The position numbers and the translations under genes were made by a program. From Selenobaculum gibii (lineage in GTDB: Bacteria > Bacillota > Negativicutes > ICN-92133), in the NCBI RefSeq assembly GCF_030273445.1, contig NZ_CP120678.1, positions 1,341,501 through 1,405,500 of the forward strand: a DNA stretch of 64,000 nt, read 5' to 3'. The notes below the pieces were generated by a model. The model was not told where the DNA came from. It ran no database searches and saw nothing but the letters and a program-made list of their open reading frames with translations. Shown piece by piece: positions 1 through 64,000 of the stretch; position 1 is the first letter of the stretch, and the number at the start of each line of letters is the position of its first letter.

Positions 1-1705
1 ATTTTGCTCCATTAGGCTCCTGAGGAACAACGAAAGTAACTTGTTGTTCTGATTTATTATTTTTTCCGCCTCTCGCTACAACGAAATCAATAGTTGAACC
101 TTCAGCAATACTCGTTTCTGCCACAATACTTTGCTCAACTACACTATCTGGCGATACATTATAATTTTCAATCGTAGTAATCTTACCTTTTTGTAAATTT
201 AAAGCTTTTAATTTAGTTTCTGCCTCTGATATAGACATGCCATGAAAATCAGGAACCGTAACTTTCTTTTCTTCTTCCCCTTTACTGATTACAATATCCA
301 CGCTATATCCTTTCATTACTTGAGTTCCCTGGCGAGGATTCTGCTCGACTACAGTATTAACTTTTTGGTCAGAAAAAACTTCATCCACTCGACCTAACTG
401 TAACCCCATATTTTTCAGTTGAATTTCTGCTTCTCGTTTACTTAAACCTCGTAAATCAGGGGCTAATGCAACCTCTCCGCCTTTACTTATATAAATCGTA
501 ATCGCTCGCTGCTCTTTTACTATTGCTCCAGCTTCCGGAAATTGAGAAACAACTTGTCCCGCTGGAACTTTATCGTCATGAGTTTCTTCAACAGTCACAC
601 GCAAATTTTTATCTTCTAACATGTGTTTTGCCGCGATTAATTGCTTACCAACAACATTAGGCACTGCCACCTCATTTGCGCTCCAAAACTTTCCATAAAC
701 CAAAAATGTTCCGATAAAAAAGCTAACAACTAAGAGAAGAAATAAAGCTATAGGCAATTTATTTTTTAAAATTATTGATTGAAATTTAGTTGATTTATTT
801 TCTTTCCTACCCTTATACTCTGTTTTGGGCAAAATTTGTGTAGCATATAAGTCAGAAACATTCTCATAGCTGTCTTTCTCAGACTTTATTAAATTTTTTG
901 CGATGTTTAAATCAGAAATCATTGCACTAATATTAACATACCGATCGGAAACTCTTTTTTCCATTGCTTTTAAAACAATCGCCTCAAGCAAATCAGGAAT
1001 CTCTTTGTTAAATTCTTTTATTGATTCAGGATTCTCTTGAATTTGTTTTAACGCAACGCTAACAGGTGTTTCACCTTGGAAAGGAACTTTTCCTGTTAAT
1101 AATTCATACATAAGTACACCGAGAGAATAAATATCCGACTTGTCATTTACGCTTTCACCTCGTGCCTGCTCGGGAGAAAGATAATGAACAGAGCCAATGA
1201 CGTTTCCTGAATAGGTCATCGTCGAAGAGGTTACTGCACGAGCTATTCCAAAGTCTGCAACTTTAACTCTGCCGGAATCAGTAACTAAAATATTATGTGG
1301 TTTTATATCACAATGCACCAAATTATTGCTATGTGCATGTTCAAGTGCTTCTGCTATTTGAAGTGAAATATTTAATGATGCTTTTACAGATAAAGCACCT
1401 TCACGTTGTAATTTTCCTTTTAATGTTTCCCCTGATACGAATTCCATGACAATATAATGGACATCTTCAAATCTTCCAACATCATAGATATTTACAATAT
1501 TGGGATGAGATAATTTTGCTGCAGCTTGTGCTTCTTTTTTAAACCTATTAATAAATTCATCATCATCAATAAAATGAGCGCGAAGAATTTTTATGGCAAC
1601 AAACCGATCTAATAATTGATCATGCGCGCGATATACTTCAGCCATTCCGCCGCCACCCACACGATCTAAAATAGCATATCGATCATCTAATATACGTCCT
1701 ATCAT
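1..1705 (-). CDS. prkC: PASTA-domain Ser/Thr protein kinase (3' end cut by window edge)
   Basis: Membrane Ser/Thr kinase of the PrkC/PknB family, which senses muropeptides or lipid II through extracellular PASTA repeats and phosphorylates cytoplasmic targets. The readable 568 codons show a kinase domain at about 10-270: Gly-rich loop near 16-20, VAIK lysine near 39, catalytic HCDIKPHN near 131-138, DFG near 151-153 and an APE-equivalent SPE near 177-179. The HRD arginine is replaced by Cys. One membrane helix follows at about 317-338. At least three PASTA repeats follow, each beginning near a V/A-P-D/N motif, and the sequence runs off the left edge. The ATG at 1705 has a GGAGGTGAG ribosome site. 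It lies directly after the PP2C phosphatase and an FHA protein, a standard signalling trio. Family assignment is firm; the stimulus is unknown. Confidence 0.95.
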   Translation of the reverse strand, partial: MIGRILDDRYAILDRVGGGGMAEVYRAHDQLLDRFVAIKILRAHFIDDDEFINRFKKEAQAAAKLSHPNIVNIYDVGRFEDVHYIVMEFVSGETLKGKLQREGALSVKASLNISLQIAEALEHAHSNNLVHCDIKPHNILVTDSGRVKVADFGIARAVTSSTMTYSGNVIGSVHYLSPEQARGESVNDKSDIYSLGVLMYELLTGKVPFQGETPVSVALKQIQENPESIKEFNKEIPDLLEAIVLKAMEKRVSDRYVNISAMISDLNIAKNLIKSEKDSYENVSDLYATQILPKTEYKGRKENKSTKFQSIILKNKLPIALFLLLVVSFFIGTFLVYGKFWSANEVAVPNVVGKQLIAAKHMLEDKNLRVTVEETHDDKVPAGQVVSQFPEAGAIVKEQRAITIYISKGGEVALAPDLRGLSKREAEIQLKNMGLQLGRVDEVFSDQKVNTVVEQNPRQGTQVMKGYSVDIVISKGEEEKKVTVPDFHGMSISEAETKLKALNLQKGKITTIENYNVSPDSVVEQSIVAETSIAEGSTIDFVVARGGKNNKSEQQVTFVVPQEPNGAK

Positions 1706-1724
1706 CAGATACTCACCTCCTAAA

Positions 1725-2444
1725 TTAAAAATCGCCAATTAAGATAGCTGTAATATTATCCTCGCCACCTGCTGCTATAGCTTTTTCAATAAATATATCC
1801 AAACTTTTTGATAGATTACATTGATTTGTTAATATAATGTCTTTCAATTCATCGTCTGAAATAAGATTTGTTAATCCATCGGTAGTTAACAATACATAAT
1901 TACCCTGATTAACTTTCATATATCCCGTATCGACTTCTAAGTCTTCATTTACGCCAACAGCACGTGTTAACATATTGCGCAACGGATGAGTCGGTATTGA
2001 TTCCTTTTCAATTTCTCCTTTTTCCAATAAGTCATTTACTAAGGAATGATCTTTAGTAATCTGTCCTAAATTGCCGTCTTTTAAAAGATATATTCTGCTA
2101 TCTCCTACATGCGCCCAAAAAATTTTATTGTCAATAAACCAGACAGCGCTGACTGTAGTTCCCATTCCTTTATATAATGGATCCGCTAATGATTTATTAT
2201 ATATTATATCATTAGCATACAATATGGATAACTTCAATAACTCTCCATAATCCTCAACATATGTATGAATATGGCTATTAATATAATTTTTTATTTCTTT
2301 AATGACTAGGCTGCTAGCTACTTCACCAGCTAAATGCCCTCCCATTCCATCGGCAACAATATATAAATTAAATGCACCACATTCAAAATTATCTTCATTG
2401 GTTTTTCTGCTTAATCCAATATCTGACTTTGCATATGCTAACAA
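1725..2444 (-). CDS. prpC: PP2C-type protein phosphatase (PrpC/Stp)
   Basis: Metal-dependent Ser/Thr phosphatase that reverses PrkC phosphorylation. The 239-residue protein has the PP2C metal-binding motifs in order: SRKTNEDN near 12-19, VADGMGGH near 30-37, a GTT segment, HVGDSRIY near 111-118, TTDGL near 187 and GEDNIT near 227. It is a bare catalytic domain of normal bacterial length with no membrane helix. The start is TTG at 2444, 3 nt after a GAGAGGTGATC Shine-Dalgarno region with no better in-frame ATG. Nineteen bases separate it from prkC, and the FHA gene lies just upstream, so the three are probably co-transcribed. Confidence 0.95.
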   Translation of the reverse strand: MLAYAKSDIGLSRKTNEDNFECGAFNLYIVADGMGGHLAGEVASSLVIKEIKNYINSHIHTYVEDYGELLKLSILYANDIIYNKSLADPLYKGMGTTVSAVWFIDNKIFWAHVGDSRIYLLKDGNLGQITKDHSLVNDLLEKGEIEKESIPTHPLRNMLTRAVGVNEDLEVDTGYMKVNQGNYVLLTTDGLTNLISDDELKDIILTNQCNLSKSLDIFIEKAIAAGGEDNITAILIGDF

Positions 2445-2483
2445 TACTGATCACCTCTCAAATTCACAATAGCCTTTGTCCTT

Positions 2484-2912
2484 TTAATTCACTTGCTCAT
2501 ATTTTATAACAGTATTGCCCAATTTTATTATATCCCCATTATGTAGAACACAATGGGCATAAGATTTATCGTTTATTAGAATTCCATTTAAGCTTCCAGC
2601 ATCGTAAATAATTCGTTTATCATCTTCATGCACAATATAAGCATGTAGGCGCGAAACACTACTATCAGATAACACTACCTCGTTGTTTATCATTCTACCA
2701 ATATTAATTCGATATTTTTCAACAATAAAAACTTTTCCTCTATCTTGACCTTCTAAAATGGTAAAAACGGTTTTTGCTAATGAGGGTCGTTCCATTATAG
2801 ATAATGGCAACTCTTCCTTATCAAAAATTCTAGTTCGCTGCTGCGTATATTCATCATCCTCTTGATTTTTTAATAAAGACTTTAATTTATCATTTATCTT
2901 ATCAAAAAGCAT
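2484..2912 (-). CDS. FHA domain protein
   Basis: Small cytoplasmic protein of about 142 residues with a C-terminal forkhead-associated domain, which binds phosphothreonine. Visible FHA landmarks are GRMINNEV (first conserved Gly-Arg), SDSSVSRLHAYI (the Ser and His that contact phosphopeptide) and the NGILIND turn. The N-terminal 60 residues are charged and include a TRIFDKEELP segment that could be a phosphorylated tail, as in GarA-type proteins; that is inference. An ATG lies six codons upstream (2930), but the GGGAAG sequence falls inside that extension and is correctly spaced for the ATG at 2912. Its place next to prpC and prkC suggests it reads or is a substrate of the kinase. Confidence 0.88.
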   Translation of the reverse strand: MLFDKINDKLKSLLKNQEDDEYTQQRTRIFDKEELPLSIMERPSLAKTVFTILEGQDRGKVFIVEKYRINIGRMINNEVVLSDSSVSRLHAYIVHEDDKRIIYDAGSLNGILINDKSYAHCVLHNGDIIKLGNTVIKYEQVN

Positions 2913-2941
2913 TATAAACACTTCCCACATTAAAATAGATT

Positions 2942-3985
2942 TTAAGATTCATCCATAGATTTATTTCTTAATTGCCCACATGCGGCTTGAATATCTGCGC
3001 CCATTTCTTTTCTAAGCGTAACTGATATATGATTTTCTAGTAAAAAATTCATAAAGTTTGATATTTTCCTTTGTTCAGGGCGAAACCAGCCTCTTTCTTC
3101 AACAGGATTTACTGGAATAAGATTTATATTCGCTAGTTTTCCTTTTAATAAACCTACTAATTTTTTAGCATCTTCTATTGAATCATTAAAATCATTAATT
3201 AAAATATATTCATAGGTAATTCTTCGCCCTGTTTTTTTTGCATAATTTGAAGCCGCTAAAATCACCTGTTCTATATTATATTTTTTATTTATTGGCATTA
3301 ATGTTGTTCTTATCGTATCATTCGCCGCGTGAAGAGAAACTGACAAAGTAATTGGGAGTTTTTCTTCTGCTAATTTATACATATTAGGAACAATTCCTGA
3401 AGTAGAAAGCGTAATATTTCTGTAGCTTAAATTTAAAATTTCTTTATCATGACAAAGCTTAATAAAATTCAGCACATTGTCATAGTTATTTAAAGGTTCT
3501 CCCGAACCCATAATTACAATACTATTAACGCGTTGTCCTTCTTTATTTAAAATTTTATTAATAAAAAAGATTTGAGCTAATATTTCAGCACCTGTTAAGT
3601 TTCTTATCATTCCATGTAAAGTAGAAGCACAAAAAGTGCATCCCATATTACATCCAACCTGTGTGGAAACACATACACTATTCCCATAATTATGCTTCAT
3701 TAGAACGGTTTCTATCGCAACTCCATCATGATAGGCTAATAAGAATTTTGTTGTGCTTTCATCTTGTGAAATCTGTTTATCCACCAAATTAACTGTTTTG
3801 ATAACAAAGACTTCATTTAATTGCTCGCGCATTTTTAGTGGCAAATTCATCATTTGTTTGAAATCTGTAACATTCCGTTTATATATCCATTCAAAAATCT
3901 GTTTTACACGATATTTTTCAATTTCTAAAATTTTTAGAAGTTCATATACTTCATCTATATAAAGTCCAAAAATATTTTTTTTCAA
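2942..3985 (-). CDS. rlmN: Dual-specificity 23S rRNA/tRNA adenine-C2 methyltransferase RlmN
   Basis: Radical SAM enzyme that methylates C2 of A2503 in 23S rRNA and A37 in some tRNAs. The 347 residues carry the cluster motif CNMGCTFC (CX3CX2C) near 112-119, the GSGEPL motif near 160 and the C-terminal AACGQL cysteine that forms the methyl-Cys intermediate. The start is TTG at 3985 after an AGGTG site; there is no ATG nearby. It sits nine bases after rsmB, consistent with a ribosome-modification run (fmt, DUF116, rsmB, rlmN). Confidence 0.97.
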   Translation of the reverse strand: MKKNIFGLYIDEVYELLKILEIEKYRVKQIFEWIYKRNVTDFKQMMNLPLKMREQLNEVFVIKTVNLVDKQISQDESTTKFLLAYHDGVAIETVLMKHNYGNSVCVSTQVGCNMGCTFCASTLHGMIRNLTGAEILAQIFFINKILNKEGQRVNSIVIMGSGEPLNNYDNVLNFIKLCHDKEILNLSYRNITLSTSGIVPNMYKLAEEKLPITLSVSLHAANDTIRTTLMPINKKYNIEQVILAASNYAKKTGRRITYEYILINDFNDSIEDAKKLVGLLKGKLANINLIPVNPVEERGWFRPEQRKISNFMNFLLENHISVTLRKEMGADIQAACGQLRNKSMDES

Positions 3986-3993
3986 AAAAACAC

Positions 3994-5325
3994 CTACTTA
4001 TTTTTTAGCATTCTCGCAATAAAAAATCCATCAACATTATGAATATGTGGCCATAACTGAATCATTTTATTGTTTTGCTGAGATAAGTTTACATACTTTC
4101 TTGCATCATCAAGAATAAAATTCTCATGTGAAGCTAAAAAATCTTCGATAACTTTATTATTCTCTTCAACTTCTGTTGTGCAAGTACTATATACTAAAAC
4201 ACCACCCGGCTTAACAGCTTTTGCTGCACTGCTTAAGATTTCACCTTGTAATTCTGCCAACTCTTTTATTAATGTCTCTGTTTTCCGCCAACGTGAATCA
4301 GGTTTCTTTCTTAATACGCCCAAACCTGAGCAAGGTGCATCTACTAATACACGATCAGCTTGCATTGGATATTTATCACCAATTTGTTGTGCATCAATTA
4401 ATTCTGTATGAATAATGGAGATGCCTAATCGCTTTGCATTTTCACTAATGATATTTAATTTTTGTTCATAAATATCGGTCGACAAAATTTTTCCTGTATC
4501 TTTCATCAAGGCAGCGATATGTGTGCTCTTACCTCCTGGAGCACTACATGTGTCAATGATAAACTCGCCTTCTTGCGGTGCAAGAACATGGGCAACTAAC
4601 ATTGAGCTTTCATCTTGTACTTGAAATAGCCCTTCATGTAGAGAAGCCATATTCGTCAACGTTGTATGTTTTTTACATAAAATTCCTTCCGGCGTAAGTA
4701 AAGAAGGAACAGCTTCTGCACCTTCACTATGCAAACGCTTTATTAAAGCTGCTCTTGTTATCTTTAATAAATTTGTTCGAATGGATAAATCTGGTGGACA
4801 ATTATTAAAAGCACAGAGCTTTTCAGTATCAGCCTTTCCTATTTTTTCAATCCATCTTTCAACCATCCAAAGTGGATGATAGTATTTTAAGGATAAATAT
4901 AACGCGATATCTTCTTCTGGCGTTGGATATGTTGCTTTCTCAGGATGGCGAATTATATTCCTTAAGACTGCATTAACCAACTTTGCCGTTCCAATATGTC
5001 CATATTTTTTTGCTAGCTCTACTGACTGATTACAAGCTGCTGAATCCGGGACTTTATCCATAAATAAAATCTGATATGCGCCCATTCGCAAAATATCTTG
5101 AATAATCGGGGAGATTTTATTTAATGGTCGACTCATATATCTATTTAAAATCCAATCTAAAGTTTTACCAACTTTTATTGTTCCATAAACTAATTCCGTA
5201 ATAAACCTTCTATCCTGTTCATTTATTTGATGTTTGGAAAAAAGTTTATTTAATACAATATTAGCATAAGCTTGCTTTATATTAACATCATTAATAACTC
5301 TTAATGCTAGTTCTCTAACATTCAT
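3994..5325 (-). CDS. rsmB: 16S rRNA m5C967 methyltransferase RsmB (Sun)
   Basis: SAM-dependent enzyme that makes 5-methylcytosine at position 967 of 16S rRNA. The 443-residue protein has a NusB-like RNA-binding domain at about 1-130 (RELALRVINDV, RFITELVYG) and a Rossmann methyltransferase domain containing DTCSAPGGKSTH (SAM site), DAPCSGLGVLRKKPD (first Cys) and YSTCTTEVEEN (catalytic Cys). Length and architecture are standard. It lies 14 nt after the DUF116 gene and starts at ATG. Confidence 0.97.
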   Translation of the reverse strand: MNVRELALRVINDVNIKQAYANIVLNKLFSKHQINEQDRRFITELVYGTIKVGKTLDWILNRYMSRPLNKISPIIQDILRMGAYQILFMDKVPDSAACNQSVELAKKYGHIGTAKLVNAVLRNIIRHPEKATYPTPEEDIALYLSLKYYHPLWMVERWIEKIGKADTEKLCAFNNCPPDLSIRTNLLKITRAALIKRLHSEGAEAVPSLLTPEGILCKKHTTLTNMASLHEGLFQVQDESSMLVAHVLAPQEGEFIIDTCSAPGGKSTHIAALMKDTGKILSTDIYEQKLNIISENAKRLGISIIHTELIDAQQIGDKYPMQADRVLVDAPCSGLGVLRKKPDSRWRKTETLIKELAELQGEILSSAAKAVKPGGVLVYSTCTTEVEENNKVIEDFLASHENFILDDARKYVNLSQQNNKMIQLWPHIHNVDGFFIARMLKNK

Positions 5326-5339
5326 TTAGACACCTGCCA

Positions 5340-6101
5340 TTATATTAAAAATTCTTTAATTGCTTTTTCTACTTCATTCACATTAACTCTTGTATTGTTA
5401 CACGGACCAAAGGGTCTTTGATTCAACACCCCAATGACCGGTAATGGATATATATCTTGAATGCCACTAGTTAAATCACGCTCACACGCAATAGATAAAA
5501 CTGCTTTAGGTTTCACTTTTTTTATTATTTGCCTTGCTAAAGTACCACCAGTTACAACAGCAAAAGAAAAGCCATATTTTTCAGATAATTTTAGTAAGTC
5601 GCCAATTTGACATCTTCCACATTTTTTACAATTTTTCACATCACGCGTAATTTTATGTGGACATGTTTCCTCCTGTAAACAATGAGGTGTAACTAATAAT
5701 AAATTTTTAGCATAAATCTTAATACCGCGGTTTCGAATAATTTGATTGCTAACTTCAATAAAAGAACGTTCAATCTTTTCTTTATTTACATCTATCACTT
5801 TCCCAATTATAACAGCCATTGGAAACAAAATATTTATTGCTGCCCATGCCTGTCGATGAAAACATTGGATTGTTGGCCATCCTAGGATTGAAAAAACAAT
5901 CCCCATAAATCCAAAAAAAATCGAAAATAAAAGCGCAATTAAAATTATTCCTAAAATAACTGGCAAATGTTCACTAATATTAGATAAGCCTAAAAAACTT
6001 ATTTTCCAAACCCCATAGGTGGAAATTGAAGTGATTAATAAACTAACTGAAATTAATATGATAAATAATCTCTTTTTAGGTCGATTTATCGCGTTTATCA
6101 A
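5340..6101 (-). CDS. DUF116 family membrane protein
   Basis: Protein of 253 residues in the DUF116 family, whose function is not established. The N-terminal third is hydrophobic, with helices at about 11-32 and 44-75. The soluble remainder has a cysteine-rich stretch (CLQEETCPHK, then CKKCGRC near 154-160) and later a SIACERDL segment, so a metal or Fe-S site is likely by inspection. The start is TTG at 6101 after AGGTGAGGAT. In several Bacillota this family sits between fmt and rsmB exactly as here, which hints at a conserved but unexplained link to translation genes. Confidence 0.85.
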   Translation of the reverse strand: MINAINRPKKRLFIILISVSLLITSISTYGVWKISFLGLSNISEHLPVILGIILIALLFSIFFGFMGIVFSILGWPTIQCFHRQAWAAINILFPMAVIIGKVIDVNKEKIERSFIEVSNQIIRNRGIKIYAKNLLLVTPHCLQEETCPHKITRDVKNCKKCGRCQIGDLLKLSEKYGFSFAVVTGGTLARQIIKKVKPKAVLSIACERDLTSGIQDIYPLPVIGVLNQRPFGPCNNTRVNVNEVEKAIKEFLI

Positions 6102-6113
6102 ATCCTCACCTAC

Positions 6114-7052
6114 TTATTTTAAAACATCATTTAGCCTAATCCCATGACCATTTATATAGTCTTTTGCATGCATTCGACGTTTATTCGCCGGCTGAACTTC
6201 CATAATTTCAAGCATGCCTTCACTCGCCGCTACAATAAAACCATTTTTAGTGAAATCAATAACCGTTCCAGGCTCATAGCTATGAGGTTCTTCATTAACA
6301 ACTTTACTTTTCCATAATTTCAAAACAGCCTCTTTGTTCATACAATAGCTTCCGGGCCAAGGCGATAAGCCACGAATTAAATTATGTATTTGTAAAGCAT
6401 CTTTATCCCAGGTTATTTTTTCTAATTTTTTTGTTAAGAGCGGTGCATATGTAGATTTACTTTCATCTTGTTTTACTCTGGAAAGCTTATTCATCTGCAA
6501 TAACGTTATCGTTTCTAATAAAGTTTCCGCACCTAAAATCATTAATTTATCATGAATAACCCCAGTGTCATCTTCATCAGCGATGTATACGTCTTTCTTT
6601 AATAACATATCCCCTGTATCAAGACCAACATCCATAAACATAGTTGTTACACCGGTTTTCTTCTCCCCATTAATTACAGCCCAATGAATCGGAGCTGCAC
6701 CACGTAACATCGGTAGTAATGACGCATGAACATTAATACAACCTAAAACAGGTATATCCAAAATTCTTTTTGATAAAATCTGTCCAAAAGCAACCACTAC
6801 AATCAAATCTGGTTGTAAACTCTCTATGAGATCTTCAAACTCATCTGTTTTAATCTTTTCAGGTTGCAAAACCGTTAAATTTACACTGCTTGCAAATTCT
6901 TTTACTGGTGAATAAATAACTTTTTGCCCACGCCCTTTGCGACGGTCTGGCTGGGTAATTACTGCGAGTATCTCATGATTTTTATGCAAAGCCTTTAAGC
7001 AAGGTACTGCAAAATCTGGTGTTCCCATAAAAATAACTTTTAACTTATTCAT
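6114..7052 (-). CDS. fmt: Methionyl-tRNA formyltransferase
   Basis: Transfers a formyl group from 10-formyl-THF to Met-tRNAi. The 312 residues show the family motifs: MGTPDFAVP at the N terminus, NVHASLLPMLRGAAPI near 108-123 with the catalytic Asn and His, and MDVGLDTGDML near 142-152. A C-terminal OB-like tRNA-binding domain follows. Its ATG overlaps the def stop codon by one base (TAATG), which indicates translational coupling of formylation with deformylation. Confidence 0.97.
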   Translation of the reverse strand: MNKLKVIFMGTPDFAVPCLKALHKNHEILAVITQPDRRKGRGQKVIYSPVKEFASSVNLTVLQPEKIKTDEFEDLIESLQPDLIVVVAFGQILSKRILDIPVLGCINVHASLLPMLRGAAPIHWAVINGEKKTGVTTMFMDVGLDTGDMLLKKDVYIADEDDTGVIHDKLMILGAETLLETITLLQMNKLSRVKQDESKSTYAPLLTKKLEKITWDKDALQIHNLIRGLSPWPGSYCMNKEAVLKLWKSKVVNEEPHSYEPGTVIDFTKNGFIVAASEGMLEIMEVQPANKRRMHAKDYINGHGIRLNDVLK

Positions 7053-7510
7053 TATTGCTTACCTCTTGAAATACTTTTTGCTTTATCTATAAACAGTATA
7101 CCCTCTAGATGATCAATTTCATGTTGCATTGCAGTTGATAATAATCCAGTTGCCTCAATTCGCACTTTTTTCCCGCGACGATTTAAAGCTTCTACTACGA
7201 CTTTATCGTATCGTTCTACTTCACCAAAAATATTAGGAATGCTTAAACAACCTTCTGTATCAATTTTTTTTCCTTCTTTTTCAATAATGATGGGGTTAAT
7301 TAACTCTATAATGCCTTCTCCAACATCAATAACAACGACTCTTACCCCTTCTCCAACTTGAGGAGCAGCTAAGCCCACACCATTTTCATGATACATTGTT
7401 TCTGCCATATTATCTAACAATCTTTTTACTGTTTTATCTATTTTTTCTACAGGGCTACATACCCTTTTTAATATACTATCTCCAGCTTTTTTTACTTCTA
7501 AAATAGCCAC
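7052..7510 (-). CDS. def: Peptide deformylase
   Basis: Metal-dependent enzyme that removes the N-formyl group from nascent proteins. All three motifs are present in 152 residues: GVGLAAPQVG near 45-54, EGCLSIP near 88-94 and HEIDHLEG near 130-137, giving the Cys and two His metal ligands and the catalytic Glu. It starts at GTG (7510) with a GGGAGAG site. It is coupled to fmt downstream. Confidence 0.97.
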   Translation of the reverse strand: MAILEVKKAGDSILKRVCSPVEKIDKTVKRLLDNMAETMYHENGVGLAAPQVGEGVRVVVIDVGEGIIELINPIIIEKEGKKIDTEGCLSIPNIFGEVERYDKVVVEALNRRGKKVRIEATGLLSTAMQHEIDHLEGILFIDKAKSISRGKQ

Positions 7511-7603
7511 AATAAACTCTCCCTATTTTATATTAAATTCTCTTTAACTATAAAATTTTATCACACTAGACGAAAAAAATCCATGACATCATCAATCTGT
7601 CTG

Positions 7604-9985
7604 TTACAATGAATTCATTGGGTCAACATCAATTGTAATATCCTTCCTTTTATCTAATTCATTTTCACAAAGAAGTTGTTTTATTTTTCCCATTTCCCTA
7701 CTTTTAATTAGAATATTCATTTTATAAATATCTTTTACCTTGACAACATTAGCACTAAAAGGCCCTATAATATTACATTTTACTGATTTCATCATTAAAT
7801 GGAGCTTTCTAGCTAATATCTCAGCTTTTTTGATTAATATTTCTTCGACCATATCAAAAATTATAATTTTCAGCAATTGGTTGTAAGGAGGATAGTTTAA
7901 AATTTTTCGAAAGTTCATCTCTTCATGATAAAAACTTATAAAATCATGTTCTTTGGCATGCGTAATCGCATAATGGCATGGATTATACGTTTGCACAATA
8001 ACATTTCCTTGATTTCCATGTCGCCCGGCTCGCCCAGAAGCTTGAGTTAAAAGCTGAAAGCCTCGTTCAGCTGCTCTAAAATCAGGAATATTAATTGTAG
8101 AATCAATACTTAAAATAGCTACCGCTGTTACATTTTTGAAATCATGTCCTTTTGCTACCATCTGAGTACCTAAAAGTATCTGATATTTTTCTTTTCGAAA
8201 ATCATCCAGAATTTTTTCATATGCCATTTTTTTAGTTGTCGTATCTCTATCCATCCTTAGCACGCTTGCATTAGGAAATAGCCTGTATAATTCTTCCTCT
8301 AATTTTTGCGTGCCGGTTCCAAAGTATTTAATATATCTACTATAGCAATGCGGGCACTCTTGCGGTACTGTCTTCACCGAGTCACAATAATGACAACGTA
8401 AAATACCACTAAAGTGGTAAACCATTGGAACATCGCAATGATTACATTTTATAATATGACCACATTCTCTGCATAACACAAATGTAGAGTGCCCACGTCT
8501 ATTTAATAAAATAATAATTTGTTCTTTATTTTCGAGAGTTTTCTTTATTAACGCATACAAATCATCTGATAGAATTGATCTTTTGCCTTTCGCTAATTCA
8601 TTCCTCATATCCACTATATGAACACTAGGTAAATTGGAGTTGTTTACCCTTTTAGGTAATGATAGCAACTTATATTCGCTACATTGAGCTTTATAATAGC
8701 TTTCAAGCGATGGCGTAGCACTACCTAATAATAAAATTGCATTTGAATAAAACGTTCTCATTTTTGCCACTTCACGTGTGTGGTAATAAGGTCGTTCTTC
8801 TTGCTTATATGAAACTTCATGTTCCTCATCAATAATAATGACACCAAGATCGTCAAGAGGCACAAAAACTGCTGATCTAGCCCCAATAACTATACCAACT
8901 TCTTTATTATGCAACCTTTCAATCGCGTCATTACGTTCTTCAATGGATAATTTACTATGCATTACAACGATGTCATTTGAAAAATTTTCTTTAAATCTTT
9001 GAATCATTTGACTTGCTAAAGCAATTTCAGGGACTAAAATGATCGCCTGTTTATCTAACTTTCTAATTTTTTCTACAATATTAATATATACTTCTGTTTT
9101 ACCACTACCAGTCACTCCATATAATAAAAATGTATCATGTTTTTTCTCGCATATTTTTGCAGTGACTTGTTCAATAGCATTTTCTTGTGACGGATTTAAA
9201 GATTTCTTTACCATTTGGAAGTGATAATCTTTGTAACTATCTCTTAACACTCGTTCATTTACAACGTGAATAAAGCCATCTTTCTCTAATGCATGAATTA
9301 CCGAAGAAGAAAATTCCATTAATGTCTTTCGTGGAAGTTTTCTTTTTGTTAGCATTAGGTTTACTAAACGCAGTTGTGCTGGCTTATTTTTTAAATATAT
9401 GTTCGGATCTTTATCACAAAATTCATTAATCATAACAAATTTTTCGAATTTTTCTTTCGCTCTACTTCGGATTTTATATACTTTTTTAATTTTCCCCTCA
9501 CTTAATAGTCGCTCTAGAACTTTTTCCATGTCATATGTAGGAAAATACTTTTTTAAGCAATTCAAATTAAGCGGTCCATTTGCTTGCAAATATTTATAAA
9601 TACAGCAACAATTTATCCCATTTTCCTCTAATGCTATCGCCTCATAAAATAAATCCACGCTAATACTTTTCTTCCCAGGGATAAAAAGCCTCATGCTTTC
9701 GCCTAGACTACATAAGTAATATGACGCTATCCATTTAGCTGTATCCATCATCTCTTGATTAAACCAAGCACTCTTGTCAATTACAGCAACCACTTCTTTT
9801 AATCCATCACAATTTTCAACAAAAGCGATTTCAACTACAAAACCCTCTAAATACTGATGTCCAAAAGGTACACAAACTCTCCAGCCAATATCAAGATAAG
9901 AAAATTGGTCGGGAACAATATAAGAATATCCTTTTGCAATCGTTTTTATTGGCATATTTATAAATATTTTTGCTACTTTATTCAT
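7604..9985 (-). CDS. priA: Primosomal replication restart helicase PriA
   Basis: Superfamily 2 helicase that reloads the replisome at stalled forks. The 793-residue protein has an N-terminal DNA-binding domain (about 1-270), Walker A GVTGSGKTEV near 291-300, Walker B DEEH near 390 and helicase motif TPSLESYY. The zinc-binding region has paired Cys from CRECGHIIKCNHC to CPHCYSRY, and the GTGTQKLEEEL motif follows. Length is within the family range. It starts at ATG, about 57 nt downstream of metK. Confidence 0.97.
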   Translation of the reverse strand: MNKVAKIFINMPIKTIAKGYSYIVPDQFSYLDIGWRVCVPFGHQYLEGFVVEIAFVENCDGLKEVVAVIDKSAWFNQEMMDTAKWIASYYLCSLGESMRLFIPGKKSISVDLFYEAIALEENGINCCCIYKYLQANGPLNLNCLKKYFPTYDMEKVLERLLSEGKIKKVYKIRSRAKEKFEKFVMINEFCDKDPNIYLKNKPAQLRLVNLMLTKRKLPRKTLMEFSSSVIHALEKDGFIHVVNERVLRDSYKDYHFQMVKKSLNPSQENAIEQVTAKICEKKHDTFLLYGVTGSGKTEVYINIVEKIRKLDKQAIILVPEIALASQMIQRFKENFSNDIVVMHSKLSIEERNDAIERLHNKEVGIVIGARSAVFVPLDDLGVIIIDEEHEVSYKQEERPYYHTREVAKMRTFYSNAILLLGSATPSLESYYKAQCSEYKLLSLPKRVNNSNLPSVHIVDMRNELAKGKRSILSDDLYALIKKTLENKEQIIILLNRRGHSTFVLCRECGHIIKCNHCDVPMVYHFSGILRCHYCDSVKTVPQECPHCYSRYIKYFGTGTQKLEEELYRLFPNASVLRMDRDTTTKKMAYEKILDDFRKEKYQILLGTQMVAKGHDFKNVTAVAILSIDSTINIPDFRAAERGFQLLTQASGRAGRHGNQGNVIVQTYNPCHYAITHAKEHDFISFYHEEMNFRKILNYPPYNQLLKIIIFDMVEEILIKKAEILARKLHLMMKSVKCNIIGPFSANVVKVKDIYKMNILIKSREMGKIKQLLCENELDKRKDITIDVDPMNSL

Positions 9986-10010
9986 CTTTTCACCATATTA
10001 TCAAAATAGT

Positions 10011-10034
10011 AAAGGGACTCTTTTGAGTCCCTTT
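10011..10034 (-). terminator. Hairpin after metK
   Basis: Inverted repeat AAAGGGACTC/GAGTCCCTTT with a 4-nt loop, seven bases after the metK stop. The T-run that follows on the minus strand is weak (ACTATTTTG), so termination may be partial and allow read-through into priA. Confidence 0.6.
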
Positions 10035-10041
10035 AGCATAA

Positions 10042-11232
10042 TTAATTTAAAGCTTTTTTTAAAATCTCAACTTTGTCTAAGCGTTCCCACGGTAAATCAA
10101 CATCAGTACGTCCAAAATGACCATATGCCGCTGTTTTTGCATAAATCGGACGTCTCAAATCTAGCGTCTTAATAATTCCAGCTGGACGAAGATCAAAATT
10201 ATCTTTTACTAACTGAACAATTTTAGTTTCCTCAATTTTAGCAGTCCCAAAAGTTTCAACCATAATTGAAACTGGTTTAGCAACACCAATCGCATAAGCA
10301 ATTTGAATTTCACATTTATCAGCAAGTCCTGCAGCAACAATATTTTTCGCTACATATCGTGCTGCATAAGCTGCAGATCTATCAACTTTCGTAGGATCTT
10401 TCCCTGAAAAAGCTCCACCACCGTGACGAGCCATACCACCATAAGTATCAACAATAATTTTTCTTCCAGTTAAGCCCGCATCACCCTGTGGACCGCCAAC
10501 AACAAAGCGCCCTGTAGGATTTATATAATACTTAGTTTCATCATCTAGTAATTCTGCTGGCACAATAGGTTTAATCACTTTTTCAATAAGATCTTTTTCA
10601 ATTGTAGCTAAATCTACTTCTGGACCATGTTGAGTAGAAATAACAATCGTATCAATACGAACTGGCTTGCCATCAACATATTCTACTGTTACTTGAGTCT
10701 TTCCATCCGGTCTTAAATAATCAAGTTCACCATTTTTACGAACTTCCGTTAAACGTCGTGCTAATTTATGAGCAAGTGCAATCGGCAATGGCATAAATTC
10801 CGCAGTTTCATTTGTTGCATAACCAAACATCATGCCTTGGTCTCCAGCACCAATTGCTTCAATAGCTTCATCCATAGTACCTTTTTTTGCCTCTAGCGCT
10901 TTATCAACCCCCATGGCAATATCTACAGATTGTTCATCTATGGAAGTTAAAATTCCACAGGTTTCAGAATCAAATCCATATTTTGCTCTTGTATAACCGA
11001 TATTTTTAATCGTTCTTCTTACAATTTTAGGAATGTCAACATAACAATTTGTAGTAATTTCACCAACAACATGCACTTGCCCAGTAGTGATTAATGTTTC
11101 ACATGCAACTCTTCCCATTGGATCTTGCGCTAATATTGCATCTAATACACTATCAGAAATTTGATCAGCAATTTTATCTGGATGTCCTTCTGTTACTGAT
11201 TCTGATGTAAATAAAAGGTGTTTTTTAGTCAA
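10042..11232 (-). CDS. metK: S-adenosylmethionine synthetase
   Basis: Makes SAM from methionine and ATP. The 396 residues carry the expected [11 protein letters not shown] start region, the [14 protein letters not shown]-binding motif near 128-138 and the [18 protein letters not shown] segment near 273-290. The start is TTG at 11232, preceded by a strong AGGAGG. It is read behind a SAM-I riboswitch and intrinsic terminator, so its own product should shut off transcription. Confidence 0.98.
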
Positions 11233-11263
11233 ATCTATTCCTCCTAATATAATATTTTAAAAT

Positions 11264-11290
11264 CAAAAAAGCTCTCGAAAGAGAGCTTTT
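11264..11290 (-). terminator. Riboswitch expression-platform terminator of metK
   Basis: Stem GCTCTC/GAGAGC extended by A-T pairs, with a TTTC loop and followed by TTTTTTG on the minus strand. It directly follows the SAM-I aptamer, and its ascending arm is close to the aptamer's P1 closing strand, the usual layout of a SAM-OFF transcription switch. Confidence 0.88.
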
Positions 11291-11292
11291 CA

Positions 11293-11396
11293 CTCTCATC
11301 TTACAGACTATTCTGCAGGATTTGGCACCGTTTTGAATGATTCAATGGTTGCCGCAGCTTCATTGGGCCAGTCCCTCCACTACTCTTGATGAGCAA
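11293..11396 (-). promoter_or_regulatory. SAM-I (S-box) riboswitch aptamer
   Basis: On the minus strand the P1 strands CTCATC and GATGAG flank a core with the S-box signatures AGAGTAGTGGAGGGACTGGCC (kink-turn side), GCGGCAACC and GGTGCCAAATCCTGC. These are the conserved SAM-I nucleotides. The aptamer is about 104 nt, lies 60 nt before metK and is followed by an intrinsic terminator. Established biology of the class is that SAM binding promotes termination. Confidence 0.95.
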
Positions 11397-11438
11397 ATAT
11401 TTCATTTTAATTAATCATAATGTATCTTTTTATAAAAA

Positions 11439-12644
11439 TCAAGATACATTATAATATTTATTAATTATTTTATCTAAAATCAGACATGCTAGTTCATCTT
11501 TAGACATTTTATCAAGATTTTCAATTTTACCATCTTTATAAATAATTTTTGCAATATTTGTATCAATATTAAACCCTGCACCAGGTAATGAAACATCATT
11601 TGCTACAATCATATCTAAATTTTTCCGTTGGATTTTGTCTTTGGCATACTTAATCAAATCTTGAGTTTCAGCAGCAAAACCAACTAAAATTTGATTTTTT
11701 TCTTTTAATTGCCCCAATTCTTGAAGTATATCTGGATTCTTTTCCAACTGTAAAATTAACCTCTCTTCATTTTTCTTTATTTTGTTTTCTTCCACAGTAC
11801 GTGGCCGATAATCAGCTACCGCAGCAGCTTTAATGATAATATCTGCATCTTTATATTCCTTTAATACCATTTCTCGCATTTCTAATGCATTTTCTATTTT
11901 TATTAATGTTACACCCTCTGGTTTTGGTAAATAGCTTGGTCCAGAAACTAAAACAACGCTAGCTCCTAATAAAGCCGCTTGCTTTGCAATAGCATACCCC
12001 ATTTTTCCACTCGAACGATTGCCGATATACCTGACTGGATCGATTGCTTCAATTGTCCCAGCTGCAGTTACTAACACTTTTTTGTTTATTAAAGCTTGAT
12101 TAGAAATAAAATGTTGTTTTATTTCTTCAACAATATCTTTTGGATCTGCCAATCTTCCAATTCCACTAATACCGCAAGCTAAATGGCCTGATCCAGGCTT
12201 AATAAATTTATACCCGTAGGTATGTAAAACTTTTATATTATCTTGTAATATTTTATTTTCATACATATTGGCATTCATTGCTAGTGCAAATATAACTGGA
12301 GCTTTCGTTGCCATGATTAAAGTAGTTAACATATCATCTGCAATGCCATTTTTTACTTTGCCAACAATATTGGCAGTTGCCGGAACAATTAATACTAAAT
12401 CAGCTAAATTAGCTAATGAAATATGCTCAACATTCCACACTGGGACATCATTCCACATACTCGTATTAACCGGATTTCCACTGATTTCACGAAAAGTCAA
12501 AGGCGTTACAAAATTTTGTGCTGCTTTTGTCATAACAACATGGACGTTTGCACCATTTTTTCTTAAACGGCTGACGATTTCAACAGCTTTATATGCAGCA
12601 ATTCCTCCCGTAACACCAACAATAATATTCTTGTTTTGTAGCAT
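11439..12644 (-). CDS. coaBC: Bifunctional phosphopantothenoylcysteine decarboxylase/synthase
   Basis: Carries out two steps of coenzyme A synthesis. The N-terminal flavoprotein half (about 1-185) shows GVTGGIAAYKAVE, the decarboxylase segment AMNANMYEN and the active-site Cys in GHLACGISGIGRL. The C-terminal CoaB half begins around 190 with KVLVTAAGTIEAIDPVRYI and has a GKMGYAIA nucleotide motif. Length of 401 is typical. It follows rpoZ and gmk, a common Bacillota arrangement. Confidence 0.97.
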   Translation of the reverse strand: MLQNKNIIVGVTGGIAAYKAVEIVSRLRKNGANVHVVMTKAAQNFVTPLTFREISGNPVNTSMWNDVPVWNVEHISLANLADLVLIVPATANIVGKVKNGIADDMLTTLIMATKAPVIFALAMNANMYENKILQDNIKVLHTYGYKFIKPGSGHLACGISGIGRLADPKDIVEEIKQHFISNQALINKKVLVTAAGTIEAIDPVRYIGNRSSGKMGYAIAKQAALLGASVVLVSGPSYLPKPEGVTLIKIENALEMREMVLKEYKDADIIIKAAAVADYRPRTVEENKIKKNEERLILQLEKNPDILQELGQLKEKNQILVGFAAETQDLIKYAKDKIQRKNLDMIVANDVSLPGAGFNIDTNIAKIIYKDGKIENLDKMSKDELACLILDKIINKYYNVS

Positions 12645-12653
12645 ATGAAATAC

Positions 12654-12860
12654 CTACTTTATGCCAGATTTAGTTCTTTTGTACGATATTTGATTATCAT
12701 AGATTTCTTCTAAAGCATTTGTTACTTTTTTCGTTGATTTTGTATGAACAGTTAAGGTATCACCGTCCATAAGCTCTCTTGCCCTTTTAGCAGCTAATAC
12801 AACCAATGTATATTTACTATCAACTTTTTTAACTAAAATATCTAACGATGGATTAATCAT
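12654..12860 (-). CDS. rpoZ: RNA polymerase omega subunit
   Basis: Small subunit that binds the beta-prime C terminus and helps polymerase assembly. The 68 residues match the family core (INPSLDILVKKVDSKYTLVV, then AKRARELMDG). Its ATG overlaps the gmk stop by four bases (ATGA), so the two are translationally coupled. Confidence 0.94.
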   Translation of the reverse strand: MINPSLDILVKKVDSKYTLVVLAAKRARELMDGDTLTVHTKSTKKVTNALEEIYDNQISYKRTKSGIK

Positions 12861-13471
12861 TTAGATTCGCCTCTACTTTCAGATATATTTCTTATTAAAA
12901 TTTTATTTCTAATTACATTACAACGCTCAGCTATGACAATTGCCATGATTTTTTTTACAGCAAGCTCAATCTTATCATTAACAACTACATAATCATAGCA
13001 TGCAGCTTTTGCAATTTCTTCACGAGCTAAACTTAACCTTTTTTCAATAACTTCTAAAGAGTCTGTTCCTCGGTCATGCAGCCGTTTAATCAACTCTTCA
13101 ATGGAAGGAGGTAAAATATAAATTAGAACTGCATTAGGAAATTTTTTCTTTATTTGTAATGCACCTTGAATATCAATCTCTAAAATTACATCATTATCTT
13201 TTAACATGTCTTGAAGCTTTTTTATAGGTGTTCCGTAATAATTATCATAAACTTCTGCCCACTCGAGCAATTCGTCATTTTCTATCATTTCACAAAAATC
13301 TTTTTTTGATGTAAACCAATAGTTTACACCATTTATTTCACCCAATCTTGGGCTTCTTGTTGTTGCTGAAATAGAGCATCTAATTTCTTTATTTTTATTT
13401 AATATCTCTTTGCAAATTGTTCCTTTTCCCGTACCAGATGGCCCGGATAAAACAAGCAAAAGTTTTTCCAT
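12857..13471 (-). CDS. gmk: Guanylate kinase
   Basis: Phosphorylates GMP to GDP using ATP. Walker A LSGPSGTGKGT lies near residues 7-17, the TTRSPRLGEINGVNYWF GMP-binding segment near 38-54 and the lid region around 120-160. About 204 residues, the usual size. I chose the ATG at 13471; a GTG one codon earlier is also possible because the upstream SD is weak. Confidence 0.97.
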   Translation of the reverse strand: MEKLLLVLSGPSGTGKGTICKEILNKNKEIRCSISATTRSPRLGEINGVNYWFTSKKDFCEMIENDELLEWAEVYDNYYGTPIKKLQDMLKDNDVILEIDIQGALQIKKKFPNAVLIYILPPSIEELIKRLHDRGTDSLEVIEKRLSLAREEIAKAACYDYVVVNDKIELAVKKIMAIVIAERCNVIRNKILIRNISESRGESK

Positions 13472-13491
13472 CACTTTAATTACATTCCCTT

Positions 13492-13755
13492 CTATTCAGC
13501 TTCGTCATTGTTCTCTTTGCTTATCAAGCGATGTGCGACGGTTTCTGGCTGAACTGCTGATAAAATCACATGATCACTGTCTGTAATAATAACGGCACGA
13601 GTTCTTCTCCCGTAAGTAGCATCTATTAGCATACCGCGGTCACGAGCTTCCTGGATAATTCTCTTAATTGGCGCAGATTCTGGACTAACAATAGAAATAA
13701 TACGATTTGCTGACACGATATTACCAAAACCGATATTAATAAGCTTAATTTCCAC
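13492..13755 (-). CDS. remA: RemA family DNA-binding regulator
   Basis: The 87-residue protein belongs to the RemA/YlzA (DUF370) family. In B. subtilis RemA activates matrix and osmoprotection genes and assembles as a ring that binds DNA. Characteristic sequences here are [37 protein letters not shown] and [17 protein letters not shown]. It sits between yicC and gmk, the conserved location. Its targets in this organism cannot be read from the window. Confidence 0.93.
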
Positions 13756-13779
13756 CTTTATACCTCCTATAGATGAGTA

Positions 13780-14664
13780 TTACTCAATATTTTGGATTTG
13801 TTCACGTATTTTTTCAACTTCACTTTTCATGTTAACTGCAAGATTCGCTATGGAAAAACTATTCGCTTTTGATGCTATAGTATTAATTTCACGATTAATC
13901 TCTTGAATAATAAAATCTAACTTCCGCCCAATCGTATCACTATTACTATTTATCGAAATAAAAAATTGTTCAAAATGACTCTCTAATCTTACAATTTCTT
14001 CTGTTATATTAGAATGATCCGCAAATAATGCAACTTCTTGTAAAACTCTATTTTGATCAAGACCTATCCCTTTATCCTCTAAAGCTTCTTGAATTCGAAG
14101 CAACAATTTTTGTGCATAGGTTTTCGTAACTTCATCAGCATATTCTTCTATTTCATTGGTTTGAGATTTTAATAAATCAATTCTCCTATTTAAATCAGCC
14201 AGAATATTACTTCCTTCTAAAATGCGCATCTCACAGAGTCTTGCCGTCGCTTTTTCAACTGCATTTAAAATTTGAGGTTCCAACTGCTCTATATCCAGTT
14301 CTTTCTCTTCTCGCACTAAGACATCAGGAAATTTTGCAAGTTCATAAATATTAGGAGCAAAGTCCGTATGTATCACTTTAGATAATTCCTTTAATGCCTT
14401 ATGGTACGATATTGCCAACTCTTTGTCAACTTTTATTTCATTTTGGATATTATATTCAGATAAAACAATAGAAACTTCAATCCGCCCACGCTTAATAGAT
14501 TGCAGAATTAAATTACGTATTTTATCTTCTAATAAATTAAGTTTTTTAGGCAGGCGAATCATAATATCAGTATATCTATGATTTACTGTTTTTATTTCAA
14601 CTTCGCATTGAAATGATTCACCTATATACATTTCCCGACCGAAACCAGTCATACTTTTAAGCAT
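13780..14664 (-). CDS. yicC: YicC/YloC family endoribonuclease
   Basis: Member of the YicC family, reported in E. coli to be an RNase acting on small RNAs. The protein begins MLKSMTGFGR, the family signature, and ends with the DUF1732-type segment REINTIASKANS. Upstream ATGs at 14685 and 14682 exist, but AGGTG lies inside that extension, six bases before the ATG at 14664, so I start there (294 residues). It is followed by remA at 24 nt. Confidence 0.93.
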   Translation of the reverse strand: MLKSMTGFGREMYIGESFQCEVEIKTVNHRYTDIMIRLPKKLNLLEDKIRNLILQSIKRGRIEVSIVLSEYNIQNEIKVDKELAISYHKALKELSKVIHTDFAPNIYELAKFPDVLVREEKELDIEQLEPQILNAVEKATARLCEMRILEGSNILADLNRRIDLLKSQTNEIEEYADEVTKTYAQKLLLRIQEALEDKGIGLDQNRVLQEVALFADHSNITEEIVRLESHFEQFFISINSNSDTIGRKLDFIIQEINREINTIASKANSFSIANLAVNMKSEVEKIREQIQNIE

Positions 14665-14746
14665 CTCAACACCTACTCTCATCATGGACGCGTTATTAAA
14701 TATTCATCATTTAATACAAAATTCCTTTTAATTTCACAAAAAATAT

Positions 14747-14789
14747 AAAGATAAGTTAACATTATTTAATTTAATGTTAACTTATCTTT
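14747..14789. terminator. 18-bp perfect hairpin between secreted protein and yicC
   Basis: AAAGATAAGTTAACATTA and its exact complement are separated by seven bases. On the minus strand it follows the 199-residue gene by 5 nt and is trailed by ATATTTTTTG, fitting an intrinsic terminator. The symmetric arrangement could also work on the other strand. Confidence 0.8.
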
Positions 14790-14794
14790 AAGAA

Positions 14795-15394
14795 CTATTT
14801 TATTTTTTTTAAATCAAAAAAGAATCGATGTTCCCGATTATCATCAGTTAAAATAATTAAAACGACCGGTTTTTCTTTATTTACCTTACTTTCATCGAAA
14901 TAAACATACCCTTGAACAAAATAATTATTTTCTGATTCACCTAAAATTTTCTCAGCATTATTGGGTATCTTAGAATAAATCACTGGATAAATAGAATCTT
15001 CCTGCTTTAAAAAAGCGCGTGTTCCTTTACAAAAATCACTTGTATTTCCTTTTAGCTGAATACTAAAACTTAGCAAATTCACATAATCACTAATTATTTT
15101 TTCCGTATCTTCAATCTGCATCGCAGGCTGCTTTTGTATAGCTCTTTCCCGTGACTCCGTAGCAATAAGCAAAAAACTGGTATATAAATGAGCATGTTCC
15201 GAAGATTCATTTAAAATAGTTGTTTTTTCCTCATAGGCACACCACGGCTTAGTAAATTCAAAAGACTCTGTTTTAACTTGGCTAATCCCATATAATTCTG
15301 CTTGTTCTATGGTAAGACTATTTAAGGGAGCAATCGCAAATGCTGATTTAGTTAATATAATTGTAAAAAAAAATAATAAACTAAGAATTTTCAA
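14795..15394 (-). CDS. Putative secreted protein of unknown function
   Basis: I do not recognise this 199-residue protein. It has a clear signal peptide: a Lys at residue 2, a hydrophobic core LSLLFFFTIILT and a probable cleavage after SAFA near residue 20. The mature part is polar, with two cysteines (a WCAYE and a DFCKG segment) and a late YFVQGYVYFDESKV strand-like stretch, and has no further membrane helix. The start is TTG at 15394 after GGGGAGAG. It lies alone between dapF and a strong terminator, so it may be co-transcribed with dapF. Confidence 0.75.
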   Translation of the reverse strand: MKILSLLFFFTIILTKSAFAIAPLNSLTIEQAELYGISQVKTESFEFTKPWCAYEEKTTILNESSEHAHLYTSFLLIATESRERAIQKQPAMQIEDTEKIISDYVNLLSFSIQLKGNTSDFCKGTRAFLKQEDSIYPVIYSKIPNNAEKILGESENNYFVQGYVYFDESKVNKEKPVVLIILTDDNREHRFFFDLKKIK

Positions 15395-15421
15395 AGAAAA
15401 TCTCTCCCCTCATAAAAATAA

Positions 15422-16258
15422 TTAAAGATATACTCCATGAAAAACTTCCTGGGCTGGGCCAGACATATATACATGATTATTATCCGCCCATTCAATAATT
15501 AAATTACCACCATCTAGCTCTAAAGTTGCTTTTCGCTCAGTCTTGTTATTTAATACTGCAGCAACTAGAGTTGCACACGAGCCAGTACCACACGCCAAAG
15601 TAATTCCTGCTCCACGTTCCCATACTCTCATTCGAATATGATGCTCATTTTTTATTTCAGCAAACTCAACATTTATTTTTTTAGGAAAGCTCTTATGTAC
15701 CTCTAATTTAGGTCCAATAGAATTTAAATTTATCTTTTTCATATCATCCACAAAAATTACACAATGGGGATTTCCCATAGATACACAGGTCATATTATAT
15801 TCTATTGTATCTACTAATATTTTTTCATTGATGATTCTATTATTTCCAAAACCTATCACTGGAATAAGCGCTCCGGATAAAATAGGTTCTCCCATATCAA
15901 CTTTTACCTGATTAAATATTCCATTTTCAAAAATTATTTCCGGACGAATAATTCCTGCTTTTGTTTCCAGTTCAATTTTTGTTTTTTCTGTTAATTTATT
16001 TTCATAAACATATCTAGCTACGCAGCGAGTAACATTCCCACACATTTCAGCTTCACTGCCATCTGAATTAAAGATTCTCATCTTAAAATCAGCAATTTCT
16101 GATGGTGAAATGATAACTAAGCCATCTGCGCCAATTCCAAAATTACGATTACAAACAGCAATTGCAGTTTTTTCAAAATCAAGAATTGTTTCTGTAAACC
16201 CGTTCACAAGAACGAAATCATTACCAGCTCCATGCCATTTTGTAAAATTAAATCCCAT
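15422..16258 (-). CDS. dapF: Diaminopimelate epimerase
   Basis: Interconverts LL- and meso-diaminopimelate for lysine and peptidoglycan synthesis. It is a cofactor-free two-cysteine racemase: Cys in EMCGNVTRC near 71-79 and Cys in ACGTGSCA near 218-225 form the acid/base pair. It opens with FTKWHGAGNDFV. At 278 residues it is of normal length. A meso-DAP peptidoglycan is implied. Confidence 0.97.
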   Translation of the reverse strand: MGFNFTKWHGAGNDFVLVNGFTETILDFEKTAIAVCNRNFGIGADGLVIISPSEIADFKMRIFNSDGSEAEMCGNVTRCVARYVYENKLTEKTKIELETKAGIIRPEIIFENGIFNQVKVDMGEPILSGALIPVIGFGNNRIINEKILVDTIEYNMTCVSMGNPHCVIFVDDMKKINLNSIGPKLEVHKSFPKKINVEFAEIKNEHHIRMRVWERGAGITLACGTGSCATLVAAVLNNKTERKATLELDGGNLIIEWADNNHVYMSGPAQEVFHGVYL

Positions 16259-16298
16259 TAGTATAATCTCCTATTCTAAAATCTATATTAAATATATT

Positions 16299-19052
16299 CT
16301 ACTTGCTAACGGCTTTATATGCAACTTTGTTTTCCATAGAAAATAATGTTTTTATTCCACTTGTAATTAAACCAATACCAGAAGCAAAAAGAATCAGTAC
16401 CCATTCTATCCAACCTAAAGAAACAGTGTAAAAAATATTTTGCATATATGGGATATATATAACAGCTAGTTGTAATGTAATAGAAATCAATACGGCAATA
16501 TTTAAATAATAATTACCGAAAATTCCTATTTTAAAAACATTACTAGATTCTGATCTACAATCAAAAACATGACAAATCTGAGAAAAAACTAGCGTCGTAA
16601 AAACCATTGTCCTAGCATAATTGATATCTTGATGATAACTTAAACTCCATATAAATATTAAAATAGAAGTGATTCCAATTTGAATGCCTCTATATATAAT
16701 TTTTCTTAACAATCCACGCGAAAAAATTTTTTCTTTTCGTTGTCGTGGCAATTCTTGCATAATTTTTTTGCTGTTTTTATCAAAACCTAGTGCCATAGCC
16801 GGCAATCCATCTGTCACCAAATTAACCCATAATATTTGTACCGGTAGTAAGGGAATAGGCAAACTGATGAGAATTCCCAAAAACATTGTTAAAACTTCAC
16901 CAGTATTACATGCTAAAAGATAGCGTAAAAATTTTCGAATATTTGCATATACTCCTCTACCTTCCTCAATAGCCGCGACAATAGTAGCAAAGTTATCATC
17001 CATTAAAATCATAGATGATGATTCCCGCGCTACATCAGTTCCGTTTTTTCCCATAGCAATTCCAACATCAGCTTCTTTTAGTGCTGGCGCATCATTAATT
17101 CCATCTCCAGTCATTGCAACTATATTACCAGAATGTTTTAAGGATTTTACAATTTCTAGTTTATGTCTAGGTGATACTCTCGCAAAAATTCGTACATTTT
17201 TAAAAGCCTTTTTATATTGATCCCTTGGAATTTTTTCAATTTCTTGTCCTGTTAATACGATATCTTTATCTTCATTGAACATTTTTAGTTCTTTGGCTAT
17301 AGCAACAGCAGTATTAGGATTATCTCCAGTAATCATAATCGTTCTAATTCCAGCATTTTTACAAATTTGTATCGCTTCTCTAGCTTCTTCACGAGCGGGA
17401 TCAATCATTCCTACCAATGCAAGAAAATCCAGATTGCATTCTACCATGTCACGATTACTATACGATTCATCCCATCTAGGAATTTTTCGCGTCGCGATTG
17501 CTAAAACACGCATAGTTTTTTTCCCCATAGTGTTACATTCATTAAGAATTTTCTCACTTAAGGCATTCGTTAATTCATTTCGCGTTCCATTTATATAGCA
17601 ATGTGTACAAAGCTCTAATACTTTCTCAGGTGCACCCTTTGTATATAAAACAAGTTCTTTTTTTTCATTAGCATAAAGAACAGACATAATCTTCAAAAAT
17701 GAATCAAAAGAAAATTCTTTGATTTTTTTATTTGATTTTTCAATAGTTTCTCGCCACATGTTACATTTCGCAGCAGCAACAATAAGTGCACCTTCTGTAG
17801 GATCACCATCGATACTCCAATTACTTTCTTCCCTTCTCCATTTTTCATTAATTTCTATTTTGTTTTTTTGTAATATTGCATTATTGCATAAAGTAAAAGC
17901 CTTTAAACATTCTTTTAAACTTTGACCTTCTGCTGTACTGATAGATTGTTCATTTCTAATAAACTGACCATGTAAAGAATAACCATCACCTGTAACTTGA
18001 TAATCTTCATCAAGCATAAAAATTTTTTTTACAGTCATCTCATTTTTTGTTAAAGTACCTGTTTTATCCGAACAAATGACATTAACACATCCTAAAGTTT
18101 CTATAATAGGTAATTTACGAATGATCGCATTTTTTTTTATAATCTTTTGTACACCTAAAGCTAATGCAATTGTTACAATTGCTGGTAACCCTTCCGGAAT
18201 GGCTGCTACAGCTAAACTAATCCCAGACATACACATAAAGAAAATCGGCTCACCCTTAAGTATCCCAATCAGTACAATACTCAAACAAATGCCTAAACAA
18301 AATAATAGTAAACGATTACCTAGATATTTTAGATTTCTTTCTAAGATGGTTTTGCTGTTGCTGTCTATTTGCAATAAATTTGCGATTTCCCCCATTTCAG
18401 TACTCATTCCTGTTCGACAAACAATTCCTTTTGCGATACCAGCTATAATAATAGTTCCTGCATAAATCATATTTTTTCTGTCATTAACCGAGCTAACTTC
18501 TTTTATTATTTTCTTTATATTTTTGCTTACGGGTATAGATTCCCCCGTAAGTAAAGACTCATTTACCTCAACATTATTTACTTCATATAATCTACAGTCA
18601 GCAGAAATTTTATCACCGGCACGAAAAGAAATGATGTCTCCTGGAACTAGATGTTTAGTACTTATTTCTTGCCAAAATCCATTTCTCAAAACTTTCGCAT
18701 GGGGTGTCGATAATTTTTTTAGCATCTCAATAGATTTTTCAGCACGAAATTCTTGAACAAAACCTAATACCGCATTTAAAATTACGATGATTAAAATAGT
18801 AATCGCGTCCGTATACTCTCCTAATAATAGTGATACTATAGTAGCACCAATCAATATTAAAACCATAAAATCTTTGAACTGGGATAATATTTTTTTCCAT
18901 ATAGTCTCTTTCTCTTTTTCCGTGATTTCATTGTAGCCATATTTACGCAGTCTAATTTTACTTTCAGCACTACTTAATCCTTGTTCTATATTAACGTTAA
19001 AATATTTAGCAACATCATTACTTTCATGTAAGTATTCTTTATAATCTTTCAC
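16299..19052 (-). CDS. P-type Ca2+-transporting ATPase (P2A)
   Basis: Ten-helix P-type ATPase of 917 residues, predicted to export Ca2+. Domains in order: cation-ATPase N-terminal domain, TGES actuator loop, M4 IPEGLP, phosphorylation motif CSDKTGTLT, KGAPEKV nucleotide site and MTGDGINDAPAL hinge. Ca2+-site residues of SERCA have equivalents: Glu in PEGL (M4), Asn and Glu in NTGE (M5), and Asn, Thr and Asp in NLVTD (M6). This makes Ca2+ more likely than Na+/K+ or H+, though Mn2+ is possible. The start is GTG at 19052 after GAGGTGATGG, divergent from rqcH. Confidence 0.93.
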   Translation of the reverse strand: MKDYKEYLHESNDVAKYFNVNIEQGLSSAESKIRLRKYGYNEITEKEKETIWKKILSQFKDFMVLILIGATIVSLLLGEYTDAITILIIVILNAVLGFVQEFRAEKSIEMLKKLSTPHAKVLRNGFWQEISTKHLVPGDIISFRAGDKISADCRLYEVNNVEVNESLLTGESIPVSKNIKKIIKEVSSVNDRKNMIYAGTIIIAGIAKGIVCRTGMSTEMGEIANLLQIDSNSKTILERNLKYLGNRLLLFCLGICLSIVLIGILKGEPIFFMCMSGISLAVAAIPEGLPAIVTIALALGVQKIIKKNAIIRKLPIIETLGCVNVICSDKTGTLTKNEMTVKKIFMLDEDYQVTGDGYSLHGQFIRNEQSISTAEGQSLKECLKAFTLCNNAILQKNKIEINEKWRREESNWSIDGDPTEGALIVAAAKCNMWRETIEKSNKKIKEFSFDSFLKIMSVLYANEKKELVLYTKGAPEKVLELCTHCYINGTRNELTNALSEKILNECNTMGKKTMRVLAIATRKIPRWDESYSNRDMVECNLDFLALVGMIDPAREEAREAIQICKNAGIRTIMITGDNPNTAVAIAKELKMFNEDKDIVLTGQEIEKIPRDQYKKAFKNVRIFARVSPRHKLEIVKSLKHSGNIVAMTGDGINDAPALKEADVGIAMGKNGTDVARESSSMILMDDNFATIVAAIEEGRGVYANIRKFLRYLLACNTGEVLTMFLGILISLPIPLLPVQILWVNLVTDGLPAMALGFDKNSKKIMQELPRQRKEKIFSRGLLRKIIYRGIQIGITSILIFIWSLSYHQDINYARTMVFTTLVFSQICHVFDCRSESSNVFKIGIFGNYYLNIAVLISITLQLAVIYIPYMQNIFYTVSLGWIEWVLILFASGIGLITSGIKTLFSMENKVAYKAVSK

Positions 19053-19119
19053 TATGCCATCACCTCAGTATCAACATTCTTTACCAATACTATTCTTTGC
19101 CAATTAAAATTAGAATAGT

Positions 19120-19148
19120 TTGACCATTTATTCATCCAATGATATACT
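19120..19148 (+). promoter_or_regulatory. Sigma-A type promoter for rqcH
   Basis: TTGACC, 17-bp spacer, TATACT, placing the start of transcription about 50 nt before the rqcH ATG. Five of six bases match consensus in each hexamer. Confidence 0.75.
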
Positions 19149-19207
19149 GTCAGGATAACTAAAATCTAATTTATCCAAATGATGAATCTATAAGCTGAGA
19201 GGTATTT

Positions 19208-20971
19208 ATGAACATTGATGGAATTACACTTTGTCCTTTAGTAAATGAAATAAATATTCATATCGCAGGAGGGCGAATTGATAAAATTGTACAATTAAAT
19301 AAAGATACTTTATTCTTTTTTATTCGTATTCCTAAAAAAAATTATATTCTTCACCTATCCACCAATTCTAATCATCCTATATTACATTTAACAAATCAAA
19401 CAGTCGATGCACCAATGAATCCGCCTGCTTTTTGTATGCTGCTACGCAAGCATCTTGAAAACGGGCGTATCGCATCAATAAAGCAAAGCAACTTAGATAG
19501 ATTATTATCTATGGATATTGATGTTATCGGGACAGGAGGGGCTATCGTAACTAAAACGCTTGTTATCGAACTTATGGGAAAATACAGTAATGTAATTCTA
19601 TTACAAGATAATATAATTATTGATTGCTTAAAAAAAATTACTCGACAAATGAATCGTTTTAGAGAGATATTGCCAAATAAGCCATATATAGAACCACCAA
19701 AACAAAATAAAATAAATTTTATTGACGCATCAACGAATTGTTTTGTAGAACGTCTGCTTGAAAACCCTGAACTGCCATTACATAAGGCATTTATGAACGT
19801 AGCCATGGGGATAGGGCCTATGATAGCAAAAGAATTTTTAAATTATTCTCGACTTTCCGTTGACCGATACGTTAAAGAATTAACAAAAAAAGATTTGGAA
19901 AAAATACATATTGCAATAGATACAATTAAAAATTTTATCCTCACGAATAAGATAATCCCTACACTTGTTCAAAATGAACAAAATAAAATAATTGCTCTTT
20001 TGCCATTTCCTTCTCAATCATCTAACAATAAGCAGATAACCTTTCCTACAATGAGTGAGTTAATAGATTATACAATAAGGAAAGAAGCAAATTATTCTCT
20101 TCCAGAAAAAGAAGTTTTATTAAAATTAATAAAAAATGAATTATCTAAATTAAATAATAAATTACTTATATTAAAAGATGAACTTAAAGATGCTAATAAG
20201 TCACAGACTTTTAAAATTAAAGGGGATTTATTAACTACGTTCCAATATACAATAACTGCTGATATCAATGCTACGGCGATAAACCTTCCTAATATTTATA
20301 GTGAATTTCCTGATGAAAATTTAGTCCAAATAGAAATTGATCCTACCCTTTCTTTGATTAAAAACGCCCAAAATTATTATCGCAAATACAATAAGCTTAA
20401 ACGCGCACAACTTCTGTTAAAAGATCAAGTTTATCAAACTCAACATATGATTTCATATCTTGAAAGCATTGATGTTTCTTTAATTTCTTCGCAAACGTTG
20501 AGTGAAATAGCAGAAATAAAAAAAGAACTAGTAGCTGAAGGCTATATCCAAGAGAAAAAAAAATCCGCGAAAATATACAAGCCATCTTCACCTTTAAAAA
20601 TTTTTTTAACAGAAGATACATTGATATGGATTGGTAAAAATAATTTTCAAAATGATATGGTAACTTTCAAAATTGCGCAAGCAAATGATATGTGGCTTCA
20701 TGTCAAAGATCACTCTGGCTCGCATGTCATCATTCACACAAATGAAAAAATAATTAATGAAAACACATTACTTTTAGCCGCAAAATTTGCAGCATACTTT
20801 AGTCAGGCTTGTGGATCATCAAAAGTTTCTATCGACTATACCCAACGACGTTATGTAAAAAAACCCGGAAAAGCAAAACCTGGATTTGTAACGTATAGTA
20901 ATCAAAAAACTATTGTCGTTGATTCTAATAAAGAAGAAGTAGTAGATTTATTATCTAAATACTCAATATAA
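19208..20971 (+). CDS. rqcH: Rqc2 homologue RqcH (NFACT family)
   Basis: Ribosome-quality-control factor that binds split 50S-peptidyl-tRNA complexes and adds C-terminal alanine tails as a degradation signal. The 587 residues have NFACT-N at about 1-200, helix-hairpin-helix and coiled-coil regions (about 290-430), and NFACT-R near 460-560 (DMWLHVKDHSGSHVII). The Asp-Arg pair essential for alanine tailing in B. subtilis (D97/R98) is present at 97-98 here (SNLDRLL). This is one of few plus-strand genes and has its own promoter. Older annotations call the family fibronectin-binding protein. Confidence 0.96.
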   Translation: MNIDGITLCPLVNEINIHIAGGRIDKIVQLNKDTLFFFIRIPKKNYILHLSTNSNHPILHLTNQTVDAPMNPPAFCMLLRKHLENGRIASIKQSNLDRLLSMDIDVIGTGGAIVTKTLVIELMGKYSNVILLQDNIIIDCLKKITRQMNRFREILPNKPYIEPPKQNKINFIDASTNCFVERLLENPELPLHKAFMNVAMGIGPMIAKEFLNYSRLSVDRYVKELTKKDLEKIHIAIDTIKNFILTNKIIPTLVQNEQNKIIALLPFPSQSSNNKQITFPTMSELIDYTIRKEANYSLPEKEVLLKLIKNELSKLNNKLLILKDELKDANKSQTFKIKGDLLTTFQYTITADINATAINLPNIYSEFPDENLVQIEIDPTLSLIKNAQNYYRKYNKLKRAQLLLKDQVYQTQHMISYLESIDVSLISSQTLSEIAEIKKELVAEGYIQEKKKSAKIYKPSSPLKIFLTEDTLIWIGKNNFQNDMVTFKIAQANDMWLHVKDHSGSHVIIHTNEKIINENTLLLAAKFAAYFSQACGSSKVSIDYTQRRYVKKPGKAKPGFVTYSNQKTIVVDSNKEEVVDLLSKYSI

Positions 20972-21017
20972 AATAAAGGTGTAAAGTCATATTTTTATGA
21001 TTTTACACCTTTATTTT
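20971..21017. terminator. Bidirectional terminator between rqcH and rbgA
   Basis: Fifteen-base arms (AAATAAAGGTGTAAA and complement) plus an inner TCATA/TATGA pairing, with T-runs on both sides. It serves convergent rqcH and rbgA, whose stop codon lies in the distal arm. Confidence 0.88.
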
Positions 21018-21897
21018 ATATTGAATTTATTCGGTCTAAGGTAATTAATCCTAGTTTCCCATTCCGAAACTCATTTAAAATAATTCGTCTGGCTTTTTCC
21101 TCATCAATAATTCCGCCTTTTAATAAACAGCCTCTTTTTCTAGCAATTGCCTGTAATACCTCTGATGAATTTTTTAATAAATCACTTTGCAATTTATAGC
21201 GCTCAATCAATCGCTCTGGATAGTACTGAATCATAGTCTCTAAAAAAATATTCATTACTTTTTCCATATCATAAACTTCATCATTAATTGCACCAGTAAA
21301 AGCTAGCTTTAATCCGACTTGCATATCTTCAAATTTAGGCCACAAAACACCCGGAGTATCTAATAAATCAAGATTTTTACCGATTTTTATCCATTGCTTA
21401 GCTCTTGTAACGCCTGGCTTATCTGCGGTTTTAGCTATGGCTGCACCAGCCAATCTATTAATCAAAGATGACTTTCCTACATTTGGAATTCCCAGAATCA
21501 TAACACGTGCTGAACGTGCATTTACTCCCTTACTTACCAGTTTATTTACTTTTTCTTTTGCCAGCTCATCTATTGTCTTTAATAATAGTTTCATTCCTTT
21601 TCCAGTCATTGAATCAATAGCAACTGCTGGAATATTTTTCTGATTAAAGTAGTGAATCCATTCTTTTGTTGCTATTTGATCTGCTAAATCAGCCTTATTT
21701 AAAGCAATCATATGAGGTTTATCTACAATAAGGTCTGCTAACATAGGGTTTGCACTACTCAAAGGAATGCGCGCATCAAGCAACTCTACCACCACATCAA
21801 CCAATTTCAAGTTATCTTGTATTAATCTCCTGGCTTTTGCCATATGACCAGGAAACCAATTTATCGTTGGCATATCATTTTTATTTTCTTCTATCAT
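21016..21897 (-). CDS. rbgA: Ribosome biogenesis GTPase RbgA (YlqF)
   Basis: Circularly permuted GTPase needed for late 50S assembly. In 293 residues the motif order is permuted as expected: NKADLAD (G4) near 75, then the G1 loop [14 protein letters not shown] near 134 and DTPGVLWP (G3) near 177. The NWFPGHMAKARR N terminus is the family hallmark, and a helical C-terminal ANTAR-like domain follows. It lies at the end of the trmD/rplS/lepB region as in B. subtilis. Confidence 0.96.
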   Translation of the reverse strand: MIEENKNDMPTINWFPGHMAKARRLIQDNLKLVDVVVELLDARIPLSSANPMLADLIVDKPHMIALNKADLADQIATKEWIHYFNQKNIPAVAIDSMTGKGMKLLLKTIDELAKEKVNKLVSKGVNARSARVMILGIPNVGKSSLINRLAGAAIAKTADKPGVTRAKQWIKIGKNLDLLDTPGVLWPKFEDMQVGLKLAFTGAINDEVYDMEKVMNIFLETMIQYYPERLIERYKLQSDLLKNSSEVLQAIARKRGCLLKGGIIDEEKARRIILNEFRNGKLGLITLDRINSI

Positions 21898-22242
21898 CTT
21901 TTCCCATCCTTTTATAAAGCATTAATTTTACTATGTCTTTAATATTTAATAAAATTTTCCAATAGCCACTTATGTAATTTTCCGATTCTAAGTCATTTAA
22001 AAAGTGAATAAGAAAATCCTTGAACTTGATGAACTATTCGTTAATCACATCCTAATTTTTCATTATAATTATATAAATATAATGTTTTGAAGATTGAGAT
22101 AATAGAGTTCAAAATTTCTTAATATCCATTTAATTAAATCAATTGTACCATATTAGTAAGCTTCAATTTATAATAAAAAGCATTTATACTTACATACATG
22201 TTAGCGTTTTTGTAAATAAGACATATTTCCCCTTTACTAACC
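21898..22242. other. Non-coding AT-rich gap
   Basis: About 345 bases with no ORF that has a convincing ribosome site, no tRNA or recognisable riboswitch, and only short A/T tracts. It may hold the rbgA promoter and decayed sequence; I see nothing definite. Confidence 0.6.
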
Positions 22243-22374
22243 TTAATTTATGCCATTTTCTATTTTTTCAATTTTATTTATAATCAGTTTGATTTCTTCA
22301 TTTAAAGCACCTTCACTAACTATATCTAATTTTATAACAGCATCCCAAATTTCTATTAATTGTAATTTATTCAC
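22243..22374 (-). CDS. Small ORF of 43 codons, unrecognised
   Basis: GTG-initiated ORF with a GAGGTGG Shine-Dalgarno about six bases upstream. The peptide is mostly helical by composition: an N-terminal NKLQLIEIWDAVIKL segment followed by a charged Glu/Lys/Ile stretch ending IENGIN. There are no Cys, no signal peptide and no membrane helix. It is preceded by a 13-bp inverted repeat (22393-22424). The SD, start and reading frame are real in the sequence; function and expression are unknown. Chance occurrence in AT-rich DNA remains possible. Confidence 0.45.
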   Translation of the reverse strand: MNKLQLIEIWDAVIKLDIVSEGALNEEIKLIINKIEKIENGIN

Positions 22375-22392
22375 CAATTCCACCTCAACAAT

Positions 22393-22424
22393 AATACTAT
22401 ATATAAATTTCTATATATAGTATT
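22393..22424. repeat. 13-bp perfect inverted repeat
   Basis: AATACTATATATA and its complement with a 6-nt loop (AATTTC). It lies just before the ribosome site of the 43-codon ORF and after the lepB terminator. There is no T-run on the minus side, so an operator or 5'-UTR hairpin is as likely as a terminator. Confidence 0.65.
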
Positions 22425-22448
22425 ACAAAAAGAAGATTTTTTAATAAT

Positions 22449-22477
22449 AAAAACCAGTATGTAAAATACTGGTTTTT
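22449..22477 (-). terminator. lepB terminator
   Basis: Twelve-base arms AAAAACCAGTAT/ATACTGGTTTTT with a 5-nt loop and TTTTTATTATT on the minus strand. The proximal arm overlaps the lepB stop codon. Confidence 0.85.
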
Positions 22478-23003
22478 ATGGTAATGTTTTTATGTTGTCA
22501 ATTGGCCAAAAAACCATCATAGCTTTTCCTTTAATTAAATCCAAAGGAACAAAACCAACATCTTTAAAGCGACTATCTTCAGAATTATTACGATTATCTC
22601 CCATTACAAAAATTGTTCCATCAGGAACCGTTGATAATGGATATGAACCACGAGTCTGATTTAATATATATGGTTCATTAATCAGCTGATGATTAACAAA
22701 AACTCTTCCATCTTTAATTTCAATCGTATCTCCAGCAACTGCAATAACTCTTTTAATAAAGTCACGACTTGGATCCTTTGGATAACGAAAAACTAAAATT
22801 TCCCCTTTTTCCGGCTCTCGAAAGCGATAAATAAATTTATTCACAACTAATCTTTCATGACTCAACAAGGTTGGTTGCATAGAAGGCCCTTCTACCAAGT
22901 ATAACTCAACGATAAAATAACGAATAAAAAAAGCTAAAATAACAGCGATAAGTATCGAAATAAACCAATCTTTAACCTCTTCACCCAATGACATATTGCT
23001 CAT
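22476..23003 (-). CDS. lepB: Signal peptidase I
   Basis: Membrane-bound Ser/Lys protease that removes signal peptides from exported proteins. The 175 residues have one N-terminal membrane helix (about 11-30), the catalytic Ser in EGPSMQPTL near 36-44, the catalytic Lys in KRVIAVAGDTIE near 84-95 and GDNRNNSEDSR near 135-145. A strong AGGAGG precedes the ATG. It sits between rplS and rbgA. Confidence 0.97.
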   Translation of the reverse strand: MSNMSLGEEVKDWFISILIAVILAFFIRYFIVELYLVEGPSMQPTLLSHERLVVNKFIYRFREPEKGEILVFRYPKDPSRDFIKRVIAVAGDTIEIKDGRVFVNHQLINEPYILNQTRGSYPLSTVPDGTIFVMGDNRNNSEDSRFKDVGFVPLDLIKGKAMMVFWPIDNIKTLP

Positions 23004-23026
23004 ATCAATTACCTCCTAAAATAAAG

Positions 23027-23051
23027 AATAGGGACTATAACAGCCCCTATT
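23027..23051 (-). terminator. Hairpin after rplS
   Basis: AATAGGG/CCCTATT arms with a partly paired interior, followed by TCTTTATTTT on the minus strand, just after the rplS stop and before lepB. It is likely a modest terminator separating rplS from lepB. Confidence 0.6.
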
Positions 23052-23057
23052 ATACTA

Positions 23058-23399
23058 CTAGCGTCTTTCTCTGATACGAGCAGCTTTACCAGTAAGATTA
23101 CGTAAATAATAAAGTTTCGCACGACGAACAATACCTTTACGTACAACTTCAATTTTTTCAAGTCTTGGAGAATGTACAGGGAAAGTACGCTCTACACCAA
23201 CACCATAAGAAATTCTTCTTACAGTAAATGTTTCACGAACTCCACCGCTTTGACGCGCAATTACAACGCCCTCAAATGCTTGAATACGTTCGCGAGATCC
23301 TTCGACAACTTTTACATGTACGCGAACAGTATCTCCAGGAATAAATTCGGGAATATCTGTACGAAGTTGTTCTTGTTCTAAAGCTTGAATAATGTTCAT
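23058..23399 (-). CDS. rplS: 50S ribosomal protein L19
   Basis: L19 sits at the 30S-50S interface. The 113 residues match the family throughout ([37 protein letters not shown] and a basic C-terminal [17 protein letters not shown]). It is preceded by a structured leader and a GAGGAGG site, in the conserved trmD-rplS order. Confidence 0.98.
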
Positions 23400-23419
23400 T
23401 TATATTTTCCTCCTCATTT

Positions 23420-23457
23420 TAGACGTTCATTGCGATAAAATCGTAGCGGACCGTCTA
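23420..23457 (-). promoter_or_regulatory. Possible L19 leader RNA structure
   Basis: Outer arms TAGACG/CGTCTA enclose GGTCCGC and an inner CGAT-TTT-ATCG hairpin, followed by CAATGAA, immediately before the rplS ribosome site. The position and shape resemble the L19 autoregulatory leader of Bacillota. I assign it from memory of that motif, so the identity is tentative although the fold is visible. Confidence 0.5.
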
Positions 23458-23509
23458 GATACTGAACTAGTATATCATAAATATTTTACAAATTCAAATA
23501 TTTTTAAAC

Positions 23510-24082
23510 TTATTTTTCCCACCAAAGTTCGCCCAGCAAACGATCCAAAATAATTGCAACTGCAGCACGAACAGGTAAATGATTATAATCAACAGGACCA
23601 TAAATAGGCTCTAGAATATAGTTAAATTGAGCCATTACTTTATTTTCAATCCCCCATCCAGTACCAAATAAAATTAAATAAGAGTTATTATCATTTTCGA
23701 TTTTTTTTCTTAAATGAGAATAAGATATTGTATTAGGATAAATACGCGCATCTGTTGTGATAATATAAGGCTCATTTCCCGTTTCTTCCTTAATGTTAGA
23801 AATCGCTTCATCAATGGTTTTAACAAGACTTAATGTTCTAAACGCTTCTTTTCTATCTGGGTGATGCTGTCCACCATATCCATCCTGCCAATACTGAATT
23901 ACATTGTTTGCTAATTCAGCTTGTGTATCTAATGGATGAATAAGAAAATATTTATCAATTCCATATGTCCGTGCGGTCCTAGCAATATCATGAATATCAA
24001 AATTTGTAATAGCTGTAGTTACAATTTGATTATGTTTATTATAGATAGGATAATGAACTAATCCTATATATACCCTAGCCAT
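23510..24082 (-). CDS. TrmD-associated RNA methyltransferase-like protein (PF09936 family)
   Basis: Protein of 190 residues resembling the SAM-dependent RNA methyltransferase family typified by Thermotoga TM1570, with a SPOUT-like fold. Visible segments are VYIGLVHYPIYNK at the N terminus, TARTYGIDKYFLIHPLD, and the C-terminal LFGTGWGIENKV loop, a plausible knotted SAM site. The substrate is unknown. It is two bases downstream of trmD, a conserved pairing that suggests a tRNA target. Confidence 0.82.
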   Translation of the reverse strand: MARVYIGLVHYPIYNKHNQIVTTAITNFDIHDIARTARTYGIDKYFLIHPLDTQAELANNVIQYWQDGYGGQHHPDRKEAFRTLSLVKTIDEAISNIKEETGNEPYIITTDARIYPNTISYSHLRKKIENDNNSYLILFGTGWGIENKVMAQFNYILEPIYGPVDYNHLPVRAAVAIILDRLLGELWWEK

Positions 24083-24084
24083 TT

Positions 24085-24822
24085 TTATAAATCTCCTAAT
24101 TCTCTTTTTATTTCCTCAAGAAATAAAACATCTTTAGATGATAAAGATGTTTTATCTAATAAATCTGGTCGATTTAGCAAAGTTATTCGTAATGATTCTT
24201 TACGTCTCCAATCAGCAATTTTAGCATGATTTCCAGATAATAAAACTTCCGGGACTTCCATTCCTAAAAAATTACGTGGTCTAGTATACTGTGGATGTTC
24301 TAACAAATCGTTATAAAAAGAGTCTGTTAATGCAGATTCCATAGACCCCAACACTCCTGGAAGCATTCTTGCAACTGTATCAACAAGAACCATTGCTGGA
24401 ATTTCCCCACCGGTTAACACATAATCACCAATTGAAATTTTTTCATCCGCCAAATAAGAGATTCGTGCATCAAATCCCTCATAATGACCACAAATTAAAA
24501 CAAGCTGATCATATTTTGATAACTCAATGGCTTTTTTCTGAGAAAAAGTAGCTCCACTTGGGCAAAGTAAAATAACTCTTTTATTCTCAGAAAAGGTAGG
24601 AATACTATCGATTGCCCTATATACAGGTTCTGGTTTAAGAACCATCCCCGCACCTCCACCAAAAGGGTAATCATCAACAGTATTATGCTTGTCCTGCGCA
24701 AAGTCACGCGGATTAATCGTATGAATCGTTAATATTTTTTCTTTAACCGCTCTCTTTATCATACTTTGTCCAAATGTGCCTGCAAACATTTCTGGGAATA
24801 AAGTCACTATATCAATTTTCAT
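24085..24822 (-). CDS. trmD: tRNA (guanine-N1)-methyltransferase
   Basis: SPOUT enzyme that makes m1G37 in tRNA, preventing frameshifting. The 245 residues include IDIVTLFPEMF, FGGGAGMVLKPEP near 54-66, the knot segment LICGHYEGFDARI near 109-121 and SIGDYVLTGGEIPAM near 130-144. It lies directly after rimM with one base between. Confidence 0.98.
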   Translation of the reverse strand: MKIDIVTLFPEMFAGTFGQSMIKRAVKEKILTIHTINPRDFAQDKHNTVDDYPFGGGAGMVLKPEPVYRAIDSIPTFSENKRVILLCPSGATFSQKKAIELSKYDQLVLICGHYEGFDARISYLADEKISIGDYVLTGGEIPAMVLVDTVARMLPGVLGSMESALTDSFYNDLLEHPQYTRPRNFLGMEVPEVLLSGNHAKIADWRRKESLRITLLNRPDLLDKTSLSSKDVLFLEEIKRELGDL

Positions 24823-24823
24823 T

Positions 24824-25318
24824 TTAAACCATCTCTTCTTGAAGTTTCACAATCATGTATCCATTTTTAACATCAATACTCTTTACGACAGATTTTAGTG
24901 CTGGAATAAGTAATTCTTGATTATCTTTCTTAACTATATAGACATCATTACTACCAGTTTTTAATATTTCTACAACATGCCCCAATATAGTTTCATCTTC
25001 ATCCCGTACAAGTAAACCGATAATATCAAAGCTATAAAACTCTCCTGGTGATAAAGGAGGAACATCTTTTCTTTCTACTTTTAAAAGTTTCCCGTTTAAA
25101 GTATTTACACTTTCTTTACTATCAAATTCATCAAATTTAATAACAATAAATTGATTATGATACTTAATACTATTTATTGTTAATTTTTTCGAATCATCAA
25201 TAATCACATTTTTTAAACTTTTAAAACGATTGGGGAAATCAGTTAAGGGTATAATACGAATTTCACCCCGCACACCGTGCGGGGCACCAAACTTGCCAAT
25301 TGTAATTAAATTATCCAT
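24824..25318 (-). CDS. rimM: 16S rRNA processing protein RimM
   Basis: 30S assembly factor that binds S19. The 164 residues have an N-terminal beta-barrel opening ITIGKFGAPHGVRGEIRI and a C-terminal PRC-barrel (FYSFDIIGLLVRDEDE onward, ending near LLIPALKSVV). It is in the conserved rpsP-khpA-ylqD-rimM-trmD order. Confidence 0.97.
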   Translation of the reverse strand: MDNLITIGKFGAPHGVRGEIRIIPLTDFPNRFKSLKNVIIDDSKKLTINSIKYHNQFIVIKFDEFDSKESVNTLNGKLLKVERKDVPPLSPGEFYSFDIIGLLVRDEDETILGHVVEILKTGSNDVYIVKKDNQELLIPALKSVVKSIDVKNGYMIVKLQEEMV

Positions 25319-25320
25319 TC

Positions 25321-25728
25321 CTAACTCCGAAAAGCTATGATTTTCCCATCTTCTAATAAAATTTCAGCATTCATTAATTGAGGTAACTGCTCCCCAACTT
25401 TAACCTCAATAATGCGTTCTAAAGTCCCTTGAACAATTTCAGAACCAATTTCTAATTGTGCGGTTTCCTTTAATTTTTCTAAAAGGTGATTTTTAAATTC
25501 AAGACGTTTCTGTTTTTCCGCTTCAACCTGATGGCGAATTTGAACTAATCCTTGCGCATCTTGTTTGGCTTGTTCTGCCATAATCCTTTTTGCATGAAAT
25601 TCAATTTGTTGTAATTCAACATCGGTTTTTTTAATCTTATCTTGTATATCAGCAGATAATTCTTTTTTTAAGTCTTCTGTAACTTTAGCTTTTATTGTCA
25701 CAGGACATTTTAAAGTCATACTTTCCAC
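25321..25728 (-). CDS. ylqD: YlqD family protein
   Basis: A 135-residue protein of the YlqD family, which has no established function. The middle (about 20-90) is highly charged and helical, likely a coiled coil (DVELQQIEFHAKRIMAEQ, RHQVEAEKQKRLEFKN); the C terminus is beta-like. I keep the GTG start at 25728 because AGGAGG is spaced seven bases from it and too far from the next ATG. It lies between khpA and rimM as in B. subtilis. Confidence 0.85.
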   Translation of the reverse strand: MESMTLKCPVTIKAKVTEDLKKELSADIQDKIKKTDVELQQIEFHAKRIMAEQAKQDAQGLVQIRHQVEAEKQKRLEFKNHLLEKLKETAQLEIGSEIVQGTLERIIEVKVGEQLPQLMNAEILLEDGKIIAFRS

Positions 25729-25773
25729 TCTAAGTCCTCCTTGAAAATATTGTTAAAAATAAATAAACAATTA

Positions 25774-25806
25774 GCGGCAATAACTCAATTTGAGTTTACT
25801 TGCCGC
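25774..25806 (-). terminator. Hairpin between khpA and ylqD
   Basis: GCGGCAA/TTGCCGC outer arms with an inner AACTCAA/TTGAGTT pairing, five bases after the khpA stop. The downstream T content is interrupted (TAATTGTTTATTT), so it may attenuate rather than stop transcription within the operon, or protect the 3' end of the upstream mRNA. Confidence 0.6.
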
Positions 25807-25811
25807 ATAAT

Positions 25812-26039
25812 TTAAATAATTTCTACAGTAACTTTTTTATTTTCACGGGTAGCAGCAGCCTTTACAACTGTTCGCATAGCTTTTGCAATACGACCTTGTT
25901 TGCCAATTACTTTCCCCATATCATCAGGTGCTACATGAAGTTCATATACAGTAATATTATTATCTGTATTTTCATTTACGATAACCTGATCCGGATTTTG
26001 TACTAATGCTTTGGCGATAACTTCAACAATTTTTTTCAT
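25812..26039 (-). CDS. khpA: KH-domain RNA-binding protein KhpA
   Basis: Single KH domain of 75 residues. The RNA-binding GxxG loop is in VIGKQGRIAKAMRTVVKAAA near 40-59. KhpA works with KhpB in Bacillota and affects cell length and small-RNA regulation. It follows rpsP at 5 nt. Confidence 0.95.
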   Translation of the reverse strand: MKKIVEVIAKALVQNPDQVIVNENTDNNITVYELHVAPDDMGKVIGKQGRIAKAMRTVVKAAATRENKKVTVEII

Positions 26040-26044
26040 CGTTA

Positions 26045-26326
26045 TTACGCCTCTTTCTTAGTGCTTTTTGTTTCATTCCATTTAGCCATGATACCTAATT
26101 TGCTAAATAAGGACTTTACAGTATCTGTAGGTTGAGCTCCTTTAGACATCCATTCTAAAGCTTTTTCTTCATCAACTTTAATAACTGCTGGTTCTTTTGT
26201 AGAATCGTAATGCCCAAGAATTTCAATAAAACGACCATCACGTGGAGAACGAGAATCAGCTACAACAACGCGGTAGAAAGGTTTTTTCTTTGCACCCATA
26301 CGATTTAAACGAATTTTTACTGCCAT
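26045..26326 (-). CDS. rpsP: 30S ribosomal protein S16
   Basis: Assembly protein of the 30S body. [31 protein letters not shown] is the family N-terminal signature (shown here only as landmarks MAVKIRL and FYRVVVAD). About 93 residues. The ATG at 26326 is preferred to a TTG one codon earlier because GGAGG is better spaced. It follows ffh. Confidence 0.97.
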
Positions 26327-26356
26327 CAATATTCACCTCCTTTACATAAAAATTTA

Positions 26357-27703
26357 TTATTTCATAAAAGGTAACTTAAACCCGCTAAAGCGACCGGTTT
26401 TCTGCATCCCTTTCATTTTTTTCATTAATTTTTTTGCTTCATTAAATTGCTTTAATAATTTATTTACATCTTGAACACGATTTCCGCTACCTATCGCAAT
26501 TCTTTTTCTACGACTACCATTAAGAATACTAGGATCACGCCGCTCTTTTTTCGTCATAGAAAGAATAATCGCTTCAATACGTTTTATCTCTTTCTCATCA
26601 AAGTCAACATCGCCCAATTTTTTCTTTAGATTTCCCATTCCTGGAATCATTCCTAAAATTTGATCTAATGAGCCAAGCTTTTTTACTTGATTCATTTGGT
26701 CCAGAAAATCATCTAAAGTAAATGAATCTTTACGAAGCTTTTTCTCCATCTCCTGCGCTTGCTCTAAGTCAAAATTGGATTGGGCCTTTTCAATTAAACT
26801 GAGAACATCGCCCATTCCAAGAATCCTTGATGCCATCCTATCTGGATGGAAGGCTTCAAGAGCTTCAAGTTTCTCACCCATACCAACAAATTTAATTGGA
26901 CAACCAGTGACAGCCTTTACTGATAAAGCAGCACCGCCTCGAGCATCACCATCTAGTTTCGTTAAAATAACACCATCAAGACCAAGATCATTATTAAAAT
27001 GTTCTGCAACATTTACTGCATCTTGACCTGTCATTGCGTCTACTACTAATAAAATTTCATGTGGCTTAACTGTCTGCTTAATTGCTTTGAGTTCTTGCAT
27101 TAACTCTTCATTAATGTGCAAACGACCAGCAGTATCAATAATGACAATATCATTTGCATAAGAAGCCGCATGTACGATCGCCTGTTCTGCAATTGTAACT
27201 GGATTTGTTCCCTCTGGCATTGTAAACACAGGCAAATCCAATTGTTCACCTAAGACTTGCAATTGCTTAATAGCCGCTGGACGATAAACATCGGCAGCTA
27301 CTAGTAAGGGACGTTTTCCTTGTTTTTTCAAAGTATAGGCAAGCTTCCCAGCCGTAGTAGTTTTACCTGCACCTTGCAATCCTGCTAACATAATTACTGT
27401 CGGTGGTTTTGAAGAAATATTAATTCTACTTTGTGTATCTCCCATTAAAGCCGTTAATTCATCATTTACAATCTTTATAACAACCTGAGCCGGAGTTAAT
27501 GTATCTAATACCTCTTGTCCAATTGCTCGTTCTTTTACTTTTTTTATAAAATCTTTAACAACTTTAAAATTTACATCAGCTTCCAATAAAGCCATTCGAA
27601 CTTCTCGCATCGCTTCATTAACATCATCTTCTGTTAACTTACCTCTACCACGAAGTTTTTTAAAAGTTGCTTGCAACCTATCAGCTAAACCCTCAAAAAT
27701 CAT
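26357..27703 (-). CDS. ffh: Signal recognition particle protein Ffh
   Basis: SRP54 GTPase that delivers signal-peptide-bearing ribosomes to the membrane. The 448 residues contain the N domain, G domain (GLQGAGKTTTAGKLA near 107-119, DTAGRLH near 190, TKLDGDARGG near 248-257) and a methionine-rich M domain (about 295-448) that binds 4.5S RNA and signal peptides. It follows ylxM with one base between stop and start. Confidence 0.98.
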   Translation of the reverse strand: MIFEGLADRLQATFKKLRGRGKLTEDDVNEAMREVRMALLEADVNFKVVKDFIKKVKERAIGQEVLDTLTPAQVVIKIVNDELTALMGDTQSRINISSKPPTVIMLAGLQGAGKTTTAGKLAYTLKKQGKRPLLVAADVYRPAAIKQLQVLGEQLDLPVFTMPEGTNPVTIAEQAIVHAASYANDIVIIDTAGRLHINEELMQELKAIKQTVKPHEILLVVDAMTGQDAVNVAEHFNNDLGLDGVILTKLDGDARGGAALSVKAVTGCPIKFVGMGEKLEALEAFHPDRMASRILGMGDVLSLIEKAQSNFDLEQAQEMEKKLRKDSFTLDDFLDQMNQVKKLGSLDQILGMIPGMGNLKKKLGDVDFDEKEIKRIEAIILSMTKKERRDPSILNGSRRKRIAIGSGNRVQDVNKLLKQFNEAKKLMKKMKGMQKTGRFSGFKLPFMK

Positions 27704-27704
27704 T

Positions 27705-28064
27705 TTATGCCTCCTCTGCCTCAGTAATTAAATCAGATATTTTCATTAAGACATTCTGAAAAACAGGCATTCTCTGCATATCTTGAGGCAACTCAGACAT
27801 CATATGCAATATTTCCTTAATCTTTCTTTGTTCAAATTGATGTCGTTCTACCAATTTAAGTTTTTCTTCATATTCTAATAATACCTGTTCTGATCTATGA
27901 ATAATATCATAAACAGCTTGTCTAGAAACCCCAAGCCGATCCCCTATTTCAGATAAAGAAAAATCTTGTAAAAAATGCATTTCTAAACAACTCTGCTGCT
28001 TTTCTGTAAGCAAAGCTCCATAAAAATCATAAAGAACAGCAATTTTTAATATTTTATCTAACAT
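27705..28064 (-). CDS. ylxM: YlxM family putative helix-turn-helix regulator
   Basis: Sigma-70 region-4-like HTH protein of 119 residues. YlxM is linked to SRP genes; in streptococci it modulates SRP activity. The HTH segment is LSEIGDRLGVSRQAVYDIIHR near 37-57. In-frame TTG (28103) and ATG starts lie upstream, but the TTG would fall about 16 nt from the predicted transcription start without an SD. GGTGGGG is placed correctly for the ATG at 28064, which also matches the family start (LDKILKIAVLYDFYG). Confidence 0.9.
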   Translation of the reverse strand: MLDKILKIAVLYDFYGALLTEKQQSCLEMHFLQDFSLSEIGDRLGVSRQAVYDIIHRSEQVLLEYEEKLKLVERHQFEQRKIKEILHMMSELPQDMQRMPVFQNVLMKISDLITEAEEA

Positions 28065-28097
28065 CCTGTTCCCCACCATTACTGTAAAAGTAATCTG

Positions 28098-28119
28098 TGT
28101 CAAGCGAATTCACTTGACA
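28098..28119. promoter_or_regulatory. Near-perfect 22-bp palindrome at the ylxM transcription start
   Basis: TGTCAAG and CTTGACA flank an eight-base centre that is itself nearly symmetric (CGAATTCA). Only one base pair breaks the symmetry. It covers about +1 to +22 of the predicted transcript. A third TGTCAAG lies in the -35 box (28149-28155). It could be an operator or a 5'-end mRNA hairpin. Confidence 0.65.
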
Positions 28120-28125
28120 TTAAAT

Positions 28126-28154
28126 ATTATACAAGAGTAAATAATCCATGTCAA
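28126..28154 (-). promoter_or_regulatory. Consensus sigma-A promoter for ylxM-ffh-rpsP operon
   Basis: TTGACA, 17-bp spacer, TATAAT on the minus strand: a perfect match to consensus. It lies between ftsY and ylxM and should drive ylxM, ffh, rpsP, khpA and possibly the trmD genes. Confidence 0.92.
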
Positions 28155-28160
28155 GCCTTT

Positions 28161-29078
28161 TTACTTGTCGATAAATAAAGCTTCCGCAAAAGAGTCAGCG
28201 TCAAACGGTCGTAAGTCGTCAATTCCTTCTCCTACACCAATCCATTTTACAGGAATATCCAATTCTGCTTTCATTCCAATGACAACTCCACCTTTAGCTG
28301 TTCCATCTAATTTAGTTAATACAAGACCTGAAATTCCAGCAGCTTTTGAAAAAATTTGTGCTTGATTAATTGCATTTTGTCCTGTTGTTGCATCTAAAAC
28401 TAATAGTGTTTCATGGGGCGCCTTAGGAATTTCTCGCTGAATTACCCGTGTGACCTTTTTCAATTCTTCCATTAAATTATATTTAGTATGTAAACGCCCT
28501 GCTGTATCAATAATTAAGACATCTACTTTTCGTGCTTTCGCAGACTGAACTGCATCAAAAGCAACTGCAGCAGGATCAGCTCCTTCGGTATGTTTGATAA
28601 CATCAACGCCAACTCGATTTCCCCAAATTTCCAACTGATCAATCGCAGCAGCTCTAAAAGTGTCAGCGGCTGCAAACATAACACTTTTTCCTTCCTGCTT
28701 ATAATAGTTGCCCAATTTTCCAATCGTCGTGGTTTTGCCAACTCCGTTCACACCAATGACCAAAATCACGATTGGTGTATCATCTGTAATTTTCTCTTTT
28801 ACAGTAGTTCCACCTAATATTTCACTAATTTGCTTTTGAATAAATGGTTTTAAATCCTCAGGATTTTTAATCTCTTTACTCTTGATTCCTTTACGAATCT
28901 CTTTCATTAAATAATCTGTCGTTTTTACCCCCACATCGGCCATAATTAAGGCCTCTTCCAATTCATCCAAAAATTCATCATCAATTTTTGCATATCCAAC
29001 AATAATTTGTTCAATTTTTTCGGTAAAACTTTGACGTGTTTTTTCCAATCCTTTTTTTAACTTATCAAAAAAACCCAT
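28161..29078 (-). CDS. ftsY: Signal recognition particle receptor FtsY
   Basis: Membrane-associated SRP receptor GTPase. The 305 residues form a minimal NG domain without the acidic A domain of E. coli FtsY: GVNGVGKTTTIGKLG near 109-123, DTFRAAA near 140, DTAGRLHTK near 191 and TKLDGTAKGG near 253-262. The amphipathic N terminus (FFDKLKKGLEKTRQSF) is the likely membrane anchor. It sits between smc and the ylxM promoter. Confidence 0.97.
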   Translation of the reverse strand: MGFFDKLKKGLEKTRQSFTEKIEQIIVGYAKIDDEFLDELEEALIMADVGVKTTDYLMKEIRKGIKSKEIKNPEDLKPFIQKQISEILGGTTVKEKITDDTPIVILVIGVNGVGKTTTIGKLGNYYKQEGKSVMFAAADTFRAAAIDQLEIWGNRVGVDVIKHTEGADPAAVAFDAVQSAKARKVDVLIIDTAGRLHTKYNLMEELKKVTRVIQREIPKAPHETLLVLDATTGQNAINQAQIFSKAAGISGLVLTKLDGTAKGGVVIGMKAELDIPVKWIGVGEGIDDLRPFDADSFAEALFIDK

Positions 29079-29101
29079 ATTTCAAATCCTCCATATATTG
29101 C

Positions 29102-32100
29102 TTAAGCTTCTTCTAATTTAACTGAAATTATTTTAGATATCCCGGTATCATCAACAGTCACCCCATGCATAGTATCGGCAGCTTCCATTGTTCCTTTACG
29201 ATGTGTAACAACTACAAACTGAGTATGAATAGAGTAATCTCGTAAAAATTCGCTAAAGCGCTTTAGATTTGCTTCATCAAGAGCCGCATCTACTTCATCT
29301 AATACAACAAATGGACTCGGACGAAATGCTAGAAAAGCAAATAATAACGCAATTACAGTTAATGCTCTTTCCCCACCAGATAAAAGTGATAGGTTTCTCA
29401 TTTTTTTATCTGGCGGCTGGACGTAAATCTCAATCCCACTCTCAAGAATGTCCTCATCTATTAATGCAAGTTTTGCTTGCCCACCCCCGAAAAGCCGTAT
29501 ATATATTTTTTGAAAATTATCATTAATCGCTTCAAATGCCATTTTAAATTGTTTAGTCATTGCAATATTCATATCTTTTATAATGCCTAATAAATAGTTT
29601 TTTGCAACAATTAAATCCTCTGATTGCTTTTTCATAAAGGAATATCTAGATTGTAATGCGTCATATTCTGAAATTGCATTCGGATTAATCGGTCCTAATT
29701 CTTTAATTGAAAGCTCTAAGTTGTTAATTTTATCTTGTACTTCTTTAATATCCACGCATGCATCTTGATCATCTTCTGCAAAATCTATTAAAGAATACTC
29801 CTGTTTCAACTTTTCTGAATATGTATTTACTTCATGATTATATTTCATAAAATCAATATCTAATTTATATAACTCTTCTTTTATTTCATTATGATTTTTC
29901 CGCAATTTTTGTGCGTTTTTATCATTTTCTTGTATTTGCGCTAATTTACTAAGTTTTATCTGATAATAATTTGAATAATCTTTAGCTACGCTTGTTTCCA
30001 ATAACTTCAATTCACTATTTACTAATTCTTCCTGTTCAATCTCTTGTTGATATTTTTTTTGATTCCCTTGAAATTCAAAAAGTTTTAAACTTAATTCTTC
30101 TATTAAATAAACAAGCTGATCTTCATTTCGCTTATATTCGTTCTTTAATAAATTTTTATTGTTAAATTCCCCTTTAAGTCGATTATATTCAATTTTTAAG
30201 TTTAATAAATTTTTATTTTCCGACTCATAATTAGCTTTTAAATTTGCTAAAGTATTTTCTATTTCTATATTTTGTTTATTTTTATTTTTGATTTGTTCTT
30301 CACAATTTCCAATTTCCTGCAAATATATTTTTCTTGTTTTTTCAAGCTGATCCATTTGTATTTTAGTATTTTGTAATTCTTCTTTTAAAATTTGATTTTT
30401 TTCCTCAATATTTTTCAAATCATCTACAACTTTTTGACTATTAATTTTTAAAGTTTCCTGTTTAAGATAATATGTATTCAATTTTTCTTTCAACTTTTCC
30501 ATTGAGAAAAAATTACGATCGATTTGACCTTTCTTTTCAATTAATAGTGTATCTAATTTTTCATTTTCTGTACATAAATCTTTTATCAGTAAATCTAATT
30601 TTTTTATTTCCTCTAAGCGATTAAAAAAATCCATCTCATTTTTTTTACTACTTCCGCCTGATATTGCCCCACTTGGATTGATTACTTCTCCGCCTAAAGT
30701 AACAATTCTAATTCGATTCGTTTTAATAATCTTTAATGCTGTATCAATCGAATCTACCACAAGTGTTCTACCCAAAAGATTTTCCACCGCTTTTTTATAT
30801 TGCACATCAAACGAAACTAATTGATGTGCTAGCCCAATTACGCCAGGTATTTGTAAAATCTTTCTATCTAGTTCTAATCTATTCACTTGCAATAAATTTA
30901 ATGGTAAAAATGTCACCCTGCCAACCTTTTCTTTTTTCAAAAAGGCTATCGCCTGTTTTGCAACCAATTCATTCATCGTAATAATATTTTGCAGATTTCC
31001 TCCCAATGCTACCTCTATGGCAGTAATATATTCTGCTGGTACTTTTATCAATTCTGCAATAACTCCACATATGTCTTTTCGCCAAGCACATTGGCTTTTT
31101 AACACTAATCTAACAGCTTTATTAAATCCATCATAATTTTCTTGTAATGACGTTAAAAATTTAAATCTATTTTGTTTTTCAATTAACATCATTTTTGTCT
31201 TTTTATTCTTTTCTTCTACTTCATCTAGTTCCTTATGAAATGCATGACTTTGCTCTTGCGTTTTTTGAAGTATTCCTTCCTTTTGCAAAATCAAATATTT
31301 CAACGCATTTACTTGACTATTGATAAAACGCGTATTATAGATACAAACACTTCGCTTAGATGAAAAATTTATTAGTTCTTGGTTAATTTTATTTAAACTA
31401 ACTTGCGCAGAATTCATATTTTCTGCGATAAGGTTTAATTTATTACGTTTTTCCATTAAATCTGTAAAATTAATTAATGCATCTTCTTTATATTTTCCTA
31501 AACTTTTTTCGTTATGATTTATCGCTTTTTCTATATTTTCTTGTCTATTTTCAAGAATCCGAAGTTCTTCATTTGTTATCTTTAATTTAGATTCTATGTC
31601 TAGACTATCATCTGCGAGCATTTTAGACTTTATCTTTAAAGCCTCTAAGTCAGCTTTTTTCTGTGTTATCTCTAAAGTTGTATGATCAAGTGAGTTTTGT
31701 GCTTGTACAATCCTATCTTTTGCAATAATTATACAATTTTTATTCTTTTCTATTTTGAACGAAATCTCTTGCTTATATTCATTTAACCCTTTTAATTGTG
31801 TATCAATTTCTAAAATTTCATTATTAAATTTAGTCTTATCAACATCGTTTAAGGTTAATAAATTTTCTAGAGATTTTAGGTTAAGATTCAAAGAATCTTT
31901 TTTTTCGATGATACGGTTTAACTTTTTTTTGCTAATCAAGAATTCATGTTTTATGCTTTTTATTTTGTAGTTTTGCAATGAGTCAAATAATAGATTATAT
32001 TGTCTTGTCTTGTTGGCACTTTCTTTTAACGGTATACATTGTATTTCTAACTCATTTAAAATATCAGTCACTCTTAAAATATTTTGTTCCGTATCCGTTA

Positions 32101-32641
32101 ATTTTCTAATAGAATCTTTTTGGCGAGTTCGGTATTTAGTAATCCCCGCAACCTCTTCAAAAAATGCTCTTCGCTCTTCAGGACGACTATTTAAAATTTG
32201 ATCAACTTTATTTTGGCTAATCACACTCATCGCATCTTTTCCTAATCCCGTATCAAAAAAAAGTTGATGAATATCTTTTAGCCTACATGCTACTTTATTA
32301 ATATAGAATTCACTTTCACCTGAACGAAAAATTCTTCTCGTCACAACGACTTCCTGGTACTCTAACGGTAAAACTCCATCAGAATTATCAAATATTAAAG
32401 AAACTTCAGCTACGCCCGATGCTCTTTTATTACTACTGCCTGAAAAGATAACATCTTCTGTTTTCACTCCACGCAAGTTCCTAATATTTTGTTCTCCTAA
32501 AGCCCAACGAATCGCATCCGTAATATTACTTTTACCACTCCCGTTTGGGCCGACAATCGCCGTAACCCCCATATCAAAATCTAATTCAACCTTGTCAGCA
32601 AAAGATTTAAATCCATATGATTCTAGCTTACGCAACTGCAC
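29102..32641 (-). CDS. smc: Chromosome partition protein SMC
   Basis: Structural maintenance of chromosomes ATPase that compacts and segregates DNA with ScpA/ScpB. About 1179 residues: Walker A GPNGSGKSNIT near residue 32, long coiled coil to about 500, hinge near 505-640 (GVIAELIKVPAEYITAIEVALGG), second coiled coil, signature LSGGERALT and Walker B VVLDEVDAALDE near the C terminus. GTG and TTG codons upstream (to 32653) are in frame; I favour GTG at 32641 because QLRKLESYGFKSF begins there in the family. Start confidence is moderate, identity firm. Confidence 0.97.
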   Translation of the reverse strand: MQLRKLESYGFKSFADKVELDFDMGVTAIVGPNGSGKSNITDAIRWALGEQNIRNLRGVKTEDVIFSGSSNKRASGVAEVSLIFDNSDGVLPLEYQEVVVTRRIFRSGESEFYINKVACRLKDIHQLFFDTGLGKDAMSVISQNKVDQILNSRPEERRAFFEEVAGITKYRTRQKDSIRKLTDTEQNILRVTDILNELEIQCIPLKESANKTRQYNLLFDSLQNYKIKSIKHEFLISKKKLNRIIEKKDSLNLNLKSLENLLTLNDVDKTKFNNEILEIDTQLKGLNEYKQEISFKIEKNKNCIIIAKDRIVQAQNSLDHTTLEITQKKADLEALKIKSKMLADDSLDIESKLKITNEELRILENRQENIEKAINHNEKSLGKYKEDALINFTDLMEKRNKLNLIAENMNSAQVSLNKINQELINFSSKRSVCIYNTRFINSQVNALKYLILQKEGILQKTQEQSHAFHKELDEVEEKNKKTKMMLIEKQNRFKFLTSLQENYDGFNKAVRLVLKSQCAWRKDICGVIAELIKVPAEYITAIEVALGGNLQNIITMNELVAKQAIAFLKKEKVGRVTFLPLNLLQVNRLELDRKILQIPGVIGLAHQLVSFDVQYKKAVENLLGRTLVVDSIDTALKIIKTNRIRIVTLGGEVINPSGAISGGSSKKNEMDFFNRLEEIKKLDLLIKDLCTENEKLDTLLIEKKGQIDRNFFSMEKLKEKLNTYYLKQETLKINSQKVVDDLKNIEEKNQILKEELQNTKIQMDQLEKTRKIYLQEIGNCEEQIKNKNKQNIEIENTLANLKANYESENKNLLNLKIEYNRLKGEFNNKNLLKNEYKRNEDQLVYLIEELSLKLFEFQGNQKKYQQEIEQEELVNSELKLLETSVAKDYSNYYQIKLSKLAQIQENDKNAQKLRKNHNEIKEELYKLDIDFMKYNHEVNTYSEKLKQEYSLIDFAEDDQDACVDIKEVQDKINNLELSIKELGPINPNAISEYDALQSRYSFMKKQSEDLIVAKNYLLGIIKDMNIAMTKQFKMAFEAINDNFQKIYIRLFGGGQAKLALIDEDILESGIEIYVQPPDKKMRNLSLLSGGERALTVIALLFAFLAFRPSPFVVLDEVDAALDEANLKRFSEFLRDYSIHTQFVVVTHRKGTMEAADTMHGVTVDDTGISKIISVKLEEA

Positions 32642-32711
32642 CACGTTCACCAACCCATTATTTCATACTATCGTATTGATATTATACACTATTTTAATAA
32701 TGATTAGCAAA

Positions 32712-32736
32712 AAGTAGTAGCTAATTGCTACTACTT
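32712..32736 (-). terminator. spoVS terminator
   Basis: Perfect ten-base arms AAGTAGTAGC/GCTACTACTT with a 5-nt loop, overlapping the spoVS stop and followed by TTTTTG on the minus strand. Confidence 0.88.
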
Positions 32737-32995
32737 ATCGCCTCTCAATGATAAATTTTATTCCCGTACAAATATTCCCATCTATACTGGTTTCAATAAA
32801 GGCGGGAATAAAAACTAAATCAAAACCATTTGCAGCAACAAACCCTCTGGCTATTGCAATAGATTTAACAGCTTGATTAACTGAGGCCGCACCAATTGCT
32901 TGCATATGAACCTTACCATCATTTCTTAGGGAAGCAGTTAATGCCCCTGCTACCGCTTTTGGATTAGACTTATTAGATACTTTTAATATATTCAT
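32735..32995 (-). CDS. spoVS: Stage V sporulation protein S
   Basis: Alba-like small DNA/RNA-binding protein of 86 residues, highly conserved in the family (VSNKSNPKAVAGALTASLR, QAIGAASVNQAVKSIAIARG). In B. subtilis spoVS affects coat assembly and septation, but homologues also occur in non-sporulating bacteria. GGAGG precedes the ATG and a private terminator follows, so it is a single-gene unit between smc and the Elp3-like gene. Confidence 0.96.
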   Translation of the reverse strand: MNILKVSNKSNPKAVAGALTASLRNDGKVHMQAIGAASVNQAVKSIAIARGFVAANGFDLVFIPAFIETSIDGNICTGIKFIIERR

Positions 32996-33049
32996 ATCAC
33001 CGATCCTCCAATTTTTAAGGATTACAGTTCAGAATATTCTTTGTAAAAA

Positions 33050-34117
33050 TTAAATATTACTTATCAAATTTATATTTAGTGTATAGATTTGATTATCACA
33101 TTTAATTTTTATAAAATTTTTCTCATTTGCTTCTTGAGAAAATTTTAAATTAAAATAAGGAAAGATTCTTGACCATTTCTTAATATTAGAATTTTTATTT
33201 CCTCTAATTTTAGAAGTAAGACGATTAGAGTGAAAAATGATAATTTCCTGTTTTAAAAAATTTTTTTTATATAAATTAATTTTTTCCAAAAATTTTGTAA
33301 TGCTTAAATAAAATATTTCAGCTTGCACTAATTCGCCAAAAGCAGGATGATAGGGACCTGCGAGTACGTTAGCGGAATTTAAATTTTCAGTTGCTTGTAA
33401 TCCCATTCTAATAATTGGGATCTGATGATTATCTAATAAAATTTTTAATATTGAACAATACTTGATAGATTCATCTAAGGATAGCGGAGTATATTGATTT
33501 TCGCAATAAAGTTTTGCTAATTTTGTATGATTTAAAACAACCGTTGGATAAATTCTTACAAAGTCAGGCTTCAATTCAATAATATTTCGAATTGTTAATA
33601 AACCTTTTAGCAGTGTATCTTTCGGTAACCCTGGCATAACCTGTAATCCCAATTTAAAGTTAGCATACTTTCGAATTGCCGCTACCGCTAGTTCCACGTC
33701 TTCCTTCGTATGCCCACGACAAGATTTTTTCAGAACTTTATTATCTAAAGATTGAACTCCCAGTTCAATAATTGATACTCCATATAATATCAGGTTTCTT
33801 AAAATTAAATCATCTATTGCATCTGGCCTCGTTGAAATACGAATTGCTTGGATTTTGTCTTGTTTTAAGAATTCATAGGCAGGATTTAATAGTTCTTGTT
33901 GCTTTTCTATAGATAATGCGGTAAAACTTCCTCCATAAAAAGCTACCTCAATAAAAGCTGCATAATTTAACCTTTCTAACCAGTCAAGAATTATTTTCCT
34001 TACATGATATTCATTCACCGTTGTTTGGCTGCCTGTAATTTTATGTTGATTGCAAAACACGCATTCATTTGTACATCCATAATGTGGGATAAAAACAGGA
34101 ATAATATAACGTTTCAT
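33050..34117 (-). CDS. Elp3-like radical SAM protein
   Basis: Protein of 355 residues related to the Elp3/COG1243 radical SAM family. The cluster motif CTNECVFC (CX3CX2C) is near residues 15-22, followed by FYGGSFTAL near 63-71, GVQSLDNKVL near 120-129 and a C-terminal Radical_SAM_C-type region. It lacks the GNAT acetyltransferase domain of true Elp3 and is shorter. The target is unknown; RNA modification is plausible from the family and from its neighbours rnc and smc. Confidence 0.85.
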   Translation of the reverse strand: MKRYIIPVFIPHYGCTNECVFCNQHKITGSQTTVNEYHVRKIILDWLERLNYAAFIEVAFYGGSFTALSIEKQQELLNPAYEFLKQDKIQAIRISTRPDAIDDLILRNLILYGVSIIELGVQSLDNKVLKKSCRGHTKEDVELAVAAIRKYANFKLGLQVMPGLPKDTLLKGLLTIRNIIELKPDFVRIYPTVVLNHTKLAKLYCENQYTPLSLDESIKYCSILKILLDNHQIPIIRMGLQATENLNSANVLAGPYHPAFGELVQAEIFYLSITKFLEKINLYKKNFLKQEIIIFHSNRLTSKIRGNKNSNIKKWSRIFPYFNLKFSQEANEKNFIKIKCDNQIYTLNINLISNI

Positions 34118-34136
34118 AATGAATACTCCTAAAGAA

Positions 34137-34163
34137 AAATGGATGACGTAAAGTCACCCATTT
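34137..34163 (-). terminator. rnc terminator
   Basis: AAATGGGTGAC and GTCATCCATTT pair on the minus transcript, with one G-U pair and a 5-nt loop, followed by TTCTTT. The hairpin overlaps the rnc stop codon, closing the fab-rnc unit. Confidence 0.8.
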
Positions 34164-34884
34164 ATATATTTATTTTATTTATCTTAAGTAAAGCTTCTTT
34201 TGCAGCACATTGCTCTGCCTCTTTTTTACTTTTTCCAAAACCAGAACCACTTTGATGTTGGTTAATAAAAACTGCAATATGAAACAATTTATCATGATCA
34301 GGGCCACTTTCAGAAATCAACTCATAATGAATCTTACTGTCACTATTCTTTTGAACAACTTCTTGTAATAAAGTCTTATAGTCTTGTACATATTTACCTT
34401 TTTTTACTATATCTAAATCATCTTTTAATTGCCCCAATACAAAGCTAGTAGCATTATCAATCCCTTGATCCAAATATATTGCACCAATGATTGCTTCAAA
34501 TGCATCAGCTAAAATTGATGCTCGATTACGCCCACCTGTAGCCAATTCGCCCTTCCCGAACAGCAGATGTTTCCCAACATCTAATAAATGAGCCCTTTTT
34601 GCTAAAGTAGCCTCACAAACAACGCTAGCTCTCGCTTTTGTTAATTCACCTTCTGGCAGATTAGGAAAATTACAATATAAATAACTACTAACTATTAACT
34701 CTAAAACTGCATCACCTAAAAATTCTAGCCTTTCATTATGAATTACATGAAGTTTTTTTACTTCATTTGCATATGAAGTATGCGTTAATGCTTGATGCAA
34801 AAAAGAAATATCAAAAAACGTTATTCCTAATGTATGAGAAAATGTATTAAGTTCATCTTTTCTTTCTTCATTTAAAGTGTTCAT
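34162..34884 (-). CDS. rnc: Ribonuclease III
   Basis: Double-strand-specific endoribonuclease for rRNA processing. The 240 residues have the signature ERLEFLGDAVLELIVS near 47-62 with catalytic acidic residues, a second DAFEAIIGAIYLDQG near 121-135, and a C-terminal dsRNA-binding domain ending GKSKKEAEQCAAKEAL. It is 13 nt after fabF, matching the B. subtilis acpP-rncS-smc order with fabF inserted. Confidence 0.97.
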   Translation of the reverse strand: MNTLNEERKDELNTFSHTLGITFFDISFLHQALTHTSYANEVKKLHVIHNERLEFLGDAVLELIVSSYLYCNFPNLPEGELTKARASVVCEATLAKRAHLLDVGKHLLFGKGELATGGRNRASILADAFEAIIGAIYLDQGIDNATSFVLGQLKDDLDIVKKGKYVQDYKTLLQEVVQKNSDSKIHYELISESGPDHDKLFHIAVFINQHQSGSGFGKSKKEAEQCAAKEALLKINKINI

Positions 34885-34896
34885 AGCAATAAATGT

Positions 34897-36141
34897 TTAC
34901 TTAACAAATTTTTTTAATAAAATGGTAGCATTATGTCCACCAAAACCAAAGGAGTTAGATAATGCTGCATTTACTTTGCATTTTCTTGATTTATTAGGAA
35001 CATAATCTAAATCTAGTTCTGGATCTGGTTGTTCATAATTAATAGTAGGAGGAACCTCATCATTTTCAATAGTTAACGCTGTAGCAATACATTCAACTCC
35101 GCCAGCAGCTCCTAGTAAATGTCCAGTCATAGATTTAATAGAACTTACTGCTAAATTATATGCATGATCTCCAAATAAATCTTTAATTGCTAATGTTTCA
35201 TTTTTATCATTCATTGGAGTAGATGTTCCATGTGCATTAATATAATTAATTTCTTCTACATTCATTCCAGCATCAATAATTGCACGTCTCATACATTTAG
35301 CAGCTTGAACTCCACCAGGAGATGGAGCTGTAATATGATATGCATCTGAATTAGATCCATATCCAACCACTTCTGCATAAATATGCGCCCCTCTAGCTAC
35401 CGCATGATCAAGACTTTCTAATATAACGACGCCTGCCCCTTCACCCATAATAAATCCACTTCTATTTTTTTCAAATGGGCGTGACGCTACTGTAGGGTTA
35501 TCATTATGTTCTACAGACATAGCTTTCATTGAGCAAAATCCAGCCACTGCTGCTGGTGAGATACAAGCCTCAGTTCCTCCAGCAACCATAACATCAGCTT
35601 CACCATATTGAATTAGTCTAAATGCATCACCTATAGAATTTGTCCCAGTTGCACAAGCCGTTACCACACAACTACTAGGACCTTGGAGCCCAAAAACAAT
35701 AGACGTTTGACCAGTAGCCATATTACCAATCATCATTGGAATAAAAAATGGACTTACTCTACTAGGACCTTTTTCAAATAAACTTACATATTGAGAGTGC
35801 AAGGTTTCAATTCCACCAATACCTGTCCCAATAATAACTCCGATACGTTCTTTATCCTCTGATTCTAAATCAATTTTAGAATCTTCAAATGCCATTTTTG
35901 TAGCTGCAACGGCAAATTGGGTAGATCTATCCATGCGTTTAGCTTCTTTTTTATCAATATATTCTGTTGGATCAAAATCACGTACTTCGCCAGCAATTTG
36001 TGTAGTATATCCAGTTGCATCAAATCGTGTAATTTGATTAATGCCAGATTTTCCTGCTAATAAGGCATTCCAAAAGTTTTCTTTTCCAATACCAATCGGA
36101 GTAATAGCTCCAATCCCAGTAATAACAACTCTATTTTTCAA
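34897..36141 (-). CDS. fabF: Beta-ketoacyl-ACP synthase II
   Basis: Elongating condensing enzyme of type II fatty acid synthesis. The Cys-His-His triad is visible in 414 residues: VTACATGTN near 162-170, NAHGTSTPMND near 303-313 and SIKSMTGHLLGAAGG near 334-348. The start is TTG at 36141 with GAGGTG upstream. It is the last fab gene of the operon. Confidence 0.98.
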   Translation of the reverse strand: MKNRVVITGIGAITPIGIGKENFWNALLAGKSGINQITRFDATGYTTQIAGEVRDFDPTEYIDKKEAKRMDRSTQFAVAATKMAFEDSKIDLESEDKERIGVIIGTGIGGIETLHSQYVSLFEKGPSRVSPFFIPMMIGNMATGQTSIVFGLQGPSSCVVTACATGTNSIGDAFRLIQYGEADVMVAGGTEACISPAAVAGFCSMKAMSVEHNDNPTVASRPFEKNRSGFIMGEGAGVVILESLDHAVARGAHIYAEVVGYGSNSDAYHITAPSPGGVQAAKCMRRAIIDAGMNVEEINYINAHGTSTPMNDKNETLAIKDLFGDHAYNLAVSSIKSMTGHLLGAAGGVECIATALTIENDEVPPTINYEQPDPELDLDYVPNKSRKCKVNAALSNSFGFGGHNATILLKKFVK

Positions 36142-36155
36142 TCAAAGCACCTCAC

Positions 36156-37100
36156 TTAATTTGTAACTTCAGCTTCCTTAAGAAGCTGAGCAAAAATTTC
36201 TTTTACTGATAAAATTTCTTCAATTTTATGAATATACTCCCCAGTAAATACAAGTCCATTTTCGACATCACCTTGTTGCGCTCGAATTAAGGCCTTGATT
36301 ATGCAAAAATTCTGTTTGCATTTTTTTAAGCAAGCATCACATTTATCTATAGGAGAAATTCCATTCATTATCTTTTCAGCAAATGGATTTCGTACAGCAC
36401 GACCTGGAAGCCCTACTGGGCTCTGTATTACAACAACGTCTTCCGGCCTAGCTTTTAAATAAAATTCTTTCAACGCTGGTGCTGCATTTGACTCTTCACT
36501 CGCAGCAAAGCGAGTTCCCATCTGAACACCATCAGCACCAAGTTTTATTAAATCTACAATGTCATATCCTGACATTGCGCCACCAGCGGCGATAACAGGA
36601 ATATTGACAGCCTGTCTAATTCCTGGAATTAACGACTTTACTGATTGATCTGTTCCTAGGTGTCCACCAGCTTCTTTTCCTTCAACAATTACAGCCGTCG
36701 CACCCAAGTTTTCTGATATTTTAGCCAACTTTACAGATGATACAATTGGTACAATTGGTGTATTTGACTCCTTACCCAATCCAAACATATCACGTGAAAA
36801 TCCAGCACCAGCAACAACTAGATCAATACCTTCACTTATAGCTGTCTTAACTAAATCACTAAATTTACGTGCAGCTACCATAGCATTTATTCCAATAACA
36901 CCAGAAGTAAGTTTTCTAGCTAATCTAATTTCATGACGTAATTCATCCATTGACATACCAGATGCGGCAATAAGTCCAATTCCACCAGCATTAGCTACTG
37001 CAGCAGCCAATCTAGCAGTTGATAATCTAATAGCCATTCCACCCTGAATAATCGGCACCTTTGCAATTTTTTCACCAATTTTTAATTCTGGAAGTTTCAC
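36156..37100 (-). CDS. FabK/nitronate monooxygenase paralogue with four-cysteine cluster
   Basis: TIM-barrel FMN protein of 314 residues in the NMO/FabK superfamily. It has IIQGGMAIRLS at the N terminus, the conserved GGHLG catalytic-His motif near 147-151 and GADGVQMGTRFAAS for phosphate binding. Unlike the fabK in the same operon, it carries Cys254, Cys257, Cys261 and Cys266 (CX2CX3CX4C), which looks like an iron-sulfur ligand set. The Helicobacter enzyme FabX, of the same superfamily, has FMN plus a 4Fe-4S cluster and makes unsaturated acyl-ACP. Given its place among fab genes, I infer a similar role; a plain second reductase is the alternative. The start is GTG after GGAGG. Confidence 0.8.
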   Translation of the reverse strand: MKLPELKIGEKIAKVPIIQGGMAIRLSTARLAAAVANAGGIGLIAASGMSMDELRHEIRLARKLTSGVIGINAMVAARKFSDLVKTAISEGIDLVVAGAGFSRDMFGLGKESNTPIVPIVSSVKLAKISENLGATAVIVEGKEAGGHLGTDQSVKSLIPGIRQAVNIPVIAAGGAMSGYDIVDLIKLGADGVQMGTRFAASEESNAAPALKEFYLKARPEDVVVIQSPVGLPGRAVRNPFAEKIMNGISPIDKCDACLKKCKQNFCIIKALIRAQQGDVENGLVFTGEYIHKIEEILSVKEIFAQLLKEAEVTN

Positions 37101-37137
37101 GAAATAATTCCTCCATTCAATAAAACATCACCTCAAT

Positions 37138-37161
37138 AAAGTCCCGCTTTAGCGGGACTTT
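37138..37161 (-). terminator. Hairpin between acpP and the FabK paralogue
   Basis: Ten-base arms AAAGTCCCGC/GCGGGACTTT with a 4-nt loop, followed on the minus strand by ATTGAGG. Without a T-run it is more likely an mRNA stabiliser or attenuator that lets acpP be expressed above its downstream neighbours. Confidence 0.6.
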
Positions 37162-37180
37162 CAGAGAGTGATAAACTACA

Positions 37181-37411
37181 TTATTTATTTTGCTCTATGT
37201 AGTTAACAGTATCTTTCACAGTTTTAATTTTTTCAGCTACTTCATCTGGAATTTCAACACTAAATTCTTCTTCAAATGCCATGATTAATTCAACAATATC
37301 AAGAGAATCAGCACCTAAATCATCAATAAAAGTAGAATCAATAGTAACATCATCGGCTTCAACACCTAATTGTTCTACTACAATTTCTCTAACTTTTTCA
37401 AAAGTTGACAT
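37181..37411 (-). CDS. acpP: Acyl carrier protein
   Basis: Carries acyl chains on a phosphopantetheine arm attached to Ser in [10 protein letters not shown] near 34-43. The mature 76 residues are acidic and of standard length. An ATG ten codons upstream exists, but GGAGGGAGGTG lies inside that extension and is ideally placed for the ATG at 37411. Confidence 0.97.
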
Positions 37412-37446
37412 ACATTCACCTCCCTCCAAAGGTTGTTTCATATATA

Positions 37447-38190
37447 TTACATTACCATGCCACCATCAACATTCAAAGTTTGCCCAGTAATGTAAGATGC
37501 ATTATCAGAAACTAAAAACATTACAGCTTTAGCAACATCATCTGCTTCACCAAATCTTTGCAATGGAACTCTATTACTTAACTCTCTTTTTACTTCTTCA
37601 GATAAAATCGCCGTCATATCAGTAGCAATAAACCCCGGAGCAACTGCATTAACCGTTATTCCACGCGATGCCAATTCCCGTGCCATTGATTTTGTAAATC
37701 CAATAACACCAGCTTTAGCTGCTGCATAGTTTGCTTGACCAGAGTTCCCCATAATTCCAACAACTGAAGTCATATTCACAATCCTACCAGATTTCTGTTT
37801 CATCATCAATCTAGAAACTGCCTTTGTGCAAAGAAATATTCCCTTTAGATTTGTATTTAATACATCATCCCAGTCAGATTCCTTCATTCTCATTAATAAT
37901 GAATCTCTAGTAATACCTGCATTATTTATTAGTATATCAATTCTTCCGCATTCTTTAACAACTTCTTGAATCATTTCTTCAACTGCATCTGCTTTAGAAA
38001 CATCTGCTTGAATTAAAAATGACTTTCCACCAAAAGAGTTAATTTCACTTTCAACAGATTGCGCTGCTTCTTGATTTCCAGCATAATTTATTACAACTAA
38101 AGCACCAGCTTTTGCTAATAAAATTGCGATTGCTCTACCAATTCCGCGCGATGCACCAGTAACTAGAGCAACCTTACCATCTAAATGCAT
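37447..38190 (-). CDS. fabG: 3-oxoacyl-ACP reductase
   Basis: NADPH-dependent SDR that reduces beta-ketoacyl-ACP. [13 protein letters not shown] near 10-22 is the nucleotide motif, with NNAGI near 88 and catalytic YAAAK near 152-156; it ends in the family tail [12 protein letters not shown]. The ATG at 38190 follows AAGGAGG; a TTG nine codons upstream would swallow that SD. It starts one base after the fabD stop. Confidence 0.97.
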
Positions 38191-38191
38191 T

Positions 38192-39136
38192 TTAACGAAC
38201 CTCCTTGAAATAATCAAGAGTTTTTTCTAAGGAGGTAATATCTTCGACATTTAAATTTATGATTAATTTATCAATTTTCTTATTAAAGCCATTTAAAACT
38301 TTTCCCGGACCAACCTCAATAAAAGTCTTAGCACCTTGTTCTACTATCTCAGCAACGCAGTCTTCCCACTTTACAGGACTAGCCGCTTGTTTAACTAATA
38401 AATTTTTAATTGTAGCGGCATCATGCATTACTTTACCATTAACATTCGCTACTACCGGGATTTTAGCATCACGAATTTCTACTTTGTCTAATTCAATGGC
38501 TAACTTTTCTGCTGCTGGTTGCATTAATAAACTATGAAATGGAGCACTTACTGGTAACATTACAGTTTTTCTAGCACCTGTATCTTTTAAACAGTTACAA
38601 GCTTCTTCTACGCCACGAGTAGTTCCTGCAATAACAACTTGCCCCGGACAATTAAAATTAACGGCTTGTACTGATTCTCCATTGTTCGAAATTCTTTGAC
38701 AAATTTCAATAATCTTCTCTCTATCCATACCTAATATTGCAGCCATTCCGCCTTCCCCCAAAGGCACAGCCTCTTGCATGAATTTACCACGTTGGTGAAC
38801 AAGATATACAGCATCTTCAAAATTTATTGCGCCGGCAGCTACAAGTGCAGAGTATTCACCTAAACTATGCCCTGCAACAATATCAGGACTTAATCCTTTT
38901 GACTTTAACACCTCAAAACATATAACACTCATTGTTAAAATAGCCGGCTGTGTATTATATGTTTTTCGCAGTTCCTCTTCCGGTCCATTAAAACACATAT
39001 CTTTAATAGAAAAACCTAATGCTTTATCAGCCTTTTCAAATAAATCTTTAGCTATTTCATAATTTTCATATAATTCTTTTCCCATTCCTACAGTTTGAGA
39101 ACCTTGTCCAGGAAAAACAAAAGCAATTTTATTCAT
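38192..39136 (-). CDS. fabD: Malonyl-CoA-ACP transacylase
   Basis: Loads malonyl groups onto ACP. The 314 residues include [13 protein letters not shown] at the N terminus, the nucleophile Ser in [11 protein letters not shown] near 88-98 and the catalytic His in [11 protein letters not shown] near 195-205. It lies between fabK and fabG. Confidence 0.98.
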
Positions 39137-39154
39137 CTGATCGCTCCTATTATA

Positions 39155-40102
39155 TTATTTTTGAAACGTATTGTTTAATTTTTCTTTTACAGGATAAATC
39201 CCTTTAATTAAATTTTGCATAATATCATCCACAGATTCAATTGAGCTAATTAATCCAGAAATTTGTCCAATCATAACCGATCCATTATCAATATCACCTT
39301 TGTGAGTCGCTAAATGCAGTTTTCCCGCACCCAACTGTTCTAACGCTTCTATACTTGCCCCATTTTTTTCGAGCTCTAAATATTCACGCGTTAATTTATT
39401 TCCGATTACACGAACAGGATGCCCAGTGCTCACGCCCGTAACAACAGTTGATCGATCTTTAGCTTTCAGAACAGCATTTTTATAATTTTCATGGGCAATA
39501 CATTCTTTTGATGCAACAAATCGCGAACCGATTTGTACTCCTTTCGCCCCAAGTGCAAATGCCGCTGTAATCCCACGTGAATCAGCAATCCCACCGGCTG
39601 CTATAACAGGAATATTTACAGCATCTACAATTTGAGGAACTAATGCCATTGTTGTAATTGTTCCAATATGTCCTCCACTTTCCATTCCCTCTGCAATTAC
39701 AGCATCTACACCGATTTTCTCCAATCGTTTTGCTAACGCAACTGACGCAACTACTGGAATCACCTTACTGCCGATTTCTTTTAATGCCGGAATATATTCT
39801 CCTGGATTTCCCGCACCAGTAGTAACTACAGGCACTCTCTCATCAATTACAACTTCCATAACCTCTTTTACAAAAGGAGACATCAGCATAATATTTACAC
39901 CGAAGGGCTTTTGCGTAAAGCTTTTAGCCTTTCGTATTTCATTTCTTAATATATCCGGCGGCATATGCCCTGCACCAATAATACCAATTCCTCCAGCGTT
40001 AGATACGGCAGCAACCAATTCAGCTGTACCAATCCAAGCCATTCCACCTTGCATAATCGGATATTCTATATTTAATAAATCACAAATAGTATCATTAAAC
40101 AA
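39155..40102 (-). CDS. fabK: Enoyl-ACP reductase II (FabK)
   Basis: FMN-dependent enoyl-ACP reductase that finishes each elongation cycle; no FabI-type SDR reductase is in this cluster. About 315 residues with IEYPIMQGGMAWIG, the SGGHIGT motif and VQIGSRFVAS. I start at TTG 40102, eight bases after AGGAGG and two bases after the fabH stop. A farther in-frame start (40144) would overlap fabH by 40 bases. It lacks the Cys cluster of its paralogue at 36156-37100. Confidence 0.95.
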   Translation of the reverse strand: MFNDTICDLLNIEYPIMQGGMAWIGTAELVAAVSNAGGIGIIGAGHMPPDILRNEIRKAKSFTQKPFGVNIMLMSPFVKEVMEVVIDERVPVVTTGAGNPGEYIPALKEIGSKVIPVVASVALAKRLEKIGVDAVIAEGMESGGHIGTITTMALVPQIVDAVNIPVIAAGGIADSRGITAAFALGAKGVQIGSRFVASKECIAHENYKNAVLKAKDRSTVVTGVSTGHPVRVIGNKLTREYLELEKNGASIEALEQLGAGKLHLATHKGDIDNGSVMIGQISGLISSIESVDDIMQNLIKGIYPVKEKLNNTFQK

Positions 40103-40104
40103 AA

Positions 40105-41109
40105 CTATTCCTCCTTCGACCATTTCAATACACAAGATGCCCATGTCAGCCCTGCACCAAATCCGACTAAAACTATAATGTCACCTTTTTTAAAATGGCG
40201 TTCTTTCACAGCTTCTGCAAGCGCAATTGGAATTGAAGCTGCAGAAGTATTTCCATACTTATTAACATTAACAAAAACTTTATCCATTGGCAAGTGTAAA
40301 CGTTTTGCTGCCGATTTAATAATGCGAATATTTGCTTGATGTGGGATAAGACAATCCACATCCTTAGTATCCAAACCTGCGTCTTCTAAAGCTTTATAAG
40401 CAGCCTCGCCCATAATTTTAATTGCAAATTTAAAAACTTCATTACCATTCATATGAATATAATGCATTTTATTTTTCACTGTTTCCAAAGTTGCAGGATA
40501 AAGACTTCCTCCTGCTGGCATATGCAAGAATTCAGCTCCAGAACCATCTGCACCTAATTCTACACCAAGTATCCCATATCCTTCTTCAACAGGACCAAGA
40601 ACAGCTGCACCAGCACCATCCCCAAATAATACACAAGTATTACGATCTTCCCAGTTTGTAATTTTCGATAAAGACTCCGCAGCAACAATTAGAACCTTTT
40701 TGTACATTCCAGATTGAATAAATTGACTTCCTACACTCATGGCATATACAAAACCAGAGCAAGCAGCCGATAAATCAAAAGCTGCTGCATTTACCGCTTG
40801 TAATTTATTTTGTACTACACAAGCCGCCGACGGGAAAACCATATCAGGTGTCAAGGTCGCTACAATAATAAGGTCTATTTCTTCTGGCTTAACCCCTGCA
40901 TCAGCTAAAGCATTTTGCGCCGCTTTCACTGCAATATCTGAGGTTGCTATATTGTCATCGACAATTCGGCGTTCACTGATTCCTGTCCGATCTATAATCC
41001 ATTCATTATTCGTATCAACCATTTTCTCTAAATCCGCATTTGTTACCACTTTTTCTGGTGCATAGTACCCAGTGCCTATTATTCCTACTCCAAATTTATT
41101 CTTTGACAT
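40105..41109 (-). CDS. fabH: Beta-ketoacyl-ACP synthase III
   Basis: Starter condensing enzyme joining acyl-CoA to malonyl-ACP. In 334 residues the triad is Cys in [11 protein letters not shown] near 113, His in PHQANIRI near 255 and Asn in [11 protein letters not shown] near 285. It overlaps the 3' end of plsX by 14 bases, indicating translational coupling. Confidence 0.98.
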
Positions 41110-42118
41110 TTTCTACATCGGCCTCCTTTATTACATTCTCCTTAATATGCTGAACCACATCATTTTTTATATAATTACAAGTTATTCCAACTGCACTTCT
41201 AATCGCTTTGGCTTTTGAACTTCCATGACAAATAATAAAGCACCCATCTACCCCTAATAAAGGTGCACCACCATATTCAGCATAATCGACACGTTTACTA
41301 AGCTTTTTAAGACTTGACTTTAATACTAAAGCCGCCAATTTTGAGAATATATTACTATTTTTTATCGCATCTTTTAGCAAATCAATCATTGTTTTTGCTA
41401 ATCCCTCGGCAAATTTTAAAACAATATTTCCTACAAAGCCATCACAAACTACAACGTCAACAGTTCCTTTAGGAATATCTCTTCCTTCAACATTTCCAAT
41501 GAAGTTAATTGTTTTTAAGCTTTGTAAAAGAGGATATGTCGATAACGCCTGTTCATTTCCTTTTGTAGGTTCCTCTCCTATATTTAGCAAACCAACTTTC
41601 GGATTATGTATACCAAAAACATATTTAGCATATATTGCCCCCATAATGGCACTCTGCTTTAATTGGTTTGGTTTACTATCAACATTCGCACCAGAATCTA
41701 ACAATAAAGTTATTCCTTCACTGTTAGGTAGTGGAGTCGCAATTGTCGGTCTATCAATCCCAGAAATACGCCCTAAACCAAGAAGTGCCGCAGCTACAGC
41801 AGCACCAGTACTTCCAGCGGAAAGAACCGCATCACATTCTCCTGTCTTTACCAATCTTGTAGCTACAACAATCGAAGAATTTTTTTTTCTTCTTACAGCT
41901 GCACCAGGATGCTCTCCCATTTCAATTACTTCATCTGCATGATAAATCGAAATTTTATTTCTATTCCAATTAGGTTTAGTCGCTAAAACTTTATTAATTT
42001 TTTCTTTATCTCCGACTAAAACTAACTCGCAATCAAATTGTTCTGTAGCCTCTATAGCACCAAGCACAATTTCTTTTGGCGCATCATCACCGCCCATTGC
42101 ATCAATTGCAATTTTCAT
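41096..42118 (-). CDS. plsX: Phosphate acyltransferase PlsX
   Basis: Converts acyl-ACP to acyl-phosphate, the donor used by PlsY (encoded at 60717-61310) in phosphatidic acid synthesis. The 340 residues start with [16 protein letters not shown] and contain [21 protein letters not shown] near 99-119 and [17 protein letters not shown] near 215-231. It is directly downstream of fapR. Confidence 0.98.
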
Positions 42119-42134
42119 AAAGAAATGCCCTCCA

Positions 42135-42689
42135 TTAATCTAATGAAACCATAATAAATTTAGCACGAAATACTTCTTGACATGCATTTTTTATTTTTAC
42201 CCAAACAAAATATTTATTACCTCTTTGCTTTACAATCTCTGCTTTTGCGATCAATTTTTCACCGACTTCTATCGGTATTTTATACTTTATATTTGCCACT
42301 CCAGTTACAGCGGCCGGCGCATCAATTACTGCTAAAGCCAAAGAATTTGCTTGAGAAAAGACATGATATCCCCTTGCCACTTTTGTTTTTTCAAAAACCA
42401 TATCTTCTGTAACAGTCATTAAAGATATTCCGCTTTTGCCTAATTCTAAATCTATAAGCTCTCCTACAACATCTCTATTAGATATTGATTTAACTTTTAA
42501 TTGCGCATCTTCTGCCATTTTTTTTATGCGTTCGCGCAATTCTGGAACCCCTAGTTCTAACCTATCTAAACGAATTGTCTGAATACTAACGTGTAAACGT
42601 TTTGACAACTCTTCATCAGTTAAAAAAGGGGTTTCTTGTATATATTCTAATAAAAATCGTTGTCTATCAGCTTTCTTCATCCGTGCCAT
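42135..42689 (-). CDS. fapR: Fatty acid and phospholipid biosynthesis repressor FapR
   Basis: Global lipid regulator released from DNA by malonyl-CoA. The 184 residues have an N-terminal DeoR-type HTH (FLTDEELSKRLHVSIQTIRLDR, about 22-43) and a C-terminal hot-dog domain that binds malonyl-CoA. A near-perfect operator lies 19 bases upstream of its own start, implying autoregulation of the entire fapR-plsX-fab unit. Confidence 0.96.
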   Translation of the reverse strand: MARMKKADRQRFLLEYIQETPFLTDEELSKRLHVSIQTIRLDRLELGVPELRERIKKMAEDAQLKVKSISNRDVVGELIDLELGKSGISLMTVTEDMVFEKTKVARGYHVFSQANSLALAVIDAPAAVTGVANIKYKIPIEVGEKLIAKAEIVKQRGNKYFVWVKIKNACQEVFRAKFIMVSLD

Positions 42690-42707
42690 ACTACTATCAC
42701 CTATTTT

Positions 42708-42722
42708 TAGTATCAGGTACTA
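42708..42722. promoter_or_regulatory. FapR operator
   Basis: TAGTACCTGATACTA on the minus strand, within an A/T-flanked inverted repeat, matches the core of the known FapR box from B. subtilis. It lies downstream of the -10 element, at about +13 to +27, where bound FapR would block elongation or open complex. Confidence 0.85.
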
Positions 42723-42741
42723 TAATCAAGTCATTGTGTCC

Positions 42742-42771
42742 ATTATAAAACATATCAATACTAAAAATCAA
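42742..42771 (-). promoter_or_regulatory. Promoter for fapR-plsX-fab operon
   Basis: TTGATT, 18-bp spacer, TATAAT on the minus strand. The spacer holds a TTAGTATTGATA stretch resembling a FapR half-site. Transcription would start near 42735, just before the FapR operator. Confidence 0.75.
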
Positions 42772-42787
42772 GAAAAATAAAAATAAA

Positions 42788-42823
42788 ATGAGCAATATAT
42801 AAGTTAACTTATATATTGCTCAT
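42788..42823 (-). terminator. 36-bp perfect palindrome, rpmF terminator
   Basis: An 18-base arm (ATGAGCAATATATAAGTT) and its exact complement abut with no spacer. On the minus strand it follows rpmF by 11 bases and is trailed by TTTTATTTTTATTTTT, fitting an intrinsic terminator. In RNA the central bases form the loop. Confidence 0.85.
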
Positions 42824-42834
42824 ACTAGAAATTT

Positions 42835-43017
42835 TTATTCAGCTTCTACTTTAACTACTTCTTTACCATCGTAGTAACCACATTCAGAACATACACGATG
42901 TGGCATTTTAGGTTCATGACATTGCGGACATGCAATAAGACCAGGAACAGTTAATTTCCAATTCGCGCGACGTTTATCACGACGAGCTTTAGACATTTTA
43001 CGTTTAGGTACTGCCAT
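42835..43017 (-). CDS. rpmF: 50S ribosomal protein L32
   Basis: Zinc-binding L32 of 60 residues. [18 protein letters not shown] is the family N terminus and the ligands are CPQCHE and CSECGYY, a four-Cys zinc-type L32. It lies 39 bases after yceD, the usual pairing. Confidence 0.97.
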
Positions 43018-43056
43018 TTATTACACCTCCTTAAATCAACTCAGGCAATTAAACCT

Positions 43057-43563
43057 TTACCGCTTATTTAAAAGCTTTTGTAATGCTGCAAGCCTCGGAT
43101 CAACAATGTGTCTATCGCACCCACATTCTTCATCATTCAGGTTCGCACCACATTTCAAACACAATCCGCGACAATCAGGACTACATATATTATTCAGTGG
43201 TTGCGACAGCAATATCGTCTCACGAATTAAATTCGCAATATCAACTTCGTTTCCACTAAAACAAATTACTTCTTCCCCGACGTCCTCATCGCTCACTTCT
43301 GCTTTACACTCTTCAAGAAAACTCAACATTTGCTTTTGAGAAAAATATTCTAAACAACGATCACATTGAAAAGATTTAGTAAAACTGATATCCCCAGAAA
43401 TCCTAAAGCAAGTTCCCGTATATAAAACTTCTCCCTTAATATCAACATTACCATCTATGGTATATTGACTAACATTTATATCAAGTTCCTCTGCTGAAGT
43501 CGTAAAGCTAAATATGTAAGCTTTCCCAACATTAGTTTTAGGTTGCACGACATTAATTTTCAT
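43057..43563 (-). CDS. yceD: YceD/DUF177 family protein
   Basis: Member of the DUF177 family linked to 23S rRNA accumulation in E. coli and plants. About 168 residues with a CDRCLEYF motif mid-protein and a C-terminal zinc-type cluster: CSPDCRGLCLKCGANLNDEEC. GTG (43572) and an ATG one codon before 43563 are also in frame; GAGGTGG fits the ATG at 43563 best. It is co-transcribed with rpmF from a consensus promoter. Confidence 0.92.
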   Translation of the reverse strand: MKINVVQPKTNVGKAYIFSFTTSAEELDINVSQYTIDGNVDIKGEVLYTGTCFRISGDISFTKSFQCDRCLEYFSQKQMLSFLEECKAEVSDEDVGEEVICFSGNEVDIANLIRETILLSQPLNNICSPDCRGLCLKCGANLNDEECGCDRHIVDPRLAALQKLLNKR

Positions 43564-43586
43564 CATTTCCACCTCAACCTCAATCT

Positions 43587-43615
43587 ATTATAGCGATACG
43601 AAAGAAAAATGTCAA
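43587..43615 (-). promoter_or_regulatory. Consensus promoter for yceD-rpmF
   Basis: TTGACA, 17-bp spacer, TATAAT on the minus strand, a perfect consensus match; the -10 lies 24 bases before the yceD ATG. Confidence 0.92.
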
Positions 43616-43718
43616 GATTTTTATCTTTTAAATAAATATAATATAGTTTTATCTATATTTAGTAAGAAAAAATGTTAAAATAGATTTTATCTAAAATAAA
43701 TACAGGGGTGAAGTCTTT

Positions 43719-44960
43719 ATGTCTATATTAGGCATTATCGCAGAATACAATCCATTTCACAATGGTCATCAATTCCATTTAAATATTTCAAAAGAGAAAG
43801 TACAACCATCTGGAATCATATGTGTTATGAGTGGAAATTTTACTCAAAGAGGTGAAATAGCTTTGCTAGATAAATGGAGCAGAGCTGAAATGGCAATAAA
43901 ATGCGGAGTAGATTTAGTTATAGAGCTTCCATTTGTGTTTACGGCACGCAGTGCTGAATCATTTGCAAGTGGCGCTATAAGATTGTTAGATGCCTTAAAA
44001 ATCGTTAATACCGTTTCTTTTGGTACAGAAATTTCAAATTATAATTTGCTAAATAGTATTGCTCTCATTTCAGAAAACACAGATTTTTTACCCCTCTTTA
44101 AAAAGCACCTAAAATTCGGGAAAAGCTATCCGCAAGCATTAGCAACATCTATTAGTTCACTACTAAATATCTCGCCTGAAATAATTTCTAAACCGAACAA
44201 TATATTAGCGATAGAATATTTAAAAGCAATTCATCAGTATAATTCCGCTATCCAGCCTTTGCTAATTGAACGCTCTATAGCTCAACATAATGACACAAGC
44301 ATAGCTGATGTTATTGCTAGCGCATCTGCTATTAGGCATCAAATTTTCACCAATCCGCAAGGTTTATCGGCGGTAAAAAACTGTATTCCTATTTCAACTT
44401 ATAATGTAATGATGAACCGATTACAAGAAAATTTGCTTCCTTCTCTAGATAACTTATCAATTCCACTACTTGCAAAGTTACGCAATACTACCATATTAAA
44501 TCTTCAAGAAACTCCTGGAATAGCCGAAGGTTTAGAACATAAAATATTTAATGCTATGAATATATCGACTTCTTATGAATCATTACTTGAAAATATTAAA
44601 AGCAAACGATATCCAAATTCTAGGTTGCAAAGAATTTTACTTCATTTTCTAATAGGTACAAAAAAAAATTCCTTACACTCCTTTGACAAAAGCGGACCTT
44701 TATATGCTAGAGTTTTAGGTTTTAATCAAACGGGAAGAGCTTTATTAAAGAAAGTAAAACAACACTCCGATATTCCTATAATAACCAAAGTAAGTAAACA
44801 CATTACATCTAAAGATAAAAACAATTCAAATCTAACAGATCTACAAAAAATGTTATTACTAGATATTTATGCAACCGACTTATTTTTTCTTAGTCTTCCA
44901 GATTCAAAAAAACATATTGGAGGATTAGATTTTTTAAACAGTCCTATTTTTTTAATTTAA
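43719..44960 (+). CDS. tmcAL: tRNA(Met) cytidine acetate ligase TmcAL (YlbM)
   Basis: Makes N4-acetylcytidine at the wobble base of elongator tRNA-Met from acetate and ATP. The 413 residues start with the nucleotidyltransferase motif GIIAEYNPFHNGHQFHL, whose HNGH is the (T/H)xGH signature, followed by VMSGNFTQRGEIALLDKWSRAEMA near 30-53. It is read divergently from yceD and precedes ylbJ, as in B. subtilis. Confidence 0.95.
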   Translation: MSILGIIAEYNPFHNGHQFHLNISKEKVQPSGIICVMSGNFTQRGEIALLDKWSRAEMAIKCGVDLVIELPFVFTARSAESFASGAIRLLDALKIVNTVSFGTEISNYNLLNSIALISENTDFLPLFKKHLKFGKSYPQALATSISSLLNISPEIISKPNNILAIEYLKAIHQYNSAIQPLLIERSIAQHNDTSIADVIASASAIRHQIFTNPQGLSAVKNCIPISTYNVMMNRLQENLLPSLDNLSIPLLAKLRNTTILNLQETPGIAEGLEHKIFNAMNISTSYESLLENIKSKRYPNSRLQRILLHFLIGTKKNSLHSFDKSGPLYARVLGFNQTGRALLKKVKQHSDIPIITKVSKHITSKDKNNSNLTDLQKMLLLDIYATDLFFLSLPDSKKHIGGLDFLNSPIFLI

Positions 44961-45038
44961 TATTACATTAAAAGCTTCTCAAAAACCATTAATTTGAATA
45001 TGAATTATTAAAATTAATTTTGAGGAGTATAAAATTCA

Positions 45039-46268
45039 ATGAAAACCATTAAACATTCCAAAATAATTACTTATTTATTTGCACTAGGTCTAATTTTCAT
45101 GACCATTTCAATAATCGCTAATCCAAAAATAACTTTTGATGCAGCAATTTCTGGGATAAGTTTATGGTGGAACGTAATCTTCCCGTCTTTATTACCTTTC
45201 TTCATTCTTTCGGAACTTCTCATGGGTATTGGAGTTGTAAATGCCATAGGCGTTTTTCTTGAACCCTTAATGCGTCCCGTTTTTAATGTTCCTGGTGTAG
45301 GTGCTTTTGCTTTATCTCTTGGCCTTGCTTCAGGATATCCAATGGATGCAGTTATAACTAGTAAGTTGAAAAAAAACAACCTTTGTTCTTCTATTGAAGC
45401 GGAACGATTACTTGCATTCAGTAATACAGCTGATCCATTATTTATCTTTGGCGCAGTGTCCGTTGGAATGTTCCAGTCTCCTGAGTTAGGCATGATTTTA
45501 GCTTTGGCCCACTACTCTTCTAGTATAATTATAGGATTCATTTATAGTTTCTATGGAAGAAATAAAGATCAAATTTCTTCCTGCGTAAAACCCTATAATA
45601 ATATTTTTAAACGTGCATTTCAGGAATTATATTTATATAGACAAAAAGACCCCCGTTCCATTCCTAACCTACTAGGAGACGCTATTAGAACTTCAATGAA
45701 CACTATCTTATTAATCGGTGGATTTATTGTTATTTTCTCAGTTTGTCTGAATTTATTATCAGCAATTGGTATAATCGCATATTTAAATCTTTTCTTTGCT
45801 AATCTTTTGACAATTATAGGATTTAGTGATACTCTTTCACAAGCATTAAGCTTTGGATTATTCGAAATAGATTTAGGTGTATTAGCTGCAAGTCAAGCAG
45901 ATTGCCCTTTAACTGAAAAAGTTGCAATTGCAAGCGCAATTATTGCTTGGAGTGGTTTATCTGTACATGGGCAAGTAGCAAGTATTGCAACTGAATCCCA
46001 CATTCGAATGTTTCCCTATATAATCTCTCGTTTTTTACATGCAATTTTCTCAGCAATTCTAGTTCTTTTACTTATGGGACCAGCAAATTTCATCACTCAA
46101 CTGTTTTTATCCCCTGATATTACCGTTACAAAATCAATTCATTCATTGTCAGATTGGATCTTAAGAATAGATTTTATCGCATACCAAACATGTCTTATAT
46201 TGCTTGTTATGTTCATCTTATCTATGTTTTTTTTATTTTTAAAAAAGTTATTTTATATTCAGAAATAA
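45039..46268 (+). CDS. ylbJ: Sporulation integral membrane protein YlbJ
   Basis: Polytopic membrane protein of 409 residues with about eight to ten hydrophobic segments and nucleoside-recognition (gate) type sequence such as SGYPMDAVITSKL and ALSLGLASGYP. In B. subtilis ylbJ is under sigma-E and is needed for heat-resistant spores. GAGGAG precedes the ATG. It is followed by a strong bidirectional terminator. Confidence 0.92.
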   Translation: MKTIKHSKIITYLFALGLIFMTISIIANPKITFDAAISGISLWWNVIFPSLLPFFILSELLMGIGVVNAIGVFLEPLMRPVFNVPGVGAFALSLGLASGYPMDAVITSKLKKNNLCSSIEAERLLAFSNTADPLFIFGAVSVGMFQSPELGMILALAHYSSSIIIGFIYSFYGRNKDQISSCVKPYNNIFKRAFQELYLYRQKDPRSIPNLLGDAIRTSMNTILLIGGFIVIFSVCLNLLSAIGIIAYLNLFFANLLTIIGFSDTLSQALSFGLFEIDLGVLAASQADCPLTEKVAIASAIIAWSGLSVHGQVASIATESHIRMFPYIISRFLHAIFSAILVLLLMGPANFITQLFLSPDITVTKSIHSLSDWILRIDFIAYQTCLILLVMFILSMFFLFLKKLFYIQK

Positions 46269-46308
46269 ATATAATGCGTTCTAAATATTTAGAGCGCATT
46301 ATATTTTT
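46267..46308. terminator. Bidirectional terminator between ylbJ and the coiled-coil gene
   Basis: Nineteen-base arms (AAATATAATGCG... and complement) with one G-U-compatible mismatch and a 3-4-nt loop, T-rich on both sides, between convergent genes. Confidence 0.88.
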
Positions 46309-46324
46309 ATAGCTAAACTTCAAG

Positions 46325-46771
46325 TTATTTAATTTTTTTTAATTCAACATGTGCTTGTCTTATTGTTTGAAGCGCAGTATTTAAATTTTGATCTAACTGA
46401 CTAAAAACTGCATCTGCATATTCAAAAGCATCACTACGCAATGCTTCGCGTTCCTTCTTCGTTGCATCCATTAAATCTTTTGCACTTTCTTGAGCTTTTT
46501 TGGCTATAATATGATCATTTATTAAAGAATCTGCCCTATTATGAGCCATCTCAACGATTTTTTTAGCTTCCTCCTCAGCCTCAGCTAAAATATGATTTCT
46601 TTCCTTTACGATATTTTGTGCATCTTGAATTTCATTTGGAACATCACGTCTTAATGCATCTAAAAGAGTCACTAAATCATCTTCTTCTATTACTCTCTTG
46701 TTCGTAAAAGGTACCCTACCTGCTTCTAGAATCAACTGTTCCATTTTATCCAAAAAGTCTTCAATGGTCAT
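46325..46771 (-). CDS. Coiled-coil protein of unknown function
   Basis: About 148 residues, almost wholly helical with a long charged coiled coil from about 45 to 120 (IVKERNHILAEAEEEAKKIV is typical). It resembles DivIVA-like and V-ATPase subunit-H-like helical proteins by composition, but no specific family can be claimed. The ATG at 46771 is chosen because GGATGGTG precedes it; an earlier ATG (46783) has no spaced SD. It lies after coaD, its likely co-transcription partner. Confidence 0.75.
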   Translation of the reverse strand: MTIEDFLDKMEQLILEAGRVPFTNKRVIEEDDLVTLLDALRRDVPNEIQDAQNIVKERNHILAEAEEEAKKIVEMAHNRADSLINDHIIAKKAQESAKDLMDATKKEREALRSDAFEYADAVFSQLDQNLNTALQTIRQAHVELKKIK

Positions 46772-46784
46772 TAATAGCACCATC

Positions 46785-47285
46785 CTATCTATTCATTTGT
46801 TTTTTCAAATCAGAAATTCTTTGTTTTATTTTTATTTCTACATACTCGGGCACGAGTCCTTTAATATTTCCATTGAAATTTGCTAATTCTTTAATTCCCG
46901 ACGAGCTTAAAAACGAATACTCATTACTCGTCATCATAAATATCGTCTCAATTTCAGAATCTATCTTTTTTAATAATAAAGCTCGCTGAAACTCATATTC
47001 AAAATCACTAATCGCTCTTAAACCACGAACAACAATTTTAGAATCATTTTCTCTAACATATTCATTTAGTAATCCACTAAAACAATCTATTTTTATATTT
47101 TTTATATGTTCAGTAGATTTTTTTAATAAATCTACACGTTCTTCCATCGTAAACAACGGTTTTTTGTTTGGATTGTGAAAAACTCCAACGATAAACAAAT
47201 CAAACATTCCACTTGCTCTTTCAAAAATATCAATATGTCCGTTGGTAACAGGATCAAAACTCCCTGGACATACAGCAATCCGCAT
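46785..47285 (-). CDS. coaD: Phosphopantetheine adenylyltransferase
   Basis: Fourth step of CoA synthesis (the third is coaBC in this window). The 166 residues begin CPGSFDPVTNGHIDIFERA with the TxGH motif and contain FMMTSNEYSFLSSSGIKELA near 113-132. It is 29 nt after rsmD, the conserved ylbH-ylbI pairing. Confidence 0.97.
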   Translation of the reverse strand: MRIAVCPGSFDPVTNGHIDIFERASGMFDLFIVGVFHNPNKKPLFTMEERVDLLKKSTEHIKNIKIDCFSGLLNEYVRENDSKIVVRGLRAISDFEYEFQRALLLKKIDSEIETIFMMTSNEYSFLSSSGIKELANFNGNIKGLVPEYVEIKIKQRISDLKKQMNR

Positions 47286-47314
47286 AATTTTACCTCTCCT
47301 TTTACTCTTAATAA

Positions 47315-47869
47315 CTATTTATTATATTGATATATACTGATTATAGTTGTGCCATATTTTTGTTGTTTTTTTAAATTTAAATATTTTAAATTCTCACTTA
47401 ATTTATCTTCTCTAGAATGTTCAATAATGACCAATGCTTCATTTGAAAGAATTGTCAGATCGTCTAAGAGCACTAGAACCTTTTCACTCAACCCTTTGTG
47501 ATATGGAGGATCACAAAAAACAAGATCAAATCGCAAATCCATATTCATAAATTTGCTTAATGCTGAGAAAACATCCATTTTATAAATATTGCATCGTTCA
47601 ATTAATTTTGTATGTTCAGCATTATCTTTTATTACACATATGCTATCTAAACTCTGATCAACGAAAAAGGCTTTATTAGCCCCCCTACTCAAGGCCTCTA
47701 ATCCTAAATTCCCACTTCCAGCGAAAATATCTAATACATTAGAAGCATAGATTTGATTTTGAATTATACTAAATAAAGATTCTTTTACCCTATCTGCCGT
47801 TGGTCTAGTTACTAAGCCTTTTGGCGCTTTTAATTTGCATCCTTTTGCAATTCCTGTTATTATTCTCAT
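47315..47869 (-). CDS. rsmD: 16S rRNA m2G966 methyltransferase RsmD
   Basis: Rossmann methyltransferase of 184 residues. DIFAGSGNLGLEALSRGA near 46-63 is the SAM site and VFCDPPY near 118-124 the catalytic NPPY-type motif. The N terminus MRIITGIAKGCKLKAP is characteristic. Confidence 0.96.
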   Translation of the reverse strand: MRIITGIAKGCKLKAPKGLVTRPTADRVKESLFSIIQNQIYASNVLDIFAGSGNLGLEALSRGANKAFFVDQSLDSICVIKDNAEHTKLIERCNIYKMDVFSALSKFMNMDLRFDLVFCDPPYHKGLSEKVLVLLDDLTILSNEALVIIEHSREDKLSENLKYLNLKKQQKYGTTIISIYQYNK

Positions 47870-47984
47870 TGTACTCCCTCATATAAAATTATATTTTATA
47901 TTCTAGCATATTTGTTATCATTAGTGAATATTAGCACGTACAAAATACATGTTTAATATACAAGACTTAAAGAAAGGTGATAAA

Positions 47985-49652
47985 GTGAAATCTAAAATTA
48001 TTGCAAGCTTTTCTATTTTTCTTATAATAACCTGCTATTTTTTTTCAACTATTCCTAGTTATAAACTAATGGCACCCACCCCAATTCAATATCAACATAA
48101 AATTTTATTGATTCCATTAGACAGTCGCCCGCCTTGTACAAATTTTGTTATTGACCTAGCTAAAATAGTAAATATTGAAATAATCATTCCACCTGATGAA
48201 ATTCTTGACAATTATAAAACACCCGCAAATCAAATTTTAGTACGACAATGGTTGAAAGATAATATTAAAAATGTAAATTTTGCTATTATATCTACAGACA
48301 TGCTCATTCATGGAGGCCTAATGGCTTCACGCCTTTCCGAGGGCTCAGAGAATGACATAGTTGATACACTTCAGCTATTGCAAGAAATACATAATCAATA
48401 TCCCAGCATAGATTTATATGCCTTTAATATAATTCCTCGTCTGTGGGTTGGCGACAGCGAAGAAACTAAAAAATATCAAACAAGCATTTTAGAATTTTCT
48501 AAATTAAAAGATATTATTTATACCTTTCATAATCCTATTGATATAGAACGACAAAAGGAAGTAGAAGCAAAACTTCCAACGAATATCAAAAATAACTATC
48601 TTACTTTATATGCTGAAAATGAAAAATTGAATAAAGAATTAATAAATTTAACCCAAAAAGGTGTTTTAAAACAACTTCTTATCGGTCAAGATGATGGACA
48701 ATCCTTCGGCATTCCCAATATAATAAAAAGAAATTTACAACATTATTTATGGCAAAAAAACATCGCTGAGAACCAGGTAATTATTACCAGGGGGACCGAT
48801 GAAATTGCCTTAACTATATTAGGGAGTATAAATTCTACACTTCAACATCATCAACCTAAAATTTTTGTACAATACAATGATGAAAAAGCATCAAGTATTG
48901 TAATGCCCTATATGCCACATTCAGTTGCAACTACCGCAAAAGAAAAAATTGAAATTGCTAAAGGAATTCAAACCACTTCTATTGATAGTGCGGATTTTGT
49001 TCTTTACGTTTACATTGGAACTAAAGACAATATGCAGAATCGATATGCTAGTGCACAAGAATTAAAAAAGCTTTTAGAGAGCGGCTACAAAGTCGCGCTA
49101 GTTGATTTAAGTGAAAACTTCGAAGCTTCTGAAACACTTTTTCCTGTGTTAAAGGCTAACCACGTTCCATTAAATCAGTTAATTGCCTACTCCGGATGGA
49201 ATACCACAAGCAATTCTATCGGAACTGCGATTACCCAAGCAACTTTATTTACTGGCAAATTACACAATATCACCAGCGAAAAGGATTTAGCAACCACTTA
49301 TTCGAATCATTTGACATTTTTAACCTCACGTTTCTTAGAAGATTGGTATTATTTAAAATCTTCACATGCGAAAATTGATCATCTTTTAAAAGCACAAAAT
49401 ATTGATGTATACAATTTAAATGATTCTTACAACTTTGCGAACGCACAATTACAAAAAGAAATGTTGCAGCAATCTCGTATTCTATTGAATGACTCCGCTT
49501 ATAGAATTCCAATTAAAATCCAATATAATGATACTTATTTTCTTTTAAAAGTTAAAGATATGAAAATTGATGTAAACTATCCTTGGCCACGAACCTTTGA
49601 AATTGATATAAAACCTTCCTTATCGTTTGTTATTTCCAAAGATATTTCTTGA
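47985..49652 (+). CDS. DUF4127 family exported protein
   Basis: Protein of about 555 residues with an N-terminal signal anchor (KIIASFSIFLIITCYFFST). The body matches DUF4127: LIPLDSRPPCTNFVIDLA, a STDMLIHGGLMASR segment, and later LVDLSENFEASETLFPVL. Function is not known; the family is found near surface or lipoprotein genes in some Bacillota. GTG at 47985 follows AAAGGTGATAAA; an ATG 12 codons upstream lacks an SD. Confidence 0.82.
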   Translation: MKSKIIASFSIFLIITCYFFSTIPSYKLMAPTPIQYQHKILLIPLDSRPPCTNFVIDLAKIVNIEIIIPPDEILDNYKTPANQILVRQWLKDNIKNVNFAIISTDMLIHGGLMASRLSEGSENDIVDTLQLLQEIHNQYPSIDLYAFNIIPRLWVGDSEETKKYQTSILEFSKLKDIIYTFHNPIDIERQKEVEAKLPTNIKNNYLTLYAENEKLNKELINLTQKGVLKQLLIGQDDGQSFGIPNIIKRNLQHYLWQKNIAENQVIITRGTDEIALTILGSINSTLQHHQPKIFVQYNDEKASSIVMPYMPHSVATTAKEKIEIAKGIQTTSIDSADFVLYVYIGTKDNMQNRYASAQELKKLLESGYKVALVDLSENFEASETLFPVLKANHVPLNQLIAYSGWNTTSNSIGTAITQATLFTGKLHNITSEKDLATTYSNHLTFLTSRFLEDWYYLKSSHAKIDHLLKAQNIDVYNLNDSYNFANAQLQKEMLQQSRILLNDSAYRIPIKIQYNDTYFLLKVKDMKIDVNYPWPRTFEIDIKPSLSFVISKDIS

Positions 49653-49677
49653 CTTTCACATTATAAAAGAATATAAT
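49649..49677 (+). promoter_or_regulatory. Promoter for tRNA-Gln
   Basis: TTGACT, 17-bp spacer, TATAAT. The -35 hexamer overlaps the stop codon of the DUF4127 gene, and transcription would start about 16 bases before the tRNA. Confidence 0.88.
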
Positions 49678-49699
49678 ATTTAACTATCGGGTATGTTTT

Positions 49700-49775
49700 T
49701 GGGGCGTCGCCAAGTTGGTAAGGCACGGGATTCTGACTCCCGCATTCGTTGGTTCGAGTCCAGCCGCCTCAGCCA
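49700..49775 (+). tRNA. tRNA-Gln (anticodon CUG)
   Basis: A 76-base cloverleaf: acceptor TGGGGCG pairs with CGCCTCA including one G-U, D-arm CGCC-AAG-TTGGTAAGGC, anticodon stem CGGGA/TCCCG with loop TTCTGAC (anticodon CTG), T-loop TTCGAGT, and an encoded discriminator G and CCA. The body resembles bacterial tRNA-Gln. It stands alone between a promoter and a terminator. Confidence 0.95.
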
Positions 49776-49797
49776 TTTTGATTTTTAAAAGTGATAT

Positions 49798-49831
49798 AAA
49801 AAAAGAGGAGCTTTCTTAGCTCCTCTTTTTT
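49798..49831. terminator. Bidirectional terminator after tRNA-Gln
   Basis: AAAAAAGAGGAGCT and its complement with a short loop and T-runs on both strands; serves the tRNA on the plus strand and the EF-G-like gene on the minus strand. Confidence 0.92.
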
Positions 49832-51905
49832 ATATATCACTTTTTTCATTTTTTTTAGATTCAATGATATCTTTTGCCAATTTATTAGGTAATTCTTCAT
49901 AATGTGAAAACTCCATATCAAAGGTTCCTCTGCCTTGCGATATCGATCGTAAATCTGTAGCATACCTTGCTAATTCACTTAATGGAGCTTGAGCTCTCAC
50001 CAATCCCATTCCTTTGGTTATGGTTTCCATCCCTAAGATTCTACCTCTGCTAGCATTTAAATTACCAATAATATCTCCCATATAATATTCTGGAATACTA
50101 ATTGTTAAATTATAGATTGGCTCAAGCAATATAGGTTTTGCTAACATCGCTCCTTTTTTAATCGCCAATGCACTTGCCATCTTGAATGCAATTTCGGACG
50201 AATCCACGTTATGATATGATCCATCACATAAATTGACTTTGATATCAACCATAGGATATCCAGCTAAAATACCCGCTTCTAAAGTTTCTCGAACCCCTTT
50301 TTCAACCGCCGGAACATATTGTTTAGGTATAGCTCCACCAAAGAGCGTTTCGATAAACTCAAACCCGCTTCCAGCTGGCAAAGGTTCTATTTGCAGCCAT
50401 ACATGCCCATATTGTCCATGGCCACCGCTTTGTTTTTTATGCTTACCTTCTACTTTCTCACTAGCAGTTATCGTCTCTCTATAGGGAATCTTGCGTTCTT
50501 TCAACAAAACTTCAACCCCAAATTTTCTTTTTATTTTATCTAAAATAATTTCTAAATGTAATTCTCCGATACCACTGATTAATAATTGTTTTGTTTCAGA
50601 ATCTTTAAAAACTTTTATTGTCAAATCTTCGTCGGTAATACGCCCTAATGCATTGCTAATCTTATCCTCATCGCCCTTGTTTTTCGCCTGTATCCCCATC
50701 GTAAACATCGGTTTAGGAAATTCAATTGGCTCATATAAAATGGTATTTTCTTTGCTGCAAAGTGTATCTCCAGTCGCTACATATTGCATTTTTGCTATGA
50801 CAACAATATCTCCTGCATGAGCTATTTCCATAGCCTCCTGTTGTTTTCCTCGCATCGTAAAAAATGCATTTATCTTCTCCGATTTTTCCTTATCAACATT
50901 ATATAAAGTCATATCTGCTTTTAATACGCCTGAAATTATTTTTAAATAATTTAGCCTACCGACAAATGGATCTGCTGTTGTTTTAAAAACAATAGCGGAG
51001 AATTCATCTGTAGCAACCCGTTCAATAATTTCTCCTGTATCGGGAATAATTCCCATCACCGGTTTGAGCATTGGTTCTGGCATATAATTGATAATGGAAT
51101 TTAACAGCTTACGAGACCCAATATTCTTTAAGGATGACCCACATAAAACAGGAAATATTTTTGCCGCCTGAATTCCCTCCGCTAAAGCAATAGAAACTTC
51201 TTCTTCTGATATCTCTTTTCCCTCTAAATACTTATCTAATAAATCATTATTAAATTCGGCTACGACTTCAATTAATTGCTGTCTAGCGTCCTCTACTTCT
51301 TTTTGCAAAAATTCTGGTATTTCTCCTTCTACAGGCACATTGTTACTCGTAACAAACCGAGTATTCATCGATAATAAATCTACAACCCCATGAAAGGCTT
51401 CTTCAGAACCAATCGGAATCTGAATAGGCACTACGCCTGTTCCAAATTTTACTTTTAACTGTTCGACTACAGCATAAAAATCTGCATGTTCCCGATCCAT
51501 TTTATTAATAAAAAAAGCCCTTGGCAATTTAATTGCACTAGCATACTCCCAAACCTTTTCCGTCTCAACTTCTATTCCCGCAGGAGCACATAGCACAATT
51601 AAAGCACTATCAGCCGCCTGCATTACAGATTTCACTTCGCCTATGAAATCAGGATAACCAGGAGTATCAATAAAATTCAATTTATAACCTTGCCATTCAC
51701 AAGAGGCTAGAGTACTACTTATACTCATCTTTCTTTTTACTTCTTCAACCTCAAAATCAATGAGTGACGTCCCTTCATCTACTTTACCTATTCTTTTTGC
51801 ATAGCCAGCATTAAAAATCAAAGTATCTGTCAGTGAAGTTTTCCCTGATTTTCCGTGTCCCACAATTGCAATGTTTCTAATAAGATTTCTTGTATACTCT
51901 TTCAT
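49830..51905 (-). CDS. EF-G-like translational GTPase
   Basis: A 691-residue paralogue of elongation factor G with all five domains (G domain with FIDTPGYPDF near 75-84 and NKMD near 130, then domains II-V with SGGHGQYGHVW in domain IV). The P-loop is GHGKSGKTS rather than the AHIDAGKTT of canonical EF-G, so this is the divergent second EF-G class (FusA2-like), whose role is not settled: ribosome recycling or stress translation are candidates. It should not be taken as the main fusA. A short leader ORF lies immediately upstream and may couple its translation. Confidence 0.88.
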   Translation of the reverse strand: MKEYTRNLIRNIAIVGHGKSGKTSLTDTLIFNAGYAKRIGKVDEGTSLIDFEVEEVKRKMSISSTLASCEWQGYKLNFIDTPGYPDFIGEVKSVMQAADSALIVLCAPAGIEVETEKVWEYASAIKLPRAFFINKMDREHADFYAVVEQLKVKFGTGVVPIQIPIGSEEAFHGVVDLLSMNTRFVTSNNVPVEGEIPEFLQKEVEDARQQLIEVVAEFNNDLLDKYLEGKEISEEEVSIALAEGIQAAKIFPVLCGSSLKNIGSRKLLNSIINYMPEPMLKPVMGIIPDTGEIIERVATDEFSAIVFKTTADPFVGRLNYLKIISGVLKADMTLYNVDKEKSEKINAFFTMRGKQQEAMEIAHAGDIVVIAKMQYVATGDTLCSKENTILYEPIEFPKPMFTMGIQAKNKGDEDKISNALGRITDEDLTIKVFKDSETKQLLISGIGELHLEIILDKIKRKFGVEVLLKERKIPYRETITASEKVEGKHKKQSGGHGQYGHVWLQIEPLPAGSGFEFIETLFGGAIPKQYVPAVEKGVRETLEAGILAGYPMVDIKVNLCDGSYHNVDSSEIAFKMASALAIKKGAMLAKPILLEPIYNLTISIPEYYMGDIIGNLNASRGRILGMETITKGMGLVRAQAPLSELARYATDLRSISQGRGTFDMEFSHYEELPNKLAKDIIESKKNEKSDI

Positions 51906-51907
51906 GG

Positions 51908-51976
51908 TTATCCCTCCTGTGCTATTAACTCGACAGCTACAATATTGTCAGTATTTTCTGTATTCTCTGACAACAT
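51908..51976 (-). CDS. Possible 22-codon leader peptide of the EF-G-like gene
   Basis: ATG with AAAGGAG seven bases upstream, 22 codons and a TAA two bases before the EF-G-like ATG, so its end covers the downstream SD (AGGAGGG). The peptide is acidic (MLSENTENTDN... ending AQEG) and unlike a membrane or antibiotic-arrest peptide. The arrangement would suit translational coupling. It is real as an ORF with an SD; expression is inferred. Confidence 0.4.
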   Translation of the reverse strand: MLSENTENTDNIVAVELIAQEG

Positions 51977-52012
51977 GCCATTCTCCTTTTTTAAAATTGA
52001 TTTTTCTAAAAA

Positions 52013-52073
52013 TTAAACCGTCCTAAATCATATAAATTATTTAAAGTAATTTATATGATCTAGGACGGTTTAA
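52013..52073 (-). terminator. 27-bp hairpin after the spoVM candidate
   Basis: Arms of 27 bases (TTAAACCGTCC... and complement) with one mismatch and a 7-nt loop. On the minus strand it follows the spoVM stop by seven bases and is trailed by TTTTTAG. It leaves only about 35 bases before the EF-G-like leader SD, so it may also act in controlling that gene. Confidence 0.75.
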
Positions 52074-52080
52074 TAAGTAA

Positions 52081-52161
52081 TTATTTATTTTTACTGATGA
52101 CACGTATAACACTTCGCAATGGTTTTGGCACAGAAAAAACATAAATAGAAACCGCTTTCAC
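52081..52161 (-). CDS. spoVM: SpoVM-like 26-residue peptide
   Basis: A 26-codon GTG ORF with a strong AGGAGGGG SD. Residues 12-22 (PKPLRSVIRVI) align with 9-19 of B. subtilis SpoVM (PKFLGGIVRAM), sharing the functionally important Pro, the following Lys, Leu and Arg at matching positions; total length is identical at 26 residues. SpoVM is an amphipathic helix that marks the convex forespore membrane and recruits SpoIVA, which is encoded at 59063-60541. The N-terminal part (AVSIYVFSV) is more divergent. A sigma-E-like promoter and a private terminator flank it. Too small for most gene finders. Confidence 0.75.
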   Translation of the reverse strand: MKAVSIYVFSVPKPLRSVIRVISKNK

Positions 52162-52193
52162 AAAAACCCCTCCTATGATAATCCATCTACATT

Positions 52194-52222
52194 ACCATAT
52201 GTATCACAGAAGAATTTTGTGA
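52194..52222 (-). promoter_or_regulatory. Possible sigma-E or sigma-K promoter of spoVM
   Basis: TCACAAA, 14-bp spacer, CATATGGT on the minus strand, compared with sigma-E consensus KMATATT and CATACAHT: five of seven and six of eight. CATATGGTA also fits the sigma-K -10 CATANNNTA. It ends about 33 bases before the spoVM start. Confidence 0.35.
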
Positions 52223-52225
52223 CAA

Positions 52226-52720
52226 TTAAAGTTCTTCATAACGCATCAACACAAAACACAAATCAGATAATCTGTTTAAATAGATTGTTACATATTTCGA
52301 TACCGCTTCGTGATGATGTAAAGTAAGAACTCTGCGCTCAGCTTTTCTAATCGTAGTTCGCGCTATATCTAAAGCAGCGCCAGCGGACGTATCTCCAGGC
52401 GTAATAAAAGCAGTTAACGGCGGTAATTTTTTCTCAAAATTATCAATTATACTTTCAATATCATCAATATGTTTTCGGGTAATATATTCTTTAGAAGATT
52501 TGCTTGCCAATTCAGCCATTAATAACATACTAATTTTTTGTATACTATGAATTTGCTCAATTACCTCTTCCTTCTTCGCAAAAGCTCTAGCTAACCCTAA
52601 AAAAGAATTTGCTTCATCAACTGAACCATATGCCTCTACTCGTATTGAATCTTTATCAACACGTTCACCTGTAAAAAGCCCTGTAGTTCCGTTATCGCCA
52701 GTTTTTGTATAAACACCCAT
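52226..52720 (-). CDS. pduO: Cob(I)alamin adenosyltransferase, PduO type
   Basis: Adenosylates cob(I)alamin using ATP. The 164 residues show VYTKTGDNGTTGLFTGERV at the N terminus, the family ATP motif, and RTTIRKAERRVLTL near 122-135 with the conserved Arg. No cobalamin-synthesis genes are nearby, so it may serve salvage or a B12 enzyme elsewhere. It is 15 nt after ndk. Confidence 0.94.
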   Translation of the reverse strand: MGVYTKTGDNGTTGLFTGERVDKDSIRVEAYGSVDEANSFLGLARAFAKKEEVIEQIHSIQKISMLLMAELASKSSKEYITRKHIDDIESIIDNFEKKLPPLTAFITPGDTSAGAALDIARTTIRKAERRVLTLHHHEAVSKYVTIYLNRLSDLCFVLMRYEEL

Positions 52721-52734
52721 AATATCATCTCCAT

Positions 52735-53157
52735 TTAAAGATTATACATTAATTCATCGGCTAGAAAAAATAAATTGATTTCCCGTCGCGCATTTTCAAT
52801 ACAATCCGATGCATGCACAGCATTTAAAGTACTATCTGTAGCAAATTTAGCTCGAATTGTATTAGGTTCTGCATTTACTGGATTTGTGGCACCATTAATT
52901 TTTCTTACCTCATTGATTGCATTTTCCCCACTTAAAACTAATGCAACTAATGGACCTGAAATCATAAAATCAACAAGTTTAGCATAATAAGGTTTACCAA
53001 TATGTTCAGCATAATGTTTTGCAGCCAACTCTTTTGTCATCTTCAACATTTTTAAAGCTTCAATTTTCAAACCAGCTTTTTCGTATTCACTTAAAATAAC
53101 CCCTATTGAATTCATTTTCACAACATCCGGCTTTATTAAAACAAGTGTATGTTCCAT
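52735..53157 (-). CDS. ndk: Nucleoside diphosphate kinase
   Basis: Equalises NTP pools. The 140 residues start with HTLVLIKPD and have the phospho-histidine in NAVHASD near 118-124, with RKINGATNP-type sequence near 90-98 (here RKINGATNPVNA). Confidence 0.97.
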   Translation of the reverse strand: MEHTLVLIKPDVVKMNSIGVILSEYEKAGLKIEALKMLKMTKELAAKHYAEHIGKPYYAKLVDFMISGPLVALVLSGENAINEVRKINGATNPVNAEPNTIRAKFATDSTLNAVHASDCIENARREINLFFLADELMYNL

Positions 53158-53169
53158 TTGTATGACTCC

Positions 53170-53685
53170 TTATTTTATGTATTCTTGTGCTATATCATAA
53201 TAATGCATAGCCGATTTTTTTATATCTGCTATTTCTTTTTCACTTAATTGACGAACCACTTTCCCTGGAATTCCCATAACCATCGAATTTGGTGGTATAA
53301 CCTTTCCTTCTGTTACTACACTTCCTGCTGCAATTATAGAATTTTCACCAATTTTACAATAACCGAGTAAAACTGCTCCCATACCAATTAGACAATTATT
53401 CTCTATTGTGCATCCATGTACAATTGCCCCATGCCCAACAGTTACATAATCTCCAATAAGGGCTGGGCAATCACTCATTACATGCACTGTACAATTATCT
53501 TGAATATTAGTATATTTTCCAACCTGAATTTTTTCTATATCGCCACGTAGCACAGAATTAAACCAAATATTTGCCCCTTCTTCAACTTTGACAGCACCAA
53601 TAATAGCAACACCCTCTGATATATATACACTTGAATCAATTTGAGGTGTTACCCCTTTATACGAAATAATGTTTTTCTTATTCAA
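53170..53685 (-). CDS. Gamma-carbonic-anhydrase-like protein
   Basis: Left-handed beta-helix hexapeptide protein of about 171 residues (PaaY/YrdA type). Hallmarks are NIWFNSVLRGDIEKI, VGHGAIVHGCTIENN with two potential metal His, and a final GIPGKVVRQLS. Three His in the correct spacing (near 80, 85) make a metal site likely, but many relatives are not active anhydrases. I start at TTG 53685, eight bases after AGGAG; an in-frame TTG three codons earlier abuts that SD. Confidence 0.9.
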   Translation of the reverse strand: MNKKNIISYKGVTPQIDSSVYISEGVAIIGAVKVEEGANIWFNSVLRGDIEKIQVGKYTNIQDNCTVHVMSDCPALIGDYVTVGHGAIVHGCTIENNCLIGMGAVLLGYCKIGENSIIAAGSVVTEGKVIPPNSMVMGIPGKVVRQLSEKEIADIKKSAMHYYDIAQEYIK

Positions 53686-53720
53686 ATAAAACAACTCCTA
53701 ATTTAAATAATCTATTTTCT

Positions 53721-53749
53721 ATGATATGACAATTTCCATATTCCATCAA
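53721..53749 (-). promoter_or_regulatory. Probable promoter for the gamma-CA, ndk, pduO group
   Basis: TTGATG, 17-bp spacer, TATCAT on the minus strand; about 36 bases separate the -10 from the proposed start. Confidence 0.6.
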
Positions 53750-53780
53750 GTCATTATTTGTTATTTTTTATTTTTATGTT

Positions 53781-54242
53781 TCAAGATGTCATCTTTATCT
53801 CATTTTCTTTTTGATTCAATTCTTTTTCTATTGATTCAAGCATTTTCATACTATTATCCGATATTTTTTTTATTAGTATCGGATTAATAAAGTTTGCTAA
53901 CATCGAAATTCCTAAATCAACATCTATAATAAGCTTTACTATAGTTCCCTCTTGCGTTTTCTCCAGTATCCATTCTCCGTTAAAATTAGTAAAATCACCT
54001 TCAATTTGTTTATATGAAATTTTATAGTTTTTTTCATCAAACAAATCTTCTTCTATCCATCCTACTTTTATTCCATCCACGAATACCTTCCATGAAGTTA
54101 TTGTTTTACAAGTATCACGCTCTAAGATTTTTACCTCTACTACGTTGTCCATAAATTCTGGATAACGTTCCATTCTACAAATAAATGGATAAATAGCATC
54201 ACAACTGTATTTTAAAAGTTTGTCAACCTCTATATGCGGCAT
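53781..54242 (-). CDS. SRPBCC/START-like protein
   Basis: A 153-residue protein of the SRPBCC superfamily, closest by look to the polyketide-cyclase/RatA (COQ10-like) group: PFICRMERYPEFMDNV, the NFNGEWILEKTQEGT strand region and a C-terminal amphipathic helix (SMKMLESIEKEL). These proteins bind hydrophobic ligands. It follows the aminotransferase by 39 nt, so the two may act together. The name RatA toxin should not be assumed. Confidence 0.8.
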   Translation of the reverse strand: MPHIEVDKLLKYSCDAIYPFICRMERYPEFMDNVVEVKILERDTCKTITSWKVFVDGIKVGWIEEDLFDEKNYKISYKQIEGDFTNFNGEWILEKTQEGTIVKLIIDVDLGISMLANFINPILIKKISDNSMKMLESIEKELNQKENEIKMTS

Positions 54243-54281
54243 AAAAAAACCTCCCTATACTTATTTTAACTGTAAATATAT

Positions 54282-55526
54282 TTATTCCATAAATTTTTCA
54301 ATACTTTGAAATGCTTCTGCAAAAATGTTAATCACTTGATCAATTTCTTTCTCCGTAATAATAAATGGCGGCTCTAATCGAATTACCTTTGGGTTATTTA
54401 GCGTATATGCAACTAAAACACCGCGTTTTATAAGTTCAGCAATGGTTAATCCACCTATTTCCTCCTTAATCAACTCAACTCCAATCATCAAACCACGCCC
54501 ACGAATTTCTTTTATTAAATGTGGATAAGTAGATTTTAATTGTTCTAATTGGCTAATAAAATATTTCCCTTTTTTACCAACCCTTAAATTTTCATATTCA
54601 CGTTGCATAAAGGTAATAGTTGCAATTCCTGCACTACAAGCTAAAGGATTTCCTCCAAAAGTCGAAGTATGCAAAAAAGGACTCTCTATAAAAGAATTCC
54701 ATATTTCTTTTGTAGACGAAAAAGCTCCAATTGGCATTATCCCACCGCCAAGGGCTTTAGCTGTAAGAATAATATCCGGTACTACTTCATCATAATTCAC
54801 CGCAAAAAATTTACCTGTGCGCCCCATTCCGGTTTGAATTTCATCACAAATTAGTAGACAATTATATTCTTCACATAGTTGCTTTACTTTATTCAAATAT
54901 CCAGTATCAGGAACTATAATTCCACCTTCCCCTTGTATTGGTTCCACAATAATTGCAGCTGTATCTTTGTCAACAATTTTACATAAAGATTCTATATCAT
55001 TAAATGGAACATGAAAAAAGTCTTGAAGTAATGGCTTAAATGGATTTCTATATAACTCTCTTCCGGTAGCACTTAACGCACCTAAAGTCTTCCCATGAAA
55101 CCCATTCAGCATGGCAATAATTTTACTTTTACCCGTATAAAGTTTAGCTAATTTCAAAGCCCCTTCCACTGCTTCAGCTCCACTATTTACCACAAAACTA
55201 TATTTTATATCCCCCGGCAAGATTTCTGCTAGTAAATTTGAAAATTCTGCCAAAGGTCGATTTAGAAAAACTTTGCTCCCCATAGGCATGAGATCCAATT
55301 GCTTTTTTACTTCATCAATTATAAATGAGTTGCGATGTCCAAAATTAAAAACTCCATACCCTCCTAAACAATCTATATATGGCTTATTGTTTATATCGTA
55401 TATGTATAATCCATCTGATTTATCTTCAACTTTTAAAATATTCATAAAATATAACAATTTAGGCAACGATGGGTTAATATATTTTTTATACTTCTCAACA
55501 ATTTCATCACAAATAAAGTTATCCAT
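54282..55526 (-). CDS. Class III PLP aminotransferase
   Basis: Fold-type I omega-aminotransferase of 414 residues, of the acetylornithine/putrescine group. Visible are VNSGAEAVEGALKLA near 112-126, GFHGKTLG near 142, EPIQGEGG near 197-204, DEIQTGMGRTG near 228-238 and the PLP lysine in TAKALGGGIMP near 260. The substrate is not decidable by eye: putrescine or another omega-amine, or acetylornithine. No arginine-pathway genes are near. The downstream START-like gene makes a hydrophobic amine or aldehyde substrate thinkable. Confidence 0.87.
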   Translation of the reverse strand: MDNFICDEIVEKYKKYINPSLPKLLYFMNILKVEDKSDGLYIYDINNKPYIDCLGGYGVFNFGHRNSFIIDEVKKQLDLMPMGSKVFLNRPLAEFSNLLAEILPGDIKYSFVVNSGAEAVEGALKLAKLYTGKSKIIAMLNGFHGKTLGALSATGRELYRNPFKPLLQDFFHVPFNDIESLCKIVDKDTAAIIVEPIQGEGGIIVPDTGYLNKVKQLCEEYNCLLICDEIQTGMGRTGKFFAVNYDEVVPDIILTAKALGGGIMPIGAFSSTKEIWNSFIESPFLHTSTFGGNPLACSAGIATITFMQREYENLRVGKKGKYFISQLEQLKSTYPHLIKEIRGRGLMIGVELIKEEIGGLTIAELIKRGVLVAYTLNNPKVIRLEPPFIITEKEIDQVINIFAEAFQSIEKFME

Positions 55527-55569
55527 ATTAATTCCCCCATAAAATTCAATTAAACAGACTTATTTAAAC

Positions 55570-55827
55570 TCATTCTGAATTGTCTTTATATTTATAACTA
55601 TTTATAATAATTAGTTCATTGCTAATTTTCTGTACTGATTCCCAAGGAATTGATATTGCACGATTGCTTCCAATGAAATGCGATAATGCATTTCTATTGG
55701 GAATCAATATAGAATGAATACTTCCACTTGTATCATCAAATACCAATTCACATTCATCCAAAACTCCAATTTTTATCCCATCGTTAATATCGACAATTTC
55801 TTTTCCCCTAAGCTCACTTAATCTCAT
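55570..55827 (-). CDS. YlmC/YmxH family sporulation protein
   Basis: PRC-barrel protein of about 85 residues (RLSELRGKEIVDINDGIKIG, then SIHSILIPNRNA). The family is associated with sporulation in Bacillota. Its ATG at 55827 overlaps the stop of the upstream membrane gene by four bases (ATGA). Confidence 0.88.
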   Translation of the reverse strand: MRLSELRGKEIVDINDGIKIGVLDECELVFDDTSGSIHSILIPNRNALSHFIGSNRAISIPWESVQKISNELIIINSYKYKDNSE

Positions 55828-56129
55828 AACCTCACCCACCTTATTATTCTTTCAATAACCGGTTGAAATACTGCTAAAAGTATAGAAATTAGTGCAATGG
55901 GTTCGACCTCTATTGCAAAAATTATAATTTTATCAGGAATAACAATTTTTAAAAAAGAAATTAACAGCGTAATTGCCAAATAAATCCCGCCTGCTGTTCC
56001 TATTAAATCTTGTATTGCTAATGACAATGGAGATGATACAGGCTCAACTTCTACTTTTTTTCTATATTTGTAGCTACGCAACCAAATTCCATATATAAGT
56101 AAAAGGAATATCCCGCCAATACTCCACAC
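55824..56129 (-). CDS. Small membrane protein of unknown function
   Basis: Protein of 101 residues with probable helices at about 4-14 (possibly re-entrant), 44-66 and 73-90, and a short basic loop (RSYKYRKK) between. I do not recognise a family. GTG start with AGGAGG. It is translationally coupled to the YlmC-like gene, which suggests a shared sporulation or envelope role. Confidence 0.7.
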   Translation of the reverse strand: MWSIGGIFLLLIYGIWLRSYKYRKKVEVEPVSSPLSLAIQDLIGTAGGIYLAITLLISFLKIVIPDKIIIFAIEVEPIALISILLAVFQPVIERIIRWVRL

Positions 56130-56181
56130 GATAATACCTCCTCTATCTATATAAAATTATGAGCTAACTCGCAATTTATTC

Positions 56182-56226
56182 AAAAAAAAAAAAATAAGAA
56201 TAACAGATGAAACTGTCATTCTTATT
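56182..56226 (-). terminator. thrB terminator with a 13-T tract
   Basis: AATAAGAATgACAG pairs with CTGTtATTCTTATT on the minus transcript (one G-U), followed by thirteen T residues. It ends the hom-thrB unit. Confidence 0.93.
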
Positions 56227-56235
56227 TATGCATGT

Positions 56236-57147
56236 TTAAATTTCCGTAGCCTGTACTCCTTGTGAGTCAATATCTAAAATAACATATTTTGCATCAACAT
56301 CATTTGATCTAAAAGCACTTACCATCGCTTCGCCTATTTCATTCATTTTTTCAGTTGTAAATGCAATCAAGCAAGGACCTGCCCCACTTAAAGCAACACC
56401 TAATGCACCATTTTTTAAGGCTTTGTTAAATACTTCTTCCATTCCAGGGATCAAACCTAGGCGATATGGTTGATGTAATTTATCCCCTAGGGCATTTCTC
56501 AAGTGTTGATATTCGCCTTTACACAGCGCACCTACTAATAGCGCCGTACGACTAACATTAAAAACCGCATCTTGTAATGGAACCATATTAGGCAGGACTC
56601 TTCTTGCCATTTTAGTCGATAAATTAAAGCTAGGAATAGCTACGACTAATTTAATTCCTTTTGGTGGCATAAAAGATAAGCATTGTGCAATATGATCTTG
56701 ATCAATACTTAACGTAATGCCACCAAAAATAGCTGGAGCAACATTGTCCGGGTGCCCTTCTATATCCGTTGCCATCTGAAATATCTCTTGCTTATTAAAT
56801 GGACTGCCAATAACTACATTAGCCGCCATTAATCCAGATACAATAGCAGCCGCACTACTTCCTAATCCACGTGCTAGCGGAATTCCATTAGACATTTTGA
56901 TTATTCCACCATTATATTTTTTTTCCGCTTTTCTTAATAAATATTGAATAGATTTCCAAACAACATTGCGTTCATCACACGGAATATTATTTTTACCTTC
57001 TCCATCAATTTCTATTGTTAATTTTCCACTGTTATTCAAGGTCAATTCTAATTCATTATAAATTGTACAAGCAATTCCTATAGAATCAAAGCCTGGCCCA
57101 CAGTTTGCTGAAGTTCCTGGAACTTTAATTTTTACTGATTTCAGCAT
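56236..57147 (-). CDS. thrB: Homoserine kinase
   Basis: GHMP kinase of 303 residues that phosphorylates homoserine. The ATP motif is ARGLGSSAAAIVSGL near 90-104, with VPGTSANCGPGFDSIG at the N terminus and the C-terminal LSGAGPCLIAF. It follows hom, the threonine branch. Confidence 0.96.
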   Translation of the reverse strand: MLKSVKIKVPGTSANCGPGFDSIGIACTIYNELELTLNNSGKLTIEIDGEGKNNIPCDERNVVWKSIQYLLRKAEKKYNGGIIKMSNGIPLARGLGSSAAAIVSGLMAANVVIGSPFNKQEIFQMATDIEGHPDNVAPAIFGGITLSIDQDHIAQCLSFMPPKGIKLVVAIPSFNLSTKMARRVLPNMVPLQDAVFNVSRTALLVGALCKGEYQHLRNALGDKLHQPYRLGLIPGMEEVFNKALKNGALGVALSGAGPCLIAFTTEKMNEIGEAMVSAFRSNDVDAKYVILDIDSQGVQATEI

Positions 57148-57170
57148 TTTTTCTCCCCCGTTATTGAAAC

Positions 57171-58466
57171 CTATTTGCGCTGCGCCTCAACTCTTATAAT
57201 ATTACGAATCTCTGTAACATCTTTTAAATTTTTAATTATAGCCGAAGCCTTTGCAAGATGTTCTTGCGCTACTTCATGTGTAATTAATACAATTTCAGCA
57301 CAACCGTTTACACGACGTTTTTGAATGACAGAATTTAAACTTACTTGATTATTTCCAAAGGCCCCTGCAATTGTTGCTAAAACCCCTGGTTCATCTTTTA
57401 CTAATAAACGTACATAATAAGCAGAAATCGACTTTTCTACTGGGCAAATCATTTTATCTTCAAAACAAGTACAACTAATTTTCCCACTTGTTTTGTGAAC
57501 AATATTGCGAGAAATATCAATAATATCAGCAACAACAGCACTAGCTGTTGGCCCTTCGCCAGCCCCACGCCCATAAAACATCGTCTCGCCTACAGCATTT
57601 CCTTTTACGAAAATTGCATTAAATACATCATTCACCGATGCTAATGGATGCGTATTCGGTACCAATGCAGGATGAACTCTAACATCGATGCCATACGCAG
57701 GTACATCTTTTGCAATTGCCAATAATTTTATTACATAACCAAGCTCACGTGCATATTCAATATCTTCTGGAGTAATCGCTGTAATTCCCTCCACATAAAC
57801 ATCATCTAAATGAACTCTAGTATTAAATGCGATAGAAGACAAAATCGCAATTTTCCTGGCAGCATCTAATCCACCAACATCAGCAATAGGATCAGATTCA
57901 GCATAACCTTTTGCTTGTGCTTCAGTAAGTACAGTATGATAATCCAATTTTTCATTTGTCATTTTAGTCAGCATATAGTTTGTCGTGCCATTGACAATCC
58001 CCATAACTTCAAGGATTTTATTTGCTGTTAAGCACTGCTTTAAAGGTGTTATAATTGGAATACCACCGCCAACACTAGCCTCAAACATGAAATCCACCTT
58101 ATGCTTTTCTGCTGCCTCAAACATTAATTTTCCATACTTTGCAACGACATCTTTATTTGCTGTTACTACATGCTTTCCAGCTTCTAATGCCCGTAACATA
58201 TATTCTTTCGCTGGATTCTCACCACCCATGACTTCGACTACAATATCAATACTATCATCATTTATAATTTCTTCAAAATCATCTATAATTGTACATGTAG
58301 AAGGAATTTTACGTTTTTTGTTTAAGTCACGCACTAGAACTTTTGTTATAGCAACTTCTCTACCAATTTTCTGTGTAATTTCATGAACATTTTCTAATAA
58401 TACCTTAATAACACCCGTTCCAACTGTGCCAGAACCTAATAGTCCTATCTTAATCTTTTTATTCAT
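57171..58466 (-). CDS. hom: Homoserine dehydrogenase
   Basis: Reduces aspartate semialdehyde to homoserine. The 431 residues have the NAD(P) motif GLLGSGTVGTGV near 7-18, VTANKDVVAKYG near 103, the substrate site GGGIPIITPLK near 133-143 and a C-terminal ACT domain (VRLLVKDEPGVLATIAGAFG) for threonine inhibition. Confidence 0.97.
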   Translation of the reverse strand: MNKKIKIGLLGSGTVGTGVIKVLLENVHEITQKIGREVAITKVLVRDLNKKRKIPSTCTIIDDFEEIINDDSIDIVVEVMGGENPAKEYMLRALEAGKHVVTANKDVVAKYGKLMFEAAEKHKVDFMFEASVGGGIPIITPLKQCLTANKILEVMGIVNGTTNYMLTKMTNEKLDYHTVLTEAQAKGYAESDPIADVGGLDAARKIAILSSIAFNTRVHLDDVYVEGITAITPEDIEYARELGYVIKLLAIAKDVPAYGIDVRVHPALVPNTHPLASVNDVFNAIFVKGNAVGETMFYGRGAGEGPTASAVVADIIDISRNIVHKTSGKISCTCFEDKMICPVEKSISAYYVRLLVKDEPGVLATIAGAFGNNQVSLNSVIQKRRVNGCAEIVLITHEVAQEHLAKASAIIKNLKDVTEIRNIIRVEAQRK

Positions 58467-58488
58467 ACTTTTACCCTTTCCATCTTAT

Positions 58489-58935
58489 CTAAGCTTGTCC
58501 TAATACTTCTAATCTTTTTACTCCCTCTACCATTCTTAGCTTATCTAACAAAGCCTCTAAATCTACTGCCAAATCTGCTGTTTCTATTGATACTGTCGCA
58601 TTTGCAACCCCTTGTAGTGGAATTCCTTGATTAATAGTTAACACACTCCCTGAATCTGCAGATATTGTGTTCAATACTCTTGATAATACGCCTTGTTTAT
58701 GGTCTAATAATAACGTTAAAGTAACTATTTTATCTCGGCTTGCCTCATAGAACGGAAATACAAAATCCTTATATTTATAATAAGCACTGCGACTTAATTC
58801 CATTTTTTCAACAGCTTCATTAATCGTTCTTGCTTCACCGCGTTTTAACATTTCCTTTACTCGAATTGTTTTTTTTATTGCTTCTGGCAAGATTTCCTCT
58901 CTTACCAAAAAGAATCCTGATTGTTGTTTATGCAT
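58489..58935 (-). CDS. ACT-domain regulatory protein (PheB/COG4492 type)
   Basis: About 148 residues with a winged HTH-like N-terminal half (ARTINEAVEKMELSRSAYYKYKD) and a C-terminal ACT domain (VTLTLLLDHKQGVLSRVLNTIS). The family is found upstream of hom in Bacillota and is thought to sense an amino acid; whether it binds DNA is unproven. The ATG at 58935 follows GGAGG; a longer ORF starting 15 codons earlier would include the SD. Confidence 0.9.
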   Translation of the reverse strand: MHKQQSGFFLVREEILPEAIKKTIRVKEMLKRGEARTINEAVEKMELSRSAYYKYKDFVFPFYEASRDKIVTLTLLLDHKQGVLSRVLNTISADSGSVLTINQGIPLQGVANATVSIETADLAVDLEALLDKLRMVEGVKRLEVLGQA

Positions 58936-59023
58936 GAAAGAACCTCCGTACTCTTGTAATGGATAATAATCTATATACAAAAGACATTATAACACTAATA
59001 GATTGATAATTACAAGAGTATAT

Positions 59024-59062
59024 AAAAAAAGTCAGCTTGCTTTTACAAGACTGACTTTTTTT
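59024..59062 (-). terminator. spoIVA terminator
   Basis: AAAAAAAGTCAG/CTGACTTTTTTT with an inner TTG/CAA pairing, directly after the spoIVA stop. T-runs on both strands. Confidence 0.9.
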
Positions 59063-60541
59063 TTAAAAAATAATACAAATTAGACCGCCGCTTCCATCAT
59101 TTACAATACGTGTTAGTGCATCTCTTAATTTATTTTGTGCATTTTCAGGCATACAAGATAATTTATTTTGAATTCCTTCACGAACTAAAGAATTTAACGA
59201 CTTACCAAATAAATTTGTACGCCAAATTCTTTCTGGCTCTCCTTCAAATTCTTTCATCAGATATTGAATCAATTCTTCACTTTGTTTTTCAGTACCTAAA
59301 ATAGGCGCAATTTCTGCCTGTACATCCGTTCTTATAATATGCAATGATGGCGCAGTAGCTTTTAATCTTACCCCAAACTTACTGCCCGTTCGAATAATTT
59401 CTGGTTCTTCCAGCACCATTTCATCCACCTGTGGTGCAACAACAGCATATCCTTTTTCTTTTACCATTTCTAACGCATCTGATAACTTATCATACTCGCG
59501 TTTTGCAACAGACAAGTCTTGCATAATTCTTAGCAAATGATGTTCACCACTAATTGTAAATCCTGTTAATTCTTCAATAACTTGATAGAATAAATCGCCA
59601 CGTGTCATCACTTCAATTGTTGCTACTCCACATCCTAAATCCATATCCTGCAAAACTACTTCAGAAACAAATTCAGATTCATTCAGAGAATCTATAGCTG
59701 CATCAATATCACGCAATCTATGAATATCTTGTACCACACCTTCAACAATCCCAGTAAAATTTCGTTTTAGCCAATAATCTTCCATTAATTCATCAATCCA
59801 TTTTGGCAATGAAACATTTACTTCTTTCACAGGGAATTCATATAAAACTTCTTGTAAAATTGCATAAATATCATCACTATTTAATTTTGCACAATCTACT
59901 GGAATCACTGGAACATTATATTTTTCCTCTAACGACAACACAAGTTCCTGTGTATCAGCCGCTAATGGCTTATTCGTGTTTATAATTACTAAAAAAGGTT
60001 TTTCTAGCTCTTTCAATTCATTAATTACACGTTCTTCTGCCGCAAGATATTGTTGCCTAGGTAAATCAGTTACTGTTCCATCTGTGCTTATCACCAAGCC
60101 AATCGTTGAATGCTCTGTTATTACTTTCTTCGTTCCAATTTCCGCAGCTTCTTGAAACGGAATTTCTTCCTCAAACCAAGGAGTTAATACCATCCTTGGT
60201 TCATCTTGTTCTGCATATCCTAAAGCTCCTTCTACAGTATATCCTACGCAATCAACCATGCGTACTCGGACCGAAACATTTTCTTTTATATTAATTTCTA
60301 CTGCTTCATTTGGAATAAATTTAGGCTCTGTCGTCATAATAGTTTTTCCAGCTGCACTTTGTGGTAATTCATCTTTTGCTCTTTCTTGCTCATATGGATC
60401 AATAATATTAGGCAATATAAGTGTTTCCATAAATTTTTTAATAAAAGTTGATTTTCCTGTACGTACTGGACCTACTACCCCAATATAAATATCACCGCCA
60501 GTACGCTCAGCGATATCTCTAAACAAATCAAATTTCTCCAT
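59063..60541 (-). CDS. spoIVA: Stage IV sporulation protein A
   Basis: Spore-coat morphogenetic ATPase that polymerises on the forespore surface, anchored by SpoVM. The 492 residues equal the B. subtilis length. The P-loop is GVVGPVRTGKSTF near 21-33, with MVDCVGYTVEGALG near 98-111 and the conserved C-terminal tail. The ATG at 60541 has AGGGAGG; an ORF start nine codons earlier would cover it. It is flanked by terminators on both sides, so it is a single-gene unit. Confidence 0.97.
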   Translation of the reverse strand: MEKFDLFRDIAERTGGDIYIGVVGPVRTGKSTFIKKFMETLILPNIIDPYEQERAKDELPQSAAGKTIMTTEPKFIPNEAVEINIKENVSVRVRMVDCVGYTVEGALGYAEQDEPRMVLTPWFEEEIPFQEAAEIGTKKVITEHSTIGLVISTDGTVTDLPRQQYLAAEERVINELKELEKPFLVIINTNKPLAADTQELVLSLEEKYNVPVIPVDCAKLNSDDIYAILQEVLYEFPVKEVNVSLPKWIDELMEDYWLKRNFTGIVEGVVQDIHRLRDIDAAIDSLNESEFVSEVVLQDMDLGCGVATIEVMTRGDLFYQVIEELTGFTISGEHHLLRIMQDLSVAKREYDKLSDALEMVKEKGYAVVAPQVDEMVLEEPEIIRTGSKFGVRLKATAPSLHIIRTDVQAEIAPILGTEKQSEELIQYLMKEFEGEPERIWRTNLFGKSLNSLVREGIQNKLSCMPENAQNKLRDALTRIVNDGSGGLICIIF

Positions 60542-60607
60542 AAACAAAACCTCCCTAAAATTAATCAAATGAGCTATCGCCTAAAAATCCACTCCTTTCA
60601 AAAAATA

Positions 60608-60634
60608 AGTGCATTAATCACTAATAATATATGA
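60608..60634 (-). promoter_or_regulatory. Possible sigma-E promoter for spoIVA
   Basis: TCATATA, 12-bp spacer, AATGCACT on the minus strand, against KMATATT and CATACAHT. Hexamers match moderately (six of seven, six of eight) but the spacer is one or two bases short. Offered as a candidate because spoIVA is sigma-E controlled in B. subtilis. Confidence 0.28.
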
Positions 60635-60654
60635 CACTACGTCCAATATATTAC

Positions 60655-60718
60655 AAAATATTAAAGATAAAAAAACTGAATCCATATATGAATTCAGTTT
60701 TTTTATCTTTAATATTTT
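60655..60718. terminator. 27-bp perfect hairpin between plsY and spoIVA
   Basis: Arms of 27 bases, exactly complementary and A/T-rich with a CTGAAT core, and a 10-nt loop. The distal arm reaches the plsY stop codon. Runs of seven T in the stem make it work on the minus strand as the plsY terminator. Confidence 0.85.
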
Positions 60719-61310
60719 ATTTATTCCCAGCCTTAATTTTTACTTCCGTCCCTTTCAATAAACGAATAATATTCGATTTATGCCGATATATAACAAATCC
60801 GGCTGCTAATGCGCTAAAAATTATGTACTCTATTTGACCAATCCAAAAATAAGCAAGAATAGGAACTAATCCTGCAGCAACAATTGAAGCTAAAGATACA
60901 TACTTTGTAAAAACCACAATTAGAACCCAAACAATAAATATAGCCAATGTCACTATAGGCATCAATATCGCAATAACACCAAGTCCTGTTGCTACACCTT
61001 TCCCCCCAGAAAAACGTAAAAATAGCGACCAATTATGTCCGATAATTACTGCGATCCCACCAATAATCATCGCTATAGGTGTGTTTAAAAAATAAATTCC
61101 AAGCAAAACACCTAAAATACCTTTTACAAAATCAGCAGCAAAAATTATTATTGCAGGATATATTCCTAACGTTCGATATGCATTCGTTGCCCCAATATTT
61201 TTACTACCGAACTTTCTCAAGTCAGTGTTCCAAAAAAGCTTTCCAAGAATCAAACCGCTTGGAATTGAACCTATCAAATATGCAATCGGTGCAATAAGAA
61301 ACATTTCCAT
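60717..61310 (-). CDS. plsY: Acyl-phosphate glycerol-3-phosphate acyltransferase PlsY
   Basis: Integral membrane enzyme that uses PlsX-made acyl-phosphate to form lysophosphatidate. The 197 residues have five to six hydrophobic segments and the motifs GSIPSGLILGK near 13-23, SKNIGATNAYRTLG near 36-49, DFVKGILGVLLG near 60-71 and NWSLFLRFSGGKGVATGLG near 93-111. It is downstream of der. Confidence 0.97.
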   Translation of the reverse strand: MEMFLIAPIAYLIGSIPSGLILGKLFWNTDLRKFGSKNIGATNAYRTLGIYPAIIIFAADFVKGILGVLLGIYFLNTPIAMIIGGIAVIIGHNWSLFLRFSGGKGVATGLGVIAILMPIVTLAIFIVWVLIVVFTKYVSLASIVAAGLVPILAYFWIGQIEYIIFSALAAGFVIYRHKSNIIRLLKGTEVKIKAGNK

Positions 61311-61332
61311 ACGTATCGTCCTTTATTCAAAA

Positions 61333-62658
61333 TTAAACTTCCTCTTCTTTTCTTCCACGTACAATTAATTTTAATGGTGTTCCTTCAAAACCAAAACTTT
61401 CCCTTAACTTATTTTCTAAAAATCTTAAATAAGAAAAGTGCATGATTTCAGGTTCATTTACAAAGAAAATAAACGTAGGAGGCTTAATATCTGCCTGTGT
61501 TGTAAAATATATTTTTAATCTTTTCCCTTTATGCGATGGTGGCGGATTAATCGCCGTTGCGTCTGTAATCACTTGATTCAAAACACTTGTTTGAATACGC
61601 ATCGCTTGTTGTTCTGCTACATATTTCACTAAATCAGTCACACGATGTACTCTTTGTTTAGTTAATGCAGAAGTATATAGAACTGGCGCATATTGCATAA
61701 AGCCTATCTCATCCCGCAAATCTTCCGTAAAACGTAACGAAGTTTTATCATCCTTTTCTACTAAATCCCATTTATTAACTACAATAACTATACCTTTTCC
61801 AGCCTCATGCGCATAACCAGCAATTTTTTTATCTTGCTCAGTTATCCCTTCATCAGCATTAATGACCATCAAAACAACATCAGAGCGATCTACTGCACGA
61901 AGTGAACGCATAACACTATATCGTTCTATCGGTAAATCAATTTTAGCCTTACGACGCATCCCAGCTGTATCAATTAAAATAAATTTCGTATCATCTTTGA
62001 CAAAATGAGTGTCAATCGCATCTCGAGTTGTCCCTGGAATATTGCTCACGATGACACGCTCTTGCCCGAGTAAAGCATTTACAAGCGAAGATTTGCCTAC
62101 ATTAGGTCTTCCAATTACTGCAATGCTAATTTCATCAGCTTCCTTCTCATCCACTGCATCCTTTGGAAAATTTTCAACTACTTGATCTAATAAATCTCCT
62201 AAATTTAATGCATTAGATGCGGATATAGGAATGGGATCGCCCAATCCTAAATTATAAAATTCATAAATTTCATTTTCTTTATTTGGACTATCCACCTTAT
62301 TTACAGCAAGCAAGATCGGTTTCTTACTTGTACGTAAAATATGTGCAACCTCCTCATCGGCTGCTGTCATCCCTGTCTTTGCATCTACAACAAATACAAC
62401 AACGTCAGCTTCTTCAATTGCTAAATTCGCTTGATGACGCATAGACGTTAAGATATGATCTGTTGTTTCAAGCTCAATCCCACCAGTATCAATCATTGTA
62501 AACTCAGTATTTAACCATTCTGCATCTAAATAAATACGATCACGTGTAACTCCAGGTATGTCTTCAACAATAGATACCCTCTTTTTCCCAATTTGATTAA
62601 ACAATGTAGATTTACCAACATTCGGTCGTCCTACAATTGCGACTATTGGTTTACTCAT
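61333..62658 (-). CDS. der: Ribosome-associated GTPase Der (EngA)
   Basis: 50S assembly factor with two tandem GTPase domains and a C-terminal KH-like domain, about 441 residues. The first P-loop is [12 protein letters not shown] near 9-20, the second [12 protein letters not shown] near 183-194; G3 motifs DTGGIE and DTAGMR and G4 NKVD and NKWD are all present. I prefer the ATG at 62658, spaced seven bases from GAGGG, to an ATG two codons earlier. Confidence 0.97.
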
Positions 62659-62676
62659 TCTCATCCCTCATCTTTA

Positions 62677-64000
62677 TCAATTATTTTTTGTATATGCACA
62701 ATTTCCCTGCCAAGTATAATTCATGTCTTCAGTTTCATTTTCTTCCTTAACATTATTCCACATTTTTAACAAACGATTTAAATCTACTGCATCATGTGCA
62801 ATTTGAACTTTTGCCCCTAATTCTTTTTCAATATCACTAATATGATAATCATCCAAAAATATATTTTCTCCTTTTCGCAAAGAAACACCAGGAATAATGA
62901 TTCCGTCACGCTTTCCAGATAGGAATTTTAATTGCTGGATAATATCTTGTCCTGTTAAAAGACCCGTAACAGTAATATTTTCACCAAAAAATTTATTTTC
63001 AATAGGAATAACTCTAATGAACAAATTTTTTATCTCTAACTCACGTAATAATATCGATAATATTTTTTCGGCGGATTTGCCACACACAATATCTAAGTAT
63101 ATCGGCTCTTCATACGCATTGCAATCCTTATCTTGGCAAGCATTCCATTCCTCAATAAAATCTCTCGTAAGTCCAATACCATTCTCAAGTTGCGGAAAAT
63201 CATCATAATAATCAGCATCTGGAATATCTTGATTAGCTAAAAAATAAAATTCGTCTCCTAAGTAAACAAAATTTTTTCCAAACTTCTTCCGTGCAATCAG
63301 CTGCCATTTTTCAACTTGCTCAATTATCTTCCCTGCTTGCTCCATTGAAAAACCTGTTAACGAATAACAACTTTCCCGATACTTTGTTAAGCCTACAGGA
63401 ACAATAGCCAAGGATAAAACATTTTCTCCCATGTTAATTAAATCATGAATGGTTTGATCTAATATCTCACCATCATTAATTCCCGGACACAAAACAATTT
63501 GGGTATGAATTTGAATATCATTTTTAACTAAGTACTCAAGCTGCTCTATGATATTCGCCGCTCGCTTATTATTAAGCATCCGAGCTCTTAATTGTCCATT
63601 TGTTGTATGAACAGAAATAAATAATGGAGAAAGATGCAATTGTTTAATTCTTTTTAAATCCATTTCGCGAATATTAGTTAACGTAACAAAATTTCCATAT
63701 AGAAAAGACATTCTATAGTCATCGTCTTTAATCGACAAACTGTCTCGCATATTAGGAGCAATTTGATCAACAAAGCAAAACCAACATTTATTTCCACAGC
63801 GTCGAATATTATCAAAAACAGCACTTTCGAATTCTACGCCCAATTCTTCATCATATTCTTTATCAAATTCAATAAGTTCTTGCTCACCATTTGCTTTTTC
63901 AATCAAAAGCTCTATTTCTTCTTCCGCAAATGCAAAACTTAAATCTATAATATCCATTAACTCCTGTCCATTTACACTAAGAATCCTATCCCCAATTTCC
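62677..64000 (-). CDS. PDZ/radical SAM/DUF512 protein (5' end cut by window edge)
   Basis: The reading frame is open to the right edge: codons 5' to a Met at 63957 continue EIGDRILSVNGQELMDIIDLSF, which is the end of a PDZ domain, so that Met is internal and the protein starts outside the window. A cluster motif CGNKCWFC follows, then the DUF512 region. The readable part is 441 residues. These proteins are a conserved Bacillota family of unknown reaction, thought to be iron-sulfur enzymes. It is 18 bases upstream of der. Confidence 0.87.
   Translation of the reverse strand, partial: EIGDRILSVNGQELMDIIDLSFAFAEEEIELLIEKANGEQELIEFDKEYDEELGVEFESAVFDNIRRCGNKCWFCFVDQIAPNMRDSLSIKDDDYRMSFLYGNFVTLTNIREMDLKRIKQLHLSPLFISVHTTNGQLRARMLNNKRAANIIEQLEYLVKNDIQIHTQIVLCPGINDGEILDQTIHDLINMGENVLSLAIVPVGLTKYRESCYSLTGFSMEQAGKIIEQVEKWQLIARKKFGKNFVYLGDEFYFLANQDIPDADYYDDFPQLENGIGLTRDFIEEWNACQDKDCNAYEEPIYLDIVCGKSAEKILSILLRELEIKNLFIRVIPIENKFFGENITVTGLLTGQDIIQQLKFLSGKRDGIIIPGVSLRKGENIFLDDYHISDIEKELGAKVQIAHDAVDLNRLLKMWNNVKEENETEDMNYTWQGNCAYTKNN

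Follow-up and report, generated by a model that had tools for sequence, protein, structure and literature searches.

The Negativicutes are diderm spore-formers, and sporulation has been connected with their outer membrane. The closest described counterpart of the gene reported here is spoVM of the Bacilli and Clostridia, which requires sigma-E for its expression in B. subtilis and C. difficile. Its product, a tiny peptide marking the site of spore-coat assembly, binds SpoIVA in both species; in B. subtilis this binding requires Ile6 of SpoVM and Gly486 of SpoIVA, Pro9 of SpoVM forms the kink for positive-curvature recognition, and Lys2 and Ile15 are involved in a cortex checkpoint (PMC5607322). 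A 2012 survey of sporulation genes reported SpoVM in all bacilli but in only some clostridia and asked about distant versions elsewhere; spore-forming Negativicutes were not represented in it by any complete genome (PMC3533761). In the literature covered on SpoVM together with Negativicutes or Veillonellaceae, no SpoVM of the Negativicutes is described.

We analysed a stretch of 64,000 nucleotides from Selenobaculum gibii, referred to below as the window. On its minus strand, a frame of 26 codons plus TAA begins with GTG (52161..52081; VKAVSIYVFSVPKPLRSVIRVISKNK; MKAVSIYVFSVPKPLRSVIRVISKNK), preceded on that strand by the Shine-Dalgarno sequence AGGAGGGG (52167..52174), 5 nt 5' of the start codon. 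The original prediction had reported such a frame with a strong Shine-Dalgarno sequence, without its strand, and the frame was confirmed here. At all 43 loci that we compared, the window included, a G-rich ribosome-binding site stands ahead of the peptide gene. The hairpin that had been noted beside the frame was also found: it resembles a terminator (52012..52074, minus strand, 3' of the gene), has a stem of 28 bp rather than the 27 bp given earlier, continues into a T-rich tail, and folds with -35.8 kcal/mol (z = -10.9). Relatives have CCGCC/GGCGG terminators with stems of roughly 8-12 bp at the same site. The window also encodes SpoIVA, as had been claimed, 7 kb from the peptide gene (59063..60541, minus strand); its 492 aa contain all three SpoIVA Pfam domains (PF09547, PF20438 and PF20439).

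The single peptide was searched against 60 related genomes, and short conserved frames, mostly with a GTG start, were found in about 30 of them. Profile A1 was then built from 24 of these frames and used to search 250 Negativicutes genomes, each at least 90% complete. Matches at E <= 3e-7 were obtained in 42 genomes, the next best match having an E-value of 1.5e-4. SpoIVA is encoded in 40 of the 250 genomes, and the peptide is present in every one of these, but in only two of the 210 genomes without SpoIVA (G029 and G036, fragmented drafts that are 92-93% complete). Three less complete genomes with the peptide encode SpoIVA as well. The 40 genomes with both genes represent 16 families and 22 genera, and because 15 of them lie outside the 60 used for profile building, the co-occurrence is not merely circular. 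Pelosinus fermentans JBW45, Pelosinus propionicus and a Massilibacillus sp. are among the carriers. The match at 1.5e-4 (G207, a genome without SpoIVA) lies in another gene context, lacks a start codon, and was dismissed as chance.

Across relatives, the peptide frame has codon-position entropies of 0.96/0.39/1.41 and a pN of 0.27 against a pS of 0.69, which together indicate purifying selection. Conservation of the reading frame in relatives had been proposed as a test of the original prediction; the frame is kept in more than 40 genomes, which excludes a chance ORF. Members of the family are 23-27 residues long and conform to the pattern M-K-(x)-L-K-[IV]-Y-V-x-S-[VL]-P-x-P-L-R-K-[IL]-[MV]-R-x-F.

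Neither PF08183 nor the NCBIfam SpoVM models matched the window peptide up to E = 10, so the PF08183 search put forward with the original prediction was negative; the same models recognise B. subtilis SpoVM. The Pfam and NCBIfam models likewise gave no SpoVM match for the 24 members of the peptide family. Searches with PF08183 yielded nothing above the cut-off in this genome, and none of the 40 SpoIVA-encoding genomes gave a genuine SpoVM. Matches over the cut-off in three Pelosinus-type genomes (G055, at C1:1448555-1448590, with equivalents in G023 and G035) involve 12 residues inside a 485-aa ORF and were rejected as false positives of a very short model. A profile made from canonical SpoVMs only retrieved a single locus from the 40 genomes (G017, E 0.10); it is too weak for these genes, which have thus been overlooked so far. 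When the new profile was searched against the PDB, where SpoVM is represented by 2mvh and 2mvj, nothing meaningful was returned.

To compare the two families directly, 20 canonical SpoVM sequences were gathered from the phylum Bacillota and their profile was aligned with that of the peptide using hhalign. The match has a probability of 92%, a score of 26.7 and an E-value of 5.4e-7, E-values being approximate for peptides so short, and it runs without gaps over 21 of 26 columns, in which the invariant Tyr and Pro of the two families coincide; among 200 column-shuffled decoys, the highest score was 16.6. The argument for homology is made by several independent lines jointly. A clostridial SpoVM such as MVKIYVFKLPKSLGKIVRKVL matches MKPLKIYVMSVPKPLRKIMQLF residue by residue, which indicates that the Negativicutes peptide begins 2-3 residues earlier. 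The PK-x-L core to which the original prediction had drawn attention does align with SpoVM, but only after a three-residue N-terminal offset that places Pro12 on Pro9, so the identical length of 26 residues, which had been taken as part of the match, is coincidental.

In the reciprocal search, which proved decisive, A1 was run across 299 genomes of the phylum Bacillota and recovered two peptides from outside the Negativicutes, L102 (E 1.1e-5; G356) and L103 (E 8e-4; G318). Both are located in the order rsgA, rpe, small membrane ORF, peptide gene, rpmB on the opposite strand, and yloU-/yloV-like genes, with neighbour names assigned by reading translations. L073, a similar peptide, is accepted by PF08183 at 26.2 bits. 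Since L102 and L103 occupy the classical locus and L073 is recognised by the family model, a continuous chain leads from the Negativicutes peptides through L102/L103 and L073 to canonical SpoVM. The bridging peptides at the classical locus fail PF08183 too, so that the non-match reflects the reach of the model and is not a biological defining feature. A further SpoVM-like peptide of non-Negativicutes Bacillota, L105, is missed by PF08183 in the same way. SpoVM is probably widely under-detected; because existing models have this shortcoming, reported absences of SpoVM merit re-examination with intermediate profiles. The hand-built profile recommended at the outset thus links the peptide to canonical SpoVM through profile comparison and through bridging peptides at the classical locus. 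The SpoVM-like identity first proposed was right in substance, being supported by the profile match, the bridging peptides and the co-occurrence with SpoIVA.

With this alignment, the functionally described residues of SpoVM can be located in the window peptide. Pro12, which is invariant in A1, aligns with Pro9 of B. subtilis SpoVM. Ile6 corresponds to Phe9 (Met, Val or Leu in relatives), Lys2 to Ser5 (Lys or Arg in most relatives) and Ile15 to Val18, and substitutions at these three positions are mostly conservative. The segment after the proline is predicted to be a strongly amphipathic basic helix: the hydrophobic moment calculated from its sequence, KPLRSVIRVISK, is 0.90, a value reached in none of 2000 shuffles, and its net charge is +4, compared with +2 in B. 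subtilis SpoVM. On the side of the partner, the C-terminus of the SpoIVA encoded in the window, NDGSGGLICIIF, is nearly identical and conserves Gly486, the SpoVM-contact residue of B. subtilis.

The peptide gene resides in a conserved neighbourhood, in which the kept order over the 43 loci is gamma-carbonic anhydrase, ndk, pduO, peptide and EF-G-like gene (names assigned by reading sequence). All are on the minus strand in the window: a gamma-carbonic-anhydrase-like protein (53170..53694), ndk (52735..53157), a pduO-type cob(I)alamin adenosyltransferase (52226..52720) and, downstream of the peptide gene, an EF-G-like translation GTPase (49830..51905). The pduO-type gene is the upstream neighbour at 40 of the 43 loci, usually preceded by ndk and the gamma-carbonic-anhydrase gene, and the EF-G-like gene follows within 1.5 kb at 37. 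A 567-aa ORF on the plus strand (47949-49652) also belongs to this neighbourhood; at two other loci (L148 and L155) a homologue follows the EF-G-like gene, and at a third (L009) one comes shortly after the peptide. Further away (45039-46268, plus strand) lies a sporulation gene for a YlbJ-like integral membrane protein, named by reading its sequence. The site between pduO and the EF-G-like gene is common to the class and away from the classical rpe/rpmB site. In this genome no SpoVM-like frame was found beside rpmB or after rpe, where queC-like and queF-like genes stand instead; the stretch concerned (L032 4171-6449) is to the left of the window and replaces the usual spoVM-rpmB segment. Together with the PF08183 result, this leaves no clear spoVM elsewhere in the genome, in keeping with the original prediction.

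A promoter of mother-cell type precedes the peptide gene (52193..52222, minus strand), with a -35 box TCACA (52222-52218) and a -10 box CATATGGTA (52201-52193) separated by 16 nt. The window contains a single copy of the pattern CACA-N16-CATATGGTA (52193-52221), compared with 0.17 expected by chance. The element CATANNNT[AG] is present in 39 of 43 upstream regions of the peptide gene (shuffles: mean 1.9, maximum 6). Among 41 of these regions aligned on it, the -35 box contains CAC or GCA in 36 and is of the AATAT type in none. Upstream of spoIVA in the same genomes, a sigma-E-type promoter, GT[AC]ATATT ... CATATATT, is found in 29 of 31 regions; the copy in the window reads TAATATA ... CATATATT (60624..60653, minus strand). 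Throughout the class, the promoter of spoIVA hardly varies (GT[AC]ATATT ... CATATATTTA; L108-L137 and L147), and it provides a clean sigma-E-type reference for the Negativicutes. Promoters of sigma-E and sigma-K in B. subtilis share the same -10 box and differ at the fourth base of the -35 box, which is T for sigma-E and C for sigma-K (PMC517825). The 'sigma-E-like promoter' of the original prediction was therefore correct as to the mother-cell type but not as to the -35 box, which has C at the discriminating base and is better called sigma-K-like. Genome-wide, the promoter pattern gave 13 sites and its reversed counterpart, used as a control, gave 8, a yield too low for delineating a regulon.

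The peptide belongs to the SpoVM family and very likely serves the same role. We consider it highly probable that the peptide is the spoVM product of the Negativicutes, a divergent and relocated orthologue that would anchor SpoIVA to the forespore membrane; we infer this function from the invariant Pro12, the conserved C-terminus and Gly486 of SpoIVA, and the amphipathic helix, for which such an anchor is the best reading. The peptide would be synthesised by the mother cell in the course of sporulation. Its basic helix after Pro12 would sit in the convex outer membrane of the forespore, while residues before Pro12 (Tyr7 and Phe9, the equivalent of Ile6) would contact the SpoIVA C-terminus around Gly486; SpoIVA would then polymerise on the forespore, where the coat would be assembled. 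The timing of expression perhaps differs from that of classical SpoVM. A possible but doubtful alternative is a SpoVM homologue acting late, transcribed by sigma-K after SpoIVA encasement and stabilising the base of the coat or signalling to the cortex. The two sets of -35 boxes speak for it, CAC/GCA-type in 36 of 41 peptide regions and never AATAT, as against the sigma-E type in 29 of 31 spoIVA regions of the same genomes; a single T or C separates the two promoter classes (PMC517825). C. difficile SpoVM is, moreover, largely dispensable for SpoIVA encasement (PMC5607322). However, sigma-E also reads some sigma-K-type promoters (PMC517825), and the strict co-occurrence with SpoIVA is compatible with either timing. 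That the promoter switched from sigma-E to sigma-K in all spore-formers of the class, the peptide being made after SpoIVA, seems unlikely; if so, SpoIVA must reach the outer forespore membrane without the peptide, and the coat base would be assembled in a different order than in Bacillus.

An independent origin, in which a small amphipathic sporulation peptide converged on a SpoVM-like sequence, is improbable. It would fit a sequence this short, at a different genomic position and missed by the family models, but the profile match far exceeds the shuffled decoys and is ungapped across Y..P..L...R, the peptide's own profile recovers the bridging peptides at the classical locus, and the same genomes contain no second SpoVM. 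Least credible, with a probability close to nil, is that the ORF is spurious or encodes a leader peptide for attenuation of the downstream EF-G-like gene. A short ORF ahead of a strong hairpin and a same-strand gene could suggest the latter; yet amino acids are kept while synonymous sites change, occurrence tracks spoIVA, and the EF-G-like gene is absent within 1.5 kb downstream at 6 of 43 loci. Both variants are ruled out by the phyletic pattern and the codon statistics.

As the SpoVM of the Negativicutes, the peptide answers for this class the question about distant versions that was posed by the 2012 survey (PMC3533761). Its presence in 40 of 40 genomes with SpoIVA makes it a clean marker of sporulation ability. 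The family offers natural variants for work on curvature sensing, and the possible difference in timing is testable.

Compared with the SpoVM of Bacilli and Clostridia (PF08183; NF033436, NF011327), the Negativicutes peptide has a common length of 23-30 residues and a common core, [KR]-[FIV]-Y-x-x-x-[LV]-P-x-x-[LFI]-x-x-[IVLM]-[VIM]-[RKQ], in which an invariant Pro is followed by a predicted basic amphipathic helix; both have a mother-cell-type promoter and a SpoIVA with Gly486 in the same genome. The peptide differs in having 2-3 extra N-terminal residues, a second Pro (P-x-P) in place of Phe11 and Arg16 in place of Gly13 of the B. subtilis protein, a sigma-K-type -35 box, scores below all family cut-offs, and a position moved from rpe/rpmB to between pduO and the EF-G-like gene. 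The bridging peptides L102 and L103, both from genomes that encode SpoIVA, contain YVFRVPR-x-LR-x-[IL]-[IL]-R, close to YVFSVPKPLRSVIR of the window, and are missed by PF08183 as the window peptide is; unlike it, they lack the N-terminal extension and the P-x-P motif and remain at the classical locus, with spoVM between rpe and rpmB. What is new here is a SpoVM that is relocated, N-terminally extended, marked by a P-x-P motif, placed behind a promoter of another class, and not recognised by current models.
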